Shown here: positions 1 to 64,000 of the stretch, piece by piece
Layout: the number at the start of each line of letters is the position of its first letter
Position numbering within the stretch: position 1 is the stretch's first letter
NCBI GenBank assembly: GCA_014382015.1
Contig: JACNKN010000076.1
Span: forward strand, 1 to 64,000
Direction of reading: 5' to 3'
From: Fidelibacterota bacterium
Lineage (GTDB): Bacteria; Fidelibacterota; Marinisomatia; Marinisomatales; TCS55
Length of the DNA stretch: 64,000 nucleotides
Program-made: the position numbers and the translations under genes
Notes under the pieces: model-generated
What the model was told of the DNA's origin: nothing
The model's input: only the letters and a program-made list of their open reading frames with translations
Database searches by the model: none

Positions 1-1671
1 AAATGGCGCCCACAATCTTTTGCCGATGTTATTGGACAAAACCATGTAACCCAAACATTAATTAATGCGTTTAAAAAGGATCGTGTGGCTCAAGCGTATA
101 TGCTCACAGGCCCAAGAGGTGTGGGAAAAACCACCACAGCGCGGATTATTGCAAAAGCATTAAACTGCCCCGAATCCAATGAGGGGGTTCCTTGCAATAC
201 GTGCAATAATTGCCAGGAAATAACAGATGGAAGAAATCTGGATGTATTAGAGATTGATGGAGCATCAAATCGCGGTATTGAAGAAATCCGTAATTTGCGC
301 GAACAGATTAAATATGCACCCATGAATGCATCGTATAAAATTTTTATTATTGATGAAGTGCATATGCTCACCAATCCGGCATTTAATGCGTTGCTTCGCA
401 CCTTAGAAGAACCACCACCTCATGGTAAATTTATCTTGGCCACAACAGATATTCATAAAGTACCCTCAACTATTATTTCTCGCTGCCAAAGATTTGATTT
501 TAATCGCATCACTGAGTCCACTATTTCAGAACGATTATCTATGATATTGGGTGAAGAAAAAATTTCCGCCGATGATGAATCTTTGTCAGCCATTAGCCGG
601 AAAGCAGACGGCAGTATGCGGGATGCATTAAGTCTCATGGATCAAGTTATTGCATTCTCAGGTGAAACCATAAAAATTAATGATGTGGCGGCGGTCATTG
701 GACTCATTCCAATCGATGTATTTTTTGATTATTCCACTGCTATATCTGAAAAGGATTCTGCCGGAATGATGGACGTACTCCAAAGAATCCAAACAACGGG
801 ATTACCTTTAGAAGATGTGACTCAAGGGTTGAACCAGCATTTCAGGAATTTACTCCTCAGTTTAATCGAAAAAGGTGAAGGCTTATTGGAATTAAACGAT
901 GATCATAAAAATCGATACTTAAATGGCGCTAAATCATGGAATCGTAAAGATATACTCAGAATAACTCATGTGTTGAATGAATTAGAATATTCCTTAAAAA
1001 GAGTATCGCAACCTTCCATTCTATTTGAAATGACAGCTATGAAGTTTTTAGAATTTGACACGGCAGTTTCTATCGCTAAATTGCTATCTGGGGCAGAGCC
1101 GGCGGACGTAAAAAAAAACTCCAAACCCGTTAAAAAGGTTTCCGTTGAACCAATAAAACCCGAAGTAATTGAACCGGAAGCTCCCGTTGAAGACAAAATA
1201 GTAAAAAATGTTTCTGAAGAACCAAAAGTTGAATCGGTTAAGGCGGAAAAGGTGAAACCCCGTGAAGCGCTATCTGTACCTGTTCAGAATATTACCTTTG
1301 AAGATATCGAAAAAGGATGGCTTAGATTCATTGAAAGTGTCAGGAAGGAAAGGCCATCTATTGGCACTGTATTAGAACATAGTGAGCCCTATGAACTCAC
1401 GGGAAATAAATTGCTCATTAAGGTGTATGATCTTCCCAAATTCAGTGTGGGAAGTTTGAATCGGAACAATCAGGTGATTGAAAAGTTTATCGAAGATCAT
1501 TATGGTGTTTCCTTTAAATTGGTCGCCGAGTGGCAAGAGGGGAAGGGGACCGAAAAAATTATGAATAAACCCATTCAGCCCGAAGTCGGAAATAAAAAGA
1601 CTAAAAATGTAGATGGAGACAAGGTGGTTTCCAGAGTATTAGAAGTATTTGATGGTGAAATTTTAAGATAG
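1..1671 (+). CDS. dnaX: DNA polymerase III subunit tau/gamma (5' end cut by window)
   Basis: This is the clamp-loader ATPase of the replicative polymerase. The frame is open from base 1 and begins KWRPQSFADVIGQ, the usual DnaX sequence a few residues after the start, so only a short N-terminal piece is missing; the GTG at 85 is internal. Visible motifs are Walker A (GPRGVGKTT, visible residues about 36-44), a four-cysteine zinc module (CPESNEGVPCNTCNNC), the DEVHM Walker B box and the SRC sensor motif. Domain III ends near residue 365. It is followed by a charged Lys/Pro/Glu linker and a C-terminal tau-like domain from about residue 430. An A9 run lies exactly at the end of domain III. The ybaB and recR genes follow closely, a common bacterial order. 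Confidence 0.97.
   Translation, partial: KWRPQSFADVIGQNHVTQTLINAFKKDRVAQAYMLTGPRGVGKTTTARIIAKALNCPESNEGVPCNTCNNCQEITDGRNLDVLEIDGASNRGIEEIRNLREQIKYAPMNASYKIFIIDEVHMLTNPAFNALLRTLEEPPPHGKFILATTDIHKVPSTIISRCQRFDFNRITESTISERLSMILGEEKISADDESLSAISRKADGSMRDALSLMDQVIAFSGETIKINDVAAVIGLIPIDVFFDYSTAISEKDSAGMMDVLQRIQTTGLPLEDVTQGLNQHFRNLLLSLIEKGEGLLELNDDHKNRYLNGAKSWNRKDILRITHVLNELEYSLKRVSQPSILFEMTAMKFLEFDTAVSIAKLLSGAEPADVKKNSKPVKKVSVEPIKPEVIEPEAPVEDKIVKNVSEEPKVESVKAEKVKPREALSVPVQNITFEDIEKGWLRFIESVRKERPSIGTVLEHSEPYELTGNKLLIKVYDLPKFSVGSLNRNNQVIEKFIEDHYGVSFKLVAEWQEGKGTEKIMNKPIQPEVGNKKTKNVDGDKVVSRVLEVFDGEILR
1108..1133 (+). promoter_or_regulatory. A9 slippage site in dnaX with immediate -1-frame stop
   Basis: Nine consecutive A residues occupy 1110-1118. 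Reading one base back, or adding one A during transcription, gives Leu-Gln-Thr-Arg and then TAA at 1131-1133. The product would be a gamma-like subunit of domains I-III. Thermus thermophilus dnaX makes gamma by transcriptional slippage on a run of A residues, and E. coli does so by ribosomal frameshifting. The placement right after domain III supports the same role here; that function is inferred. Confidence 0.6.
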
Positions 1672-1680
1672 GAGAAATGT

Positions 1681-2007
1681 ATGTTTAGTAAAGGCAATAT
1701 GGCCAAAATGTTAAAACAGGCTCAGGATGTGCAGAAGAAAATTGAACATGTTCAAACTGAATTAGATGATTTGCAAATAGATGGAGAATCCGGTGGTGGT
1801 TTAGTGAAAGCAACCGTAAACGGTAAAATGGAGTTGTTGGATATTGCTCTTCAAGACGATATTTTGGAAGAAGATAAAGATATGATAGAAGATTTGATTA
1901 TATCCGCCGTGAATAATGCCATGTCCAAAGCGCAGGAGGAAAGTCAAAGAAGGATGAATTCTGTCACGGGCGGTATGCTGAGTGGAATGAAAATTCCGGG
2001 GATGTAG
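1681..2007 (+). CDS. ybaB: YbaB/EbfC family nucleoid-associated protein
   Basis: A 108-residue protein of normal family length. It has the N-terminal helix with GNMAKMLKQAQDVQKKI, the central beta segment with a glycine-rich GESGGGLVKATVNG turn, and the C-terminal helix ending in a GGMLSGMKIPGM tail. The family forms DNA-binding dimers and is nearly always encoded between dnaX and recR, as here. An AGGAG sequence lies just before the ATG, nine bases after the dnaX stop. The recR start follows its stop without a gap, so the three genes are very likely co-transcribed and translationally coupled. Confidence 0.95.
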   Translation: MFSKGNMAKMLKQAQDVQKKIEHVQTELDDLQIDGESGGGLVKATVNGKMELLDIALQDDILEEDKDMIEDLIISAVNNAMSKAQEESQRRMNSVTGGMLSGMKIPGM

Positions 2008-2601
2008 TTGGGCATAATTCCAGATAGTATTAACCGGCTTATCGAGGAATTTTCCCGATTTCCGGGCATTGGTCGAAAGACCGCACAGCGAATGGTATTT
2101 CATGTACTGAAGTCTCCCAATGATCATGCGGTTGAATTGGCCGAAGCTGTCATGGACATGAAAACAAAAATTCGTTTTTGTGCTATATGCAATGGCATTA
2201 CAGAAGAAGATCCTTGCAGAATTTGTACCAATCCAAAGCGCGATCAATCGTCCATTTGTATCGTAGAGGATGCTGCCGATATTTATACCTTCGAAAAAAC
2301 AAATGCATTTCAAGGTGTATATCATGTTTTAGGGGGTATCCTTTCTCCTTTGGATGGCATTGGGCCAGAAGACCTGAATTTGAATTCATTGATAGACAGA
2401 GTTAAACCTGGAAATGAAGTTATTATTGCCACCAATCCAACGATTGAAGGAGAAGCAACATCGTTGTATATTGCAAAACTCCTGAAAGATAAACAGGTGA
2501 AAGTAACCCGCCTTGCTCGGGGTCTGCCCATGGGCGGAGATTTGGAATACATTGATGATGCAACCATATTTAGAGCCATAGAAGGTAGAACTGTCCTATG
2601 A
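2008..2601 (+). CDS. recR: Recombination mediator protein RecR
   Basis: RecR works with RecO and RecF to load RecA at single-stranded gaps. The 197-residue protein has the N-terminal helix-hairpin-helix (FPGIGRKTAQRM), the four-cysteine zinc finger (CAICNGITEEDPCRIC) and a Toprim domain with the VEDAADIYTFE segment and the C-terminal TRLARGLPMGGDLEY signature. The start is TTG directly after the ybaB stop; no ATG fits upstream of the HhH motif, so TTG is favoured. The reading frame overlaps the start of pgsA by four bases. Confidence 0.95.
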   Translation: MGIIPDSINRLIEEFSRFPGIGRKTAQRMVFHVLKSPNDHAVELAEAVMDMKTKIRFCAICNGITEEDPCRICTNPKRDQSSICIVEDAADIYTFEKTNAFQGVYHVLGGILSPLDGIGPEDLNLNSLIDRVKPGNEVIIATNPTIEGEATSLYIAKLLKDKQVKVTRLARGLPMGGDLEYIDDATIFRAIEGRTVL

Positions 2602-3182
2602 TGACATTACCCAACATACTGACAATTTTCAGGATTCTATTAACTCCCGTATTTATTTTATGTCTCTTCGCCGAATTTGACAATGCACAAAAGTGGGCTT
2701 TGTTTATATTTATTGTGGCATCCATAACCGATGCTTACGATGGATATTATGCGCGTAAAAATGATATGGTGACAGATACTGGAAGATTTTTGGATCCACT
2801 CGCAGACAAAATATTGGTTTCTTCCGCTTTTATTTCATTTGCGGTCATGGGTTTGATCGATTTTTGGATGGTCGTTCTTATCATTTTCCGGGATTTATTT
2901 GTGACAGGGCTCAGGGTGATTATGTCGAGGAAAGGTTTTACTATGATGACCAGTAAAATTGCGAAATCCAAGACAGGAGTGCAGATTGGCATTATCATTT
3001 TTACACTTACAATTTTGAGTTTGAAGGGAATTAATTGGTCTATAGTCATCGATTACCTCACTTTTGTTAAAGAGTACGATTTGGTGTATTACTTCACAAT
3101 GGTTGCTGTCCTTTTTACGCTATACACTGGATTTACTTACATTCAGGAAAACCGGAAAGCAATCAAGGAGATTATGAACTGA
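2598..3182 (+). CDS. pgsA: CDP-diacylglycerol-glycerol-3-phosphate 3-phosphatidyltransferase
   Basis: Makes phosphatidylglycerophosphate from CDP-diacylglycerol and glycerol 3-phosphate in the inner membrane. The 194-residue protein opens with the typical LPNILTIFRILLTPVF segment and carries the CDP-alcohol phosphotransferase signature DAYDGYYARKND...GRFLDPLADK with its conserved aspartates. Several hydrophobic helices follow. The start overlaps the recR stop (ATGATG), so ATG at 2598 or 2601 are both possible. The next gene, pgpA, encodes the following enzyme of the same pathway. Homologous synthases with other head groups exist, but the pgpA linkage supports PgsA. Confidence 0.93.
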   Translation: MMTLPNILTIFRILLTPVFILCLFAEFDNAQKWALFIFIVASITDAYDGYYARKNDMVTDTGRFLDPLADKILVSSAFISFAVMGLIDFWMVVLIIFRDLFVTGLRVIMSRKGFTMMTSKIAKSKTGVQIGIIIFTLTILSLKGINWSIVIDYLTFVKEYDLVYYFTMVAVLFTLYTGFTYIQENRKAIKEIMN

Positions 3183-3185
3183 TTC

Positions 3186-3641
3186 ATGAATCCCAGGGCG
3201 GCTGAATGGATTAGTACTGTATTTTTTATTGGCAAACTCCCTTTGGCACCAGGGACATGGGCAAGCATTATTGCGACTATTTGTTGGTTTTTATTATTCA
3301 AGGATGTGAACCCGATTGTACTTCCTGCTATTGCATTTTTCCTTTTCTTGATTGGCGTTTTCGCATCGGATGCAGTCGTTCAGGATACAAAGGAGCATGA
3401 CCCATCCAGAATTGTAATTGATGAGTGGGTGGGCCAATGGTTAGCCCTTTCTATGATGCCTGTGACGGTAACCACTGGTGTGATTGGATTAATTGCATTT
3501 CGTATTTTTGACATTCTTAAACCAGGCCCCGTGAGATGGATGGAACGACTCCCCGGAGGATGGGGTATTATGGCTGATGATGTGGCAGCTGGAATCATGG
3601 CCTTCTTTGTACTTTTATTCAGTTACAGATATATCTTATGA
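3186..3641 (+). CDS. pgpA: Phosphatidylglycerophosphatase A
   Basis: Removes the phosphate from phosphatidylglycerophosphate to give phosphatidylglycerol. The 151-residue membrane protein has the N-terminal GKLPLAPGTWASI motif, the VIDEWVGQWLAL segment with the acidic metal-site residues, and RIFDILKPGPVRWMERLPGGWGIMADDVAAG, all diagnostic of PgpA. It starts three bases after pgsA and ends in an ATGA overlap with cinA, so it belongs to the same transcript. Length and motif order are normal for the family. Confidence 0.95.
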   Translation: MNPRAAEWISTVFFIGKLPLAPGTWASIIATICWFLLFKDVNPIVLPAIAFFLFLIGVFASDAVVQDTKEHDPSRIVIDEWVGQWLALSMMPVTVTTGVIGLIAFRIFDILKPGPVRWMERLPGGWGIMADDVAAGIMAFFVLLFSYRYIL

Positions 3642-4858
3642 AGATTGCTCTCATCACCATTGGTACTGAATTGTTAAATGGTGCCCGCACCGATACAAAT
3701 GCAGCATGGATGGGTCAAAAGGTAATCAGTGCCGGTGGAGTTATAGAATGGCACATGACAGTTTCGGATGATAAAGAGGCAATTGTAAATGCTTTAGATG
3801 CCGTCCCTCAATCCATTCATACCGTTTTATGTACAGGAGGGTTAGGTCCAACCCACGATGATATTACGCCCACTGTCCTTTATGATTATTTCGACGCCAA
3901 ACCTGAATTCGATAAATCTTATTGGACCCTGCTCACAGAGAAGTTTGCTGCACGCGGCCGCACCATCCCTGAATCCAACCGAAATCAAGCCATGAAACCG
4001 GATAAGGGGGAAACAATTCCAAATCCTGTTGGCTCCGCGCGGGGATTGCATTTTACCAATAATCATTATGATTGTTTTGCCATGCCCGGCGTTCCAGCAG
4101 AAATGAAAGCCATGATGTCGGGCACAATACTCCCCTGGGTGGCATCAAAATCTAAAGTAAAACACCATATATCGGTTATGCGAACAACAGGTATAATGGA
4201 ATCGGCCCTCTATGAAAAGATTGATTCGATTATTAAAAATTATCCTAAAGTTCAGGTTGCCTTTTTACCAAGGTTCACGGGTGTGGATTTGAGAATATCA
4301 TCTAACGATGAAGCCGATTTTAAAGATTTAATTGACCAAATTTCTCCGGCAATAAACAAATATCATTTTGGGGGCGATGGGGTCGGGTTGGAAGATGCTG
4401 TGGGAGACTTACTTATTCAACGCAATAAAACAATTGCTACGGCTGAATCATGTACGGGCGGACTCATCGGTGATCGATTCACCAATGTATCCGGAAGTTC
4501 AGCTTATTATAAAGGGGGGATTGTCGCTTATAGCAATGATGTTAAGGAAAATATTTTGGGTGTAAAAAAAGAAACCTTGAGATTTTTCGGTGCAGTCAGT
4601 GAAGAAACGGCTCTGGAAATGGCCAAGGGCGTTCGTCAAAAGCTAAAAACGGACATTGGTATTTCCACCACAGGCATTGCAGGCCCTACAGGCGGAACGG
4701 GTGAAAAGCCCGTGGGCCTAATCTATGTCGGACTCAGTTTTGATGGAGGAGAAAAGGCCTATAAATTCACATTTACACCATCTCGAATCACCAATAAACT
4801 CATGACGAGCCAAGCGGCGTTAAATATTACCCGTCTGTTTCTATTAAATGAATCATAG
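3638..4858 (+). CDS. cinA: CinA family protein (NMN deamidase type)
   Basis: A full-length two-domain CinA of 406 residues. The N-terminal MoCF-like domain (about 1-170) starts MKIALITIGTELLNGARTDTN and includes CTGGLGPTHDDIT. The C-terminal CinA domain (from about 255) has TAESCTGGLIGDRFT and GISTTGIAGPTGGTGEKPVGLIYV. C-terminal CinA domains hydrolyse nicotinamide mononucleotide to nicotinate mononucleotide, and N-terminal domains act as ADP-ribose pyrophosphatases in studied cases. It overlaps pgpA by ATGA and thpR by 11 bases. The cinA-thpR-recA-recX order recurs in many bacteria. Confidence 0.94.
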   Translation: MKIALITIGTELLNGARTDTNAAWMGQKVISAGGVIEWHMTVSDDKEAIVNALDAVPQSIHTVLCTGGLGPTHDDITPTVLYDYFDAKPEFDKSYWTLLTEKFAARGRTIPESNRNQAMKPDKGETIPNPVGSARGLHFTNNHYDCFAMPGVPAEMKAMMSGTILPWVASKSKVKHHISVMRTTGIMESALYEKIDSIIKNYPKVQVAFLPRFTGVDLRISSNDEADFKDLIDQISPAINKYHFGGDGVGLEDAVGDLLIQRNKTIATAESCTGGLIGDRFTNVSGSSAYYKGGIVAYSNDVKENILGVKKETLRFFGAVSEETALEMAKGVRQKLKTDIGISTTGIAGPTGGTGEKPVGLIYVGLSFDGGEKAYKFTFTPSRITNKLMTSQAALNITRLFLLNES

Positions 4859-5429
4859 ACTTATCCGCACATTTATTGCGATTCCCGTACCTGAATCTGT
4901 TTTTAATCTTCAAGGAAATCTAAAAGAAACTATTTTAGAAAAAACGGGTAAGGTTCGGTGGGTGAGGCAAGATCAACTCCATTTGACCATAAAATTTGTC
5001 GGTGATACACCTGATGAATCCATTGATGAAGTGCGTGGCGTAATGCAAAAGGTTGCAGATCAAATCACACCGTTTGATTTATCTATTCAAAAAACAGGAT
5101 GTTTTCCCAAAATCGAACGGCCCCGCGTTATGTGGATTGGATTAGAGGGTGCATTAGATCAACTCAATCAATTAGTGGAAATGGTGCATAATGGGTTGCA
5201 TCCACTTGGCTTTCCCAGAGAAGAGAAGAATTTTCATCCCCATATCACCCTAGCCCGGGCAAAATATCCTCAGAAGAATGCACCGGATATTTCATCATTT
5301 TTAAACACATCTTATGACCCTATTCCATTTCAAATTGAAAAATTTCAATTTATCAGCAGTGAACTCTTCCCAAATGGGCCAGTTTATACTATTTTAAGCA
5401 CACACTTTTTTGGCAATAATTCAGTTTAG
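4848..5429 (+). CDS. thpR: RNA 2',3'-cyclic phosphodiesterase (LigT family)
   Basis: A 193-residue 2H phosphoesterase. The two catalytic HxTx tetrapeptides are visible as HLTIKF (near residue 43) and HITLAR (near residue 128), with the expected spacing. The N-terminus [12 protein letters not shown] and the [11 protein letters not shown] segment also match ThpR/LigT proteins. These enzymes open 2',3'-cyclic phosphates and were first noted for ligating tRNA halves in vitro. The start lies inside the cinA 3' end. Its stop is eight bases before recA. Confidence 0.93.
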
Positions 5430-5437
5430 GACCATAT

Positions 5438-6469
5438 ATGGCAACTACAGAAAATAAAAAAACAAAAGCATTAGAACTGGCAATCACTCAAGTTGATAAG
5501 CAATTTGGCAAAGGATCCATTATGCGTCTTGGTGGCAATCAGCCTGTCATGTCTGATAATAGTATATCCACTGGATGCCTGTCCCTGGATGTAGCCCTTG
5601 GAGTCGGTGGAATTCCGAAAGGTAGAATTACAGAAATTTATGGTCCTGAATCATCAGGAAAGACAACTCTTGCATTGCATATTGTGGCGGAAGCGCAAAA
5701 AGCCGGCGGATATGCTGCTTTTATTGATGCCGAGCATGCCATGGATGCGCAATATTCAAAAAAGCTTGGAGTCAATATAGAAGAATTGTTGGTATCTCAA
5801 CCGGATACAGGGGAGCAAGCGTTAGAAATAACTGAAACACTTGTCCGCAGTGGCGCATTGGATGTGATTGTAATTGACTCTGTCGCTGCACTGGTTCCCA
5901 GAGCCGAACTGGAAGGAGAAATGGGTGATACTCATGTAGGTCTTCAAGCGCGACTCATGTCTCAGGCATTACGGAAATTAACCGGTACAGTAAGTCGCTC
6001 AAATACTGCCGTTATTTTTATCAATCAAATTCGTGAAAAAATTGGTGTCATGTATGGTAGTCCGGAAACCACTCCCGGTGGCCGCGCATTAAAATTTTAT
6101 ACGTCAATTCGATTGGACATTCGGAGAATTACAACAATTAAAATCGGAACGGATGTAGTGGGAAATCGCACCCGCGTTAAGGTGGTAAAGAACAAAGTAG
6201 CCCCTCCCTTTAAACAAACGGAATTTGATATCATGTATAATCAAGGTATTTCCTATATTGGAGATATATTGGATTTAGCACTTCAGGGTGATATTATTCA
6301 AAAAATGGGTTCTTGGTTTTCTTACGGTGATATGAAAATTGGGCAAGGTCGTGAAAATTCAAAAGACTTTTTAGCAGACAACGAAGATGTGATGAAGGAA
6401 GTGGTAACTAAGGTGAAATCTTTTATGGGATTGGATGAATCCAAACCGGAGAAAAATGGCAAACCGTAA
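5438..6469 (+). CDS. recA: Recombinase RecA
   Basis: The strand-exchange and SOS coprotease protein, 343 residues. Walker A is GPESSGKTT at residues 69-77, Walker B lies in [10 protein letters not shown], and the L1/L2 DNA-binding loops ([34 protein letters not shown]) are intact. The C-terminal tail is short and moderately charged. No intein is present. No SOS box is obvious in the eight bases upstream, since the gene sits inside a packed transcript. The 3' end overlaps the start of recX, its modulator. Confidence 0.98.
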
Positions 6470-7091
6470 AATTGTCAGAGTAAAACGGTCCTCCAAATAC
6501 AGTGACCGAATTATTATACATTTAGATGACAAAAGCGTCTTCAGGGTTCCTGAAGACGTTTTTGTTTCTAATCCGTTACATGTTGGTGATACCGTTAGCC
6601 TTGAAAAGATTGAATCTTATGGTAAAAAAATGCGATTACAGGAAGCCAGAGATAGTGCCTTTCGATTATTGGGCTACCGAATGAGAAGTATCGCCGAGAT
6701 GAAAAAACGACTTAATGAAAAAGATTTTGACGAAGAAGAGGTTGATAAAACCATACAATACTTAATGGAAAGAAAATATTTGAATGATGAAGAATTCGGG
6801 AAAGCCTTTGTAAAAGAAAAAGTCAAAAATAAAAAAATCGGACCTCGGGCATTAAAATCAGAAATGTATCCCCATCATTTATCTCCGGATTTAGTTGATA
6901 CATTAATCAATAATATTTATCGTGAATTTGATCTATCCGGTTTAATCGAATTCCATTTATCCAAAAGAAGAATAGAAAAAAATATCCCACTGAATCATAA
7001 GGAAAAAAATAAGCTAACAAACTTTCTCACACGAAAAGGCTTTTTTTGGGAAACGATTCAAACTGTTTATCACGATTGGGGATTATTATAG
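6456..7091 (+). CDS. recX: Regulatory protein RecX
   Basis: A modulator that binds and caps RecA filaments; about 211 residues from the ATG at 6456. That start is preceded by CCGGAG at a good distance; an ATG at 6435 lies deeper in recA and has no SD. The protein has the RecX three-helix repeats: [21 protein letters not shown], then [32 protein letters not shown], and a third partly conserved repeat. It overlaps recA by 14 bases. A perfect terminator-like hairpin lies inside its early coding region, which should keep recX expression far below recA. Confidence 0.93.
6531..6563 (+). terminator. Intrinsic terminator inside the recX coding region
   Basis: A 15-base arm (6531-6545) pairs with 6549-6563 around a GTT loop, with only one G-T wobble. 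The core is GCGTCTTCAGG against CCTGAAGACGT. A T-rich tract (TTTTTGTTT) runs through the 3' arm and beyond. This is a textbook rho-independent terminator about 60-90 bases downstream of the recA stop. In E. coli a terminator between recA and recX limits recX transcription; here the equivalent sits within recX codons about 26-36. Confidence 0.8.
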
Positions 7092-7120
7092 TATGAAAGA
7101 TATACCGCGAATACAAAAAG

Positions 7121-7176
7121 ACTCGAAGAAAAATGATTAATATTGAAAAATATGTAACGCTTAAAATCCTTCGAGT
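7121..7176 (+). terminator. Weak long-loop inverted repeat after recX
   Basis: ACTCGAAG (7121-7128) and CTTCGAGT (7169-7176) are exact inverted repeats separated by 40 bases, followed by TTTTGTGG. It may end the dnaX-recX transcript, but the loop is long, so the assignment is tentative. Confidence 0.3.
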
Positions 7177-7239
7177 TTTTGTGGCAGACAAATTAATGAA
7201 TATATATATGGAACCCGATTGCGTATAAAAGTAAAACCC

Positions 7240-8925
7240 ATGAATTATCAATTGCTTCAAAAAGAGTTGGGACGCATTCCCAATAAAACAGAAAATTTAT
7301 TTTTCAAATACTTCTGGAAATCATATCAAACGCAAAGTATGTTTGATTCTGAAACATCTCAAGCTGAGGTTCAGGCCAATGATATGTCAAAATTAATATT
7401 GACAGCTCAAGGGAATGATGATCCACGTAACCGAATATCAGAAAATACAATTCACGCTTTGAATGCTAAAAAGCTTGCTACAATCTCCAGGGGAAAAGGA
7501 TATTTTACATTGGGAGCGATCCCCGATCGTTCGTCAATCCAACCACAAATAGTTAAACACGCATATTTCATTTCCGGTACAAACCTTAAAGGAACCATTC
7601 AAACATTAAATACACAAGTCTGGTTTGAATCGGCTATTCCTGTATATAAGGGTGGACTGGGGTATTCGCTCTATCAAATGTTAATACAATATGGCCGTGG
7701 GCTCATCATGCCAATCGAACAGTCGGAAAATTTAAATATCTTATCCAGAAAAGGAATGTATGGATTATTGATTTTAGTGAATCAAGATAATCAAGATGTA
7801 TTCAACGAATTAGTGGAAGAGAAAAAATGTAATTATCTAGATATAGGCCGGATAACCAAAGAGAATAATATTAACATAGTTCATAAGAATAAAATCGCCG
7901 GTCATATTCCCACATCTATATTAACTCGAATGGTAAGCCAACATAAGCGTTTTGATGAAATTAAAATTCAAACATCTATTCCCAGTGCGATTGAATCAAA
8001 ACTGAAGGAGAAAAAACGATATAACAATGAGTTGATTTCTCTCATGAAAAATACTATTAAAACGAAGCCATTTCATGCCATTCAAAAGAAAATCCGCAAA
8101 AGAGGTAATATTGCATTTTTTAAACAATCAGATCGCCTATATGGATTAGCTGTAAATAACAATGAAACCAATCATTATAAAGACTTTAAAATGAAATCAG
8201 TTGCGGCAATTGCCAATAGTACGAGACAACTGGCCTGCGCAGGAATACGTCCTGAAGTATGCACCGGTTTTATTGCAGTTTCCAATTTGAATCTGGAAGA
8301 AAAGGGTTCCTATCTCAAAGGAATTCAAAATGCAGGGAAACATTTAAATATTAATGTGCAGCATATGTCGTTTGAACAAAGGGGTGGCTCCATGACAGGT
8401 GAATTCTGTACGGCTGGGGCAGGAACTGGACCGGAGCTATTTCCAAATAATTTTCCTCAAGCAAATTTATTTGTATCCATGCTGGGCAGCCATCGTGGCG
8501 AAATGGGGGGGAGTCAATTATTATCCATCGTTAATCAAGAAAATACAGGGTCTGAACCGGTTGTTGATCTCTTGATGGAATCGCGCCTGCAAGAAACAGT
8601 TTTAACCGGAATTCAAGGTGGGTTTATTCAATCAGCCAGAACGGTAGGACGGGGTGGAATTGCCGTATCCATAGCCAAGTCTTTAGGGAATAATACCCAA
8701 TTAGGTGCTCGAATTCATTTCTCCAGAAAACTCAAAATATATGAACTGCTATTCGGCGAAACACAGGGTCTCGTGATTGTAACTATTAAAGAATCAGATT
8801 TAATGGAATTTGAAAGAGTGTGTATGACCATCGGGATTCCCGCAACCACCATCGGCCGCGTCACGGATGATGGGGTATATTCCTTTAATGATGCGATTAA
8901 ATTACATCTGAGTGAGTTGAGTTAA
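7240..8925 (+). CDS. Degenerate PurL-like (FGAM synthase/AIR synthase fold) protein
   Basis: A 561-residue protein recognisably related to formylglycinamidine ribonucleotide synthase PurL. The N-terminus keeps the LGRIPNKTE motif (residues 10-18), but the following WSEHCSYK box that holds the catalytic His reads WKSYQTQ. The first-half ESHNHPSA box is not found. The second half is better kept: VAAIANSTRQLACAGIRPEVCTG, LGSHRGEMGGSQ, GGFIQSARTVGRGGIAVSIAKS, and the tail TQGLVIVTIKESD...IPATTIGRVTDD. It is well short of the 720-740 residues usual for small PurL. I infer a paralogue with lost FGAM activity and unknown role. ATG 7240 is preferred to TTG 7219 because the motif follows at once; neither has a clear SD. 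Confidence 0.7.
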   Translation: MNYQLLQKELGRIPNKTENLFFKYFWKSYQTQSMFDSETSQAEVQANDMSKLILTAQGNDDPRNRISENTIHALNAKKLATISRGKGYFTLGAIPDRSSIQPQIVKHAYFISGTNLKGTIQTLNTQVWFESAIPVYKGGLGYSLYQMLIQYGRGLIMPIEQSENLNILSRKGMYGLLILVNQDNQDVFNELVEEKKCNYLDIGRITKENNINIVHKNKIAGHIPTSILTRMVSQHKRFDEIKIQTSIPSAIESKLKEKKRYNNELISLMKNTIKTKPFHAIQKKIRKRGNIAFFKQSDRLYGLAVNNNETNHYKDFKMKSVAAIANSTRQLACAGIRPEVCTGFIAVSNLNLEEKGSYLKGIQNAGKHLNINVQHMSFEQRGGSMTGEFCTAGAGTGPELFPNNFPQANLFVSMLGSHRGEMGGSQLLSIVNQENTGSEPVVDLLMESRLQETVLTGIQGGFIQSARTVGRGGIAVSIAKSLGNNTQLGARIHFSRKLKIYELLFGETQGLVIVTIKESDLMEFERVCMTIGIPATTIGRVTDDGVYSFNDAIKLHLSELS

Positions 8926-8930
8926 CCATA

Positions 8931-9566
8931 ATGGATTATACCGTTATAGACCATCAAGGTGATCGGTTTTCCGTCAGGAATATTTATTGTATTGGCCGGA
9001 ACTATCGCACCCATGCAGCAGAGCTTAATCATGAGGTGCCAGGCCAACCTTTTTTCTTTCAAAAATCAATCCCCGCTCTAAACACCGCCAAAGAAATTAT
9101 TTTACCTATAGATCGTGAAATTCATCATGAATTAGAAATAGTCGTTTTAATTGGTAAAAACGGTGAAAATATTTCAGAAAATGATGCAGATGATTTTATC
9201 CATGGGTATGCACTTGGTTTAGATTTAACAGACCGTAAATTACAAACGAAACTGAAGGAATCGAAACTGCCATGGTTATTGGCAAAGTCATTTAAAGGAT
9301 CCGCAGTTGTTTCGACTTTTCAATCGGAAAATATTACAGATGATTTTTGGTTAAGAATAAATGGAGAAATTCGGCAAAGGGGGAATGGAAGCCAGATGAT
9401 TTTTTCGATTCCGCAGCAAATCAGTTTTTTATCCCGAATGATTCCCCTCATGAAAGGGGACTTAATTTTTACAGGAACACCCAGCGGCGTTGGATATATT
9501 CAACCGGGAGATTTATTGAAGTTGGGTGTTGGAGAACAACCAATTCATTTTTTATCGGTTAGATAA
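8931..9566 (+). CDS. Fumarylacetoacetate hydrolase (FAH) family protein
   Basis: A 211-residue single-domain FAH-fold enzyme. It has the YCIGRNYRTHAAEL motif, PFFFQKS, the metal-binding HHELEIVVLIGK segment, GYALGLDLTDRKLQ and the FTGTPSGVGYIQPGDLL end. Bacterial and mitochondrial relatives of this size (FAHD1 type) act as acylpyruvases or oxaloacetate decarboxylases. Other FAH members are oxalocrotonate decarboxylases or hydratases, so a link to tryptophan catabolism encoded 32 kb away is possible but not shown. It follows the PurL-like gene by five bases. Its 3' end overlaps the convergent suhB gene by 15 bases. Confidence 0.88.
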   Translation: MDYTVIDHQGDRFSVRNIYCIGRNYRTHAAELNHEVPGQPFFFQKSIPALNTAKEIILPIDREIHHELEIVVLIGKNGENISENDADDFIHGYALGLDLTDRKLQTKLKESKLPWLLAKSFKGSAVVSTFQSENITDDFWLRINGEIRQRGNGSQMIFSIPQQISFLSRMIPLMKGDLIFTGTPSGVGYIQPGDLLKLGVGEQPIHFLSVR

Positions 9567-10346
9567 TTCAACAACTGGCTTTGTAATCGCCAACATTTCC
9601 TTATGAATTTCTCCATTAGTAACCAAAATATGATTTTTATGAATATCGTATTCGTTCCCATCCATTTGGGAAACCATACCACCTGCTTCGGATGCAATTA
9701 ATATACCTGCCGCCGTATCCCAGGGGTGTAGATCGAACTCCCAAAAACCATCCACCATACCGCAAGCCACATGACATAAATCTACAGCTGCAGCGCCTAA
9801 TCGCCGGACACCCTGTGTGACTTCCGTAAATTTTTTAAATAATGCCATATTGGCTTCCCAATTCCTACCGTGTTCATAACCAAATCCTGTCACGAGGAGG
9901 CTCCAGTTTAATGACGTATTTCCGGATACATGAATGGGAATCTCATCCACAAATGCACCCTCACCCTTTGTCGCTGTAAATAATCGATTCGAAGGTAATT
10001 CAAGGACCACAGCTATGTGAGGAATCCCTTTTTTTAAACATGCGATTGAAACCGCAAAGGAGGGATAGCCATGGACAAAATTAGTGGTACCGTCCAGTGG
10101 ATCGATGACCCATTCATATTCGGAGTTGTTTTCATCAGCTCCACTTTCTTCCGCCAAAATGGCGTGATTAGGATATTCACTTTTAATGTTTGAAATGATA
10201 ACTTCTTCAGCGTGTAGATCTGTTGATGTCACTAAGTTGGTTCGCCCTTTAAAATCAGGACTTCTGGGATGGTTAAGTGCCTTAAGAATGATTGCTCCTG
10301 CATCACGTGCGGCACGTTGACCAATGGCTAATAGTTCATTATTCAT
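9552..10346 (-). CDS. suhB: Inositol-1-monophosphatase family protein (SuhB)
   Basis: A 264-residue member of the Li-sensitive, Mg-dependent phosphatase family. All family motifs are present: AEESG, the metal-binding DPLDGTTNFVHGYPSFAVSIA and the C-terminal WDTAAGILIASEAGG. E. coli SuhB hydrolyses inositol 1-phosphate and also takes part in rRNA antitermination with NusG and NusA. The gene is convergent with the FAH gene, with a 15-base tail overlap, and has palindromes upstream. The same fold includes CysQ and fructose-bisphosphatases, but the motif spacing fits IMPase best. Confidence 0.92.
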   Translation of the reverse strand: MNNELLAIGQRAARDAGAIILKALNHPRSPDFKGRTNLVTSTDLHAEEVIISNIKSEYPNHAILAEESGADENNSEYEWVIDPLDGTTNFVHGYPSFAVSIACLKKGIPHIAVVLELPSNRLFTATKGEGAFVDEIPIHVSGNTSLNWSLLVTGFGYEHGRNWEANMALFKKFTEVTQGVRRLGAAAVDLCHVACGMVDGFWEFDLHPWDTAAGILIASEAGGMVSQMDGNEYDIHKNHILVTNGEIHKEMLAITKPVVELSNR

Positions 10347-10390
10347 GGATTCGTAATTGGTATAATAGTTAAAATCTTTTTCTGACGTAA

Positions 10391-10431
10391 ACCCCTCTAT
10401 TTTGTTCCATTACAAACCTTGCCCGAGGGGT
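10391..10431. repeat. Intergenic stem-loop ACCCCTC/GAGGGGT
   Basis: A seven-base exact inverted repeat (10391-10397 and 10425-10431) in the gap between suhB and the symporter gene. It is the first of three hairpins packed in 174 bases. None has a T tail, so termination is unlikely to be the main role. Confidence 0.5.
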
Positions 10432-10454
10432 AGGGTCATTTTTGCTACTATATA

Positions 10455-10482
10455 CTTACCCCGACTTTTAAGTCGGGGTAAG
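10455..10482. repeat. Perfect 28-bp palindrome CTTACCCCGACTT/AAGTCGGGGTAAG
   Basis: Two 13-base arms separated by TT, exact to the last base, flanked by AT-rich sequence (TATA on the left, ATATA on the right). It belongs to a set of CCCGA/TCGGG palindromes seen in other gaps of this window. Confidence 0.75.
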
Positions 10483-10496
10483 ATATAAGGGTAACG

Positions 10497-10512
10497 TTGG
10501 GCTTCAGCCCAA
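10497..10512. repeat. Palindrome TTGGGCT/AGCCCAA
   Basis: A perfect 16-base hairpin with a TC loop, eight bases past the 3' end of the symporter gene. On the minus strand it is the first structure the symporter transcript meets, but no U run follows. Confidence 0.6.
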
Positions 10513-10520
10513 TAATAGCG

Positions 10521-12068
10521 CTACTTGAACGTCGGATGCTCTACTTCGAAATACTCTTTCGTCAATTTCTTTAGGACACCGGAAAGAAGAATAATTGATA
10601 AGAGATTTGGAAATGTCATAAATCCAAGTGCCGCATCTCCAAAAGACCAAATGGCTTCGAGACTGGCAACCGCTCCAACAAAGACGAAGAAAATATAAAA
10701 TCCACGATAAACCGGGATTGCTTTTTCTCCGAAAAGATATTCTGTTGATCGGTCGCCATAAAATGACCAGCTAATGACTGTTGAAATGGCGAAGAGTAAT
10801 ACGCCCAGGGTGATAATTTTATCTCCAAAAGGAAAGATATATGCTAATCCATCTTTAAATGCCAATGATGTAAGCAAGCTTCCATTTAGGAGTGAACCCG
10901 CAAATTCAGGGTCTATTCTTGTGGTATAAAATTCCGTATGCATCCATGCGCCGGTTACAATAATTGTGAGTCCCGTAAGCGTACAAATGATGATCGTATC
11001 AATAAAGGGTTCTAAAAGAGCAACCGCACCCTCTCTAACAGCAAATTCAGTTTTAGCAGTAGAGTGAGCGATTGGAGCACTTCCTTGTCCTGCTTCATTT
11101 GAATAAAGTCCACGTTTCACCCCCCATAGCATCGTATTCATGATGACGAGTAATGTGCCTCCTGCAATGCCGCCCACGGCTGCAGGTGGGTTAAAAGCCA
11201 TGGAAAATATTTTAGCAAAACTGGCAGGAATATCACCAATGTTCGCTAAAATTATCAACAAAGCAGCTATAACATATAAGGCAGCCATAAAAGGTGCCAA
11301 CTTAGAGGTCACATTTCCAATCCGTTTAATGCCGCCAATAATTACTAACCCGGCAATAAATGCAATTGCCATGCCATTAATTACCTGTTGAATGGATACA
11401 GCATACCAATCGGTAAGTTGATGTTTAATGGTTAACCAATGATTCGTGCCCACCACTTGGGTAACTTCGGATAATAGTTGATCTGATAAGGTAAAAGATT
11501 GAATGGCGTTACCGGTAGCAAATGAACAAATAACTGCAAAACACGCAAACATAATGGCTAACCAGCGCCATTTAATGCCCAACCCTTTTTCAATGGTGTA
11601 CATTGGTCCACCTGCTGTCATACCTTGATTATCAAAATCACGATATTCAACCGCAAGTGTACATTCTGCATATTTTAAAGCGGAACCGAAAAATGCTGTA
11701 ATCCACATCCAAAATAAGGCACCGGGACCTCCATAATATATGGCTGTGGCTACACCGGCAATATTTCCAATCCCCACTGTGGCAGAAAGGGCAGTAGTCA
11801 GGGCTTGAAAATGGTTTAAGTCTCCTGCTTCTTCAGGATCATCATACAAACCACGTGTAACTCTAATTCCATGCTTTAAATAGCGAAGTTGAGGAAATCC
11901 CAAATATATAGTTGTAAATATTCCCGTTCCCAAGAGAGCTACGATGATAAATGGGACTAAACTAAAAGAAGGAAACGACCAAATACCTTCAAAAAACTCC
12001 ACACCATAAAAGATGAGAAAAAAGAGTATAATTCCAAAAACGATAAGTGCGCCTGATTTCTTATTCAT
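10521..12068 (-). CDS. Sodium:alanine symporter (AGCS family)
   Basis: A 515-residue polytopic transporter of the alanine or glycine:cation symporter family. The signature region GDLNHFQALTTALSATVGIGNIAGVATAIYYGGPGALFWMW is clear, as is the ALKYAECTLAVEYR segment. About 11 hydrophobic helices can be read. It would import alanine or glycine with Na+, as expected in seawater. Downstream on the strand lie palindromes and then suhB; upstream is a 137-base divergent gap shared with comEC. An alanine dehydrogenase gene at 32.4 kb could use the imported alanine; that link is inferred. Confidence 0.93.
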   Translation of the reverse strand: MNKKSGALIVFGIILFFLIFYGVEFFEGIWSFPSFSLVPFIIVALLGTGIFTTIYLGFPQLRYLKHGIRVTRGLYDDPEEAGDLNHFQALTTALSATVGIGNIAGVATAIYYGGPGALFWMWITAFFGSALKYAECTLAVEYRDFDNQGMTAGGPMYTIEKGLGIKWRWLAIMFACFAVICSFATGNAIQSFTLSDQLLSEVTQVVGTNHWLTIKHQLTDWYAVSIQQVINGMAIAFIAGLVIIGGIKRIGNVTSKLAPFMAALYVIAALLIILANIGDIPASFAKIFSMAFNPPAAVGGIAGGTLLVIMNTMLWGVKRGLYSNEAGQGSAPIAHSTAKTEFAVREGAVALLEPFIDTIIICTLTGLTIIVTGAWMHTEFYTTRIDPEFAGSLLNGSLLTSLAFKDGLAYIFPFGDKIITLGVLLFAISTVISWSFYGDRSTEYLFGEKAIPVYRGFYIFFVFVGAVASLEAIWSFGDAALGFMTFPNLLSIILLSGVLKKLTKEYFEVEHPTFK

Positions 12069-12205
12069 TATATGATTGATTCCCTCTGTTATTGTTATTA
12101 TTGGCTCATAAAACGGTCACAAGCTTAGAAAATGTAACTTTAATAAGCAATTCCTGAAATTGTTAAATATAGGTCATTATTGTTATTTCCGTTATATTTG
12201 ACCTT

Positions 12206-14539
12206 ATGGGTTTAATATTAAAGCTGAAATCAGCACCATTTATATTCATTTTATGTACCTACCTCTTGGGAATATTTTTAAGCTGGCTCCCCATCTGGAC
12301 TGTCATAACCCTATTCCTAATTTCACTAATTATATTCTTATTCCGTTGGCGAAATGTGTATGTATTTGCCGCTTTAGTTTTATGCCTGTTAGGATATGCC
12401 CAAACAGAAATACGACGGGATGGGGTCAATAATAACGATAACACGGCTATTGCCTTAAATGATTCCCGAGTTTCCGTAACCGGAATTGTTGAAGAAGTTG
12501 TAGATAGAGAAAAAGGATTTCGATTTCGATTAAGCTCCCCATTGATCCAATTGGATACGCTATTAATCGACTTTCCCTCCATATTATTATTTTCCGAAAC
12601 AAATCAAGTTATCTCAGTAGGGATGAAAATAGCCACCACTGGCGATTTTTTTCAAATTAAAGATCCCAGAAATCCCGGCGAATTTGATTTCAAATCTTTT
12701 TATGGGCGAAAAGGAATCTTCGGACGCATCTACACGGACGAAACGGATATGATAACGATTGAATCATTTGAAATCACAAATATTCAATCCATACAACAAT
12801 GGATACGGAATGTGTTCAAAGAAAAGATAGGAGGGCCATTTGGGCTTCTAACTGCATTAATCCTGGGGGATAAAACATCCGTTGATCCGGAAATCAGGGA
12901 AGACTTTACGAATACAGGGGTGATTCACGTTTTGGCAGTTTCCGGCCTCCATGTGGGTTATGTTCTGATTATTCTCATGGTGATTGCCAAGTTATTTCGT
13001 CTTCCCTGGGGATGGGATCGTCTCCTTATTATAATTGGGCTCATTTTCTTTTGCTTTCTCACCGGCGGGAAGCCCAGCGTTATACGCGCCAGTCTCATGG
13101 CAGGGATTTATATGGTAACGCCCATCACGAATCGGGAAGGAAATCTATGGAACACCATTTTCCTGTCCGCATTTATATTGTTACTATATGATCCATTGTA
13201 CATCATGGATTTGGGATTTCTTTTTAGCTACACGGCGGTAGCGTCAATTATATTTTTTTATCAATTGATTCAGGATATTCTTCCCGATCGGTTGCGGGTA
13301 AATGCCATTCAGTCCAAACCGCTTCAATTTATTTATGGCTTATTTTTAGTTTCCTTTTCTGCCCAGATAGGTACCCTGCCCATTACGGCATATTATTTCG
13401 GTCGAATTCCGATCATTTCCCTGATAGCCAATATTATTATTGTTCCTATTATTGGCGTATTGGTGGCGATTGGCTTTTGCATTCTGTTTTTTGGATGGAT
13501 ACCGTTTCTGGGTGATTGGATTGGGGAAAGCGCATGGTTCATGTCAAAAGTAATTTCATGGACTGCAGATATTTTTGCCCAGGTTCCTTTCGCAGTAATT
13601 GAGGTTAACCAATTCACAATAATGGGTATAGTGATGTATTTTATTGGATTAATCATCGTTTTTCTTTTATTCATGGAAAAATATCGGAGATACGCCATTT
13701 TTCCCGGTTTATTGATGGGTTCCCTATTTATATGGAAAATGGCATTATCATCCCAATTTTTAAACATTATATATATGGATGTGGGGCAGGGAGATGCAAT
13801 TATCGTTAAACTTCCTAATAAACAAACTATTCTAATTGACGGCGGTCAACGATTTGGAAGTCGCGATTATGGTGAATTGGTGGTGAAACCTGTACTCAAA
13901 CACTTTGATATTAATCGAATAAATTATCTGATTATGACGCACCCTCATAGCGATCATATTGGTGGTCTCATTTCTGTCAGTGAATCTTTCCCCATTGATA
14001 CAGCATTCGATACATATTTGGATTATGATTCCTGGGCGTATAAGACAGTCATGACTCAATTACTTGAAGATAGTACTGTGGTTTTGCAACCGATTCCCGG
14101 GCAAGTGGTATCCTTATCTCAAGACTGTTATTTAACATTTTTTACGCCCGATTCACATTTTGTCAAACGCACGCGAAATGTAAACAATGCCAGTATTGTC
14201 ATGAGGTTGGTTTACGGAAAAACATCTTTCCTATTTACAGGCGATTTAGAATTGGAAGGGGAGGCTCAAATTAGTCAATTCAACGAAGCCCTAAAGTCTG
14301 ATGTGCTTAAAGTCGGACATCATGGATCCAAAACCAGTTCATCGGAATATTTTCTTGAAAGAGTCCTGCCTAAAATCGCTGTAGTTTCAGTGGGATACAA
14401 AAACAAATTTCGTCACCCCAATAAAGATGTTATGAATCGAATGAGTCAATATGCAGATAAAATCCATCGAACGGATCAATCCGGAGCGCTTTGGCTCCAA
14501 TCGGATGGGTCTAAAATTTGGGAAGTCAATTGGAAATAA
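12206..14539 (+). CDS. comEC: ComEC/Rec2 DNA-uptake channel protein
   Basis: The inner-membrane channel that takes single-stranded DNA into naturally competent cells. The 777-residue protein has the expected three parts: an N-terminal membrane and OB-like region (about 1-200), the Competence domain with HVLAVSGLHVGYVLII and many helices (about 215-500), and a C-terminal metallo-beta-lactamase domain (about 510-775) with MDVGQGDAIIV, the metal-binding THPHSDHIGG and VGHHGSKTSSS. No other com genes are in the window. The 3' end overlaps the next gene by 22 bases. The gap of 137 bases upstream is shared with the divergent symporter and probably holds both promoters. Confidence 0.95.
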   Translation: MGLILKLKSAPFIFILCTYLLGIFLSWLPIWTVITLFLISLIIFLFRWRNVYVFAALVLCLLGYAQTEIRRDGVNNNDNTAIALNDSRVSVTGIVEEVVDREKGFRFRLSSPLIQLDTLLIDFPSILLFSETNQVISVGMKIATTGDFFQIKDPRNPGEFDFKSFYGRKGIFGRIYTDETDMITIESFEITNIQSIQQWIRNVFKEKIGGPFGLLTALILGDKTSVDPEIREDFTNTGVIHVLAVSGLHVGYVLIILMVIAKLFRLPWGWDRLLIIIGLIFFCFLTGGKPSVIRASLMAGIYMVTPITNREGNLWNTIFLSAFILLLYDPLYIMDLGFLFSYTAVASIIFFYQLIQDILPDRLRVNAIQSKPLQFIYGLFLVSFSAQIGTLPITAYYFGRIPIISLIANIIIVPIIGVLVAIGFCILFFGWIPFLGDWIGESAWFMSKVISWTADIFAQVPFAVIEVNQFTIMGIVMYFIGLIIVFLLFMEKYRRYAIFPGLLMGSLFIWKMALSSQFLNIIYMDVGQGDAIIVKLPNKQTILIDGGQRFGSRDYGELVVKPVLKHFDINRINYLIMTHPHSDHIGGLISVSESFPIDTAFDTYLDYDSWAYKTVMTQLLEDSTVVLQPIPGQVVSLSQDCYLTFFTPDSHFVKRTRNVNNASIVMRLVYGKTSFLFTGDLELEGEAQISQFNEALKSDVLKVGHHGSKTSSSEYFLERVLPKIAVVSVGYKNKFRHPNKDVMNRMSQYADKIHRTDQSGALWLQSDGSKIWEVNWK

Positions 14540-15456
14540 TTGCAGGCGTAGATGAAGCGGGTAGAGGTCCTTTAGCGGGCCCTGTGGTGGCCTCAGCCGT
14601 AATCTTGCCTGAGAATCACGGTATTGAGGGGTTGGCCGACTCTAAAAAACTCACAGAAAAAAAACGAGAAAAGTTATTTGAAGAAATCAATGAAATTGCT
14701 GATGTTGGGATCGGTATAGTCTCCCATCGCACCATAGATAAAATAAATGTCCTCCAGGCTACCTTTAAAGCCATGGGGAAAGCCATTATCAAACTTGAGA
14801 AGGTACCCTATAAATCATTAATCGATGGATTTGGATTCCCGGATCAAACTATCAGGAACGAAGGTATTATTGATGGGGACAATAAAGTAGAATGTATCAG
14901 TGCCGCATCCATCATCGCAAAAGTGACGCGAGACGGTATTATGAAAGATATTGATCCTATTTTCCCAGAATACGGGTTTGCCAAGCATAAAGGATATGGT
15001 ACACAGTATCATATGAATGCTTTACGTGAATTAAAGGCCACACCCATCCATCGGAAATCATTTAAACCGGTACGAGAGAATCTTCCAAATATGCATTGGT
15101 TAAAATCCAATAAAAAGATTGGCCCACTGGGGGAACAATTGGTGGCATTGCAATACTATAATCAAGGATATAAAATTATTGAAATGAATCGAACATGCAG
15201 CCATTATGGTGAATTGGATATTATTGCACAAAAAAATGATGAATGGGTATTTGTAGAGGTTAAAACTGCCACAAAAGATCAAATGGGCGGCCCCGCATTA
15301 AAAGTGGATGAATCAAAACTTCAGAAATTAGAATCAGCCATCCAATATTTTTTATCGGAACAAGATGATGATAAAGACATTCGATTGGATGTGGCTACTG
15401 TCATGCTGAATAAAACGCCCATTATTAAAAATTATAAAGGAATCAGTTTAGACTAA
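14518..15456 (+). CDS. rnhB: Fusion of ribonuclease HII and YraN/UPF0102 nuclease-like domain
   Basis: A single 312-residue frame joins two proteins usually encoded separately. Residues about 5-195 are RNase HII, with GVDEAGRGPLAGPVVASAVIL, the AASIIAKVTRD box, YGFAKHKGYGT and HRKSFKPV; it cuts RNA in RNA-DNA hybrids. Residues about 203-312 are YraN/UPF0102 with the PD-(D/E)XK-like pattern GELDIIAQ...WVFVEVKTAT. The two genes are neighbours in many genomes, so fusion is plausible. The start is TTG, at 14518 or 14530, both inside the comEC 3' end. No stop or frame change lies at the junction. Confidence 0.93.
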   Translation: MGSQLEIIAGVDEAGRGPLAGPVVASAVILPENHGIEGLADSKKLTEKKREKLFEEINEIADVGIGIVSHRTIDKINVLQATFKAMGKAIIKLEKVPYKSLIDGFGFPDQTIRNEGIIDGDNKVECISAASIIAKVTRDGIMKDIDPIFPEYGFAKHKGYGTQYHMNALRELKATPIHRKSFKPVRENLPNMHWLKSNKKIGPLGEQLVALQYYNQGYKIIEMNRTCSHYGELDIIAQKNDEWVFVEVKTATKDQMGGPALKVDESKLQKLESAIQYFLSEQDDDKDIRLDVATVMLNKTPIIKNYKGISLD

Positions 15457-15607
15457 TACAATTGCATAGAAGGGTGGATCGCCTGTTCGCAGTTAAAAAT
15501 AGACAAATATATGTTTTCATTTACTTACCATGCATTTCACAATTCAAAGACGTGGAAGAAAGAATTGATATTAAACCAGCGATGAATAGTCGTAAAGAAA
15601 TTGAAGA

Positions 15608-15744
15608 AATTTGGAGTCCATCAACCGTGTTAATGTTGAATCGACGAAGGAGTGTCAAAAAGGAATATGAGCTTTATTATGGGGAGACTTGTTTAACGTT
15701 TCCTTTATCATCGTAGATTTAACACGGTTAATTCAGTCCAAATT
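15608..15744. repeat. Imperfect 26-bp inverted repeat, fold-back element
   Basis: Arms at 15608-15633 and 15719-15744 agree at about 22 of 26 positions after complementing: eight matched bases (AATTTGGA), a partly matched block of seven and 11 exact (AACCGTGTTAA). Inside, AAAGGAA and TTCCTTT can extend pairing. The 137-base layout resembles a decayed MITE or a structured RNA. Confidence 0.5.
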
Positions 15745-15829
15745 AGAAAAATATTTGAATACAATATTTACGACTAATATCCACCGGAGTAATAATATAT
15801 ATGAATTGGAAAATAAAAACCCTATGTGT

Positions 15830-15848
15830 CTTCCCCGTTGCGGGGAAG
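15830..15848. repeat. Hairpin CTTCCCCG/CGGGGAAG
   Basis: Eight-base exact arms around a TTG loop, GC-rich in an AT-rich gap. No T tail. It resembles the other GC-rich intergenic palindromes in this window. Confidence 0.6.
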
Positions 15849-15989
15849 GTTAAGATGGGGATTTAGACAATGTGGATTTAATTCTGGTCTAAGTGATATT
15901 AGCATTCAATTTGTATTATTGCGCCTTCGCTTCGAAAAGGCTAATATTCGTTTCACCTTGAAGGCTCAACTGAAGTAATTTCGCCGCTT

Positions 15990-16952
15990 ATGAATTCAAA
16001 AATTTCTAAAATAATCCACGAAGTCAGGTCTTTATTTATTCTGGTCATTATTGTTTTAACCCTGAAGGTGACCATTTTCGAATTATATATTGTACCCACA
16101 GGCAGCATGGAAAATACAATAATGACAGGAGATTTTCTTGCGGGGAATCGGTTTGTCTATGGCATGCGTACACCAGACTGGATTGGCATTCCCTACACGG
16201 ATGTAGGATTTGATATTCCGTCAATAAAATTCCCATCCTTTCGTGAACCAAAAAGGGGGGATGTCATTATTTTTAAATTTCCAAGAGATACCAAACAAAA
16301 ATACGTAAAACGATGTGTGGCTGAGCCTGGAGACACACTCGAAGTCAATAATAAATTAATTTATATAAACGGTGAGCCGTATCCACTTCCTGTGAATGGT
16401 AAATTTATCATGTCTCCCATTTCATCTAATTATACACAACAAGACATCTTTTTGGGAGATCAAGGAAATAAAGATTATTTTAAGCCTTTAAGGATGCCCA
16501 TGAAAGGAGATCAGATAGCCGTCTCACCAGATAATACCAAGTTACTCCTCCACTTAATGCTTTTAGATGGCCATGAATTGAAATTGGTTAACGGGCAAGA
16601 TGAATACCCTTTTACCATGGTCAGTCCAGATGAGCTTTATCGTCGTAAGGGCAAAATGTCTGTATATGCACCATATTATCCTCAAGGTGGACTATTGGTC
16701 CCTTGGTCGAATACATTTCCAAAGGGACAGTTTCTTATGGATGGAAAACCCATTGGAAATCTTGACTATTATACGGTCGAACAAGATTATTATTGGGCTA
16801 TGGGAGATAATCGCGATGATAGCCTGGATTCTCGCTATTGGGGCTTTGTACCGAAAGCCCATATCCTTGGTGAAGCATTGTTTTCATATTTTTCATTAAA
16901 TTTAAAAACATGGATTCCACGATTTAATCGTATTGGCACAATCATTCAATAG
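15990..16952 (+). CDS. lepB: Signal peptidase I
   Basis: Cleaves signal peptides of exported proteins at the outer face of the inner membrane. The 320-residue protein has one N-terminal helix (about 14-33), the nucleophile in PTGSMENTI (Ser39), the general base in KYVKRCVAEPGD (Lys107), and the C-terminal MGDNRDDSLDSRYWGFV box. About 120 extra residues lie between the Lys box and the C-terminal box, as in larger LepB proteins. Four small envelope or coiled-coil genes follow, up to a terminator at 19133, and may share its transcript. Confidence 0.95.
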   Translation: MNSKISKIIHEVRSLFILVIIVLTLKVTIFELYIVPTGSMENTIMTGDFLAGNRFVYGMRTPDWIGIPYTDVGFDIPSIKFPSFREPKRGDVIIFKFPRDTKQKYVKRCVAEPGDTLEVNNKLIYINGEPYPLPVNGKFIMSPISSNYTQQDIFLGDQGNKDYFKPLRMPMKGDQIAVSPDNTKLLLHLMLLDGHELKLVNGQDEYPFTMVSPDELYRRKGKMSVYAPYYPQGGLLVPWSNTFPKGQFLMDGKPIGNLDYYTVEQDYYWAMGDNRDDSLDSRYWGFVPKAHILGEALFSYFSLNLKTWIPRFNRIGTIIQ

Positions 16953-17013
16953 AACTTGATTGCCAAAAATTGATAATGTATTTTGAAGTGGTAAAAGAAG
17001 GATGGGAAACAGA

Positions 17014-17700
17014 ATGAAGTCTTTATTTTCAGCATTAATCATAATTTCTTTCGGTGCGTCACAGGATGTGCCTTCATCACCAGATTTGTCTAATGGTTCA
17101 GAAAACGCAGTCTTAGATACGGCGGCTCTGCAAATTCCTTCTGGTTTAGATACAGGCTATAAAGGGTTCGCCTGGGGAAGCCAAAGAGGTACTGATATTC
17201 CAACAACACTTACGAAAAAGGAATCCACCGATAGTTTGGCTGTATTTCAAACTTTTATTGGTTCATTGGGGCCTGATTCTGTATCTGTCTCTTATTTTTA
17301 TGCAGACAGCGGGTTTTGGAAAGTCGAAATTGACGTTGTGATTTCATTGGATAATATTGATGGACAAATTGCAGATTTTCGAAGACTGGAAAAAAATATT
17401 TCTGAAGTGTATGGACCTCCTAAACGAATGAATCAACAGGAGTCAGGACCGTCCGGCACATATGCCAATCTTTTAGACCAAAAATATTCCCGGGCCTTCT
17501 ACCGTTCAACCTGGTCAGTTACACCTGCAGTTATTGAATTATTTTTAAATTCATCTGTTTTACTGCCTGCAACAGACTTACAAATTTTTTCTGGAAAATT
17601 GAGTATATTAAAACTGGTTTATTATAATCCGGACTTTATGCATTCTTCCCAACCCGTTCCAGAATTAAAAGAAGTTCCATCTATTTTTGAAATATATTAA
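17014..17700 (+). CDS. Secreted protein of unknown function
   Basis: I do not recognise a family. The protein (228 residues from ATG 17014) begins with a short Lys-containing, hydrophobic signal-like segment (MKSLFSALIIISFGASQ), so an exported location is likely. An in-frame ATG at 17002 would add MGNR; the later start gives the better signal peptide and better spacing to the upstream GAAGG. The mature part is rich in Ser, Thr and aromatic residues and includes GYKGFAWGSQRGTDIP, a pattern like periplasmic proteins that begin with a G-F-x-W-G motif. It sits between lepB and a second small exported protein. Confidence 0.75.
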   Translation: MKSLFSALIIISFGASQDVPSSPDLSNGSENAVLDTAALQIPSGLDTGYKGFAWGSQRGTDIPTTLTKKESTDSLAVFQTFIGSLGPDSVSVSYFYADSGFWKVEIDVVISLDNIDGQIADFRRLEKNISEVYGPPKRMNQQESGPSGTYANLLDQKYSRAFYRSTWSVTPAVIELFLNSSVLLPATDLQIFSGKLSILKLVYYNPDFMHSSQPVPELKEVPSIFEIY

Positions 17701-17711
17701 AGGGTTTTTTC

Positions 17712-18146
17712 TTGCGAAAGGTATTCTTCAGTATATTTCTTATTTTTCAAATAGCACAATGCGCCAATCCGCCCAGGATGGCACGTGAATTCCAATATAA
17801 TATTCCCAAATCAGACGTCCTGGATAAATGCAGAAAGATACTCGTCAAATTGGATTACGATATAGACATATATGCCGCAGAAAGTGATATGTTGATTACA
17901 AAGCCCATTCAACTTCGCGGTGCATTGAGACGATATGATTATGTCATATATGTGCAGGTTAGCGATCGAATCAATATACAAGTCGCTGCAGAACGCAGCA
18001 TCTTTAAACGGGGGTCCCAATCTACGGTAGGTGGGAGCGGTCAAATTGAGAAACAATCGGATCCTGCTATGCCATATCGTTTACAACAGAAGATTTTTAA
18101 TCCCATTTATAATGGAATGATTAGAAATGATTTTCGTCCCAAGTGA
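17712..18146 (+). CDS. Small exported or lipoprotein-like protein, unknown function
   Basis: A 144-residue protein starting at TTG 17712, eleven bases after the previous stop. The N-terminus MRKVFFSIFLIFQIAQC is a short signal sequence ending at a cysteine, but Gln before Cys departs from the usual lipobox, so lipidation is uncertain. The mature part has the pattern of small beta-rich periplasmic proteins, with YDIDIYAAESDMLITKP and a YVIYVQVSDRINIQVAAE strand pair. I cannot assign a function. The close spacing to its neighbours suggests one envelope-related transcript. Confidence 0.7.
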   Translation: MRKVFFSIFLIFQIAQCANPPRMAREFQYNIPKSDVLDKCRKILVKLDYDIDIYAAESDMLITKPIQLRGALRRYDYVIYVQVSDRINIQVAAERSIFKRGSQSTVGGSGQIEKQSDPAMPYRLQQKIFNPIYNGMIRNDFRPK

Positions 18147-18237
18147 AATTCAAAATAAATCCCATTATATTAAAATAAAACTGTGTTAATTTCGCATTCC
18201 AATTTTTAACAGACGTCATGAATTTGAAGTTCACTTT

Positions 18238-18582
18238 ATGAGTATTGATTTCGGAAAAAAAGAAGCCCGGGAAGGGTATCTACAAACTAAACTTGATGAT
18301 TTATTAGATGGCATCAACGCATCCTATGGTCAGTCACTTTTGGATGAACTCATGTCAAGACTGGAAGCAACCATTGATGATTTCAATAAAGAAGTGGATG
18401 AATTAATGGGATCCCTTAAAAAGAGCTCTGAGGAAAAAGAAAAATTAATTCAGCAAATTAAAGCAGGTGGAACACCGAAAGTTGAAGTTGATTCTTCCGA
18501 TAAAAAACCAGAAGAAGAGAAAGAAGATGGCGAAGAGAGAGAACTGAGTGAATGGGAAAAAAGATTGGAAGGAATTAGTTAA
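18238..18582 (+). CDS. Acidic coiled-coil protein, unknown function
   Basis: A 114-residue cytosolic-looking protein without signal or membrane segment. Residues about 35-75 form a heptad-rich helix (LDELMSRLEATIDDFNKEVDELMGSLKKSSEEKEKLIQQI), followed by a Lys/Glu-rich linker and a short C-terminal EWEKRLEGIS helix. No known family is apparent. It lies 19 bases upstream of a membrane-anchored coiled-coil gene, which suggests the two products could interact; this is an inference from position and shape. Confidence 0.7.
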   Translation: MSIDFGKKEAREGYLQTKLDDLLDGINASYGQSLLDELMSRLEATIDDFNKEVDELMGSLKKSSEEKEKLIQQIKAGGTPKVEVDSSDKKPEEEKEDGEERELSEWEKRLEGIS

Positions 18583-18601
18583 CGATATAATGAGGAAATA
18601 A

Positions 18602-19102
18602 ATGAGTATTAAAGATAAAATCATTTTTGGAGTATTAATCATCATCATTGCAGCAGGTGGGTATTTTCAATGGCTGTCAGATGATATGAAAGCCAGGATG
18701 GATGTTCTCAATCAAAATGACCAGGAACATCTGGATGTGATAGATAAAGAATTTCGGGAAGATTTGCGCAATCTGAATTTACGTTTTGAAGGTCGCGGAA
18801 AGCATATACGGAAAGCTCAGCAAGATATTATTGTAAATACCAATCTCATCAATACAACCGCCTCTGAACTCAACGATAAAATTGACGAAGTTCAATACAA
18901 TCTGGATGAGTACAGTCGTATTACGGATTTAAAAATTGATAAAGCCAATAATGCTTTGAATGATCTTCAGAACTCATTCGACAGTCAGCGCCGTCAAAAC
19001 AGACGTAAATTCTCTGATATAGAACAAACGATAACACAATTGCAAAATAATGTAAAAGAACTGCATGAACCTAAAGATGATGGTAAAAAGAAGAAAAAGT
19101 AA
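18602..19102 (+). CDS. Membrane-anchored coiled-coil protein, unknown function
   Basis: A 166-residue protein with a GAGGAAATA ribosome site just upstream. Residues about 7-23 (IIFGVLIIIIAAGGYFQWL) are a single membrane anchor, and the rest is a long hydrophilic coiled coil ending in a Lys-rich tail (DDGKKKKK). It has no enzymatic motifs. It is the last gene before a strong terminator at 19133-19162 and follows another coiled-coil gene, so the pair may form a small envelope-associated scaffold. The function is unknown. Confidence 0.72.
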   Translation: MSIKDKIIFGVLIIIIAAGGYFQWLSDDMKARMDVLNQNDQEHLDVIDKEFREDLRNLNLRFEGRGKHIRKAQQDIIVNTNLINTTASELNDKIDEVQYNLDEYSRITDLKIDKANNALNDLQNSFDSQRRQNRRKFSDIEQTITQLQNNVKELHEPKDDGKKKKK

Positions 19103-19132
19103 TAAACTTCTTTCATCATGAAGCAGATTGTT

Positions 19133-19162
19133 AAAAGGGTCGCCAAAAAGCGACCCTTTTTT
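19133..19162 (+). terminator. Strong rho-independent terminator
   Basis: AAAAGGGTCGC pairs exactly with GCGACCCTTTT around a short CAAAAA loop, followed by T residues to 19162. It closes the lepB-coiled-coil transcript. It ends only four bases before the ATG of the next gene. Confidence 0.9.
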
Positions 19163-19166
19163 ATTT

Positions 19167-19559
19167 ATGCTTGAATCAATAACAGAATTTGAATTATTTG
19201 ATCAGGGAATTCTGTATTTCAATGCCAATCAGTATAAGCAAGCCCATAGGGAATGGGAACATTTATGGAAAATAATAGGGAACCATCCGCGAAGGCACGG
19301 GCTAAAAGTATTCCTTCAACTCACCGGAATCTATCAAAATATTCAATTGGAAAAATGGGATGCGGTGCGCTATGGTATTCGGATTGCACGCCAACGATTA
19401 AGTGAAAATATTGTAATGCTTAAAGCGCTTGTTGAGGTGGATAATATTGATCGGTTTCTCTCAGTTTATAAAGATAAAAACATATCACTTAAAGCGTTTG
19501 ATGAACTTAGGATACAAAGAAAAGGGGGTAGAGTTCACAAAGACCTCGGAACTAAGTGA
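19167..19559 (+). CDS. DUF309 family protein
   Basis: A 130-residue helical protein with the DUF309 pattern: FNANQYKQAHREWEHLWK, then HPRRHGLKVFLQLTGIYQNIQLEKW. The function of the family is unknown. The ATG at 19167 is chosen because the in-frame extension upstream would be encoded by a terminator hairpin. The terminator leaves no room for an SD, so translation is either leaderless or depends on read-through. The last codons overlap a second hairpin (19525-19570) that probably belongs to the minus strand. Confidence 0.75.
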   Translation: MLESITEFELFDQGILYFNANQYKQAHREWEHLWKIIGNHPRRHGLKVFLQLTGIYQNIQLEKWDAVRYGIRIARQRLSENIVMLKALVEVDNIDRFLSVYKDKNISLKAFDELRIQRKGGRVHKDLGTK

Positions 19560-19570
19560 ACGTCTACCCC
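19525..19570 (-). terminator. Hairpin downstream of tRNA-Leu, possible minus-strand terminator
   Basis: GGGGTAGA-GTTCAC (19525-19538) pairs with GTGAAC-G-TCTACCCC (19556-19570) with one bulged base and a 17-base loop. On the minus strand the stem is followed by CCTTTTCTTT, which looks terminator-like, about 106 bases past the tRNA-Leu 3' end. The stem overlaps the 3' end of the DUF309 gene on the other strand. A short RNA between tRNA and hairpin is possible. Confidence 0.5.
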
Positions 19571-19675
19571 TTCCACATACCAAAGGTACCAAGCCAGCAC
19601 CTTGATAGGGTTAAAGTAAAAGTTTAAACAATGGGATGCAAGCTATTTTTTATCGGTTATAAAAATGAAAGTTAG

Positions 19676-19757
19676 TGCCGGAGGGGGGACTCGAACCCCC
19701 ACACCTTTCGATACACGAGTTTGAGTCGTGCGCGTCTACCAATTCCGCCACTCCGGC
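19676..19757 (-). tRNA. tRNA-Leu (anticodon CAA)
   Basis: An 82-base cloverleaf with acceptor GCCGGAG/CTCCGGC, D arm GGCGGAATTGGTAGACGC, anticodon stem CACGA/TCGTG with loop CTCAAAC, a long variable arm typical of class II tRNA, and T arm GGGGGTTCGAGTCCCCC. It reads UUG. The 3' CCA is not encoded (CTA follows the discriminator A). Confidence 0.96.
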
Positions 19758-19902
19758 AAAAAAGCTATGTAAATCGGGGCAAAACTTATTATCGATCTCA
19801 ATTGAGAGTCAAATTGTTATATACATGATTTAAGTCTAATTTATAAATAACGATTTGATTAAATTTTAGAATTATAATAAACATAACCATTAGGAGTTGA
19901 TC

Positions 19903-21681
19903 ATGGAGATAACACCACAAATACTAAAGAATAATGCAGACAAATATGGTTCCGAACCAGCATTGTCAACAAGAAATCATGATAATAATTGGATTTCAAC
20001 TACTTGGTCAGATCTTTATTCCGAAATAATGGATATATCCAAAGCGCTCTATGCTTGCGGAGTGGGTGTTAATGAGAAGGTAAGTATATATAGCTATAAT
20101 CGAAAAGAATGGTTTGCCGGGTATCTTGCGACCCAAACGATTGGGGGTGTAGCGGTAGGTGTATATCATACGTGTTCACCAGAAGAAGTCGAATGGATCG
20201 TTGATAATTCTGATTCTAAAGTTGTATTCGTGGGAAATAATCCCATGGACAATGGTGATATTGATAAAATGCCGAACCATCGTATTCTAAAGGTCATGGA
20301 AAATCTTCCACAAGTTGAAACAGTTGTCATGATGAATGGGGTCGAAGTATTAGATCATGATAAATTCATCTCATGGGATGAATTTCTTTCAAAGGGAAAA
20401 GCCGTTTCTAATAATACTGTTCATTCAATTCTCAACCAGCTAACTGAAAATAATACCGCATGTTTGATTTATACTTCCGGTACAACAGGAAAACCAAAGG
20501 GCGTAGAATTAACCCATAAGACATGGTCATTTGAGATCAGGGTCAGTAATGAGGTTTTCAAGTTTTATCAGGGTGAACGATACGTATCCTGGTTACCGCT
20601 TGCTCATGTCTTCGGTCAGTTTGTTGATATTAATTATTGGGTTCAAAATGCATTGCATCTATATGTTTGCGATAGTCCACTAAAGGTTGTGGACTATGCC
20701 AAAGAAGTCCGACCCCATCTTTTTATTGGCGTTCCGAGAATTTATGAAAAAATATATTCAAATTTGAAATCAGCCATTGATGGGAAAGCTATCCTAAAGT
20801 ATGGATTAAAAATTCCCGGTCTTTCCAATTTATTAAAAGGAAAATTAAAGGAGGCCATCGGATTTGCTGACGCGCGATTTTTAGTTTCCGGCGCCGCCCC
20901 AATCAACACAGATATATTACGATTATTTCAATCATTAGATATTCCACTTTTCGAAGGGTATGGTATGACAGAAAATGCAGCAGCAGCAACCGCAAACCAT
21001 TTAGATGCGAATAAAATTGGGACGGTAGGACCGGCTATTCCTGAAACAGAAATCAAAATTGCGGAAGATGGTGAAGTCCTCATTCGAGGTGACCATGTGA
21101 TGAAAGGGTATTATAAAAATCCCGAAGCAACGAATGAAACAATCATTGATGGGTGGCTTTATACCGGTGATGTTGGCGAACTTGATGATGAGGGTTTTTT
21201 GAAGATTACAGGTCGAAAAAAAGAAATATATGTGACTTCCGGTGGAAAAAATATTGCACCTTTAATCATTGAAGAAACGATGAAATCAATTCCATTGGTA
21301 TCTCAATGTTTCCTTGTTGGGGATGGGAGAAAATATTGTTCTGCATTATTTACACTGGATGTTAGTGTAATATTACGCGATAAATTGGGGGTGGACTCCA
21401 ATGAAATTCCAAAAGATCCAGAACAGCAAATAGACATGCTCATTGAGAAAGGTCACTCGCTATCTGACTTCACAGAAAGTGATGAAATATTTTCAGAAGT
21501 TCAATCTCGGGTAAATGAATTAAACGTAAATTTCTCGAATCCGCAACAATTAAAGAAATTTTCAATTCTATCAAGAGATTTTACCATTGATGACGGTGAA
21601 TTAACGCCAACCTTAAAAATCAGGCGCAAACAGATCAATGATAACTGGTCATCGGTGATTGAATCCATGTATATGGATTGA
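19903..21681 (+). CDS. Long-chain acyl-CoA synthetase (AMP-binding)
   Basis: Activates fatty acids to acyl-CoA through an acyl-adenylate. The 592-residue protein has the P-loop-like YTSGTTGKPKGVELTH (from about residue 190), GVPRIYEKIYSNL, EGYGMTENAAA, the YTGDVGELDDEGFLKITGRKKEIYVTSGGKNIAP hinge and Lys-rich C-terminal lid. The length and the GVPRIYEKI motif match the FadD15/ACSL-like subgroup rather than acetyl-CoA synthetases. ATG 19903 is chosen because TAGGAG lies six bases upstream; TTG 19897 is too close. gpsA overlaps its stop, suggesting co-expression in lipid metabolism. Confidence 0.93.
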   Translation: MEITPQILKNNADKYGSEPALSTRNHDNNWISTTWSDLYSEIMDISKALYACGVGVNEKVSIYSYNRKEWFAGYLATQTIGGVAVGVYHTCSPEEVEWIVDNSDSKVVFVGNNPMDNGDIDKMPNHRILKVMENLPQVETVVMMNGVEVLDHDKFISWDEFLSKGKAVSNNTVHSILNQLTENNTACLIYTSGTTGKPKGVELTHKTWSFEIRVSNEVFKFYQGERYVSWLPLAHVFGQFVDINYWVQNALHLYVCDSPLKVVDYAKEVRPHLFIGVPRIYEKIYSNLKSAIDGKAILKYGLKIPGLSNLLKGKLKEAIGFADARFLVSGAAPINTDILRLFQSLDIPLFEGYGMTENAAAATANHLDANKIGTVGPAIPETEIKIAEDGEVLIRGDHVMKGYYKNPEATNETIIDGWLYTGDVGELDDEGFLKITGRKKEIYVTSGGKNIAPLIIEETMKSIPLVSQCFLVGDGRKYCSALFTLDVSVILRDKLGVDSNEIPKDPEQQIDMLIEKGHSLSDFTESDEIFSEVQSRVNELNVNFSNPQQLKKFSILSRDFTIDDGELTPTLKIRRKQINDNWSSVIESMYMD

Positions 21682-22688
21682 CAGTGGCGAATGTCACCTT
21701 ACTTGGTTGCGGTTCTTGGGGGAGTGCATTAGCTCAAATCGTTGCCGTAAATGGCCATTCTGTCGTTGCCTGGCATTATAAAAAACATGCTCTGGACAGG
21801 ATGGCTTCAACCAGAAAACACCCTCGATTAAACAGGTTTTCTTTTCATAAAAATATTCATTTTGAATCTGAATTAGCCCCCAGCTTAAAATCGGCGGACT
21901 GTATTGTTGTTGCTGTGCCATCCCATGCCATGCGTGAAACGATATTGAAATCAGGTCCTTTTATTCCCAGAGATGCAGTGATCATAAATGTCGCAAAGGG
22001 AATTGAGAATGGAACGCTCAAGACTATGAGTGAGGTAATTGAATCATCATTGACATTTGAAACAAATAAAATTGTTTCTCTGTACGGCCCAAGCCACGCA
22101 GAAGAAGTAATTGCTAACCATCCCACCACGTTGGTATCCGCATCTAAATCAGAAGAAACAGCATCATTTGTTCAGGAAATATTTTCGTCTGATACACTTC
22201 GTGTTTATAGAAACAATGATATTCGCGGTGTGGAATTAGGCGGCTCCCTGAAAAATATAATCGCCATTGCTTCAGGTATTTGTGATGGCATAGGATTTGG
22301 TGATAACACAAAAGCAGCTCTGCTCACACGGGGTATATTTGAAATAACACAATTGGGCGTTGCCATGGGTGCCAGAGCAGATACTTTTTCTGGGTTGAGT
22401 GGGATTGGAGATTTAATTGTCACTTGCTTAAGCCGTCATAGCCGTAATCGGTTTGTCGGGGAAGAAATTGGCAATGGAAAATCACTGGAAGCCATCCTGG
22501 AACCAATGGAAATGGTTGCCGAAGGTGTTAAAACAACTCAATCTGTTTACGATTTATCAAATAAATATGATGTAGAGATGCCAATTTCGGAAGGCGTCTA
22601 CCAAATATTATTCAATAAAAAAGATCCAAAAAAAATCGTTACTTCTCTAATGACACGTGATCTAATTCACGAAAGAAAAAATATATAA
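21678..22688 (+). CDS. gpsA: Glycerol-3-phosphate dehydrogenase [NAD(P)+]
   Basis: Reduces dihydroxyacetone phosphate to glycerol 3-phosphate for phospholipid synthesis. The 336-residue protein has the Rossmann motif GCGSWGSALAQIVAVNGH, the SLYGPSHAEEV segment, the catalytic ELGGSLKNIIAIASGICDG with its lysine, and FSGLSGIGDLIVTCLSRHSRNR. The start is TTG 21678 or GTG 21684, both overlapping or abutting the acyl-CoA synthetase stop. In many bacteria gpsA pairs with plsY; here it pairs with an acyl-activating enzyme instead. Confidence 0.95.
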   Translation: MTVANVTLLGCGSWGSALAQIVAVNGHSVVAWHYKKHALDRMASTRKHPRLNRFSFHKNIHFESELAPSLKSADCIVVAVPSHAMRETILKSGPFIPRDAVIINVAKGIENGTLKTMSEVIESSLTFETNKIVSLYGPSHAEEVIANHPTTLVSASKSEETASFVQEIFSSDTLRVYRNNDIRGVELGGSLKNIIAIASGICDGIGFGDNTKAALLTRGIFEITQLGVAMGARADTFSGLSGIGDLIVTCLSRHSRNRFVGEEIGNGKSLEAILEPMEMVAEGVKTTQSVYDLSNKYDVEMPISEGVYQILFNKKDPKKIVTSLMTRDLIHERKNI

Positions 22689-22743
22689 TAATCTTCTTTT
22701 CTTTCTTTTACTCCATTCAAAATCAGGAGTAATTTCACAGGAT

Positions 22744-22815
22744 GCCCCTGTAGTTCAATGGATAGAATAAATCCCTCCTAAGGATTAGATACTGGTTCGA
22801 CTCCAGTCGGGGGTA
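22744..22815 (+). tRNA. tRNA-Arg (anticodon CCT)
   Basis: A 72-base cloverleaf with acceptor GCCCCTG/CGGGGGT (terminal G-U and an internal U-G pair), anticodon loop CTCCTAA, and T arm CTGGTTCGACTCCAG. It reads AGG. No CCA is encoded; CTA follows the discriminator A. Confidence 0.95.
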
Positions 22816-22833
22816 CTAAAAACGGAGATAATC

Positions 22834-23520
22834 ATGTTAAAACCAAAAAGAAAAATTTCCAGAAAAGAAATTCAACGGGATCCATTCCTGGAGAGTATTT
22901 TTTCAATCAAAACCCATTTGACGGATAAAAAACAATTCTACACTCGAATTGTTTTGGGTGTTCTTTCCGTCATCGTCCTTGGATCTTTATATTTGAGAAG
23001 CCAGGGGGCCAACAGGGACATGGCTGAATATACAATCAGCAAAGCAATGGTGTTTATAGATCTAAACGATGAAGATAATGCCATGATTCACTTGCAGGCG
23101 GTGATTGATGAATTTGAAAGTACGGGAGCGGGTCGAAATGCCAGTTTTTATTTAGGGCGAATTTATCTTGATAAAGGCGAATTTGATTTAGCATTACCTT
23201 ATTTTGAACGATACGTAGTCAAAGGAAGGAATCCGCTTTTAATGGGGTCAGCCTACCAGGCAATGGTGAATATTTATCTATCAAAACATGATTTATCAAA
23301 TGCCATCAAATATCAGAAAATATCTATAAAACATTCTAACTCGAAGGTTGAAAAAGCCTGGGCATCTCTTAACCTAGCCAATCTTTCTATTGCGGGTGGA
23401 GATAAAAGCACAGCATCAGAACTGGTGAACCGCATAATAATTGATTTCAAAAACAATAACGATTTACAGCAAAGAGCAGATGAATTAAGTGGCAAAATAT
23501 CCAGTATGAAACAGAGCTGA
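22834..23520 (+). CDS. Membrane-anchored TPR-repeat protein
   Basis: A 228-residue protein with a cytosolic basic N-terminus, one membrane helix at about 40-57 (RIVLGVLSVIVLGSLYL) and a periplasmic part with four to five tetratricopeptide-like helical pairs, such as NASFYLGRIYLDKGEFDLALPYFERYV. The topology recalls YfgM-type chaperone partners of the Sec translocon, but the similarity is by architecture only. A GGAG site precedes the ATG. It lies alone between tRNA-Arg and the rimP operon, 55 bases before a strong terminator. Confidence 0.82.
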   Translation: MLKPKRKISRKEIQRDPFLESIFSIKTHLTDKKQFYTRIVLGVLSVIVLGSLYLRSQGANRDMAEYTISKAMVFIDLNDEDNAMIHLQAVIDEFESTGAGRNASFYLGRIYLDKGEFDLALPYFERYVVKGRNPLLMGSAYQAMVNIYLSKHDLSNAIKYQKISIKHSNSKVEKAWASLNLANLSIAGGDKSTASELVNRIIIDFKNNNDLQQRADELSGKISSMKQS

Positions 23521-23539
23521 ATTCATGCCGAATTAGTCT

Positions 23540-23567
23540 TTGATTGACTTCTAAAATCAAGTACATT
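23540..23567 (+). promoter_or_regulatory. Possible promoter before the rimP-nusA operon
   Basis: TTGATT (23540-23545) and TACATT (23562-23567) are 16 bases apart, close to a sigma-70 pattern. Transcription would then start at the foot of the 23576-23606 hairpin. The match is weak and unsupported by other data. Confidence 0.25.
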
Positions 23568-23575
23568 CCTCCCCG

Positions 23576-23606
23576 AAAAGTGGGTTGCCCAACCCACTTT
23601 TCTTTT
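23576..23606 (+). terminator. Strong hairpin with T tail before rimP
   Basis: AAAAGTGGGTT (23576-23586) pairs exactly with AACCCACTTTT (23591-23601) around GCCC, followed by CTTTT. It should end the TPR-gene transcript. It stops only eight bases before the rimP ATG, leaving no room for an SD. Confidence 0.88.
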
Positions 23607-23614
23607 ACATAACG

Positions 23615-24046
23615 ATGGATAATAAATTGAAACAAAATATCGGTGATTTTATCCCAGAGCACATTGTGTTGTTGGATTGTCTGGAATTTGGTGCCCAATC
23701 CAGATTGAAAATTATCATAGATGGAAAGGAGCCGGTGGATTTATCTACCACTGCAAAAATCGCAAGAAATGTTCGTGATTCCGGCTTATTGGATTCAATA
23801 TATCCTGAAGGCGTTCAACTTGAAGTGACATCTCCCGGTGTGGATGCACCACTGGTTCATCCGATTCAATTCGAGAAAAATATGGGTCGTCAGATTCAAT
23901 TAATAATGTTGGGTGATTCAGAACCGACTCAAGTAGAAATTTGCCAAGTTACTGATAAGGGTTTTGATGGGAAATTTGTTAATGGGACGATCAATTTCAT
24001 TCAATTTGATGAAATTGAATCGGCTAAAGTAAAAATTAGGTTTTAA
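23615..24046 (+). CDS. rimP: Ribosome maturation factor RimP
   Basis: Needed for 30S subunit maturation. The 143-residue protein has the two-domain RimP layout, with IIIDGKEPVDLSTTAKIARNV and LEVTSPGVDAPLVHPIQFEKNMGRQIQL; the SPG turn is the family hallmark. ATG 23615 is chosen because an upstream in-frame ATG at 23585 would be encoded by the loop and arm of a terminator. It heads the conserved rimP-nusA-infB-rbfA-truB gene order. The missing SD and the adjacent hairpin suggest unusual control of the operon. Confidence 0.9.
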   Translation: MDNKLKQNIGDFIPEHIVLLDCLEFGAQSRLKIIIDGKEPVDLSTTAKIARNVRDSGLLDSIYPEGVQLEVTSPGVDAPLVHPIQFEKNMGRQIQLIMLGDSEPTQVEICQVTDKGFDGKFVNGTINFIQFDEIESAKVKIRF

Positions 24047-24063
24047 TCCATTTTGGAGGCGTT

Positions 24064-25449
24064 TTGGTTAATAGAGAATTAATTGAAGTTTTTTCGGAAA
24101 TTGCTCGAGAAAAAAATGTAGAGCGATCAGAACTCGGTACCATCATTGAGGAATTATTCCTCCATTTGGTGGAGCGTGAACGTGGTGATGCAAGTAATTG
24201 CAGTGTAATCGTCAATCTGGATAAGGGTGAGTTTGAAATTTATGTAGAAAAAACCATTGTTGATAATATGGAAGATCCGGTGATGGAAATCACATTAGAT
24301 GAAATTTTTAAGATAGATCCTGAACTTGCGGAAGATTTGGACGTGGGCGAATCATATATTGAGATTATTGATCCATTAATATTTGGCCGGAGGATGATTC
24401 ACCTTGCCAAACAATTCTTTGCCCAAAAACTTCAGGATGTTGAGAAAAAATATATCTATGAAGATTATGCAAATCGTGTAGGTGAAATTATTATCGGTAC
24501 CGTTCACCAGGTTCAACGGGATAATACCTTTGTTAATATTGAGCATGCAGAATTAAGAATGCCACGTAAAGAGCAAATTAAATCTGAAAGGTACCGTCGG
24601 GGAGATGCCGTCCGTGCGGTCATTAAATCCGTAGAAATCACGTCCAGGGGTCCTGATATTATGATTTCGAGGAGTGACAACCACTTTTTGTTTAAACTGT
24701 TTGAAATGGAGGTGCCGGAAATTGAAGATGGGGTGATTGAAATCCGCGCAATTTCCAGACATCCTGGTGAACGAGCAAAAATCATTGTTCAGTCTCATGA
24801 TCGACGTATTGACCCTGTCGGTGCTTGTGTCGGAATGCGCGGCAGTAGAATTCAAGCCATTGTGCGGGAATTAAATAATGAAAAAATTGATATAATCAAT
24901 TTCAGCGAACAATCTGAAATTTTAGTATCCCGAGCCCTGTCTCCTGCGAAACCACTGGATTTGTATATAGATGATGATCGTAAATATTGTATTGCAATTT
25001 TTGACGATGATGAACTTGAATTTGCAATTGGAAGAGGTGGTGTCAATATAAATTTGGCTGCTGAAGTGACAGAATATCGCATTGATGCATTTGGTAAAAT
25101 GGAATATGACAGAAAAAATGCTGAGCAGGAAAAATTATTAACCGATATACCCGGAATGCCAGCTCGTGCATTGAAACCACTTGCTGACAGTGGTATTTCA
25201 ACAGTATCAGAATTATTGAATTCTGATGAAGAAAAATTGCTTGAAATTAAGGGAATTGCTGATACCACGCTGGAAAAAATCTATGATGCAGTTCAGACAT
25301 TTGTGGAAGAAAACCAAAATGAAACCCCTGATGAGGAAGAAGTAATCTTAGACTCGGAAGAGACTTTATCTGAAAATAGCAATAATACAATAGATGATCC
25401 TGAACAAAAAGATACTACTTCTGAAAAAATAGAAAAGATTGAATCATAA
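24064..25449 (+). CDS. nusA: Transcription termination/antitermination factor NusA
   Basis: Binds RNA polymerase and modulates pausing and termination. The 461-residue protein shows the N-terminal polymerase-binding domain (about 1-130), an S1 domain (GEIIIGTVHQVQRDNTFVNIE...), two KH domains (GACVGMRGSRIQAIVRELNNEKIDII; FAIGRGGVNINLAAEVT) and a C-terminal helix-hairpin-helix region (LADSGISTVSELLNSDEEKLLEIKGI). An acidic tail ends the protein. The start is TTG 24064, supported by GGAGG at 24055-24059. It is shorter than E. coli NusA and has only one C-terminal repeat. Confidence 0.96.
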   Translation: MVNRELIEVFSEIAREKNVERSELGTIIEELFLHLVERERGDASNCSVIVNLDKGEFEIYVEKTIVDNMEDPVMEITLDEIFKIDPELAEDLDVGESYIEIIDPLIFGRRMIHLAKQFFAQKLQDVEKKYIYEDYANRVGEIIIGTVHQVQRDNTFVNIEHAELRMPRKEQIKSERYRRGDAVRAVIKSVEITSRGPDIMISRSDNHFLFKLFEMEVPEIEDGVIEIRAISRHPGERAKIIVQSHDRRIDPVGACVGMRGSRIQAIVRELNNEKIDIINFSEQSEILVSRALSPAKPLDLYIDDDRKYCIAIFDDDELEFAIGRGGVNINLAAEVTEYRIDAFGKMEYDRKNAEQEKLLTDIPGMPARALKPLADSGISTVSELLNSDEEKLLEIKGIADTTLEKIYDAVQTFVEENQNETPDEEEVILDSEETLSENSNNTIDDPEQKDTTSEKIEKIES

Positions 25450-25455
25450 TTTTAT

Positions 25456-27927
25456 ATGGCTAAACGTCGAATATTTCAAATCGCTAAAGAACTGAATATT
25501 TCTCATACAGAAATTTTGTCATTCCTTAAAGGGAAGGGCATAATAGTTGGTAGTCATATGGCACCTATAGATGAAGAAACCTACACGATTGTCATGGAGG
25601 AATTTCATAAAGATAAGGAATCCATTGAACGATATAGAAAAGAACAAGTCCGACGAGAAATCCATGATACGCGACTTATGGAACGGCAAAAATCAAATAA
25701 AAAATTGGAATTGCTTTCTCTGGACGAACAGCGGAAATTAGAACGTGATGAAAAAGTTAAGGCTGAAGATGAGGCAAAACGGAAAGCTGAAGAATTAAAG
25801 ATTCGTGAATCTCAAAATGAAGAGAAAGTCAAAATAGAAACCAAACTCAAAATAGAGAGAGAAAAAGAAAATAAAAAACTTGCGGAGCAACGAGCAAAAG
25901 AAGAAATAAACCAAAGAAAAAAAGATGCCAAACAGCCCCAAAAGAAACTCCGTAAAATAGATTTATCAGGAATAGAAGCCCAGGTGGGTAAAGGTACGAC
26001 GAACCGTCGAAGGGATTTCAAGAAAAAAACCGACACACAACCCCCGAAATCTGCAGTGGATACTGTCCGAAAAATAACTGCAAAAATTGATACCAAAGTT
26101 AAGAAGAAAGTTTATCGTAAGGAAAAAAATCTCAAAGATGATGAGTCGGTTGAGATTGAAGTAAAACCTATAAAAATAGCAGAATTCTCGAATGTAGATG
26201 AAATTTCAAAAATATTTAATACGAAGCCAAATGATGTAATTCAAAAATGTATGGCTTTGGGGATATTGGCAACAATTAACCAACGGCTCGAATGGGATCT
26301 TATAGAATTATTGGCTGAAGAATATGGATACAAAGCAGATCGTTTAGAAGATATTGGAGAAGAACTCTTTACGTTGGAAGATTCAGAAGAAGATTTAAAA
26401 AAGGCGGTGGGTAGATCTCCGGTAGTGACAGTCATGGGCCATGTAGATCATGGAAAAACATCCTTATTGGATTATATTCGGGAAACGAATGTAGTGAGTG
26501 GAGAATCCGGGGGAATTACGCAGCATATTGGTGCCCATAAAGTGGAATTAAAAGATGGAAACTCGGTAACCTTTTTAGATACGCCAGGGCATGAAGCTTT
26601 TACTGCCATGCGGGCCCGTGGTGCTAAAGTGACAGATATGGTTGTCATTGTGGTTGCAGCGAATGATGGCGTTATGCCTCAAACTGTTGAAGCCATTGAT
26701 CATGCTAAAGCGGCCAAAGTTCCTATCATTATCGCAATTAATAAAATGGATTTACCTGACGTAGATCCTGAAAAAGTAAAGCGCGAATTGTCGGAACATG
26801 AAGTCCTGGTTGAGGATTGGGGTGGAAAGGTTCAAGCCATTCCCATTTCAGCTAAAACAGGAGATGGAATCGATGACCTTTTAGCATCCATGCTTATTGA
26901 ATCTGAAATGCTGGAATTAATGGCAAATTATGATACATTGGCACGGGGAACCGTGATTGACTCAAGATTGGATAAAGGTCATGGACCCATCGCCACAGTC
27001 CTTATCCAAAAAGGGAAATTAAAAGTTGGGGATCCTTTTATTTGTAATAATATCACCGGTAAAGTACGCGCATTAATTAATGAGCGTGGGCAACGAATTC
27101 AAGATGCAGGACCTTCCGATCCGATTCAAGTTCTTGGATTTGATCATGTGCCGCAATCTGCAGATATTTTTGCCGTTGTTGAAGATGAAAAAGAGATTAA
27201 ACGTATTGCCTCAGAACGTCAGCGAATTAAACGGGAAATAGATCAAAAGAAAATTGCGGCTCAATCATTGGATGCCATGTCTGCACTCATCAAAGAAGGT
27301 GCAATCAAAAACTTACCCATTATCATAAAAGGGGATGTAGATGGCTCAATTGAGGCTCTTTCAGAACAATTAGAAAAAATTACGCATGAAGAAGTGGGTG
27401 TAAAAATCATTCATAAATCAGTGGGAATGGTTTCAGAATCCGATGTTCTTTTAGCTTCTGCCTCTAATGCCGTTATCATTGGTTTTCATGTGCAAGTTTC
27501 ATCAAATGCAAAACTACAGGCAACACAGGAAGGCGTAGATATTCGGACATATAATGTAATATATAATGCAGTTGAAGAGATTACGTTGGCTTTGGAAGGT
27601 CTTCTTGAGCCCGAAACGGTTGAAGAGATTTTAGGTAGAGCTCTCGTCCAAGAAGCATTCAAAATTCCAAAAATCGGTGTAATCGCAGGTTCAAGGGTTA
27701 CGGAAGGCACCATTGTTCGAAATGCAAAAGCAAGGGTGCTTCGAGAAGATGAAGAAATCGCTTCTGGTGAAATCACTTCATTGAAACATTTAAAAGATGA
27801 TACCAAAGAAATCCGTGAGGGATTTGAATGCGGTATTGGCTTGAAGGATTTCTCCAAATTCAAAGAAGGAGATGTCATCGTCTGCTACGAGATGAAATCG
27901 ATTAAAAGGACATTGGCTGCCAGTTGA
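25456..27927 (+). CDS. infB: Translation initiation factor IF-2
   Basis: GTPase that brings initiator tRNA to the ribosome. The 823-residue protein has an N-terminal IF2_N module ([26 protein letters not shown]), a long charged, Lys/Glu-rich linker to about residue 230, a second IF2_N module, and the GTPase core with [12 protein letters not shown] (about 327), [16 protein letters not shown] and NKMDLP. Domains II, III and the C-terminal IF2 domain follow. All G-motifs are intact. It starts six bases after nusA and ends in a four-base overlap with rbfA. Confidence 0.97.
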
Positions 27928-28283
27928 GATATGAACGACCCTTTAAGCGTACTGACCGGGTCGCAAATGAAATCCAGCATATCCTTGGAGAAATTCAGAC
28001 TCAGTATATTGATCTGTCCGATTTAGGATTTATCACAATTTCGCACGTTAAAATCTCCCCAGATTTAAAAAGTGTCAAAGTATTTTTTAGTGTGTTAAAA
28101 CGAAAAAAACCAATTGAAAAAATTCAATTAGCAATGAATAATAAAGCCAAGGCATTCCGAAAATATTTGGGTATGGAATTGCGAATGAAATATACACCTG
28201 AATTAAAATTCTATTATGATGATACTGTGGCTTATACCCAAAAGTTAGATTCCATTTTTCACGATTTACATTCTGACGATTAA
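27924..28283 (+). CDS. rbfA: Ribosome-binding factor A
   Basis: A 30S maturation factor of 119 residues with a KH-like fold. It has the typical N-terminal [23 protein letters not shown], the TISHVKISPDLKSVKVFFSVL strand pair and LGMELRMKYTPELKFYYDDT. The start is TTG 27924, overlapping the infB stop in TTGA. The gene sits in the usual position between infB and truB. The C-terminal end LDSIFHDLHSDD is a short normal tail. Confidence 0.93.
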   Translation: MRYERPFKRTDRVANEIQHILGEIQTQYIDLSDLGFITISHVKISPDLKSVKVFFSVLKRKKPIEKIQLAMNNKAKAFRKYLGMELRMKYTPELKFYYDDTVAYTQKLDSIFHDLHSDD

Positions 28284-28288
28284 ATTCT

Positions 28289-28942
28289 ATGATTTATAAT
28301 ATTTATAAACCAGTAGGGTGGACTAGTTTTGATGTGGTGAAAAAGCTGCGTGGAATCACAAAAGATAAAAAGGTTGGGCACGGAGGTACATTGGACCCGT
28401 TCGCCGAAGGCGTTCTAATCATTGGCACCCATTCTGATACAAAACGATTAACAGACATTTCAGGAAGCATTAAGTCCTACCGCACAATCCTTTCCCTCGG
28501 TGAAGAAACAGATACGCTGGATATCGATGGGAAAGTCATCCATACCTGCCCAGTACCGGTATTAAATGAGGCAAAAATAAAAATTATATTGAATGAATTT
28601 TTAGGAGAAAGTGCACAGATACCTCCCATGTATTCTGCCAAAAAAGTTAATGGTGTCAGACTTTACAAATTGGCTCGAAAAAATCAAACCGTTGAACGCA
28701 AGCCAACCCCAATCAAAATATATAATATTAAACTGAATCAAATTGAAGGTAATCAAGTCGATTTTTCTGTCACATGCTCGAAGGGAACTTATATTCGAGT
28801 GTTAGGAATGGACATAGCAAAACGTCTGGGAACGGTTGGCTATTTAACAAAATTAACACGCACGGCAGTGGGTAGCTATAAGGTCCATAATTCTGTCGGT
28901 TTAAAGGAATTTGAAAAACAGTGGATGTCTATCGCACATTAG
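28289..28942 (+). CDS. truB: tRNA pseudouridine(55) synthase TruB
   Basis: Makes pseudouridine 55 in the T loop of tRNAs. The 217-residue protein has motif I (GWTSFDVVKKLR), the catalytic HGGTLDPFAEGVLIIG with its aspartate, QIPPMYSAKKVNGVRLYKLAR and the CSKGTYIRVLGMDIAKRLG motif. It is somewhat short because it lacks a C-terminal PUA domain, as in many bacteria. The 3' end overlaps the ribF start by 22 bases. Confidence 0.95.
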   Translation: MIYNIYKPVGWTSFDVVKKLRGITKDKKVGHGGTLDPFAEGVLIIGTHSDTKRLTDISGSIKSYRTILSLGEETDTLDIDGKVIHTCPVPVLNEAKIKIILNEFLGESAQIPPMYSAKKVNGVRLYKLARKNQTVERKPTPIKIYNIKLNQIEGNQVDFSVTCSKGTYIRVLGMDIAKRLGTVGYLTKLTRTAVGSYKVHNSVGLKEFEKQWMSIAH

Positions 28943-29856
28943 AAACAATCCCGGTTCTTCCTGAAAGTGTTTTAACCATCGGCACGTTCGACGGCTGTCA
29001 TCGCGGACACCAGGAAATTATTAAAAAAGTAAACGCTTTAGCTGAATTCAATATATCCACTTCAGTTTTAATTACGTTTGAACCCCATCCACGGCATGTT
29101 TTACAGACCGGTAAAAAGCTGCCTCTGCTAATGCATATAAATAAAAAACTTGAAATTCTGGAATCGCTCAATCTCGATGTGGTTTTGGTCATACCATTCA
29201 ATGAAGAATTTTCTCATATTAAAGCGGGTGATTTTCTCCAAAATATTGTGGTAAAGCATTTCAAACCTTCCGCCATTGTGGTTGGGTATGACCACCATTT
29301 TGGTTTTGAGCGGGAAGGATCACCAGAATTTTTAAGCAATTTTGGGAAAGAAAATGGTATTTCTGTTGATATTGTGGCTCCAATCGCTGATGAAAAGGTG
29401 AATATTTCCAGTACCCATATTCGAGAATTGATTCAACGAGGGTTTGTGCGGCGTGCTTCATTTGAACTGGGATGGGTATTTGGTTTCGAAGCGAATGTTA
29501 TCCGCGGAGTAGGACGGGGGAAAAGTCTTGGATTCCCAACCGCAAATTTTGTTCCAGAAGAAAAAAACCAGTTAGTTCCAGCCAGCGGTGTTTATTGTAT
29601 CCGCGGAAGGATTAATGGTAAAAGTCTGTATGGTATGTGTAATTTAGGAGTCCGCCCAACCTTCGATGAAACTAATTTCGTTATGGAAGTACACTTCATC
29701 GATGAAAAGTTGGATGACCTCTACGGAAAAAAGATTACTGTAGAATTTTTAGAACGAATTAGAGACGAACAAAAATTCTCTCATTCCCAAGAATTAATTA
29801 AACAGTTAAATAAAGATAAACAATTCTGCATGAGATTGATGCAGAAATATAAATAG
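28921..29856 (+). CDS. ribF: Bifunctional riboflavin kinase/FAD synthetase
   Basis: Converts riboflavin to FMN and then FAD. The 311-residue protein has the nucleotidyltransferase domain (about 15-180) with LTIGTFDGCHRGHQEII, VGYDHHFGFEREGS and ISSTHIRELI, then the riboflavin kinase domain (about 185-310) with GRGKSLGFPTANF and YGMCNLGVRPTF. The start is GTG 28921 inside truB; this truB-ribF-rpsO order is widespread. The rpsO gene follows by eight bases. Confidence 0.95.
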   Translation: MDVYRTLETIPVLPESVLTIGTFDGCHRGHQEIIKKVNALAEFNISTSVLITFEPHPRHVLQTGKKLPLLMHINKKLEILESLNLDVVLVIPFNEEFSHIKAGDFLQNIVVKHFKPSAIVVGYDHHFGFEREGSPEFLSNFGKENGISVDIVAPIADEKVNISSTHIRELIQRGFVRRASFELGWVFGFEANVIRGVGRGKSLGFPTANFVPEEKNQLVPASGVYCIRGRINGKSLYGMCNLGVRPTFDETNFVMEVHFIDEKLDDLYGKKITVEFLERIRDEQKFSHSQELIKQLNKDKQFCMRLMQKYK

Positions 29857-29864
29857 GAGACAGA

Positions 29865-30137
29865 ATGTCCTTAACAAATGAACAAATACAAGAAATTGTA
29901 ACCCAATTCGGTAAAGATAAAAATGATACCGGATCATCACAAGTCCAGGTTGCTTTATTAACATCCAGGATACGATCCCTGACGGATCATGTGAAAATAA
30001 ATAAAAAAGATAATCATTCCCGTCGAGGATTGGTTTTGCTGGTATCCCAGCGCAAAAAACTCTTAAAATATATGCGTCGGACAAATCCCGATTCATACTT
30101 GGATGTGACAAAAGAATTGTCCATTCGTCGTAATTAA
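29865..30137 (+). CDS. rpsO: 30S ribosomal protein S15
   Basis: A 90-residue helical protein that binds the central domain of 16S rRNA. It has the full S15 pattern: DTGSSQVQVALLTSRIRSLTDHVKINKKDNHSRRGLVLLVSQRKKLLKYMRR with the conserved HSRRGL and the RRxLL-type helix. An AGGAGA site lies before the ATG. It is followed by pnp after 21 bases, the classical rpsO-pnp pairing. No clear pseudoknot operator could be confirmed by eye. Confidence 0.97.
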   Translation: MSLTNEQIQEIVTQFGKDKNDTGSSQVQVALLTSRIRSLTDHVKINKKDNHSRRGLVLLVSQRKKLLKYMRRTNPDSYLDVTKELSIRRN

Positions 30138-30158
30138 ACTTTATAATTAGGAAATATA

Positions 30159-32336
30159 ATGAAAAAACAAGAAATAACCCTTAACGGGAGTACGCTCTCG
30201 ATTGAAACCGGACAGGTTGCACGTCAATCATCCGGGTCCGTCATCGTCACCCATGGCGAAACAGCTATTTTAGTTGCTGTAAATGCATCAAAACAAGCGC
30301 GGGAAGATATAGATTTCTTCCCATTACAGGTTGAATATCGCGAACGGCATTATGCCGGTGGAAAAATCCCTGGTGGCTTTTTTAAACGGGAAGCCCGTCC
30401 TTCGGAACATGAAATTTTAACCAGTCGCTTAACCGATCGTCCGATTCGGCCACTTTTTCCAAAATCATTCAAATGTGAAACACAAGTTATTATAACTGTC
30501 TTATCCAGTGATGGTGAGAATATGGCCGATACGTTGGCAGGTGTAGGAGCCTCCGCCGCATTGATGATTTCAGATATTCCATTCAAAGGTCCAATCGCCA
30601 CCGTTCGCGTTGGACGCATTGATGGTGACTTTGTTGTAAACCCAACCAGAACTCAGATGGAAGATTCGGATATGGAAATTATTGTTTCCGGAAACGAACA
30701 AACCATTGTCATGGTTGAAGGTGAAGCGAAACTCATCACTGAGGAAGAATTTATAGATGCCATGAAATTTGCCCATGGACCGATTAAAGAATTAATCGCC
30801 ATGCAGGCTAAATTGATTGGGGAACTGGATATCGTCAAACGGGAGATACCTGAAGAAGAAACAAACGAAGAATTGGCAAAAGCAGTTTCTGAATTGGTTT
30901 CAAACAAAATTGATGCAGTAATCAATACTGGGGATAAAGCTGACCGTGAGAATCAAATCTCTGGTTTGAAAGAAGAAGCCCAGGAAGCATTTGCTGAATC
31001 ACATCCCGAATCAGAAAAATTGGTTTCTGGATATGTTAACGATCAGTTAAAAACGGCATTTCGTGAACAGATCCTTACGGATGCAGTACGGTCTGATGGT
31101 CGCAAAACCACCGATATTCGTCCAATAACCATCGAAACGGGACTATTGGCCAGAACACATGGTTCAGCCTTATTTACCCGCGGAGAGACGCAAGCTATCG
31201 TTGTGCTAACCATGGGAACGCCCAGAGATGAGCAGATAATCGACAGCATGGATCTGGATACGAAGAAGAAATTCTTTCTTCATTACAATTTTCCACCATA
31301 CTGTGTGGGAGAAACAGGTCGAATTGGATTTACAAGCCGTAGAGAAGTAGGGCATGGAAATTTGGCTGAACGTGCAATCAAGGAAATTCTTCCCGAATAT
31401 GAAGATTTCCCCTATACAATTCGAATTGTATCTGAAATTACCGAGTCAAACGGATCTTCATCCATGGCCTCTGTCTGTGGGGGCTCTTTAGCCTTAATGA
31501 GCGCAGGTGCACCGACCAAAGGTCATGTGGCGGGAATTGCCATGGGTCTGGTTAAAGATGGTGATCGTTATGCGGTATTAAGTGATATCCTGGGTGCTGA
31601 AGATCATTTAGGGGATATGGATTTCAAAGTAGCTGGAACCCGTGATGGTATCTCCGCTATTCAATTGGATCTGAAAATTGAAGGCATATCATTTGAATTG
31701 ATGGAAGAAGCTTTGGCCCAAGCGAAAGCAGGTCGAAATCATATTTTAGACATTATGTATGAAGCAGTACCTGAACCCATGGAAATGTCTAAATATGCAC
31801 CGAAAGTTCTTTCACTTCAGATCAATCCTGAGAAAATTGGCGGTTTAATTGGTCCAGGTGGTAAAACCATTAAAAAAATCATTGCGGATACAGAATGTGA
31901 TGTAAATGTAGATGATGATGGCATAGTGACCGTCGCCAGTCTTGATTTAAAACGGTGTGAGGAAGCAATTGAGATCGTTCGTGCAATCACCCTTGAACCC
32001 GAAGTTGGAATGGAATTTGATGGAAGCATCACACGACTCATGTCCTTTGGCGCATTTGTTGAATTCGCACCCGGTCGTGAAGGTCTCATCCATATTTCAG
32101 AAATGGAATGGCATCGTGTAGAGAAAGTTGAAGACGTGGTTAAACCAGGTGATCCGGTCCGTGTTAAATTAATAAAGGTAGATGACCAGGGGAGGTTGGA
32201 CTTTAGCCGTAAAGCATTGCTTGAAAAACCGGAAGGGTATGTAGAGCGCCCACCTCGTGATAGAAATCAAGGTGGCGGTAGAGGAAGAGGCAATCGCCAA
32301 GGGGGTGGAGGAAGACGGCCATTTAGACGTAACTAA
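30159..32336 (+). CDS. pnp: Polyribonucleotide nucleotidyltransferase (PNPase)
   Basis: Phosphorolytic 3'-5' exoribonuclease of the RNA degradosome. The 725-residue protein has two RNase PH domains separated by a helical linker, with the conserved FFPLQVEYRERHYAGGKIPGGFFKRE and the catalytic SSMASVCGGSLALMSAG and GAEDHLGDMDFKVAGT regions. A KH domain (GGLIGPGGKTIKKI, about 550-615) and an S1 domain (about 615-690) follow. The last 35 residues are a Gly/Arg-rich tail (GGGRGRGNRQGGGGRR) that may add RNA affinity. It is placed directly after rpsO. Confidence 0.97.
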   Translation: MKKQEITLNGSTLSIETGQVARQSSGSVIVTHGETAILVAVNASKQAREDIDFFPLQVEYRERHYAGGKIPGGFFKREARPSEHEILTSRLTDRPIRPLFPKSFKCETQVIITVLSSDGENMADTLAGVGASAALMISDIPFKGPIATVRVGRIDGDFVVNPTRTQMEDSDMEIIVSGNEQTIVMVEGEAKLITEEEFIDAMKFAHGPIKELIAMQAKLIGELDIVKREIPEEETNEELAKAVSELVSNKIDAVINTGDKADRENQISGLKEEAQEAFAESHPESEKLVSGYVNDQLKTAFREQILTDAVRSDGRKTTDIRPITIETGLLARTHGSALFTRGETQAIVVLTMGTPRDEQIIDSMDLDTKKKFFLHYNFPPYCVGETGRIGFTSRREVGHGNLAERAIKEILPEYEDFPYTIRIVSEITESNGSSSMASVCGGSLALMSAGAPTKGHVAGIAMGLVKDGDRYAVLSDILGAEDHLGDMDFKVAGTRDGISAIQLDLKIEGISFELMEEALAQAKAGRNHILDIMYEAVPEPMEMSKYAPKVLSLQINPEKIGGLIGPGGKTIKKIIADTECDVNVDDDGIVTVASLDLKRCEEAIEIVRAITLEPEVGMEFDGSITRLMSFGAFVEFAPGREGLIHISEMEWHRVEKVEDVVKPGDPVRVKLIKVDDQGRLDFSRKALLEKPEGYVERPPRDRNQGGGRGRGNRQGGGGRRPFRRN

Positions 32337-32360
32337 TTTTTCCATTCGAGGATATTGACA

Positions 32361-33476
32361 ATGATCATTGGAACACCCAAAGAAATTAAGGCGCACGAAA
32401 ATCGTGTGGCTCTCACGCCTCATGTTGCGCTGGAATTAACTTCATCCGGCCACGAGGTCCTTATTGAAGAAAATGCAGGAATCTCCACAGGATTCCGAGA
32501 TCGGGATTATCAAGAGGTAGGCTGTAAAATCGTTAAATTGCCTAAAGAAATATTTGATAATTCCGAAATGGTGGTCAAAGTAAAGGAGCCCCAGCCTGAA
32601 GAAGTAGATATGTGCCATCAAGGGACCACGATGTTTACCTATTTTCATTTTGCTGCGGACGAATCATTAACCCAGGGGTTTCTAAACTCAGGTGCAACAG
32701 CCATTGCCTATGAGACAATCATGCTGTCGGATAATTCCTTGCCCCTATTGATTCCAATGAGTGAGGTTGCCGGACGAATGTCTGTTCAAGAAGGAGCCAA
32801 GTATCTGGAAAAATTTCATGGTGGACTTGGAAAATTGTTAGGTGGCGTTCCCGGAGTAGAACCTGCAAGGGTGACGATTCTTGGGGGCGGGATTGTTGGC
32901 ACAAATGCGGCACATATCGCCTCAGGGCTGGGCGCGAACGTCAATATACTGGATGTGAATCTGAACCGACTACGATATCTTGACGAGATAATGCCAAAGA
33001 ATGTTAGAACCATTTACAGCAATCAATATAATATTCAAGAATTATTGCCTAGAACCGATTTACTGATTGGCGCAGTGCTAATCCCCGGGGCTAAGGCACC
33101 CAATCTTGTTACACGGGATATGCTGGGCGAAATGCAGGAGGGAACAGTTGTTGTTGATGTTGCGGTGGATCAGGGAGGATGTATTGAAACATGCAGACCC
33201 ACCACTCATGAAAACCCAATTTATGAAGTAGATGGCATTATACATTACTGCGTTGCCAATATGCCCGGTGCTGTTCCTTTTACCTCGACGACTGCATTGA
33301 CAAATGCAACGAATCCTTATGTGCAAAAGTTGGCAAACCAGGGAATTTTGAATGCACTTAAATCAGATGAAGGATTGTTAAAAGGCTTAAATGTTTATCA
33401 AGGACAGATAACGCATCAAGGCGTATCTGATGCATTTGATATGAAATTTACATCACCAGATAAAGCAATAGCTTAA
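32361..33476 (+). CDS. ald: Alanine dehydrogenase
   Basis: NAD-dependent conversion of L-alanine to pyruvate and ammonia. The 371-residue length is exactly typical. Visible motifs are MIIGTPKEIKAHENRVALTP (N-terminal substrate domain with Arg15-like residue), KVKEPQ, PMSEVAGRMSVQEGAKYLEK, the NAD-binding GGGIVGTNAAHIASGLGANV and NMPGAVPFTSTTALTNAT. ATG 32361 is preferred over TTG 32355 for spacing to CGAGG. Together with the Na+:alanine symporter gene at 10.5 kb it suggests use of alanine as carbon and nitrogen source. Confidence 0.95.
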   Translation: MIIGTPKEIKAHENRVALTPHVALELTSSGHEVLIEENAGISTGFRDRDYQEVGCKIVKLPKEIFDNSEMVVKVKEPQPEEVDMCHQGTTMFTYFHFAADESLTQGFLNSGATAIAYETIMLSDNSLPLLIPMSEVAGRMSVQEGAKYLEKFHGGLGKLLGGVPGVEPARVTILGGGIVGTNAAHIASGLGANVNILDVNLNRLRYLDEIMPKNVRTIYSNQYNIQELLPRTDLLIGAVLIPGAKAPNLVTRDMLGEMQEGTVVVDVAVDQGGCIETCRPTTHENPIYEVDGIIHYCVANMPGAVPFTSTTALTNATNPYVQKLANQGILNALKSDEGLLKGLNVYQGQITHQGVSDAFDMKFTSPDKAIA

Positions 33477-33521
33477 TTCCTTCCTTTCTCTTCCATAGTA
33501 CTTGTTTTAACAGAGTTTCTT

Positions 33522-33542
33522 AACTAATATAAAGTATTAGTT
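33522..33542 (+). promoter_or_regulatory. Palindromic operator candidate upstream of the MerR gene
   Basis: AACTAATA and TATTAGTT are exact inverted repeats separated by five bases, ending 15 bases before the MerR start. MerR-family dimers bind such palindromes, often at their own promoter. An AT-rich chance palindrome cannot be excluded. Confidence 0.4.
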
Positions 33543-33557
33543 GAATAGGTATTTTAC

Positions 33558-33926
33558 ATGGACTCCAGTACACAATCGATAAAAAAGTTATATTATTCCA
33601 TCGGCGAAGTCAGCAAATCCACTGATTTAAAGCAATATGTGCTTCGATATTGGGAGACAGAATTCAAGCAATTAAGTCCTTCAAAAAATAAAGCTGGAAA
33701 TCGAACATATCGGCAAAAGGATATTGACACTATCAATAGAATCAAAGATTTACTATACAGGCAAAAGTTTACGATTGAAGGTGCCCGTAAAATGCTAAGT
33801 GAGGAGCGTGGTTCTGAAATTGATAATTTAACAGACCAAACGGAACCCAAAGGCGAGGTTAATTTAGAAATTCTGATTAAAATTCGGAGTGAATTAAAAT
33901 CTTTATTAGAAGATGTTAATACATAA
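33558..33926 (+). CDS. MerR family transcriptional regulator
   Basis: A 122-residue DNA-binding protein. Residues about 11-80 form the winged helix-turn-helix: YYSIGEVSKSTDLKQYVLRYWETEFKQLSPSKNKAGNRTYRQKDIDTINRIK. The YWE.EF.QL pattern marks a subgroup with no known effector, common in FCB and other bacteria. The C-terminal part is a short dimerisation helix with no metal-binding cysteines, so a metal sensor role is unlikely. The target genes are not evident. tRNA-Pro lies two bases downstream. Confidence 0.9.
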   Translation: MDSSTQSIKKLYYSIGEVSKSTDLKQYVLRYWETEFKQLSPSKNKAGNRTYRQKDIDTINRIKDLLYRQKFTIEGARKMLSEERGSEIDNLTDQTEPKGEVNLEILIKIRSELKSLLEDVNT

Positions 33927-33928
33927 TT

Positions 33929-34002
33929 CGGGGCGTGGCGCAGTCCGGTAGCGCACTTGGCTGGGGGTCAAGTGGTCGCAGGTTCAAATCCTGTCGCCCC
34001 GA
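33929..34002 (+). tRNA. tRNA-Pro (anticodon GGG)
   Basis: A 74-base cloverleaf with acceptor CGGGGCG/CGCCCCG, D arm GGCGCAGTCCGGTAGCGC, anticodon loop CTGGGGG and T arm GCAGGTTCAAATCCTGT. It reads CCC and CCU. No encoded CCA. It starts two bases after the MerR stop. Confidence 0.95.
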
Positions 34003-34019
34003 CAAAAATAAAGTGGTCG

Positions 34020-34036
34020 TCCCGATAAAATCGGGA
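34020..34036. repeat. Palindrome TCCCGAT-AAA-ATCGGGA
   Basis: Exact seven-base arms, 17 bases past tRNA-Pro and before the convergent FKBP gene. Member of the CCCGA/TCGGG palindrome set. It could help terminate the tRNA transcript, but no T run follows. Confidence 0.6.
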
Positions 34037-34067
34037 TCGCCCAGACAAGAAAAATTTTATTATATAC

Positions 34068-34778
34068 TTATTTTGGAATATTCTCCGGTGCGGATAAAAT
34101 TTCTAATAATTCAATTTGAAATATCATGACAGCCATAGGTCCACCGGGACCATCTCCTGAGCCATATCCCAATTGTCCTGGAATAAATATTTGATATTTA
34201 GCTCCGGGACTCATGAGCTGCAGCCCTTGAGAGAACCCAGGTACCACGCGATTCACAGGGAATACAGCCGTTTCTCCCCGGGAATAGGAACTATCAAATG
34301 TCGTTCCATCTATTAATTTTCCTACATAATGAATTCTAACTAAATCCGTTGGCTTGGGCTTACTGCCCAGGGCTTCTTTAATTATTTTATATTGAATCCC
34401 ACTTCGATGCTCTACCACATCATCATTTTTTGCATTTTCTCTTAAAAATTTAGAACCTGTCTGAATATTCTTCTTCTCCAAATCCATTCTATATTTCGGT
34501 ACAATTTTTTCATTATACTTAAAAATGACCGATTCCCGCTCCTTGTCGGAAAGAAAAAGATCATTTCCAGCAAAATAATCTTCGATTCCTTGATTCAACA
34601 TTTGATAGTCTATATCCTTGTATTCAAGTTTCAATCGACTGGCTACATCCAATCCAACTGCATAACTGACTGAATCAATCAACTTCTCCATTCCCACGTT
34701 GGTGACTTCTTTTTTTGGTTTATCGCCTGTACAAGCAACCAACAGGAAAAGAATCAGTGATAATAAAATTTGTTTCAT
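34068..34778 (-). CDS. FKBP-type peptidyl-prolyl isomerase, lipoprotein
   Basis: A 236-residue protein with a lipoprotein signal peptide ending LLVAC (Cys16). An N-terminal dimerisation region with SVSYAVGLDVASRLK (about 37-110) is followed by an FKBP domain (about 125-232) that includes RIHYVGKLIDGTTFDSSYSRGE, VVPGFSQGLQLMSPGAKYQIFIP and GYG. This is the Mip/FkpA layout, a periplasmic or outer-membrane-attached folding helper. The IPPNATL segment of classical FKBPs reads PGGPMAV. It is convergent with tRNA-Pro. Confidence 0.92.
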   Translation of the reverse strand: MKQILLSLILFLLVACTGDKPKKEVTNVGMEKLIDSVSYAVGLDVASRLKLEYKDIDYQMLNQGIEDYFAGNDLFLSDKERESVIFKYNEKIVPKYRMDLEKKNIQTGSKFLRENAKNDDVVEHRSGIQYKIIKEALGSKPKPTDLVRIHYVGKLIDGTTFDSSYSRGETAVFPVNRVVPGFSQGLQLMSPGAKYQIFIPGQLGYGSGDGPGGPMAVMIFQIELLEILSAPENIPK

Positions 34779-34873
34779 AAATAATCCTTACAATTTTGGG
34801 GCAGAATCTCTATCTCTCATTACTTTCATACAATAGATTTCAATGATTATTCGGCTATTTAATACATGGAGGA

Positions 34874-35656
34874 TTGGATATAAATTCCCAGCCCATGTTT
34901 GACTCTTTTATAATTAATCCAGCTATACTGGAAATCACAATCGTATTAGTGGTTTTGGTTGGGATCGCAATCTGGCAGAAATTATATCAGGCTGCCATGA
35001 TAATGGGAGGTGTATATGTCGTTTACTTTATATTTACAGTATTTTCATCAAAAGGTGCGAGTCAACCAGAAGTTCAGCATGTCCTCAATGATTCAGATCA
35101 AATAATCAATCAAGAATCAGACCAAATTGATTTAACAACCCAGCCTGAATTAATCACTTCTGATATAATAAAAGAAACTCAGGCTTTGAGGACTAACGAA
35201 TCGTTGCAGAGGAATCAAGTGGAAACTGCCCAATCATCCGTTGAAGAAGAACAAATAATTTATTCGGAGGAGTATAATGAAGAAAAAGCGATAGAGGATG
35301 AAAATATCCAGGAGATCGGTATTACAGTTTTAAGCATGGATGTAGGATCGGGGGTTATCAATCGTCGAATAGAAAATCCAGATACCATATTTACCGTCGA
35401 TATTGAAAGAATTTATTGTTTGACCGGAATTCAAAATCAGAATGACTCTACATTGGTTTTCCATAAATGGTATCAGGAGGGGAGACTGCAGTCAAAAATA
35501 AAATTAGACCTGGGACGATCATACTTTTGGCGAACATGGAGTTATATAACGATTAATGATCAAAAATCAGGAAACTGGCTGGTGGTTGTTGAGGATACTT
35601 CTGGCGTGAAATATGATTCGCTTTCATTTCAAATTGTCGACAGTGCAGTGGAATAA
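34874..35656 (+). CDS. Membrane protein with C-terminal DUF2914 domain
   Basis: A 260-residue protein. Two hydrophobic segments near the N-terminus (about 15-60) anchor it, followed by an acidic Gln/Glu-rich linker (about 65-150) and a DUF2914 domain (about 155-258). That domain shows RIYCLTGIQNQNDSTLVFHKWYQEGRLQSKIKLDL and FWRTWSYITINDQKSGNWLVVVED. DUF2914 is a beta-rich extracytoplasmic domain of unknown role. The start is uncertain: TTG 34874 is nearly fused to its GGAGG, and ATG 34895 is the alternative. The DedA-like gene follows by five bases. Confidence 0.8.
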   Translation: MDINSQPMFDSFIINPAILEITIVLVVLVGIAIWQKLYQAAMIMGGVYVVYFIFTVFSSKGASQPEVQHVLNDSDQIINQESDQIDLTTQPELITSDIIKETQALRTNESLQRNQVETAQSSVEEEQIIYSEEYNEEKAIEDENIQEIGITVLSMDVGSGVINRRIENPDTIFTVDIERIYCLTGIQNQNDSTLVFHKWYQEGRLQSKIKLDLGRSYFWRTWSYITINDQKSGNWLVVVEDTSGVKYDSLSFQIVDSAVE

Positions 35657-35661
35657 ATAAA

Positions 35662-36276
35662 ATGCAGTGGGTACGTGATTTATATGATTGGGTTTTGAAA
35701 TGGTCAGAATCTAAATATGGGACAGGTGCATTGGTTGTTATGGCCTTTGCTGAAGCTTCATTTTTCCCGATTCCGCCAGATGTTTTACTCATTGCCCTGG
35801 CCCTTGGCGCCAGAAATAAAGCAATTCGTTATGGGATATTATGTTCTCTGGGATCTATTGCAGGTGCCATGTTTGGATTTGGTATCGGATACTTTTTATG
35901 GTGGACGAATTCTAACGAATTTTCCGGGTTGGCTCAGTTTTTCTTTGATATTGTTCCTGGTTTTACGCATGACCTTTTTTTCAGGATACAGGAACAATAT
36001 AATACGTGGAATTTCTGGGTAATATTTACTGCAGGCTTCACGCCAATTCCCTTTAAAATTTTTACAGTAACCGCAGGTGCATTTAATATCAATTTCCCCA
36101 TGTTTTTAATTGCATCCACCATTAGTCGTTCCGCACGATTTTTACTCGTCAGCGGACTTATTTGGAAATACGGTGAACCCATTCGTGAGTTTATTGATCG
36201 ATATTTTAATAAACTGGCAATTCTATTTACTGTATTACTGATCGGCGGATTTTTCATCATTCGGTATTTTATATAG
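35662..36276 (+). CDS. DedA/VTT family membrane protein (YqaA type)
   Basis: A 204-residue membrane protein with the VTT fold. The N-terminal E-x3-FPIPPD motif (FAEASFFPIPPDVLLIALALGARN), the G-rich GSIAGAMFGFGIGY helix, FTAGFTPIPFKIFTVTAGAFNINFPMF and the SRSARFLLV helix are diagnostic. DedA proteins recycle lipid carriers or scramble phospholipids in studied bacteria; for the YqaA branch the substrate is unknown. It follows the DUF2914 gene with a five-base gap, suggesting one membrane-related transcript. The 3' side is a GC-rich gap with a palindrome and then tRNA-Pro. Confidence 0.9.
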   Translation: MQWVRDLYDWVLKWSESKYGTGALVVMAFAEASFFPIPPDVLLIALALGARNKAIRYGILCSLGSIAGAMFGFGIGYFLWWTNSNEFSGLAQFFFDIVPGFTHDLFFRIQEQYNTWNFWVIFTAGFTPIPFKIFTVTAGAFNINFPMFLIASTISRSARFLLVSGLIWKYGEPIREFIDRYFNKLAILFTVLLIGGFFIIRYFI

Positions 36277-36350
36277 TCATTATTGTTCTCATGGGTTGTT
36301 TTGGGAGGGGAGAGGCACCTAAATTCGACGACGATTTCGGGGTGGTGCGC

Positions 36351-36373
36351 CCGCCTTTACTCTGTAACGGCGG
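36351..36373. repeat. GC-rich palindrome CCGCC-TTTAC/GTAA-GGCGG
   Basis: CCGCC, an unpaired T, TTAC, loop TCT, GTAA, C and GGCGG form a near-perfect hairpin. It sits in a 120-base stretch (about 36300-36410) that is much richer in G+C than its surroundings. Confidence 0.55.
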
Positions 36374-36457
36374 ACAGGCAGCCCTCCGGACTTGGAGAAA
36401 AGGGATTGAAACGAATATGAGAATCTCTCGAGAGTTTGCATTATGAATTTTGAGCAT

Positions 36458-36532
36458 CGGGGTGTAGCGCAGCCCGGTTAGCGCGCGTCGTTCGGAACGA
36501 CGAGGTCGGAGGTTCAAATCCTCTCACCCCGA
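36458..36532 (+). tRNA. tRNA-Pro (anticodon CGG)
   Basis: A 75-base cloverleaf with acceptor CGGGGTG/CACCCCG, D arm AGCGCAGCCCGGTTAGCGC, anticodon stem CGTCG/CGACG with loop TTCGGAA and T arm GGAGGTTCAAATCCTCT. It reads CCG. No encoded CCA; CTTTT follows the discriminator and may serve in termination. Confidence 0.95.
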
Positions 36533-36599
36533 CTTTTATTTGACTGAGAATTTGTATTTAGTGAATAGTTACCAATTACGACTAAACTAAAACCATACA

Positions 36600-39017
36600 A
36601 TGGCATACAATCATAAAAAGATAGAAAAAAAGTGGCAGGTTTACTGGCAAGATAATAAAATATTTCGCACCGATGATCAATCCAGCAAACCAAAATATTA
36701 CGTATTGGATATGTTTCCTTATCCATCGGGATCCGGACTGCACGTTGGTCACCCACTTGGCTATATTGCTACGGATATTGTTGCCCGATATAAACGACAT
36801 AAAGGATTCAATGTTTTGCATCCAATGGGATGGGATGCTTTTGGCTTACCAGCAGAACAATATGCCATCAAAACAGGTACCCATCCATCTGTAACCACAA
36901 AAACCAATATAAAGAATTTCCGCCGACAAATAAATATGCTGGGATTTTCTTATGACTGGGATCGAGAAATCAATACCACCGACGCAACCTATGTTAAATG
37001 GACCCAATGGATATTCCTTCAACTCTACAAAAAGGGATTGGCATACGAAGATGAGGTGCCTGTAAACTGGTGTCCGGAATTAAAAGCAGTCCTGGCCAAT
37101 GAAGAAGTGGTAGACGGCAAGTCGGAAATTGGGGGACACCCTGTTATTCGTGTACCTATGCGCCAGTGGATGCTGAAAATTACCAAATATGCTGACTCAT
37201 TATTAGATGGCTTAGATGATCTTGACTGGCCGCATAGTGTGAAGGAATTACAGCGAAATTGGATTGGCCGTTCTACAGGTGCAAATGTAAAGTTTTCACT
37301 TCCATCCATTCAAAAAAACATGAGTGTATTCACCACACGACCGGATACCCTTTTTGGAGCCACCTATATGGTTATGGCACCGGAGCATCCATGGGTGGCA
37401 AATCTGGTAAATAATGAGCAAAAGTCTGCGGTACAAGAATATATAGAGATCGCATCAAAAAAATCCGATTTGGACAGGACAGAACTCAATAAGGAAAAAA
37501 CCGGTGTTTTCCTGGGGGCACATGCGGTAAACCCTGTTAATGGAAAAGAAATACCCATATGGATATCTGATTATGTAATCATGAGTTACGGTACAGGTGC
37601 GATCATGGCAGTGCCCGGACAGGACCAGCGAGATTGGGATTTTGCGAAAAAATATGATCTACCCATTATTCGCACTGTCCAGATCCCAGATGACTTTGAT
37701 GGAGAAGCATATATTGGGGAAGGAGTTGCAATCAATAGTGATTTTCTCAATGGGTTAGAAATTAATGATGCAAAAAACAAAATTATATCCTGGTTAGAAG
37801 CAAAAGGATTGGGGGAGAAGGCCATTCAGTATAAACTGAGAGATTGGTTATTTTCGCGCCAGCGTTATTGGGGTGAACCGATTCCTATTATTCATAAGGA
37901 TGGAAAAACCATTCCTTTAGATAAGTCTGAGTTACCGCTTGAGCTACCAAATGTAGAAAAATATGAACCGTCAGGTACGGGAGAATCTCCACTATCTACC
38001 ATTCCTGATTGGGTTGAGGTAAAAGATGATAATGGCGCAATAATAGGACTTAGAGAAACAAATACCATGCCGCAGTGGGCCGGGTCATGTTGGTACTTTT
38101 TAAGATATATTGACCCTAAAAATATTGAAAATGCATGGGATAAATCAAAAGAGGCATATTGGATGCCGGTAGATTTATATGTGGGCGGCGCAGAACATGC
38201 CGTCCTTCATTTATTATATTCACGATTCTGGCATCATGTTTTATATGATTTAGGATTTGTGTCAACAAAAGAACCATTTAAAAAGTTGTTTAATCAGGGA
38301 ATGATTCTGGGTGAAGATGGGTCTAAAATGAGTAAATCCAGGGGAAATGTCGTCAATCCTGATGATACTGTAGATACTTACGGCGCAGATGCAATGCGAT
38401 TATATGAAATGTTTATGGGGCCGTTGGATAAGGCGAAACCCTGGAGTATAACCGGATTACAAGGATGTTCAAGATTTATTAAGAAATTGTGGTCTTTACT
38501 CGTCACAAATGAAGGTGAATTTTCTAAACATATCACACATGACGATTCATCTAAGGAAACACTTCGATATTTACACAATATGATTAAACGTGTGTCCTAT
38601 AATATTGAAAATCTCCAATTTAACACATGTGTATCGGAATTCATGATATTCACCAATCATATTCAAGGGCTTGAAACTATTAATAAAGATATTATAAAGA
38701 CCTTTATTGTATTGATCAATCCATTTATGCCGCATATGGCGCAGGAATTATGGCAATTATCCGGAAATGAATCTGAACTTACTTTTATTAAATGGCCGAA
38801 TTTTGACGAAAACCTCATTCAATCTGATACAATGAAATTGGCTGTTCAAATCAATGGAAAACGTAGATCAGAAATTGTAGTAGATGTAACTATGACTGAG
38901 GATGAGATAAATGAATTTGCTAAATCCGATGAGAGAATTTTAAAATATTTAGAAGGAAAACAAATTATTAAAGAAATCTATGTTGAGGGGAGGCTGGTGA
39001 ACCTCGTTGTTAAGTGA
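36600..39017 (+). CDS. leuS: Leucyl-tRNA synthetase
   Basis: Class I synthetase of 805 residues, normal bacterial length. The HIGH box is HVGH in MFPYPSGSGLHVGHPLGY (about residue 48). The CP1 editing domain (about 220-410) has TTRPDTLFGATYMV and YGTGAIMAVPGQDQRD, where a conserved HD of many homologues reads QD. The KMSKS box lies in DGSKMSKSRGN near residue 577. The C-terminal anticodon and ZN-less domains follow. No T-box-like leader is seen. Confidence 0.97.
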   Translation: MAYNHKKIEKKWQVYWQDNKIFRTDDQSSKPKYYVLDMFPYPSGSGLHVGHPLGYIATDIVARYKRHKGFNVLHPMGWDAFGLPAEQYAIKTGTHPSVTTKTNIKNFRRQINMLGFSYDWDREINTTDATYVKWTQWIFLQLYKKGLAYEDEVPVNWCPELKAVLANEEVVDGKSEIGGHPVIRVPMRQWMLKITKYADSLLDGLDDLDWPHSVKELQRNWIGRSTGANVKFSLPSIQKNMSVFTTRPDTLFGATYMVMAPEHPWVANLVNNEQKSAVQEYIEIASKKSDLDRTELNKEKTGVFLGAHAVNPVNGKEIPIWISDYVIMSYGTGAIMAVPGQDQRDWDFAKKYDLPIIRTVQIPDDFDGEAYIGEGVAINSDFLNGLEINDAKNKIISWLEAKGLGEKAIQYKLRDWLFSRQRYWGEPIPIIHKDGKTIPLDKSELPLELPNVEKYEPSGTGESPLSTIPDWVEVKDDNGAIIGLRETNTMPQWAGSCWYFLRYIDPKNIENAWDKSKEAYWMPVDLYVGGAEHAVLHLLYSRFWHHVLYDLGFVSTKEPFKKLFNQGMILGEDGSKMSKSRGNVVNPDDTVDTYGADAMRLYEMFMGPLDKAKPWSITGLQGCSRFIKKLWSLLVTNEGEFSKHITHDDSSKETLRYLHNMIKRVSYNIENLQFNTCVSEFMIFTNHIQGLETINKDIIKTFIVLINPFMPHMAQELWQLSGNESELTFIKWPNFDENLIQSDTMKLAVQINGKRRSEIVVDVTMTEDEINEFAKSDERILKYLEGKQIIKEIYVEGRLVNLVVK

Positions 39018-39059
39018 TTATTTAATATATACAGTATTATACATAATATATATTATACA

Positions 39060-40061
39060 TCATTTCTGAATATCTCCTTTAAAACGTGTGAGATTTTCCT
39101 GAGAGCCTATAATTATGATCTTTTGTCCTGACGACAGTGCTTTATCTGAACCTGGATTTATTTCTGTGTCTCCGTTTGTTTCTGAAATGCCAACAATTAA
39201 TAAACCATAATCTTCTCTTAATTTGGTTTCAGCAATTGTTTTGCCATTTAATGCTTGTAAATGCTCCACAGAAAATTCTTCTAATGAAAAATCAATCGCC
39301 ATATCATCGGGCGTTTCAAGTGAAACCGTATCCTCTACATATGGACTAATGAGTAATTCGGCCATTCGATGTCCGCCGGTTATATATGGATTCACAACCT
39401 TATTTGCGCCGGCACGCTTAAGTTTTTTCCCCGTATCATGAAGAGCGCATCGACTGATTATATATGCATCTTTGTTCAGGTTTCGTGATGACATAGTCAC
39501 AAATAGATTATCCTGATCATTTTCCAGTACAACAACAATCCCTTCGCATACTTCAATTCCAGCTTCAATCAGCGTATCATCCTCTGTCGCATCACCATAA
39601 ATGTGCATATACCCGATATCTTGAATTTTGTTTATTTTTACTTCATTGATTTCAACAATGACCAATGGAATCTTTTTATTATGTAATTCTGCTGCGATAA
39701 CGGCGCCCATTCTGCCAAACCCGCATATGATATAGTGATTTTTCATTTTTGATATTTTCTTAGCCATTTTTCGTCTCCGATAATTATTCAACTCCATGAG
39801 TTCAGAACCCAATTCAGAAATCATTACGGCAAATCCGGATGCACCAAATATAATGACCAGGATGGCCCAAACCTTTCCGACTTCTGATAAAGGATGGGCT
39901 TCACTGAAACCAACCGTAGAAAGGGTGATTATTGTCATATAAATACTGTCGATAACGGTCCAGTCCTCATTGCCGATTATATAAAACCCTACTGATCCCA
40001 CTGTAACCAGTGCGCCAAAATAAAGTGAATATTTCACCCATCGACTTGATAAAAAAAACAT
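39060..40061 (-). CDS. Two-helix potassium channel with RCK domain
   Basis: A 333-residue MthK-like channel subunit. Two membrane helices flank the pore loop, whose filter reads TVGFSE (residues 49-54) followed by HPLS, unlike the classical TVGYGD. A cytosolic RCK/TrkA-N domain (HYIICGFGRMGAVIAAEL, about 109-230) and a TrkA-C domain (about 245-330) follow. It would gate K+ in response to a ligand bound by the RCK ring. It lies two bases upstream of, and downstream on the strand from, cutA, so the two may be co-transcribed. It is convergent with leuS across an AT-rich 42-base gap. Confidence 0.9.
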   Translation of the reverse strand: MFFLSSRWVKYSLYFGALVTVGSVGFYIIGNEDWTVIDSIYMTIITLSTVGFSEAHPLSEVGKVWAILVIIFGASGFAVMISELGSELMELNNYRRRKMAKKISKMKNHYIICGFGRMGAVIAAELHNKKIPLVIVEINEVKINKIQDIGYMHIYGDATEDDTLIEAGIEVCEGIVVVLENDQDNLFVTMSSRNLNKDAYIISRCALHDTGKKLKRAGANKVVNPYITGGHRMAELLISPYVEDTVSLETPDDMAIDFSLEEFSVEHLQALNGKTIAETKLREDYGLLIVGISETNGDTEINPGSDKALSSGQKIIIIGSQENLTRFKGDIQK

Positions 40062-40062
40062 T

Positions 40063-40377
40063 TTATTCTAAACTGCCCGATATCCAGTTTAAATAATCAA
40101 TATCGCCATCGATTATATCCATGGATATAATTTCCGGAACATCATATGGATGGATATTCTTTATGGCCTTAAAGGAAGCCTCGTTAAATTTTTTCAAAGA
40201 TTTGATTATGACAAGTCGCTCCGCCTCATTATGGACCTCCCCCTTCCATTTATAAATTGAAGTCATTTTAGGCAGAATATTCACGCAAGCGGCCAATTTA
40301 TGCTCAACCAAATGATTGGCAATCTTCTCCCCTGTCGATTTATCGGGTACAGTAGTAAAAATAATATTCGCTTCCAT
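40063..40377 (-). CDS. cutA: Divalent-cation tolerance protein CutA
   Basis: A 104-residue trimeric ferredoxin-like protein. Conserved elements are FTTVPDKSTGEKIANHLVEHKLAACVNILPKMTSIYKWKGEV, with the metal-related Cys, and IKNIHPYDVPEIISMDIIDGDIDYLNWI. The family affects copper tolerance in E. coli, but its wider role is unclear. Its 3' end abuts the K+ channel gene. tRNA-Arg is encoded on the opposite strand just upstream. Confidence 0.95.
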   Translation of the reverse strand: MEANIIFTTVPDKSTGEKIANHLVEHKLAACVNILPKMTSIYKWKGEVHNEAERLVIIKSLKKFNEASFKAIKNIHPYDVPEIISMDIIDGDIDYLNWISGSLE

Positions 40378-40430
40378 TGCCTTTTAATTTACGCACTTCA
40401 GTTTCAGGTAGCCAAAAGAAACCAATTGAG

Positions 40431-40461
40431 TTGTTATTTCAAATAGTTAATTAGTTATAAT
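40431..40461 (+). promoter_or_regulatory. Possible sigma-70 promoter of tRNA-Arg(CCG)
   Basis: TTGTTA (40431-40436) and a consensus TATAAT (40456-40461) are 19 bases apart. The -10 box lies 14 bases before the tRNA 5' end, a normal distance for a tRNA gene. Confidence 0.4.
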
Positions 40462-40475
40462 TTTATCCCTTATAT

Positions 40476-40549
40476 GCGCCCGTAGCTCAGCTGGATAGAG
40501 CGCTTGCCTCCGGAGCAAGAGGTCACAGGTTCGAATCCTGTCGGGCGTA
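40476..40549 (+). tRNA. tRNA-Arg (anticodon CCG)
   Basis: A 74-base cloverleaf with acceptor GCGCCCG/CGGGCGT (terminal G-U pair), D arm AGCTCAGCTGGATAGAGC, anticodon stem CTTGC/GCAAG with loop CTCCGGA and T arm ACAGGTTCGAATCCTGT. It reads CGG. No encoded CCA. It is convergent with kmo, five bases away. Confidence 0.95.
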
Positions 40550-40554
40550 CAGTT

Positions 40555-41892
40555 TTAACTTTTTAATAATTTATTGACCAATGATCTGTCAATATTTTCC
40601 CCAGATGGATCTACCCGTAAAATCTCGTCAATGATACGAAACTGCTTCTCCCCTCTTTTATAAACATCGCTATATGGAAATTGATGGAATGAAACCATGG
40701 AATACCGCGGAATAAATTGGCCCGGAAACCGTTTTTCCAAATCCAGCTCCAGTTTTCTTCTTTTTATATAATTCGGATCATTCACGTGGTCCCGCATTTC
40801 AATATAATTTTCGATAGCCATATCCGCAATGGCATGACCATTATTCACGTGCAATTTTGAGTAGTTTGAAAAAATGTCTCCCCAGTCTCCAGCGTAATCA
40901 CCCATCAACTTATTCATGACGGTACAATCCTGAAATGATGCATTCATTCCCTGCCCGAAGAAAGGAACGACTGCATGGGCTGAATCGCCAATTAAAGCTG
41001 CCTTTTCTTGAAAATGCCATGGATCACAATAGACTGAAGCCAATTCTCCTGTGGGATTATTTCGAAAATCTTGGGCTAAAGTTGGCATCAAATCTATGGC
41101 ATCAGAAAACTGTGATTGAAATAATTCTGAAATTTTAGAACCCGTATCCATGGAATCAAAACTAATTTTTCCTGACATTGGAAGAAATAAAGTACAAGTG
41201 AAAGATCCATCCATATTTGGAAGTGCAATAAGCATATATTCTCCACGGGGCCAAATATGTAATGCATGACTATCCAATTGAAATTGCCCATCATCTGAAG
41301 GAGGAATCAATAATTCTTTATATCCATGCCCTAATGGTTTTTTCGTATAACGAGCTTTTGTTTTATTCACTATTTCATCTCGAAGGACAGATGCAGACCC
41401 ATCGCAGCCAATAACACAGGTAAAATCTTTTTGAACAATTTCACCGGTATTTTTATGGGAAAATGAAAGCATATTATTTTGAAGATCCACAGTAGATAAT
41501 TCATGATTAAAATGAATTCGAACTTTTCCAGTACCCTCGGCCAATGTCATCAAATCTTTATTTAATTGTGCCCGGGAGACAGAATAAATAACTTCATCAT
41601 CCCGTTGTCCATAGGGTTGAAGATGGGTTTTCCCATCCATATCATGAATCATTCGGCCTTTCATGGGAATTGTGATGGGTTGAATTTTAACATATAGTCC
41701 CACTTCCTTCAGGGCATGAATTCCCCGGACAGAAAGAGCCAAATTAATAGACCTTCCTGCAGAAAGGTTTACCGAGCGCATATCATCACGGCGTTCATAA
41801 ATATCGACTGTAAACCCCCGTTGGGCTAAATATGTGGCCATGAGGGGTCCTGCGAGCCCAGCCCCAATCAGTGTAATCGTTTTATTGTCCAC
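40555..41892 (-). CDS. kmo: Kynurenine 3-monooxygenase
   Basis: FAD- and NADPH-dependent hydroxylation of L-kynurenine to 3-hydroxykynurenine. The 445-residue protein has the Rossmann FAD motif [44 protein letters not shown], the [12 protein letters not shown] segment and [25 protein letters not shown] with the flavin-contacting GD. The C-terminal HFPRY-like part ([23 protein letters not shown]) is characteristic of KMO. It is the last gene of the kynurenine operon and overlaps kynU by 11 bases. Confidence 0.95.
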
Positions 41893-43135
41893 GTACTGTT
41901 TGCATTAAAATTTGGACAAATTCATATATTTCAGAATATCGATTATATAATGGATGGGGTGCAATCCGAATGACATTGGGTTCACGCCAATCACACACAA
42001 CTCCTCGATCGAAAATGGATTCAAAAATGGATTTACCACCGGGGACAACCAGTGATAATTGGCACCCTCTTTGAATCGGATCATTTGGTGTCATGATGGT
42101 GACTTCAGATAAATTCTTTTGCAAAAGGAATTCCATATACCCGGTCATTTTTTCACTTTTATCCCTGATCTTATCCATACCCACTTCATCATATATTTCC
42201 ATGGAAGCCAATAAGGGCGTCATACCCAAAACAGGCGCATTGCTAATTTGCCATCCTTCAGCTGTTAGGATAGGATCAAAATCAGGTCCCATCTCAAACC
42301 GCGTTTGTTTATTTTGTCCCCACCATCCCGCAAGCCTGGGCCCTGTCCAATTGTGATGAATTTCATTAACAAAAATTCCTGAGGGTGCCCCCGGCCCTGC
42401 GCAAAGATATTTATATGTACACCAAGCAGCGAAGTCCACATTCCAATCATGTAAGTCTAACTTAATATTTCCGGCTGCGTGAGCCAAATCAAACCCAACA
42501 AATGCATCGACAGACTTCCCAGCCTTTGTGACAGCCTCCATATCAAATGCCTGACCTGTGTAGTAATTTACGCCACCCATGATTATGGTGGCTAATTCAC
42601 CTCCGATTTCCTCTATTTTTTCTACCATATCCTCTGTTCGAAGTGTGGACTCACCCCTTTTCGGTGCCAATTCAATTAATGATTCTTTCGGGTCAAATCC
42701 GTGGAGTTTGATTTGGGATTCCACCGCATATTGATCTGAGGGAAATGCGCCCTTTTCAATCAAGATTTTATGGCGGGTTCTACTGGGCTGATAAAATGAG
42801 ATTAATAATAAATTAATGTTAACGGTTAGGGCATTCATCACCACAACTTCAGATGGATTTGCACCCACAAGCCGTGCAGAATTATTGATTAACTTTTCAT
42901 GAAATTTTTCCCATCGTCCGTGTTGACCTAAAACACCATCTTTTTCCCAAACATTTAATTCCTGTTCTACAAATGATCGGACAGATTTTGGTTGAAGACC
43001 GAGAGAATTTCCACATAGATACAATACATTTTCCCCATTTCCATTTTTGGGGTAATAAAATAGTTCTCTGTACGACATTAATGGATCGTTTTGATCCAAT
43101 TCAAGTGCGAATGATTTGGATTTTTTAAATGTCAT
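41882..43135 (-). CDS. kynU: Kynureninase
   Basis: PLP enzyme that cleaves 3-hydroxykynurenine to 3-hydroxyanthranilate and alanine. The 417-residue protein has YLCGNSLGLQPKSV near the N-terminus, NALTVNINLLLISFYQPSRTRHKIL, the PLP-binding FDLAHAAGNIKLDLHDWNVDFAAWCTYKYLCAGPGA with the Schiff-base lysine, and FEMGPDFDPILTAEGWQISNAPV. It starts in an ATGA overlap with the ACMSD gene. The alanine released could feed the alanine dehydrogenase encoded at 32.4 kb. Confidence 0.96.
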   Translation of the reverse strand: MTFKKSKSFALELDQNDPLMSYRELFYYPKNGNGENVLYLCGNSLGLQPKSVRSFVEQELNVWEKDGVLGQHGRWEKFHEKLINNSARLVGANPSEVVVMNALTVNINLLLISFYQPSRTRHKILIEKGAFPSDQYAVESQIKLHGFDPKESLIELAPKRGESTLRTEDMVEKIEEIGGELATIIMGGVNYYTGQAFDMEAVTKAGKSVDAFVGFDLAHAAGNIKLDLHDWNVDFAAWCTYKYLCAGPGAPSGIFVNEIHHNWTGPRLAGWWGQNKQTRFEMGPDFDPILTAEGWQISNAPVLGMTPLLASMEIYDEVGMDKIRDKSEKMTGYMEFLLQKNLSEVTIMTPNDPIQRGCQLSLVVPGGKSIFESIFDRGVVCDWREPNVIRIAPHPLYNRYSEIYEFVQILMQTVRGQ

Positions 43136-44139
43136 TTAAATCGATCCATATCCATTCCAAGCCAATCTAAAGCATTTAAATAAAGTAATTTATTTTTTTC
43201 AATATTAGAAAATTGTCCCGACTCAATGAGAGTTCCCGGCTCCAGTTCGCCCAGGGGAAATGGATAATCTGTTCCAAGTGCAACTTTGTCTATACCTAAT
43301 TTTTGGATCAAAAACCGAAATGCATCCATATCATGAACCAATGAATCGGTCCAGAATTTTCCTAAATAACTGGATGGGTCTATTTTATTATCAATGGCAC
43401 ACAAGTCCGGCCTTACATCAAAACCGTGCTGAATTCGTCCAATCGTGGCTGGGAAAGATCCCCCGCCATGGGCAAATGCCACACGTAAATCTGGCAAACG
43501 TTCAAAAATACCGCCAAATATCATTGAGCAAATGGCACGACTCGTTTCTGCTGGCATACCCACCAGCCAGGGAAGCCAATATTTTTCCATGGTATCTTGA
43601 CCCATAATGTCCCAGGGATGAACAAAAAGTGCTGTATTTAAATCGGATAGCGCTTCGAAAATAGGGAAAAGTGATTCATCATTCAGATTAGCCCCGTTGA
43701 TATTGGACCCAATTTGTACGCCAGATAAACCCAATTCGTTGATGCATCGTTCAAGTTCACCCATGGCTAAATCTGTATCTTGCATGGGGATGGTTCCCAG
43801 GCCAATAAAATGGTTGGGAGATTTGGATACAGTGTCGGCAATATGATCATTAAGCAATTGTGAAATATTCAATGCATCTTTTGGTTTTGCCCAATAACTG
43901 AACATGACTGGTACCGTGGATAGCACCTGGACATTAACATTATGTTCATCACAATCAGTTAATCGTACACCAGGATCCCATAAATTGGCTTCAACCTCAC
44001 GGAAAAAATGTTCATCCTTCATCATTCGTGCACAGCCGGTGCGATGGTGGTCCAATTGAATCCAGCCGCCATAACCGTATTTTTCTTTCAGATTGGGCCA
44101 GTCTTTGGGGAGAATATGGGTGTGTATATCAATTTTCAT
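43132..44139 (-). CDS. 2-amino-3-carboxymuconate-6-semialdehyde decarboxylase (ACMSD)
   Basis: Zinc amidohydrolase-fold decarboxylase, 335 residues. Metal ligands HxH are visible in MKIDIHTHILPKDW (His6, His8), with further ligands in VHPWDIMG, AFAHGGGSFP and LGTDYPFPLGE (Asp). It takes the unstable HAO product away from quinolinate (NAD synthesis) and toward 2-aminomuconate semialdehyde, so its presence marks a catabolic rather than biosynthetic pathway. An 84-base gap separates it from HAO upstream, the widest gap in the operon, without a recognised feature. Confidence 0.94.
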   Translation of the reverse strand: MKIDIHTHILPKDWPNLKEKYGYGGWIQLDHHRTGCARMMKDEHFFREVEANLWDPGVRLTDCDEHNVNVQVLSTVPVMFSYWAKPKDALNISQLLNDHIADTVSKSPNHFIGLGTIPMQDTDLAMGELERCINELGLSGVQIGSNINGANLNDESLFPIFEALSDLNTALFVHPWDIMGQDTMEKYWLPWLVGMPAETSRAICSMIFGGIFERLPDLRVAFAHGGGSFPATIGRIQHGFDVRPDLCAIDNKIDPSSYLGKFWTDSLVHDMDAFRFLIQKLGIDKVALGTDYPFPLGELEPGTLIESGQFSNIEKNKLLYLNALDWLGMDMDRFK

Positions 44140-44223
44140 AATGAAAGGGTGTTAATGTGTTAATCAGTGTTCAGGTGTTCAAAACCTATGAAACCTCGAA
44201 CATTTAAAGATTTAAATACTTCA

Positions 44224-44736
44224 TCAAGGTTTTTCTTGTACGGCACCACAATGTTCGCATGTTCGGGCATCTAAGTTCTTCCAATATTTTTCGAAAATAG
44301 GCGGTAACTGGGCAACAATATCTTCCAAGTCCAAATAGGTTTCATAAAGCAAAGAATCGCAAGAATCACAATACCATTGGAACCCATCCAAATCACCTTC
44401 GTTACGCTGGTATTCTACCACAAGGCCAACTGTATTTTCAAATCGTTGGGGTGAATGGGGAACATTTTTCGGAAGTAAGAATATTTCACCTTCCTTTATG
44501 GGTATGTCCACTCGTTTCCCATCTTCCATAACCTTTAGAACCATATCTCCTTCTAATTGGTAAAAAAACTCTTCAACCGTATCCACATGATAATCCTTGC
44601 GTGTATTTGGGCCGCCTACCACCATGATCATAAAGTCTGTATTTTTATATACAACCTGATTGCCCACAGGCGGTTTAAGTAAATGGCGGTTATCTTTTAT
44701 CCATTGTTGAAAATTTAATGGGGGATTTATTGGCAT
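44224..44736 (-). CDS. 3-hydroxyanthranilate 3,4-dioxygenase
   Basis: Opens the ring of 3-hydroxyanthranilate with O2. The 170-residue cupin has the Fe ligands His50, Glu56 and His94 in DYHVDTVEEFFYQLEGD and NVPHSPQRF. A C-terminal rubredoxin-like CxxC pair (CDSC and CEHC) binds a second, structural iron, as in bacterial HAO proteins. AGGAG lies before the ATG, and the gene starts nine bases after the RidA-family gene. Confidence 0.96.
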   Translation of the reverse strand: MPINPPLNFQQWIKDNRHLLKPPVGNQVVYKNTDFMIMVVGGPNTRKDYHVDTVEEFFYQLEGDMVLKVMEDGKRVDIPIKEGEIFLLPKNVPHSPQRFENTVGLVVEYQRNEGDLDGFQWYCDSCDSLLYETYLDLEDIVAQLPPIFEKYWKNLDARTCEHCGAVQEKP

Positions 44737-44745
44737 AATTTTCTC

Positions 44746-45156
44746 CTATTCAATGGTTGCAATGCATTTCAATTCAATGGCAATCGGCGTGGGGAGTGAT
44801 GACACTTCCACCGTCGTCCTGCAAGGTTGATTTCCTTTGAAATATTCAGAATACAGTTTATTATAATTGTCAAAATCATTTTTCATATCGGTTAAATAAA
44901 CCGTCACATCCACAAGGTTTTCCCAGGAGCTGCCTGCTTCCTCAAGGATGATACGTACATTTTCAAAAACAGAATGACATTGGGCTTTTATGTCGTGGGT
45001 AATTACATGTCCATTTTCATCCACTTCAACGCCGGGAATCTCATTTGAATTTGGTTTTCTTGGTCCAACGCCTGATAGAAAAAGCAGATTCCCTACTTTT
45101 CGTGCATGAGGATACACACCCACTGGTTTGGGTGCTTTGTCAGTTTCAAACTTCAT
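44746..45156 (-). CDS. RidA family protein, probable 2-aminomuconate deaminase
   Basis: A 136-residue RidA/YjgF-fold protein from the ATG at 45156, which overlaps the upstream stop in ATGA; an ATG at 45171 is possible but less likely. It has APKPVGVYPHARKVGNLLFLSGVGPR, AQCHSVFENVRIILEEAGSSWENLVDVTVYLTDM and CRTTVEVSSLPTPIAIELKCIA with the conserved Arg and Glu. In Pseudomonas the 2-aminomuconate deaminase AmnD/NbaF is a RidA homologue in the same kind of cluster, and operon context supports that role here. Confidence 0.85.
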   Translation of the reverse strand: MKFETDKAPKPVGVYPHARKVGNLLFLSGVGPRKPNSNEIPGVEVDENGHVITHDIKAQCHSVFENVRIILEEAGSSWENLVDVTVYLTDMKNDFDNYNKLYSEYFKGNQPCRTTVEVSSLPTPIAIELKCIATIE

Positions 45157-46598
45157 GAAAGTTGCTCGCATATATTTTTGGGTTCAGTAAAAAAGTTTAA
45201 TATTTCTGTGCCCCCTTCTCGACCCATCCCCGACTGTTTCATACCACCAAAAGGCGTTCTTAAATCCCGGACCAACCAGGAATTAATCCAAATAACGCCA
45301 GCATCGATATTCCTCGCTACGTGCTTGGCTTTGTCTAAATCTTTCGTCCAGATTGTAGCGGATAATCCGTATTCTGTATCATTTGCAATGTCAATGGCAT
45401 CTGCCTCATCTTTAAATGGAATTATTGTGACAATCGGTCCAAATATTTCTTCTTGATTGGTTCTGCACGTATTCGGCAGACCATCAATAATCGTTGGTTC
45501 AACAAACCAACCTTCTTCACATCTGCCTTTTAAAGACACGGGTTTACCCCCTGTTAATATTATGCCACCTTCTTCTTTTGCCAATTCAATATAGGTCAGC
45601 ACTTTGTCCAAATGGGGCTTCGATGTGATTGATCCAATTTGAGTGGAATCTTCTATTGGATCACCCACAATGAGCGTAGATACCTTTTCAACAAAATCTT
45701 TTCGGAATTTGTTGTAAATATTTTCTTCTACCATAATTCGTGAACTACATAAACAAATTTGCCCTTGATTGGAAAATGAAGACTTTACCACTGTTTCGAG
45801 CATTACATCATAATCACAATCGGAGAAAATAACAGCAGGATTTTTCCCTCCCATTTCCAATGACAATTTTTTAAACATGGAGGCCGTTTTCGTCGCGATC
45901 GCTCTTCCGGTAGCGGTCCCTCCCGTAAATGAAATTGCTTTTATTTCTTTATGACTGATTAATGCATTACCAGTTGAGTTACCCTGCCCATGAACAATAT
46001 TTAATACACCTGGCGGCAATCCGGCGCTGGTACATATTTCTCCCAGCATAAATGCGGTAAATGGCGTTAATTCTGATGGCTTTGCGACCACTGTGTTTCC
46101 AGAAATGAGTGCCGGTGCGATTTTCCAGCTAAACAAGTATAGAGGAAGGTTCCATGGTGAAATACATCCTACGACGCCCAAAGGAGATCGTATCACCGTA
46201 TTTATAGATGAATCGTTATTCAATTTGGATTCAAATTCATATTGTTTCCCATATTCGCTAAAAAACCTGAAATTTGAAACGGCCCTGGAGATATCAACAC
46301 TTTTGGCCAATGATATTGGTTTACCCGTATCCCTGGTTTCATATTGCGCAAATTCATCTAATCGGGATTCAAGCAAGTCAGCGATTGTATTTAAATAAGA
46401 TGATCGTTCATCTATGGAGGATGAAGACCAATCAGGGAATGCGTTCATTGCTGAATGGACCGCCAATTGAATATCATCTCCACTGCTATCCGGTACTTTG
46501 CAATATACCTGGCCGGTTGCTGGCTCGAAAACATCCAAGTAATTATTGGATAGGGGCTTTACAAATTCACCATTAATATAATTAGATAGGGATTTCAT
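45153..46598 (-). CDS. 2-aminomuconate-6-semialdehyde dehydrogenase
   Basis: NAD-dependent aldehyde dehydrogenase of 481 residues that would oxidise 2-aminomuconate semialdehyde to 2-aminomuconate. Conserved ALDH motifs are GCISPWNLPLYLFSWKIAPALISGNTVVAKPSE, the general base in LEMGGKNPAV and the nucleophile cysteine in FSNQGQICLCSSR. The FGGMKQSGMGREGG tail is typical of the hydroxymuconic or aminomuconic branch (ALDH8A1, AmnC/NbaE). The substrate is assigned from the operon. It overlaps its neighbours by one and four bases. Confidence 0.9.
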   Translation of the reverse strand: MKSLSNYINGEFVKPLSNNYLDVFEPATGQVYCKVPDSSGDDIQLAVHSAMNAFPDWSSSSIDERSSYLNTIADLLESRLDEFAQYETRDTGKPISLAKSVDISRAVSNFRFFSEYGKQYEFESKLNNDSSINTVIRSPLGVVGCISPWNLPLYLFSWKIAPALISGNTVVAKPSELTPFTAFMLGEICTSAGLPPGVLNIVHGQGNSTGNALISHKEIKAISFTGGTATGRAIATKTASMFKKLSLEMGGKNPAVIFSDCDYDVMLETVVKSSFSNQGQICLCSSRIMVEENIYNKFRKDFVEKVSTLIVGDPIEDSTQIGSITSKPHLDKVLTYIELAKEEGGIILTGGKPVSLKGRCEEGWFVEPTIIDGLPNTCRTNQEEIFGPIVTIIPFKDEADAIDIANDTEYGLSATIWTKDLDKAKHVARNIDAGVIWINSWLVRDLRTPFGGMKQSGMGREGGTEILNFFTEPKNICEQLS

Positions 46599-47374
46599 TA
46601 TGTACTGACGCGTGCCCCATCCACCGGAATATCTGCGCCATTTATATACCCTGCAGAATCCGATGCCAAAAACGCGACTGCGGCTGCCGTTTCTTCCGGT
46701 TCGGCTAAACGGCCTAATGGTATTGACTTAATCCATTGATTGAAAATTTCTATATCAGTCGTATCATTTTCTTTTGCGCGAACTTTTGCTAAATCAGTAA
46801 TACGCTTTGTATTCGTAAATCCCGGTAAAATATTATTAACCGTAATTCCATGCCCGCCTAATTCGAGGGCCAGTGTTTTCGCCCAGTTACCCACAGCACC
46901 ACGGGTAGCATTGGATACGCCTAATCCCGGGATTACCTGCTTAACAGAAGTGGATATAATATTAATAATTCGGCCCCAACCTGCAGATTTCATCCCTGGG
47001 ACCACTGCCTTAGCCAATATTTGGTTACAAATAAGATGGCGATTATAGGCAACAATAAATTCTTTTTCCTCTGCTTCAATTAATGGGCCGCCGGGAGGAC
47101 CGCCTGAATTGTTAATGAGTATATGTATCGTTTTCTCATTTGACAAATATGCTTTAATTTTTTCTCTAAGAGAATCAGGTTCATTAAAATCAGCATAAAC
47201 GAAATCATGTCCTTCCCCCTGTAAGGACGGAATCACTGACGCTAATAATGCTTTATCTCTGGCAATTAACGTAATGGATGCACCACGTTCCGCCAGTTTC
47301 TTTGCACTTGCTAAGCCAATGCCCTGAGTACTTCCGCATACGAATGCATTTTTTCCTTTTAGATTCAAATCCAT
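46598..47374 (-). CDS. SDR family protein lacking the Tyr/Lys dyad
   Basis: A 258-residue short-chain dehydrogenase fold. The cofactor motif (VCGSTQGIGLASA), the NNSGG segment and the C-terminal GYINGADIPVDGA are intact. The active-site YxxxK is replaced by Ser154-N-A-T-Arg158 in GLGVSNATRGAVGNWAK, although the upstream serine (STS 141-143) is kept. A subgroup of reductase-like SDR proteins with an SNxxR-type site is known to me, without a clear reaction. It lies inside the kynurenine operon, overlapping both neighbours by one base, so a pathway role is likely but undefined. Confidence 0.88.
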   Translation of the reverse strand: MDLNLKGKNAFVCGSTQGIGLASAKKLAERGASITLIARDKALLASVIPSLQGEGHDFVYADFNEPDSLREKIKAYLSNEKTIHILINNSGGPPGGPLIEAEEKEFIVAYNRHLICNQILAKAVVPGMKSAGWGRIINIISTSVKQVIPGLGVSNATRGAVGNWAKTLALELGGHGITVNNILPGFTNTKRITDLAKVRAKENDTTDIEIFNQWIKSIPLGRLAEPEETAAAVAFLASDSAGYINGADIPVDGARVST

Positions 47375-48480
47375 TATTTATCTTTCACATGAAAATGAAA
47401 CCCGAGATTATTTTCAACCTCTTGCGGCAGTTTTGGTAAAGATGACCTCGGTATCAAAAAGGTTGTTAATTCACCAATGTCACTGAAAATACGGTGTTTT
47501 TCGGCCGTTTTTGTTAGATATTCCGATCCTGTAGATCCGCCTGTACCAATCTTCCGTCCAATCATTCTGGACACCATGAGCGCATGGCGATATCGCCATG
47601 TGGTGAATAATTCATCCACATCTGCTAACTTTGTCAACAATAGATATGGATTATGGAGTATGGGCTGATCCCGATATAATAATATGAGCAGTGCTGCTTG
47701 GGTTGCTTTCAGGGAGAGACGCCAATGTCCGTCTTCTACCATTTTATCATGCTGTTGTTGATCTAAAACAACTCCAAAAGAAGCTTCTGTTTTAGCATAT
47801 TCCTTTAAATGTTTTTCCTTTTCATCCATGGATAATTTTTCATTGGTGTCAATTAAATGTCGATCATCCGCCAACATAGTAGAAACTGCTTGTTCGTATT
47901 CTTGCCAAAACGATGTTTTTCCCCAATTTAAAAATGGTGTTCTTTCCAACCATTTTTCCATTAAATCAAAGAGTGATTTTGATTGTTCCGTACCCTGAAC
48001 TTTCTCCCGATCTTCCGTTTTAAGATAGGAACAATAATTTGATCCGCCGTAGCTGAATCGATCTTGTATTTTTAAACCCAATTTGTTTTCTACGAGTCGA
48101 AACTGAACACTTTGAAACCCAGAAGCGGGTATTAAAAAATCCCTGAAATCAAGAAAATCCATGGGAGACATGGTTTCTAATACTTGAATTTGATCAATCA
48201 GTATTTTTTGTATTTCAATAATACGATTCAACCTGGAAACAGCGGTGCCGATATGGGATTCATTAATATCGTTTTTCTCGAATATTTCAAGAACCGAATC
48301 CAATTCATAAATAATTTGCTTAAACCACAATTCATATACCTGATGAATAATGATAAACAGCATTTCATCATGGGCATGTTGGCCATATTCATCGCTTTTG
48401 AGTTCTTGGCTGTTCAGTATTTTATCCAATACTAAATAATCCTGGTAATATTGTGGCGGATATGGTTTTTTATTTGTCAT
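47374..48480 (-). CDS. kynA: Tryptophan 2,3-dioxygenase
   Basis: Heme enzyme that opens the indole ring of tryptophan to N-formylkynurenine. The 368-residue protein has the heme and substrate region HAHDEMLFIIIHQVYELWFKQIIYELDS, SRLNRIIEIQKILIDQIQVLETMSPMDFLDFRDFL, GFQSVQFRLVENKLGL, and WRYRHALMVSRMIGRKIGTGGSTGSEYL with the distal propionate-binding residues. It overlaps the cyclase-family gene upstream by one base. It is the committing step of the operon. Confidence 0.97.
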   Translation of the reverse strand: MTNKKPYPPQYYQDYLVLDKILNSQELKSDEYGQHAHDEMLFIIIHQVYELWFKQIIYELDSVLEIFEKNDINESHIGTAVSRLNRIIEIQKILIDQIQVLETMSPMDFLDFRDFLIPASGFQSVQFRLVENKLGLKIQDRFSYGGSNYCSYLKTEDREKVQGTEQSKSLFDLMEKWLERTPFLNWGKTSFWQEYEQAVSTMLADDRHLIDTNEKLSMDEKEKHLKEYAKTEASFGVVLDQQQHDKMVEDGHWRLSLKATQAALLILLYRDQPILHNPYLLLTKLADVDELFTTWRYRHALMVSRMIGRKIGTGGSTGSEYLTKTAEKHRIFSDIGELTTFLIPRSSLPKLPQEVENNLGFHFHVKDK

Positions 48481-49259
48481 TATTTCTCCATAAAATTAAA
48501 TAAAAATGGTCGAGAAGGTGCTGCATCTAATTGCATGGGCGGGATTTCTATTTTCATTAAATATTGTCCGTCAGGTATAATGTCAGGAACAAAAGCAAAT
48601 TCTGTTATGGTTTTTTTATAGGGTGTCGTGGTTTCGAAAAAAAGATGATGATTTCCCAAGCATCCCCCATCATCATATTTATCAATTGTAGGTAAATCAA
48701 CCACCCAATGATCAATCCCAAGCTCATTGATGTACTCGGTGGCATCTGTTGTAAAAAATGGTGTATTTCCAGGATGGTATTTTCTCATTAATTTATCTTC
48801 AGAATTTGGGAGTGTCCGCACGACCAAACCATCTGCAGAATGGTTGATTTTTTCTTCAATCATTTTTTGAGTAATGACCCATTCATCGTCATGGACATCA
48901 CAATGATAATGCTCTACTGTTTCCGACCAATGAATGGGTGAAATGGAAATCAATTCTGTAAAAATATAGTCAGGTGATAAAATCTCATGAATAAAAATAT
49001 TATCATCATGAATATGCCCCGCGCATTCCGTATGGGTGCCTGTACAGTGAACGTTTTGGTTCAAGACCATAACATTACATCCCAAACCGTTTTGAACCTT
49101 GCCAATAAAGGATCCATGTTTATATGGGTGTGCTTCCCCTTTCGGAACATCGAAATAATTTGGCTGATCTCCATTATAATTGTATGGGATGGCCAGACAA
49201 GTAGCTGATTTTAAATCAACTTCATAGGATTTGTTGTTTTTTGTGAGCGTTAATTCCAT
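48480..49259 (-). CDS. kynB: Cyclase family protein, probable kynurenine formamidase
   Basis: A 259-residue metal-dependent hydrolase of the cyclase/KynB fold. The motif HCTGTHTECAGHI corresponds to the family's HxGTHxDxPxH, with Glu replacing the usual Asp. It would hydrolyse N-formylkynurenine to kynurenine. It is somewhat longer than Pseudomonas KynB (about 210 residues). It is the first gene of the operon, 61 bases after folD; no clear promoter was recognised in that gap. The gene symbol rests on position next to kynA and on the fold. Confidence 0.82.
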   Translation of the reverse strand: MELTLTKNNKSYEVDLKSATCLAIPYNYNGDQPNYFDVPKGEAHPYKHGSFIGKVQNGLGCNVMVLNQNVHCTGTHTECAGHIHDDNIFIHEILSPDYIFTELISISPIHWSETVEHYHCDVHDDEWVITQKMIEEKINHSADGLVVRTLPNSEDKLMRKYHPGNTPFFTTDATEYINELGIDHWVVDLPTIDKYDDGGCLGNHHLFFETTTPYKKTITEFAFVPDIIPDGQYLMKIEIPPMQLDAAPSRPFLFNFMEK

Positions 49260-49320
49260 CGAAAAAATGAGAATGTCTTCGATAGAAAATAGGTCATTTT
49301 AAATAAAGTACAATGAAAAA

Positions 49321-50199
49321 TTAGCGCAGTGTTCGTTCTGCTGCTTCAACTGTATTTTCAACCAACATGGCTATAGTCATTGGACCGACGCCACCGGGGA
49401 CAGGTGTCATCGCTGATGCTTTCCCATTAAGGGATGAATAATCTCCATCTCCAACTAATGTGTATCCTTTGGGAGAATTGTCGGTTACACGATTGATCCC
49501 TACATCAATGATGATTGCACCTTTTTTGATATCATCTCCTTTTAAGAATTCTGGAGAACCAATCGCCAAGATAATAATATCGGCTTGTTTCGTATAATAA
49601 CTGATATTATTGGTACTGGAATGACAAATGGTTGTCGTGCCGTTGGCATTCGCCTGCTTTAAACTTGTTAAGATTGAAATAGGTCTGCCAACAATATTAC
49701 TTCGCCCGACGACAACAACATGCTTCCCTGAGAGGGTGATATTGTAATGATCAAAGATCCGCATTATTCCTTTGGGTGTACAGGGAATAAATATGGGTTT
49801 TCCTGATGCGAGACAACCCAAATTATACGGATGAAAACCATCCACATCCTTATTGGGGTCAATCGCATTGATGACCATATCTCCATCGATGTGATTTGGG
49901 AGGGGTAGTTGAACCAGAATTCCATGGAATGCCCCATCATTATTTAATTCATTTATTTTATATATTAGTTCATCTTGAGTAATAGATGCTGAATACTGAA
50001 TTGTTTCTGAATAAAGCCCCAAGTTTAGAAATTTTCGTGTTTTACTTCGCACATAGATTTGAGAGGCAGGATCTTCGCCAACAAGTACGACAGCCAAACC
50101 AGGCGTTATTGATTTAGATTTAAGCGTAGTTATTCGATTTTTAAGCGCCGAATAGACTGCATCGCTGACCTCTTTCCCGGATAGAATCTTTATCTCCAT
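49321..50199 (-). CDS. folD: Methylenetetrahydrofolate dehydrogenase/cyclohydrolase
   Basis: Bifunctional enzyme converting 5,10-methylene- to 10-formyl-tetrahydrofolate. The 292-residue protein has the catalytic lysine motif DPASQIYVRSKTRK, LVQLPLP, DPNKDVDGFHPYNLG, PCTPKGI, the NADP-binding VVVVGRSNIVGRP and the TPVPGGVGPMTIAMLV signature. All residues look intact. It follows zapA by 18 bases and ends the pheST-zapA-folD stretch. Confidence 0.97.
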   Translation of the reverse strand: MEIKILSGKEVSDAVYSALKNRITTLKSKSITPGLAVVLVGEDPASQIYVRSKTRKFLNLGLYSETIQYSASITQDELIYKINELNNDGAFHGILVQLPLPNHIDGDMVINAIDPNKDVDGFHPYNLGCLASGKPIFIPCTPKGIMRIFDHYNITLSGKHVVVVGRSNIVGRPISILTSLKQANANGTTTICHSSTNNISYYTKQADIIILAIGSPEFLKGDDIKKGAIIIDVGINRVTDNSPKGYTLVGDGDYSSLNGKASAMTPVPGGVGPMTIAMLVENTVEAAERTLR

Positions 50200-50217
50200 G
50201 GTCAGTTTATATATAGA

Positions 50218-50526
50218 TTATTGCTGTATAGCTTCGTCAACAATTTCAATCAAAGATGAAACTTTACCCTCAACATCATTTTTGATTTTTTCAGTTTTTC
50301 TTTTGGCAGAAAATAAATCATCTGAAATATTCATTGCAGCAAGTATAGCGACCTTCCCCGGAACTTGTGGAGTTGACAACTCATCCTGGACCTCCCGCAT
50401 TTTCATATCAACATATTCTGCAATATTCTTGATATAAGTCGCATCGGCGGGTGCCTTAATTGTGTATTCCTGACCGTAGATGGTCACCTTGACGTAATTT
50501 TCACTTCCATCCATAGATTCACTCAT
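50218..50526 (-). CDS. zapA: Cell division protein ZapA
   Basis: A small FtsZ-ring stabiliser. The 102-residue protein has an N-terminal KVTIYGQEYTIKAPADATYIKNIAEYVDMKMREV globular part and a C-terminal coiled coil starting LAAMNISDDLFSAKRKTEKI. Length and pattern are normal. It follows pheT by six bases. In several bacteria zapA precedes 6S RNA, but here only 18 bases separate it from folD, so no RNA gene is present. Confidence 0.93.
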   Translation of the reverse strand: MSESMDGSENYVKVTIYGQEYTIKAPADATYIKNIAEYVDMKMREVQDELSTPQVPGKVAILAAMNISDDLFSAKRKTEKIKNDVEGKVSSLIEIVDEAIQQ

Positions 50527-50532
50527 TTTTGA

Positions 50533-52920
50533 TTAACGTAATTTAGCACTGAATTTCTTAGAAACCACTCGGATAATTTCATTTATCACTGAGTTTACGT
50601 CTTTATCTTCAAGTGTTTTCGTATTGCTCTGAAATTGCAAATTTATTGCCACAGCCTTTATATTTTCCCCGACAGATTCATCTCGGAAAATGTTATATGG
50701 TTTCACCTTTTTTAATATTGTTTTACCATTTTTTTGAATAATCGAAACTACATCTCCCACTTCCGTATTCTCATTTATTACGAAGTTTAAGTCACGCTCC
50801 ATAATTGGAAAATTGATAATAGATTGGTATTTCACTTTATTATCTGATAATGGTAATAATTTATTTAAATCAAATTGAAATCCAAATGATTGCCCCAAAT
50901 CTAAATTCATACCAGTGACAAATTTATGTGAAATATCTCCAAAATACCCAATTATGTCTCCCCTCGCTTCCACCGTATAGGCATTTTGAAAACCATAATC
51001 ATTTTCTGAATCAGGATTAAAAACAACATTGTGAATTTTGATTCTGGATAAAAATGATTCAATCAGTCCTTTGAGTGTAAAAAAGGAAGCGCGTCGTTCT
51101 TTAGGACGGTGCACAGATACCTTATGAAGTGTACCATGTATGAGTCCTGAAATCTGGAATTTTTCAACGATTCCTTCCAAGCCCGGTTTCTCTTGTTCAA
51201 ACACATTACCCCATTCAAATAACATCAAATCCGGTGACCCATTTTTAGCATTGAAGTCTGCCGTTTCCAATAACCCCTGGATTAAACTCGTCCGCAATTG
51301 ATCCATTTTATCTGAGAGGGGATTCATAATCTTTACGGAGGGAATATCTAATAAAGAAACTTTTCGATTTGACTGTAAAGAATTATTGAAAAGCTGGGTG
51401 AACCCAAGTCCTGTCAAGACAGAAGTCATAAGTGTAATCCCTTTATGAGGATCTGGATTGTGGGCATCCATGACGCCATTATAATGATATTTTGATGGGA
51501 CATTATCAAAACCATAAAACCGAATCACTTCTTCAATTAAATCTACTTCACGCACCAAATCCGGACGCCAGGATGGTGGGGTAGAAATCCACTTTTTGGA
51601 CTTTCCTTTTATAATACAGCCTAATCCTTTTAAAGTATTAACAACAAAAGAATCATCAATTTCACAACCGGATAACAAATCCAATTTTTCACGTGTTAAT
51701 TCAATGGAAGTTTGGTCAATCTTTTTTGGATATGGGTCTGCCACGCCGGGAACCCAACTTCCTCCTGCCACTTCTTCTAACAATTGAACCACGCGCCAGA
51801 ATGCATTTTCTGCCCCATTAGTATCTGCTCCGCGTTCAAATCGCTTTGAGGCGTCTGTAATCATTCCAACTGATTTTGCACCTTTCCTGATCGTAGGAGC
51901 ATCAAAATATGCACTTTCAATTAAAACAGTTGTGGTTTCCTCACTGACTGCACTTTCCAATCCACCCATGATTCCCGCGATGGCCACCGGTATTTTTCCG
52001 TTGGTAATCAATAATTGTTCTGAGGATATATTTCTTTCAATCTCATCAAGCGTGGTTATTTTTTCGCCTTTTTTCCCTCGGCGAATGAGAACCGTTTTTG
52101 ACCCAAATTTATCATAGTCAAACATATGAGTTGGATGCCCCATTTCCATCATGACAAAATTTGAAATATCTACGATATTATTGATACTTCGTTGGCCAAT
52201 AGACTCTAATCGATTTTTCAACCAATCCGGGGACTGACCTACTTTTACATTTTTCACGACTCCGGCGACATAACGAGGGCATTCATCCACATTTTCAAAT
52301 TCAACCGATATCCAGTCACCAACTTCATTATTTTTGAATTTGCGGGCTTTGGTATCAGGGGATTTTAATTGGGCTGACATTTTAACAGAAATATCCCGTG
52401 CCACGCCCACATGAGAAAAACAATCCGGACGATTGGGTGTAATATCTAATTCAATGGATGCAGAATTGTCTTGAAAATATTCGATAAATGATGATCCGAC
52501 TTTTGCCGTATTTTTCAAGATCATGATACCATCATGTTCTTCTGAAATACCCAATTCACTTTCAGAACAAATCATTCCCTTACTTACTTCCCCTCGAATT
52601 TTGGCCTTTCCTATTTTGAAATCTCCCGGGAGAACGGACCCTACGGGTGCAAATGCAATTTTTTGTCCCGCTTCTACATTGGGGGCACCGCAAACGACAG
52701 GTAACATGCTTTCTCCGTCAAATACCTGGCATAAACTTAGTTTATCTGCATTAGGGTGCTTTATCCTGCTCTTAATCTCTCCAATGATTATATCGGTCAA
52801 TTGAGTTGTATTTAAACCATTTTCAGCTTCAAGACCTAACATCGTTAATATATCTGCTACTTCTTGAGTACTGGCCGGAACATCAACGAACTCTTTTAAC
52901 CAATCAATTGAGATTCGCAT
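50533..52920 (-). CDS. pheT: Phenylalanyl-tRNA synthetase beta subunit
   Basis: The 795-residue subunit holds tRNA-binding and editing functions of the (alpha-beta)2 enzyme. The N-terminal EMAP-like tRNA-binding domain (PNADKLSLCQV; about 40-150), the B3/B4 editing region (ELDITPNRPDCFSHVGVARDI), the B5 domain (ELTREKLDLLSGCEI), a catalytic-like core and the C-terminal ferredoxin-fold anticodon domain (INFPIMERDLNFVINENTEVGDVV) are all present. It abuts pheS by one base. Confidence 0.97.
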   Translation of the reverse strand: MRISIDWLKEFVDVPASTQEVADILTMLGLEAENGLNTTQLTDIIIGEIKSRIKHPNADKLSLCQVFDGESMLPVVCGAPNVEAGQKIAFAPVGSVLPGDFKIGKAKIRGEVSKGMICSESELGISEEHDGIMILKNTAKVGSSFIEYFQDNSASIELDITPNRPDCFSHVGVARDISVKMSAQLKSPDTKARKFKNNEVGDWISVEFENVDECPRYVAGVVKNVKVGQSPDWLKNRLESIGQRSINNIVDISNFVMMEMGHPTHMFDYDKFGSKTVLIRRGKKGEKITTLDEIERNISSEQLLITNGKIPVAIAGIMGGLESAVSEETTTVLIESAYFDAPTIRKGAKSVGMITDASKRFERGADTNGAENAFWRVVQLLEEVAGGSWVPGVADPYPKKIDQTSIELTREKLDLLSGCEIDDSFVVNTLKGLGCIIKGKSKKWISTPPSWRPDLVREVDLIEEVIRFYGFDNVPSKYHYNGVMDAHNPDPHKGITLMTSVLTGLGFTQLFNNSLQSNRKVSLLDIPSVKIMNPLSDKMDQLRTSLIQGLLETADFNAKNGSPDLMLFEWGNVFEQEKPGLEGIVEKFQISGLIHGTLHKVSVHRPKERRASFFTLKGLIESFLSRIKIHNVVFNPDSENDYGFQNAYTVEARGDIIGYFGDISHKFVTGMNLDLGQSFGFQFDLNKLLPLSDNKVKYQSIINFPIMERDLNFVINENTEVGDVVSIIQKNGKTILKKVKPYNIFRDESVGENIKAVAINLQFQSNTKTLEDKDVNSVINEIIRVVSKKFSAKLR

Positions 52921-53906
52921 TAAAACTGCTCCAAAAATCGCATATCGCCCTGGTATAATAAACGTATATCATCAATGCCGTATTTCAGCATACAAATTCT
53001 TTCGATGCCCATTCCGAAAGCGAATCCATGCCAAATATCTGAATCAATATCGACTGATTTAAAAACCTCAGGATCCACCATTCCGCACCCGAGAATTTCC
53101 AGCCATTGTCCACGTTTTTCACTCCAAATATCTACTTCTGCACTCGGTTCAGTAAACGGGAAAAAGCTGGGACGAAATCTCATTTTTGTTTCTGACCCAA
53201 ACATGCGTTTTACAAAATATTCCAATATCCCCTTTTGATCTGCAAATGAAACAAACTTATCCACGTAAAGGCCTTCCACCTGATGAAATAGACAATAACT
53301 CTTAAAACTGATGGCTTCGTTGCGATATACACGTCCGGGGATAATATATCGAAGGGGTGGATCTTTTTCTTCCATTAAGTGGATTTGCACATTGGATGTG
53401 TGGGTTCGCAGGACAGTTTCAGGGTCAATAAAAAATGTATCCTGCATATCTCTCGCCGGATGCTCAGGTGGAAAATTGAGTGCACTAAAATTATGGAAAT
53501 CATCATCAATTTCAGGACCGTAAGCCACGGAAAAACCAATATTCATAAAAATTGATTTTATATCATCCATTGTTTGCTGCAGAGGATGAACATGGCCAAC
53601 GGGAAATGTTAATCCCGGCAAGGAATAATCCGATTCATTTTTTCCGGATTTATCGGATTTAGATGAATCAATATGTGAATCAATAACGTAACTGATTTCC
53701 TGTTTGATATCATTTAATAATTTACCTGCCATTGGACGATCATTGGCAGACACGTCTTTCATTTTAGAAAAAAGATTGGCCACAAGTCCTTTGCGGCCCA
53801 GATATTTTACACGTAAATCATCGACAGCTTGGCTGTCATTTGGAAAGGGATCAGAATCGGCCCGAAATGATTTCCGAACCGATTCAATTGATTCCTTTAT
53901 ATTCAT
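52920..53906 (-). CDS. pheS: Phenylalanyl-tRNA synthetase alpha subunit
   Basis: Class II catalytic subunit, 328 residues. An N-terminal coiled coil (about 1-90, including LRVKYLGRKGLVANLFSKM) is followed by motif 2 (RTHTSNVQIHLMEEKDPPLRYIIPGRVYRNEAI), the QVEGLYVDK segment and motif 3 (WHGFAFGMGIERICMLKYGIDDIR). The gene overlaps pheT by one base and rplT by one base, matching the conserved infC-rpmI-rplT-pheS-pheT order. Confidence 0.97.
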   Translation of the reverse strand: MNIKESIESVRKSFRADSDPFPNDSQAVDDLRVKYLGRKGLVANLFSKMKDVSANDRPMAGKLLNDIKQEISYVIDSHIDSSKSDKSGKNESDYSLPGLTFPVGHVHPLQQTMDDIKSIFMNIGFSVAYGPEIDDDFHNFSALNFPPEHPARDMQDTFFIDPETVLRTHTSNVQIHLMEEKDPPLRYIIPGRVYRNEAISFKSYCLFHQVEGLYVDKFVSFADQKGILEYFVKRMFGSETKMRFRPSFFPFTEPSAEVDIWSEKRGQWLEILGCGMVDPEVFKSVDIDSDIWHGFAFGMGIERICMLKYGIDDIRLLYQGDMRFLEQF

Positions 53907-54253
53907 CAGCTGGCGACGGCTTTAGCCAATTCAGCAAAAGTATTTGGCTCGTTCATAGCCATATGGGCTAATACCTTTCGGTCGAGTTCAATTCCTTTTG
54001 CTTTTAATCCAGCAATGAATTGTGAATAGGACAAGCCATGTTGCCGCGCAGCTGCATTAATACGGATAATCCACAGGCGTCTAAATTGACGCTTTCTCTG
54101 TCTCCTATCTCTGTATGCATACAGTCCTGCCTTCTCAACTGCCTCTTTGGCGGTTTTGAAGTTGCGGCTCCGGGCACCATAGTAGCCCTTGGCCTGCTTC
54201 ACGATTTTGCGATGTCTTCTGTGCCGGGGCACAGAACTATTTGCTCTAGGCAT
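53906..54253 (-). CDS. rplT: 50S ribosomal protein L20
   Basis: A 115-residue basic helical protein that nucleates 50S assembly. It starts [68 protein letters not shown], which is diagnostic. In E. coli L20 represses translation of rpmI-rplT by binding its mRNA; no such operator was confirmed here. It follows rpmI by 14 bases. Confidence 0.98.
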
Positions 54254-54267
54254 TTTAGTCTCCTATT

Positions 54268-54462
54268 CTATTGAGCAATCATCCGACGGACGCGCTTTGT
54301 TTCAGATGCATCTACCAAATCCGGTTGACGCATTTTACGTTTTGCACTGTTACTCCGGCGAATGAGCATGTGACTATGGTTTGCTTTGTTTCGTCTTATT
54401 TTACCAGTACCTGTCAAACGAAATCGTTTGGCGGCACTGCGTCTTGTTTTCTGCTTTGGCAT
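54268..54462 (-). CDS. rpmI: 50S ribosomal protein L35
   Basis: A 64-residue basic protein, MPKQKTRRSAAKRFRLTGTGKIRRNKANHSHMLIRRS..., with the conserved KTRRSAAKRFRLTGTGKI and the SHML segment. It lies between infC and rplT, as usual. A GGAGATAGTC sequence before the ATG gives an SD of moderate strength. The small basic product fits a normal L35 with no extra residues. Confidence 0.97.
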   Translation of the reverse strand: MPKQKTRRSAAKRFRLTGTGKIRRNKANHSHMLIRRSNSAKRKMRQPDLVDASETKRVRRMIAQ

Positions 54463-54472
54463 TGACTATCTC

Positions 54473-54985
54473 CTATTTACCAGTCAAAATTATCGTCTGA
54501 CGACGACCTTCCAATTCCCCATGTTTTTCCACGACAGCTATATCGGAAAACATATCAATTATTCGATCCAACACATCGAGACCTAAATCAAGCCGGGACA
54601 TTTCTCGGCCGCGGTACATAAGCGTAATTTTTAACTTACACCCTTCTGAAATAAATTGTCTTCCCCGATTGACCTTTGTTAATAAATCGTGATCATCGAT
54701 TCGTGGACGAACACGTAATTCTTTAATTTTAACGACATGCTGTTTTTTCTTGCTGGCTTGGGCTTTCTTCTTCTCCTCGTATTTGAGTTTACCATAATTG
54801 AGGATTTTAGCCACAGGCGGCTTTGCGTTGGGTGCAACTTCAATCAAATCTTGGCCAACTTCCATTGCTCTGGCAATGGCATCTTCCGTTTTCATTACAC
54901 CAAGTTGTTCACCACTTTCAGATATTAATCGTACTTCTTCAGCACGTATCTTTTCATTTACTCTTATCTTATTAACTTTCGCGAT
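54473..54985 (-). CDS. infC: Translation initiation factor IF-3 (ATC start)
   Basis: A 170-residue IF-3 whose start codon is ATC at 54985-54983. The frame reads from there through VNEKIRAEEVRLISESGEQLGVMKTEDA, which is the normal IF-3 N-terminus; no ATG, GTG or TTG lies in frame upstream, and the ATG at 54895 would remove 30 conserved residues. AAGGAG sits eight bases before the ATC. E. coli infC starts on AUU and is autoregulated because IF-3 discriminates against rare starts. The start lies inside thrS, overlapping by 14 bases. Confidence 0.93.
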   Translation of the reverse strand: MAKVNKIRVNEKIRAEEVRLISESGEQLGVMKTEDAIARAMEVGQDLIEVAPNAKPPVAKILNYGKLKYEEKKKAQASKKKQHVVKIKELRVRPRIDDHDLLTKVNRGRQFISEGCKLKITLMYRGREMSRLDLGLDVLDRIIDMFSDIAVVEKHGELEGRRQTIILTGK

Positions 54986-56924
54986 GGGGTAGACTCCTTT
55001 GTTTTATTTCAGATTTCAAATTCTCAAGCAGTTGATCTATAGGAATTGCACCTTGATCGCCAATGATTCTGCGGCGAATCGATACTGTATTTTCTTCTGC
55101 TTCTTTCTCGCCAACAATTGCCATAACTGGAATTTTACTCAGTTCTGAATGGCGAATTTTGGCACCAATTTTTTCAGGTCTGTCATCTATTTTAACACGT
55201 ATTCCACATGCGTTCATATTTGATTCAACTTCTGCTGCATATTCATGTGTTTTTTCAGAGACGGGTAAAATAATCACTTGAGTGGGGGATAACCATAATG
55301 GAAAATCACCACCGTAATGTTCAATGAGAAACCCAATAAATCTTTCATGTGTGCTCAAAGGTGCACGATGAATACATAAAGGAGTTTGCTCGCTTCCATT
55401 CTCATCTGTATAGGTTAAGTTAAACCGTTTTGGTATTGCAAAATCAACTTGATTTGTGGCTAAGGTAAATTCTTTTCCGATTGCGCTCCACACCTGAACA
55501 TCAATTTTTGGACCATAGAAGGCAGCTTCTCCCGGTATTTCAACAAAATTAATATTCCCATTTTTCAAGGCATTTCGAACTACATCTTCGGTTTGAATCC
55601 AAAGTTTCGGTTCGTCGATATATTTTTTACCTAATTCTGCCGGATCGTGGAGGCTCAATCTCATTTCATATTTATCAATTCCAAATATATCAAAATACTC
55701 CAGGTACATCTGGCATACATCCATAAATTCAGCTTCAAATTCATCATTGGAACAATAAATATGTGCATCATTCATTTGCATACTGCGAACCCGCATAAGA
55801 CCAAAAAGCTGCCCTGATTTTTCATATCGATAACACGTACCATACTCTGAAATTCGGTAAGGTAAATCACGATAACTTTTGGGTGATGCATCATAAATTT
55901 TGTGGTGATGGGGGCAATTCATCGGTTTAACAAAATATTCAGTTCCATCCACATCCATGGCCGGATACATGGCATCTTTATATAAATCCAAATGTCCGGA
56001 TCGTTTATACAAATCACCTTTGGTTAAATGGGGCGTTCTCACCCTTTGATACCCATGCCGTGATTCAACTTCTTTCGCCAACGCTTCCAGTTCATCAATA
56101 ATAATTCCGCCATTGGGAAGCCATAATGGCAACCCTGGACCTACCTCATCATCAAACGTATAAATTTCCAGCTCTTTTCCCAGTTTGCGATGATCTCTTT
56201 TTTTTGCTTCTTCCAGATAATTTAAATATTCCTTGAGTTCTTTTTTTGTAGAAAAAACTGTTCCGTATATCCGCTGAAGCATTTTGTTTTTTTCGTCCCC
56301 CCGCCAATAGGCACCGGAACTGGTTAACAATTTAAAATGCTTTATCTTCCCCGTGAATGGTACATGAGGTCCACGGCATAAATCAGTGAAATCGCCCTGG
56401 CTATAGACCGAAATATTATCGGCAGAATCAATTTGTTCAATAATTTCTACTTTATAATCTTCACCTATTCCTTTAAATAGTTTGATGGCATCATTTCGAG
56501 ACATTTCCTGCCTGGATACCGGGAGATTCTCTTCCGAAATTTCTCTCATTTTATTTTCAATCTTCTCGAGATCTTCCGGAGAGAAAGTGCCATCAAAATC
56601 AAAATCATAATAAAATCTATTCTCAATGGCTGGGCCAATGGTTACCTGAGAATTAGGCCATAACGATTTCACCGCCTGAGCCATTAAATGAGCAGCACTA
56701 TGGAGGAGAACTTCATGCCCTTCAGGCGAACTTCCGGTATAAAGGCTCACTTTTGCATCTGATGTTATGGGAACAGTTGCATCAGATAATTCACCATTTA
56801 TAGAAGCAGCGAACGTATCCTGTGCTAATCGAGGTCCGATACTTTCAGCGATTTCTAACGGTGTAATTCCCACATCATAAGATCGTGTAGATTTATCCGG
56901 TAAAGTAATGGTTATTTTGCTCAT
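54972..56924 (-). CDS. thrS: Threonyl-tRNA synthetase
   Basis: Class II synthetase of 650 residues. An N-terminal TGS domain (about 1-62) is followed by the editing domain with HSAAHLMAQAVK and RGPHVPF, and a catalytic core whose zinc ligands appear in MNCPHHHKIY and later His residues. The FGLMRVRSMQMNDAHIYC motif 2 and the LCIHRAPLSTHERFIGFLIEHYGG motif 3 are intact, then the anticodon domain. It heads the thrS-infC-rpmI-rplT-pheST operon. No SD precedes the ATG, and the leader contains a 13-base match to the 16S rRNA 3' end. Confidence 0.97.
   Translation of the reverse strand: MSKITITLPDKSTRSYDVGITPLEIAESIGPRLAQDTFAASINGELSDATVPITSDAKVSLYTGSSPEGHEVLLHSAAHLMAQAVKSLWPNSQVTIGPAIENRFYYDFDFDGTFSPEDLEKIENKMREISEENLPVSRQEMSRNDAIKLFKGIGEDYKVEIIEQIDSADNISVYSQGDFTDLCRGPHVPFTGKIKHFKLLTSSGAYWRGDEKNKMLQRIYGTVFSTKKELKEYLNYLEEAKKRDHRKLGKELEIYTFDDEVGPGLPLWLPNGGIIIDELEALAKEVESRHGYQRVRTPHLTKGDLYKRSGHLDLYKDAMYPAMDVDGTEYFVKPMNCPHHHKIYDASPKSYRDLPYRISEYGTCYRYEKSGQLFGLMRVRSMQMNDAHIYCSNDEFEAEFMDVCQMYLEYFDIFGIDKYEMRLSLHDPAELGKKYIDEPKLWIQTEDVVRNALKNGNINFVEIPGEAAFYGPKIDVQVWSAIGKEFTLATNQVDFAIPKRFNLTYTDENGSEQTPLCIHRAPLSTHERFIGFLIEHYGGDFPLWLSPTQVIILPVSEKTHEYAAEVESNMNACGIRVKIDDRPEKIGAKIRHSELSKIPVMAIVGEKEAEENTVSIRRRIIGDQGAIPIDQLLENLKSEIKQRSLPHRES
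54983..54999 (-). promoter_or_regulatory. Rare ATC start codon of infC with AAGGAG site
   Basis: AAGGAG (54999-54994) lies eight bases before ATC (54985-54983), both inside the thrS 3' end. This is the hallmark arrangement for IF-3 autocontrol at a non-canonical start. Confidence 0.85.
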
Positions 56925-56976
56925 GTGATGGATGTTAAAAAGTTCAAACTAAAAGATAAATTGGTACACTTCACCG

Positions 56977-56989
56977 AAGGAGGTGATCC
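56977..56989 (-). other. 16S-rRNA-3'-end-like sequence in the thrS leader
   Basis: On the minus strand the bases read GGATCACCTCCTT, the conserved 3' end of bacterial 16S rRNA including the anti-SD. CACC and GGTG just around it can form a small stem-loop. It lies about 53 bases upstream of thrS. On the plus strand it is a perfect extended SD, but no supported gene follows it. Confidence 0.5.
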
Positions 56990-57123
56990 GATTTGAATTA
57001 GGAGAATCGATATTTCTCCATTTATTATTTAATTGATTCATAGCCATTGCGAATTCATTCATTTCAATTTGTAATTATCTTGATCATTAATAAAACCGAT
57101 GATGATTTTCCAGGGGGCGATAA

Positions 57124-57139
57124 TCCCGATGAATCGGGA
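57124..57139. repeat. Palindrome TCCCGAT-GA-ATCGGGA
   Basis: Exact seven-base arms with a two-base loop, 20 bases past the tRNA-Val 3' end on the minus strand. Same arm sequence as the palindrome at 34020-34036, also placed right after a tRNA. Confidence 0.65.
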
Positions 57140-57159
57140 GACCGCTGTAACTATATACG

Positions 57160-57233
57160 TGGGCGATAACGGAGTCGAACCGCTGACCTCTACGATGTCA
57201 ACGTAGCGCTCTAACCAACTGAGCTAATCGCCC
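57160..57233 (-). tRNA. tRNA-Val (anticodon GAC)
   Basis: A 74-base cloverleaf with acceptor GGGCGAT/ATCGCCC, D arm AGCTCAGTTGGTTAGAGC, anticodon stem CTACG/CGTAG with loop TTGACAT and T arm CAGCGGTTCGACTCCGTT. It reads GUC and GUU. No encoded CCA. Confidence 0.95.
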
Positions 57234-57441
57234 TGAAAAAAAGCCCAGAAAGTTAACTGTGTTACTGAATAGGATGGAATGAATAATTATTATTAGAATC
57301 CTTTGCAAAACCCTGCGCGGTAAGAAAAAAGAGTTAAAAATTGGCTGACTCCTGCCCGCCACCTTCTATTTATTTCAATTGTGGCAGACGGGAAGGCGGG
57401 AAATGCAGTCAATAATGGTATTATGGATAATGTTTCCCCTG

Positions 57442-57461
57442 TCCCGTACCTTAGGTCGGGA
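57442..57461. repeat. Palindrome TCCCG-ACCT/AGGT-CGGGA with one bulge
   Basis: Nine paired bases around a minimal loop with a single bulged T. Shares the CCCG/CGGG ends of the other intergenic palindromes. Confidence 0.5.
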
Positions 57462-57503
57462 AACGAAAAGTTAGAATGCAATGGAAATCCCATCAGTATT
57501 GCG

Positions 57504-57540
57504 GGGCAGGGAAATTTTAGACTTTTTAATTTGCCTGCCC
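57504..57540. repeat. Inverted repeat GGGCAGG-AAATT/AATTT-CCTGCCC
   Basis: Arms of 13 bases (57504-57516 and 57528-57540) match at 12 positions around an 11-base loop. It lies about 50 bases past the ctpA stop on the minus strand and could end that transcript, though no clear T run follows. Confidence 0.55.
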
Positions 57541-57590
57541 TGTAGCAAAGCGTATTGGGGTGTATCAGATTCTTCAAAGGATTCTGTTAG

Positions 57591-59240
57591 TTATAGTTTA
57601 ATTTCAGATGGATTCAAGGACGACTCATACACCAGTCTATCCGATAACATATCTATGGCAACTTTAACAATTTTGTCATCTTTTAAAGCCTGTTTGATCC
57701 TACCTTCAGGACCGTCTATTAATCCGGCAAATTCTAAAACAATCACCTGTCTAATATCATTCGATTCTGATGCAAGACTATGGTCTTCCTGTTGCGCATA
57801 AAAATCTGAAAGAGTCTCTAATGCTTGTTTTGCTTCTGCATTCATGCTGTCTAACACCGCAATTTTCTCTTTAATTGTGCCCAATTCTTTTTCTCCCGGA
57901 AGAAGAATATCGTCATCTTGTTCTTTAATAAAATCATAAAATTTATCCATAATAATATGATCATTCTTCACGTCAGAGAATGAGGGATAAAGATGTTTAT
58001 TCTGCTGTGCAAATGAATAAAAATAACCCCGTCTCCAATATTGACTGGAAAGAGATGCCATGAGTTCCGGTGTAATGGACGAATCAGGCGTAATACCGCC
58101 ATTTCCTAATACTTCCCGTCCACTCATTGTTGTAAAAATAGAATCCTCTTCTGTTTTATTCAGAATATATTTATCATCAATATAATCCCGTTTTTGGATG
58201 AACCGTCCACTAGGTATATAGTATCGGGCTGTGGTGACTTTTATACTTCGTTTATCGTCAATTTGATATTGGGATTGAACGAGCCCTTTTCCATAAGATT
58301 TTTGTCCCAGAACGATACCTCTGTCCAAATCCTGAACTGCACCCGCCACAATTTCACTGGCAGATGCACTCCCCTGGTTAATCAAAACTGCGATTTTTAT
58401 GTCTTCAGGAATAAGAGGTTTCCTTCTGGAATAAAAAGACCGGTTTGAATCCTTGGTTCGTCCCTTTGTTGATACCAAAGGACTATCTTTTTTAATAATC
58501 ATATCCAAAATCGACACTGCAGAGGAAAGCAATCCACCCGGGTTATCTCTTAAATCAATAATAATTTCTTTTGAATTATTATCTAATAATTCTTGAAAAG
58601 CCCTATGCATTTCATTCGGTGAATTCCGAGAAAAACGATTCAACCTGATATACCCAGTCGAGGGCGAAAGCATACCAGAATACGTAACATCCGACACTTT
58701 AATATTGGATCGAACCAATTTGAAAATAATAGGTTCGTCCTCGCCGTAGCGTTTTATAGTCAGCTGAACTTCAGTTCCTTTTTTTCCGCGAATCTTTGAA
58801 GCCGCTTCATTAAATGTCATTTTTTTAACATCTTCCTCATCTACTTTCAAAATGACATCGCCACTCAAAATTCCGGCTTTTTTAGCGGGACCACCATCCA
58901 TTGGCGCCACGACTGACATGGTTTTATTGCGGTATCCCAATTGAATTCCAACACCGCCATATTTACCCTTACTCAATAGGTTGATTTGGTGCTGCTCGTC
59001 CTCTACCATGAACACGGTGTAGGGGTCCAAATTCTGAGTAATGCCCTGGATGCTTGCCTTCGTGAATGCTTCCGGATCAAGTTCATGTAGATATGTCGAA
59101 AATATTTGATTGTATACCTGATTAAAAAGACGCTGAGACTGGCCAATTTTACGGTACATGCCTGACTGGGTCACTGCAACCGAAACGGCTCCGGTTATGA
59201 TTGCAATTGGGAGGATGAACCTCAAAATATATTTTTTCAT
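57591..59240 (-). CDS. ctpA: Carboxy-terminal processing protease (S41 family)
   Basis: Periplasmic serine protease of 549 residues. An N-terminal signal anchor (about 7-25) is followed by a PDZ domain (about 90-170, GGVGIQLGYRNKTMSVVAPMDGGPAKKAGILSGDVI) and the S41 core. The nucleophile serine lies in GSASASE (290-296) and the lysine in GQKSYGKG (312-319). It has a C-terminal extension of about 150 mostly helical residues beyond the core, as in FCB-type CtpA. The tmk gene upstream overlaps its start by four bases. Confidence 0.95.
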   Translation of the reverse strand: MKKYILRFILPIAIITGAVSVAVTQSGMYRKIGQSQRLFNQVYNQIFSTYLHELDPEAFTKASIQGITQNLDPYTVFMVEDEQHQINLLSKGKYGGVGIQLGYRNKTMSVVAPMDGGPAKKAGILSGDVILKVDEEDVKKMTFNEAASKIRGKKGTEVQLTIKRYGEDEPIIFKLVRSNIKVSDVTYSGMLSPSTGYIRLNRFSRNSPNEMHRAFQELLDNNSKEIIIDLRDNPGGLLSSAVSILDMIIKKDSPLVSTKGRTKDSNRSFYSRRKPLIPEDIKIAVLINQGSASASEIVAGAVQDLDRGIVLGQKSYGKGLVQSQYQIDDKRSIKVTTARYYIPSGRFIQKRDYIDDKYILNKTEEDSIFTTMSGREVLGNGGITPDSSITPELMASLSSQYWRRGYFYSFAQQNKHLYPSFSDVKNDHIIMDKFYDFIKEQDDDILLPGEKELGTIKEKIAVLDSMNAEAKQALETLSDFYAQQEDHSLASESNDIRQVIVLEFAGLIDGPEGRIKQALKDDKIVKVAIDMLSDRLVYESSLNPSEIKL

Positions 59241-59875
59241 TCGAATAGATGTCTCCTTTGTAATTCTGCTAATATGGTTCCATGAATCTTCTCAATTGAT
59301 TCATGACCATCTATTAAAACAATCCTATCATGAAATTGATTAACCAGTTCAAGGTAGGCATTCCGCACCTTTGCTTGCAAATCAATTCCGGCTCTTTCAA
59401 TCCGATCTCTTTCCTGGCTTTTTCTGCGAGAAGCCTCCGCCGGTAAAACATCTACGAAAAAAGTGACGTGAGGTTCCAATTCATAGGTTGCAAATTGATT
59501 CAATTTAATGAGCCAATCGATATTTAATTTTCGGCCACCACCTTGATAAGCCAAAGTTGAATCTGTATATCTATCGGCAATGACGTTTATTCCCGCATTT
59601 AAATTTGGCTGAATAACTTCATACGTTAATTGGGAACGGCTGCCGGTCATAAGCAATGCTTCGGTTCGATCGCAAATATCTTCTAAATGGCGGTGGAGCA
59701 AAATATCACGAATTTCTTCAGAGATTGTCGTCCCCCCCGGCTCTCTGACTAAAATTGTTTTTTGGCCAGTTTGGTTCATGGCATCCATAAGCAATTTGAC
59801 TTGAGTACTTTTTCCACAACCATCTATTCCTTCAAAAGAAATAAATATCCCATTAGAAATAGACATTGGGGTCAT
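59237..59875 (-). CDS. tmk: Thymidylate kinase
   Basis: Phosphorylates dTMP to dTDP. The 212-residue protein has the P-loop FEGIDGCGKSTQV, the DRx motif in VIADRYTDSTLAYQGGG and the lid region ASRRKSQERDRIE. Arginine residues in the lid rather than the P-loop fit the E. coli type. ATG 59875 or 59866 are both possible; either lies inside the rsmI 3' end. It overlaps ctpA by four bases, so rsmI-tmk-ctpA form one transcript. Confidence 0.95.
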   Translation of the reverse strand: MTPMSISNGIFISFEGIDGCGKSTQVKLLMDAMNQTGQKTILVREPGGTTISEEIRDILLHRHLEDICDRTEALLMTGSRSQLTYEVIQPNLNAGINVIADRYTDSTLAYQGGGRKLNIDWLIKLNQFATYELEPHVTFFVDVLPAEASRRKSQERDRIERAGIDLQAKVRNAYLELVNQFHDRIVLIDGHESIEKIHGTILAELQRRHLFE

Positions 59876-60545
59876 CCTTTCCTATCATAATGACGAATTC
59901 ACCACGGGGCGCTTTATGCGTAAAGTGGGATATCAATTTTGATACGTTTCCTCGAATCATTTCTTCATGTAGCTTCGTCAATTCACGTCCGATAACCGCC
60001 GGACGGTCACCCATAAATTCCAAAATATCCTTCAAAGTCCGAACAATGCGCTTCGGGCTTTCATAAAATATGACAGTAGCCTCAATTGCGCTCAATCGTG
60101 TCAATTTTGCTTTTCTGCCTTTTTTATGGGGTAAAAAGCCTTCAAATATAAAACGATCCGTGGGAAGTCCAGAAGCAGTCAACGCTGTGATTGAGGCAGA
60201 TGGGCCTGGAATAGCTTCTATCCTGCTTCCTGATTCTATGGCAGCGCGGATTAATTTGTATGCAGGATCGCTAATTCCCGGCGTCCCCGCATCCGTAACG
60301 ACAGCTACATCTTTTCCTGTATTTAAATGATCAATAATCTTTGGAATACGGGTGAATCTGTTATGTTCATAATAACTGACTGTCGGTGTTGATATTTCAT
60401 AATGCGTAAGTAACTTTCTTGTCAACCTTGTGTCTTCAGCTGCAATTAAAGACGCTTCTTTTAAGGTACGTATCGCTCTAAGAGTGATGTCCTCTAAGTT
60501 ACCGATGGGTGTTGAGACTATGTATAGTACGCCGATTTCTGTCAT
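59853..60545 (-). CDS. rsmI: 16S rRNA (cytidine(1402)-2'-O)-methyltransferase
   Basis: Methylates the ribose of C1402 in the 30S decoding centre. The 230-residue protein starts MTEIGVLYIVSTPIGNLEDITLRAIRTL; an in-frame ATG at 60575 would overlap the aminotransferase gene and lacks conservation. The motifs AEDTRLTRKLL, VTDAGTPGISDPAYKLI and GRELTKLHEE are all characteristic of RsmI. It follows the aminotransferase stop by seven bases. Confidence 0.95.
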   Translation of the reverse strand: MTEIGVLYIVSTPIGNLEDITLRAIRTLKEASLIAAEDTRLTRKLLTHYEISTPTVSYYEHNRFTRIPKIIDHLNTGKDVAVVTDAGTPGISDPAYKLIRAAIESGSRIEAIPGPSASITALTASGLPTDRFIFEGFLPHKKGRKAKLTRLSAIEATVIFYESPKRIVRTLKDILEFMGDRPAVIGRELTKLHEEMIRGNVSKLISHFTHKAPRGEFVIMIGKDDPNVYF

Positions 60546-60552
60546 ATATATT

Positions 60553-61869
60553 TTATCGAGACAATGCCCGGTCAATCATTTCCAGTCCCTGATCGATTTC
60601 TGATTTAGAAATATTTAAATGAGGACGAAACCGTATGGACGTATATCCACATCCAAGCATGAGTGCACCTTCTTCTGCAATTAATCCAATCAATTTATCT
60701 CTATCCATCGTACTTGGTAAATCAAAGGCACCAAACAACCCGCGGTTACGCGCATTTGAAACGAGTGAATTATGTTTTGCCTGGAGAGATTCCAAACCCT
60801 GTTTTAAGTATGCACCATTTTCAACAACCTGATCGATGAAGTTTTCCTGCTCAATGATTTCTAAGTAGAGTGTAAATCTGACCATATCAACCAGATTCCC
60901 ACCCCAAGTGGAATTAATCCGACTGGATTCTTTAAATACATGCCCACCCACTTCGTCCATTCGACGGCTGGCAAACAGACCGCATACTTGTGTTTTTTTA
61001 CCAAAACTGATGATATCGGGACGACAATCCTCACTATAATTTTGATGTGCCCACATTTTTCCCGTAAGTCCAATTCCAGTTTGAACTTCGTCGTAAATGA
61101 GTAAAAATTCATGTTCATTCGCTAATTTTCTTAATTGGCGAAAAAATGATTCACGGAAATGATTATCTCCACCTTCACCTTGAATCGGCTCAATGATCAA
61201 TCCTGCGATTTCATCAGGAAATTGTTTGAGAGCGGACTCAATCTCTTCAATTGCTTTGACCTCTTCTCGCTTTACATCTTCAATAACTGAATCAGTAACA
61301 GGAAATGTTAATTTCGGATTGCGAATCCGGGGCCAATCAAATTTCGGGAAATATTGTGTTTTTCGTTTATCCGGAGAATCTGTGAGGCTAAGCGTATATC
61401 CTGTACGGCCATGAAAGCATTCTTTAAAATGAAGAATTTTTGATCCCCCTTCGCTTTTTCCATTAGCTAAATTTTTACGCACTTTCCAGTCAAATGCTGC
61501 TTTGAGCGCATTTTCTACAGCCAATCCTCCGCCTTCAATAAAAAATGCATAGGGTAAATAATCCGGTTGGGCTAACCGTCCCATAGTATCCACAAATTCG
61601 GCCATTTCGGTTGAGTAAATATCTGAATTTGTAGGTTTATTCATTGCTGCCTGAAGGAGTCGATCTTTATTCTCAATTATGTAAGGGTGATTGTAACCAA
61701 CAGACATGGATGCAAACATGGAAAATAAGTCCAAATATTCTTTCCCATCGCGACCATCCACTAACCACGACCCATGACTTTTTTCCAAATTTATAATATA
61801 TTCCATACCATCGGCTAACATATATTGACCGATATTTTCTTTTACATTATTTGCTGATATTGTTGCCAT
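60553..61869 (-). CDS. lat: L-lysine 6-transaminase
   Basis: PLP class III aminotransferase that removes the epsilon-amino group of lysine to give 2-aminoadipate semialdehyde. The 438-residue protein has SMFASMSVGYNHP, the FFIEGGGLAVENALKAAFDWK region, FHGRTGYTLSLTDS, LIIEPIQGEGGDNHF and IYDEVQTGIGLTGKMWAHQ. The PLP lysine is probably in ISFGKKTQVCG. These motifs fit the LAT family rather than ornithine or GABA aminotransferases. The next gene upstream encodes the enzyme for its product. Confidence 0.93.
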   Translation of the reverse strand: MATISANNVKENIGQYMLADGMEYIINLEKSHGSWLVDGRDGKEYLDLFSMFASMSVGYNHPYIIENKDRLLQAAMNKPTNSDIYSTEMAEFVDTMGRLAQPDYLPYAFFIEGGGLAVENALKAAFDWKVRKNLANGKSEGGSKILHFKECFHGRTGYTLSLTDSPDKRKTQYFPKFDWPRIRNPKLTFPVTDSVIEDVKREEVKAIEEIESALKQFPDEIAGLIIEPIQGEGGDNHFRESFFRQLRKLANEHEFLLIYDEVQTGIGLTGKMWAHQNYSEDCRPDIISFGKKTQVCGLFASRRMDEVGGHVFKESSRINSTWGGNLVDMVRFTLYLEIIEQENFIDQVVENGAYLKQGLESLQAKHNSLVSNARNRGLFGAFDLPSTMDRDKLIGLIAEEGALMLGCGYTSIRFRPHLNISKSEIDQGLEMIDRALSR

Positions 61870-61906
61870 TAATTATTCTCTATTTATTATTATTGTTAAT
61901 GATATA

Positions 61907-63433
61907 TTATTTACTTAAGTCAAAACTTATACCCTGTGCCAACGGAAGTTCTGAACTCCAGTTCAAGGTATTTGTTTGTCTTCTCATATATTGCTTCCAA
62001 GCATCGGAACCGGATTCACGTCCGCCACCTGTTTCTTTTTCTCCACCAAATGCACCACCAATTTCAGCGCCGGATGTTCCAATATTTATATTTGCAATTC
62101 CACAATCGCTACCTCGGTGAGATAAAAAATATTCCGCATGACCCACATTTGTAGTAAACATGGAAGAAGAAAGTCCTTGAGGCACATTATTATGCATATC
62201 TATTGCTTCTTCTAAAGTATTATATGGAATAATATAAAGAATAGGGGCAAATGTTTCTGTTTGAACAATTTCCCACTCGTTCTTTGCTTTAACAATAGCC
62301 GGGGTTACATAAAACCCATCCCCTTCTATTGCTGTTCCGCCACATAAAACTTCCCCTCCAGACTCTTTAGCCAAATCAATGGCATTTAAATAGTCAGACA
62401 CTGCTTTTTCGTTTACCAAAGGCCCCATTAAAGTGCCCCCCTCCAGTGGATTCCCGATATTTACTTGTTTATATGCATGAAGTAATTTGGTCAAAAACTC
62501 TTCCTGGATACTTTCCTGAATTAAAATCCTTCTTGTGGAGGTGCACCGCTGCCCTGCCGTACCAACTGCACCAAAAGCTACAGCAGGAATTGCCAAATCA
62601 AGATTCGCTGTTTCATCGATAATGATTGCATTATTTCCTCCCAACTCTAATATCGTTTTACCAAAACGACTTGAAACGGTTGAACTTACATGCCGCCCCA
62701 TTGCAGTGGATCCAGTAAAAGATATCAAGGGTAATCGACCATCATTTAACATTTTTTCCCCTACAATTGATCCGCGACCAATTACGGTAGAAAATATTCC
62801 AGAATACCCATTTTTTTCCATGACATCATTACAAATATTTTGAATTGCAATGGCGCATAAGGGTGCGGTTGAGGAAGGCTTCCAAATGGTTGTGTCTCCG
62901 CAGATTGCTGCAATAAATGCATTCCATGCCCAAACTGCAACAGGGAAATTAAATGCAGAAATAACACCAATGGCGCCTAATGGATGCCATTGTTCATACA
63001 TGCGATGATCTGGACGTTCTGAATGCATTGTTTTCCCGTAAAGCATACGCGATTGACCCACAGCAAAATCTGCAATATCAATCATTTCCTGTACCTCCCC
63101 ATCTCCTTCCGTCTTAATCTTTCCCATCTCCATGGCGACCAAACTACCTAACGCATCCTTTTTTTCTCTCAGGGCATCGCCCATTTTTCGAACAAGTTGT
63201 CCTCGTATGGGTGCAGGTACTTTCCGAAACTCCTTAAAAGCCGAAACTGACTCCTGCACAATCCGTTCATAATCCATTTCTGTGGTTTGATACACACCTG
63301 CGATCACTTCCTCTGTAGCAGGATTTATAGATTCCAGGAGCCCACCTTCCTGTGAGGATGACCATTTATTCATGCCGGAACAGGCACCATAATTCACATC
63401 ATCTATTCCTAAGTCTTTTAATATCGAATTCAT
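61907..63433 (-). CDS. amaB: L-aminoadipate-semialdehyde dehydrogenase (ALDH7 family)
   Basis: NAD-dependent oxidation of 2-aminoadipate semialdehyde to 2-aminoadipate. The 508-residue protein is antiquitin-like, with SINPATEEVIAGVYQ, PVAVWAWNAFIAAICGDTTIWKPSSTAPL, the general base in LELGGNNAIII and the nucleophile cysteine in GTAGQRCTSTRR, plus the GGAFGGEKETGGGRESGSDAWKQYMRRQTNT tail. It lies 37 bases upstream of lat on the same strand, which together make the lysine-to-aminoadipate route. Confidence 0.93.
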   Translation of the reverse strand: MNSILKDLGIDDVNYGACSGMNKWSSSQEGGLLESINPATEEVIAGVYQTTEMDYERIVQESVSAFKEFRKVPAPIRGQLVRKMGDALREKKDALGSLVAMEMGKIKTEGDGEVQEMIDIADFAVGQSRMLYGKTMHSERPDHRMYEQWHPLGAIGVISAFNFPVAVWAWNAFIAAICGDTTIWKPSSTAPLCAIAIQNICNDVMEKNGYSGIFSTVIGRGSIVGEKMLNDGRLPLISFTGSTAMGRHVSSTVSSRFGKTILELGGNNAIIIDETANLDLAIPAVAFGAVGTAGQRCTSTRRILIQESIQEEFLTKLLHAYKQVNIGNPLEGGTLMGPLVNEKAVSDYLNAIDLAKESGGEVLCGGTAIEGDGFYVTPAIVKAKNEWEIVQTETFAPILYIIPYNTLEEAIDMHNNVPQGLSSSMFTTNVGHAEYFLSHRGSDCGIANINIGTSGAEIGGAFGGEKETGGGRESGSDAWKQYMRRQTNTLNWSSELPLAQGISFDLSK

Positions 63434-63564
63434 TTATATTTTTCCTTAAAGGGAGTTAAATAACGATTAAATAACCAACTTGAAATGACTAAATAATTGT
63501 TGAAAAACAGACTGCAAATTTACATTTTCGATTTCTGAATTGGAAGCATTGTTCGTCAAATATT

Positions 63565-64000
63565 TTACAGATATAGAACAAATATAAAAACAAGGGGGCT
63601 CGTAAAAATTAAGGAGTCAAAACGATCCAGGACTCCACCATGGCCCAGTAATAGTTTTCCGGAATCTTTTACGCCTGCATCCCGTTTGAACATGGATTCT
63701 ACAAAATCTCCTAACTGTCCGCAAATGCCGACAATAAATGTGAGAGTTATTATGTTGAACAATGTTAATTCATATTGAATGAATCCATACATATTCATAA
63801 GATAAAATGATATAAATGATCCAACAATCCCACCAACAAATCCTACGATTGTTTTTTTGGGACTAATTCGTTCAATCAGTTTTTTCTTCCCCCACAACAT
63901 ACCAAAAGTATATGCACATGAATCGCAAATCCATACGGTGAATATCATTGTCATTGTAAAACGTGCACCATTTAATGAATCCCAATTTCTTAACGCAATC
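63565..64000 (-). CDS. cdsA: Phosphatidate cytidylyltransferase (N-terminal part outside window)
   Basis: Makes CDP-diacylglycerol, the precursor used by PgsA. The frame is open to the window edge (reading IALRNWDSLNGARFT before the first visible ATG at 63954), so the gene continues beyond base 64000. The C-terminal membrane part shows WICDSCAYTFGMLWGKKKLIERISPKKTIVGFVGG and the family signature SMFKRDAGVKDSGKLLLGHGGVLDRFDS. Of about 270 residues, about 145 are visible. Its product feeds the pgsA-pgpA pathway encoded at the other end of the window. Confidence 0.94.
   Translation of the reverse strand, partial: IALRNWDSLNGARFTMTMIFTVWICDSCAYTFGMLWGKKKLIERISPKKTIVGFVGGIVGSFISFYLMNMYGFIQYELTLFNIITLTFIVGICGQLGDFVESMFKRDAGVKDSGKLLLGHGGVLDRFDSLIFTSPLVFIFVLYL

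Follow-up and report, generated by a model that had tools for sequence, protein, structure and literature searches.

A conserved nine-A run in dnaX as a predicted transcriptional slippage site in a Fidelibacterota bacterium

The dnaX gene of a Fidelibacterota bacterium, located at the start of the 64,000-nucleotide stretch of DNA analyzed here (the window), carries a run of nine A residues that is conserved beyond what codon usage and control A9 sites would predict, and that is accompanied by an adjacent stop codon in the -1 frame. This pattern supports the earlier proposal that the run is a slippage site, and we consider it probable (roughly 0.6) that it has been selected as a site of RNA polymerase slippage, which would let a single open reading frame supply two clamp-loader subunits. 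According to the mechanism we propose, RNA polymerase would realign on the nine A's, adding A's and, less often, dropping them. Transcripts with 9+3n A's would encode full tau, and the others would lead to a nearby out-of-frame stop, generating a gamma-like DnaX that comprises the ATPase domains and domain III but lacks the tau C-terminal domain.

Organization of dnaX around the A-run

The dnaX frame spans 556 codons and is uninterrupted in the zero frame (Table 1). Position 1 of the window is the edge of a contig and falls within the gene, so that approximately 8 N-terminal residues of DnaX are cut off (homologues begin MSYQVLSL). The gene is divided between two contigs, with a 24-residue match to the DnaX N-terminus at the edge of contig C58 (G000:C58:2-73, minus strand). 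The genes that lie 3' of dnaX are presumably ebfC (YbaB), recR, pgsA, pgpA, cinA and recA. Among the Marinimicrobia hits for dnaX, record DBZZ01000073.1, labelled Methylococcaceae bacterium UBA1147, carries a gene 61% identical to that of the window, and its sequence suggests that the record may be mislabelled.

Table 1. Features of dnaX in the window, with coordinates and supporting evidence
Feature	Position	Strand	Evidence
dnaX (DNA polymerase III subunit gamma/tau)	1..1671	+	NCBIfam NF004046, 505 bits, residues 1-550; TIGR02397, 439 bits
ATPase, lid and domain III; common to tau and the predicted short product	34..1047	+	Pfam PF13177 12-170, PF22608 175-221, PF12169 226-349
Disordered linker, residues 367-428, run at its beginning	1099..1284	+	AlphaFold2 pLDDT <50
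A9 run, predicted slippage site, GTA AAA AAA AAC	1110..1118	+	Sequence; A9/A10 in 10/11 readable same-genus genes
TAA reached after gain of one A or a -1 shift	1131..1133	+	Sequence; AAA CTC CAA ACC CGT TAA, 4 codons on
TAA reached after one A lost or two added	1154..1156	+	Sequence; about 11-12 codons on
Tau C-terminal domain (DnaX_C-like), missing from the predicted short product	1291..1536	+	Pfam PF20964, residues 431-512

The sequence-only reading had located nine A's within dnaX at the end of domain III. The run is indeed present, in frame and within a single intact ORF, bounded by a T (1109) and a C (1119). It does follow domain III, but it starts approximately 20 residues beyond the end of the Pfam match (residue 349), at the start of the linker. 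An AlphaFold2 model of DnaX, taken for order versus disorder only (pTM 0.39), displays helices up to residue 362, disorder between residues 367 and 428, and a C-terminal domain that is folded from residue 433. The PF20964 match to this last domain lies under the curated cut-off of the family (E 8e-4), and the model is folded between residues 433 and 511. Since the run covers codons 370-373, a shift at this point would release a protein that keeps the ATPase domains and domain III but ends before the tau C-terminal domain.

Both out-of-frame stops that had been predicted were found: the -1 stop is four codons away, as proposed, and the stop that follows loss of one A, expected within about 16 codons, is reached after about 12. 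The predicted short products are of approximately 385 residues (including the missing 8) for the TAA at 1131-1133 and of approximately 392 residues for the TAA at 1154-1156, versus approximately 564 for the full-length protein. These distances (4 codons in the -1 frame and 11 in the +1 frame) are unremarkable for the species of the window, with P values of 0.63 and 0.80, and stop nearness in this species alone was dropped as an argument.

Conservation of the run and of adjacent -1 stops

A single A9/T9 run is found in the 64-kb window, versus 11.3 expected from dinucleotide shuffles. The 62 ORFs of the window contain one sense run of at least nine A's, versus 6.0 expected from synonymous shuffles (P=0.003); in the same shuffles A8 runs were fewer than expected (3 versus 6.2), and A6 and A7 were not depleted. 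Thus, long A-runs are avoided in the genes of the window, and the dnaX run goes beyond base composition or codon usage alone. Avoidance of runs of at least nine A's without depletion of A6 and A7 is the pattern reported for genomes in which A9 is prone to slippage (PMC1088944). The 2.54-Mb genome as a whole holds 46 exact A9 runs, and by our own count roughly 28 of those examined are sense runs in coding sequence. The presence of an A9 alone therefore proves little, rarity was dropped as a sole argument, and the case rests on conservation and on matched controls. Some of the 46 runs lie within essential-looking genes, so slippage at an A9 is not necessarily strong. G000 contigs C22 (25618-25672) and C40 (from base 1) carry terminal poly-A tails tens of bases long, which are probably assembly artefacts.

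We scanned dnaX from 118 genomes of the class for A-runs, each gene having been cut where domain III ends; the relatives belong to Candidatus Marinimicrobia/Neomarinimicrobiota. The sequence-only reading had staked its proposal on conservation in close relatives, and A9 or A10 is kept in 10 of the 11 readable same-genus genes, 11 or 12 codons past the domain III anchor. The exception (G004) has an A7 only, and two genes that are unreadable at the run (G009 and G012) are outside the 11 counted. The protein sequence and the codon usage of the gene would predict 2.36 such runs in 11 genes (P=3e-8 under independence, an assumption that holds only loosely). Four-fold sites in nine of the genus genes are 53-72% diverged from the dnaX of the window; in these nine genes both lysines are encoded by AAA throughout, and of 56 V/I columns only the one preceding these lysines has A as its third base in every gene. 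In every assembled genus member that bears the run, it is in frame and the gene is intact downstream.

As matched controls, we traced five further A9 sites in coding sequence of this genome through the same genus, in genes that we take, from reading their sequences, to be polA (A9 kept in 1 of 11 relatives), mnmE (0 of 7), coaE (3 of 10), mrdA (1 of 9) and lpxC-fabZ (0 of 11). In total, control runs were kept in 5 of 48 cases, versus 9 of 10 relatives for dnaX (Fisher P=1.7e-6); since the relatives are not independent, P values are nominal. One mnmE row (L298) is partial, probably misaligned and without A9, and its omission changes nothing. In the lpxC-fabZ-like gene (L326-L337), the motif E-K-K-I is found in 12 of 12 genes and is written AAG AAA in 11, with A9 in the genome of the window only; from the sequences, this codon choice suggests that long A-runs are actively avoided, with the genome of the window as an exception.

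Out-of-frame stops were surveyed at 19 sites with at least nine A's within the first 25 codons past domain III. A -1-frame stop is met at 0-1 codon in 16 of the 19 sites, versus 25% after other linker Lys/Asn codons, and within 4 codons in all 19, versus 52%; at the A10 sites this nearness is partly set by the protein sequence. The stops are reached through differing codons (CCT AAA, TTT GAA, TCT AAT, CAT GAG and AAT AAT). The capped sum of -1 stop distances is 23, versus 64 (SD 11) when downstream codons are resampled, and the corresponding sum for the +1 frame is 102 versus 119, an enrichment that is not significant (P=0.06). The window's own stops, at 4 and 11 codons, are weaker than those of its relatives.

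Slippage by RNA polymerase and alternative explanations

In the accounts of Larsen et al. 2000 given in PMC1088944 and PMC5009743, dnaX of T. thermophilus undergoes transcriptional slippage on an A9 run, a case originally defined by experiment. The gene described here is alike in having nine sense-strand A's in a single-ORF dnaX whose zero frame is tau, and near stops in both other frames, from which a gamma-like short product is predicted. It differs in the position of the run, approximately two-thirds along the gene and just past domain III here and seven-eighths along in Thermus, in that it is the -1 stop that is conserved, and in its host, an AT-richer, uncultured marine lineage. The features of the T. 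thermophilus type that were found are a run of at least nine A's that follows domain III in a dnaX made of one intact ORF, stops in each of the two non-zero frames, with those of the +1 frame no closer than chance, and conservation of the run at the nucleotide level, which we take as evidence of selection. On these sequence features, the gene is a candidate member of the T. thermophilus type.

Two other arrangements of dnaX were considered and rejected. In E. coli, the short product arises through a -1 programmed ribosomal frameshift (PMC5009743, PMC3711429). Here too an A-rich site inside the gene, next to a -1 stop, is predicted to give a short product, and tau is the zero-frame product, but the A-run is longer and neither a stem-loop nor an upstream Shine-Dalgarno element is conserved. 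The heptamers at the run of the window are A_AAA_AAA and A_AAA_AAC, whereas E. coli employs A_AAA_AAG, a heptamer that is absent from this run and that, among the relatives, occupies this position in two genes of genus g7 only. Antonov et al. 2013 (PMC3711429) described dnaX genes that are split and carry A7-A10 runs, in Chlorobi (Chloroherpeton, Chlorobium) among other groups. Thus, the statement in the sequence-only reading that dnaX slippage is little studied in FCB bacteria was only partly right. The Chlorobi genes resemble this one as A-run-bearing dnaX of an FCB phylum with predicted slippage during transcription, but slippage is required there for the longer tau, encoded over two ORFs, and here it would shorten the product of an intact one, open in the zero frame from 1 to 1671.

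We infer RNA polymerase to be the slipping agent, and likewise the existence and share of the short protein. Several observations were counted in favor of the polymerase: the genus dnaX keeps a run length of 9-10 and not 7, avoidance of A-runs sets in at A8-A9, the codon phase of the run changes between genera, the excess of -1 stops agrees with the excess of insertions over deletions on A7-A11 tracts (PMC6260861), and neither a stem-loop nor a Shine-Dalgarno element is conserved. Against this reading stand the lack of a significant enrichment of +1 stops, although slippage should feed both frames, the A7 of G004, the absence of the run in sister genus g8 and the unremarkable stops of the window. 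A ribosomal -1 frameshift on A_AAA_AAA or A_AAA_AAC, independent of helper elements, would end at the same TAA and generate the same short protein. Almost every site of the family, that of the window included, has the heptamer in the correct phase, the excess of adjacent stops is limited to the -1 frame, and the two A_AAA_AAG genes of genus g7 fit such a shift. We nonetheless regard it as unlikely, though the most serious of the alternatives: seven A's suffice for it, yet 9-10 are kept, and in E. coli both heptamers shift far less readily than A_AAA_AAG (PMC5009743). No conserved downstream stem-loop was detected when 60 nt were folded into pseudoknot-free structures (z of +0.30 for the window and a mean of -0.21 for the 19 sites). 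An upstream Shine-Dalgarno element is likewise absent from the window, and AAGGA, present in only 3 of 10 genus genes, is not conserved. A search for the 16S 3' end (anti-Shine-Dalgarno) recovered it from only two members of the genus, the genome of the window not among them, and carries little weight.

The run could also be without function, the V/I-K-K-N/K motif being kept for the protein or as an inherited accident, in which case tau would be the sole meaningful product and slippage would be noise. The two lysines are themselves conserved within a variable linker, A9 runs occur elsewhere in the coding sequence of this genome, and in many Marinimicrobia families domain III is followed by no nearby run. 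We judge this reading improbable, and somewhat more so than a ribosomal shift, since conservation at the codon level exceeds that of the protein, A9 is avoided in the genes of the window, and the -1 stops adjoin the run; in addition, control sites were lost, and most clearly so in lpxC-fabZ, where the E-K-K-I motif is kept with AAG AAA in all 11 relatives. If the tract itself slipped at the level of DNA, by mutation or by phase variation, tau could be switched off in some cells of a population; the mutability of homopolymers this long is discussed in PMC1088944. Against this stands the in-frame run of all assembled run-bearing members of the genus, each with an intact gene downstream. The dnaX gene, moreover, is a core replication gene and an improbable target for phase variation, and we consider such a switch highly improbable.

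Distribution and significance

RNA polymerase slippage at dnaX, if it takes place, may extend past the genus. A9 or A10 runs near domain III are found in genus g7 (3 of 3) and genus g4 (4 of 5) of the same family and in one genome of another family (G134), in several codon phases across genera. The 118-genome scan revealed no run near domain III in g3, g6, sister genus g8 or most other families. On a DnaX tree built with a quick method, the run label is strongly clustered and needs at least 6 changes, with gains and losses indistinguishable. In genus g5 (L126, G023), GTA AAA AAA AAT, which encodes the same VKKN, is found at approximately codon 429. The linker is longer there and places the site 56 codons past domain III, and the stop pattern is the same, the -1 stop lying 1 codon on and the +1 stop 3 codons on; this site either moved with a linker insertion or arose anew. 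Two close sister species of genus g4 (L131/L129; G033/G028) differ, one having an A10 with an immediate -1 stop and the other no run near domain III. That A9/A10 runs occupy each of the three codon phases and differing linker positions (g1/g7, g4, G134), against a background of A9 avoidance, leads us to suggest, tentatively and with more doubt than confidence, that slippage-based gamma synthesis may be a maintained trait that was rebuilt more than once in one Marinimicrobia family. If true, an uncultured phylum would have recruited slippage convergently to produce a core replication subunit.

A literature search identified no paper that joins Marinimicrobia and dnaX; this appears, therefore, to be a new lineage for a known mechanism, A-runs in FCB dnaX having already been reported (PMC3711429). 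Published surveys mostly sought shifts that lengthen proteins (PMC1088944, PMC4066793), and would thus have missed the shortening type. Run conservation conditioned on codons, matched control runs and an adjacent out-of-frame stop are tests that could be used across bacteria. Why bacteria make a truncated gamma has long been debated. The retention of an otherwise avoided, mutable A9/A10 run over near-saturated synonymous divergence provides comparative evidence of selection on the short form of DnaX, and such selection would lie outside Proteobacteria and Thermus.
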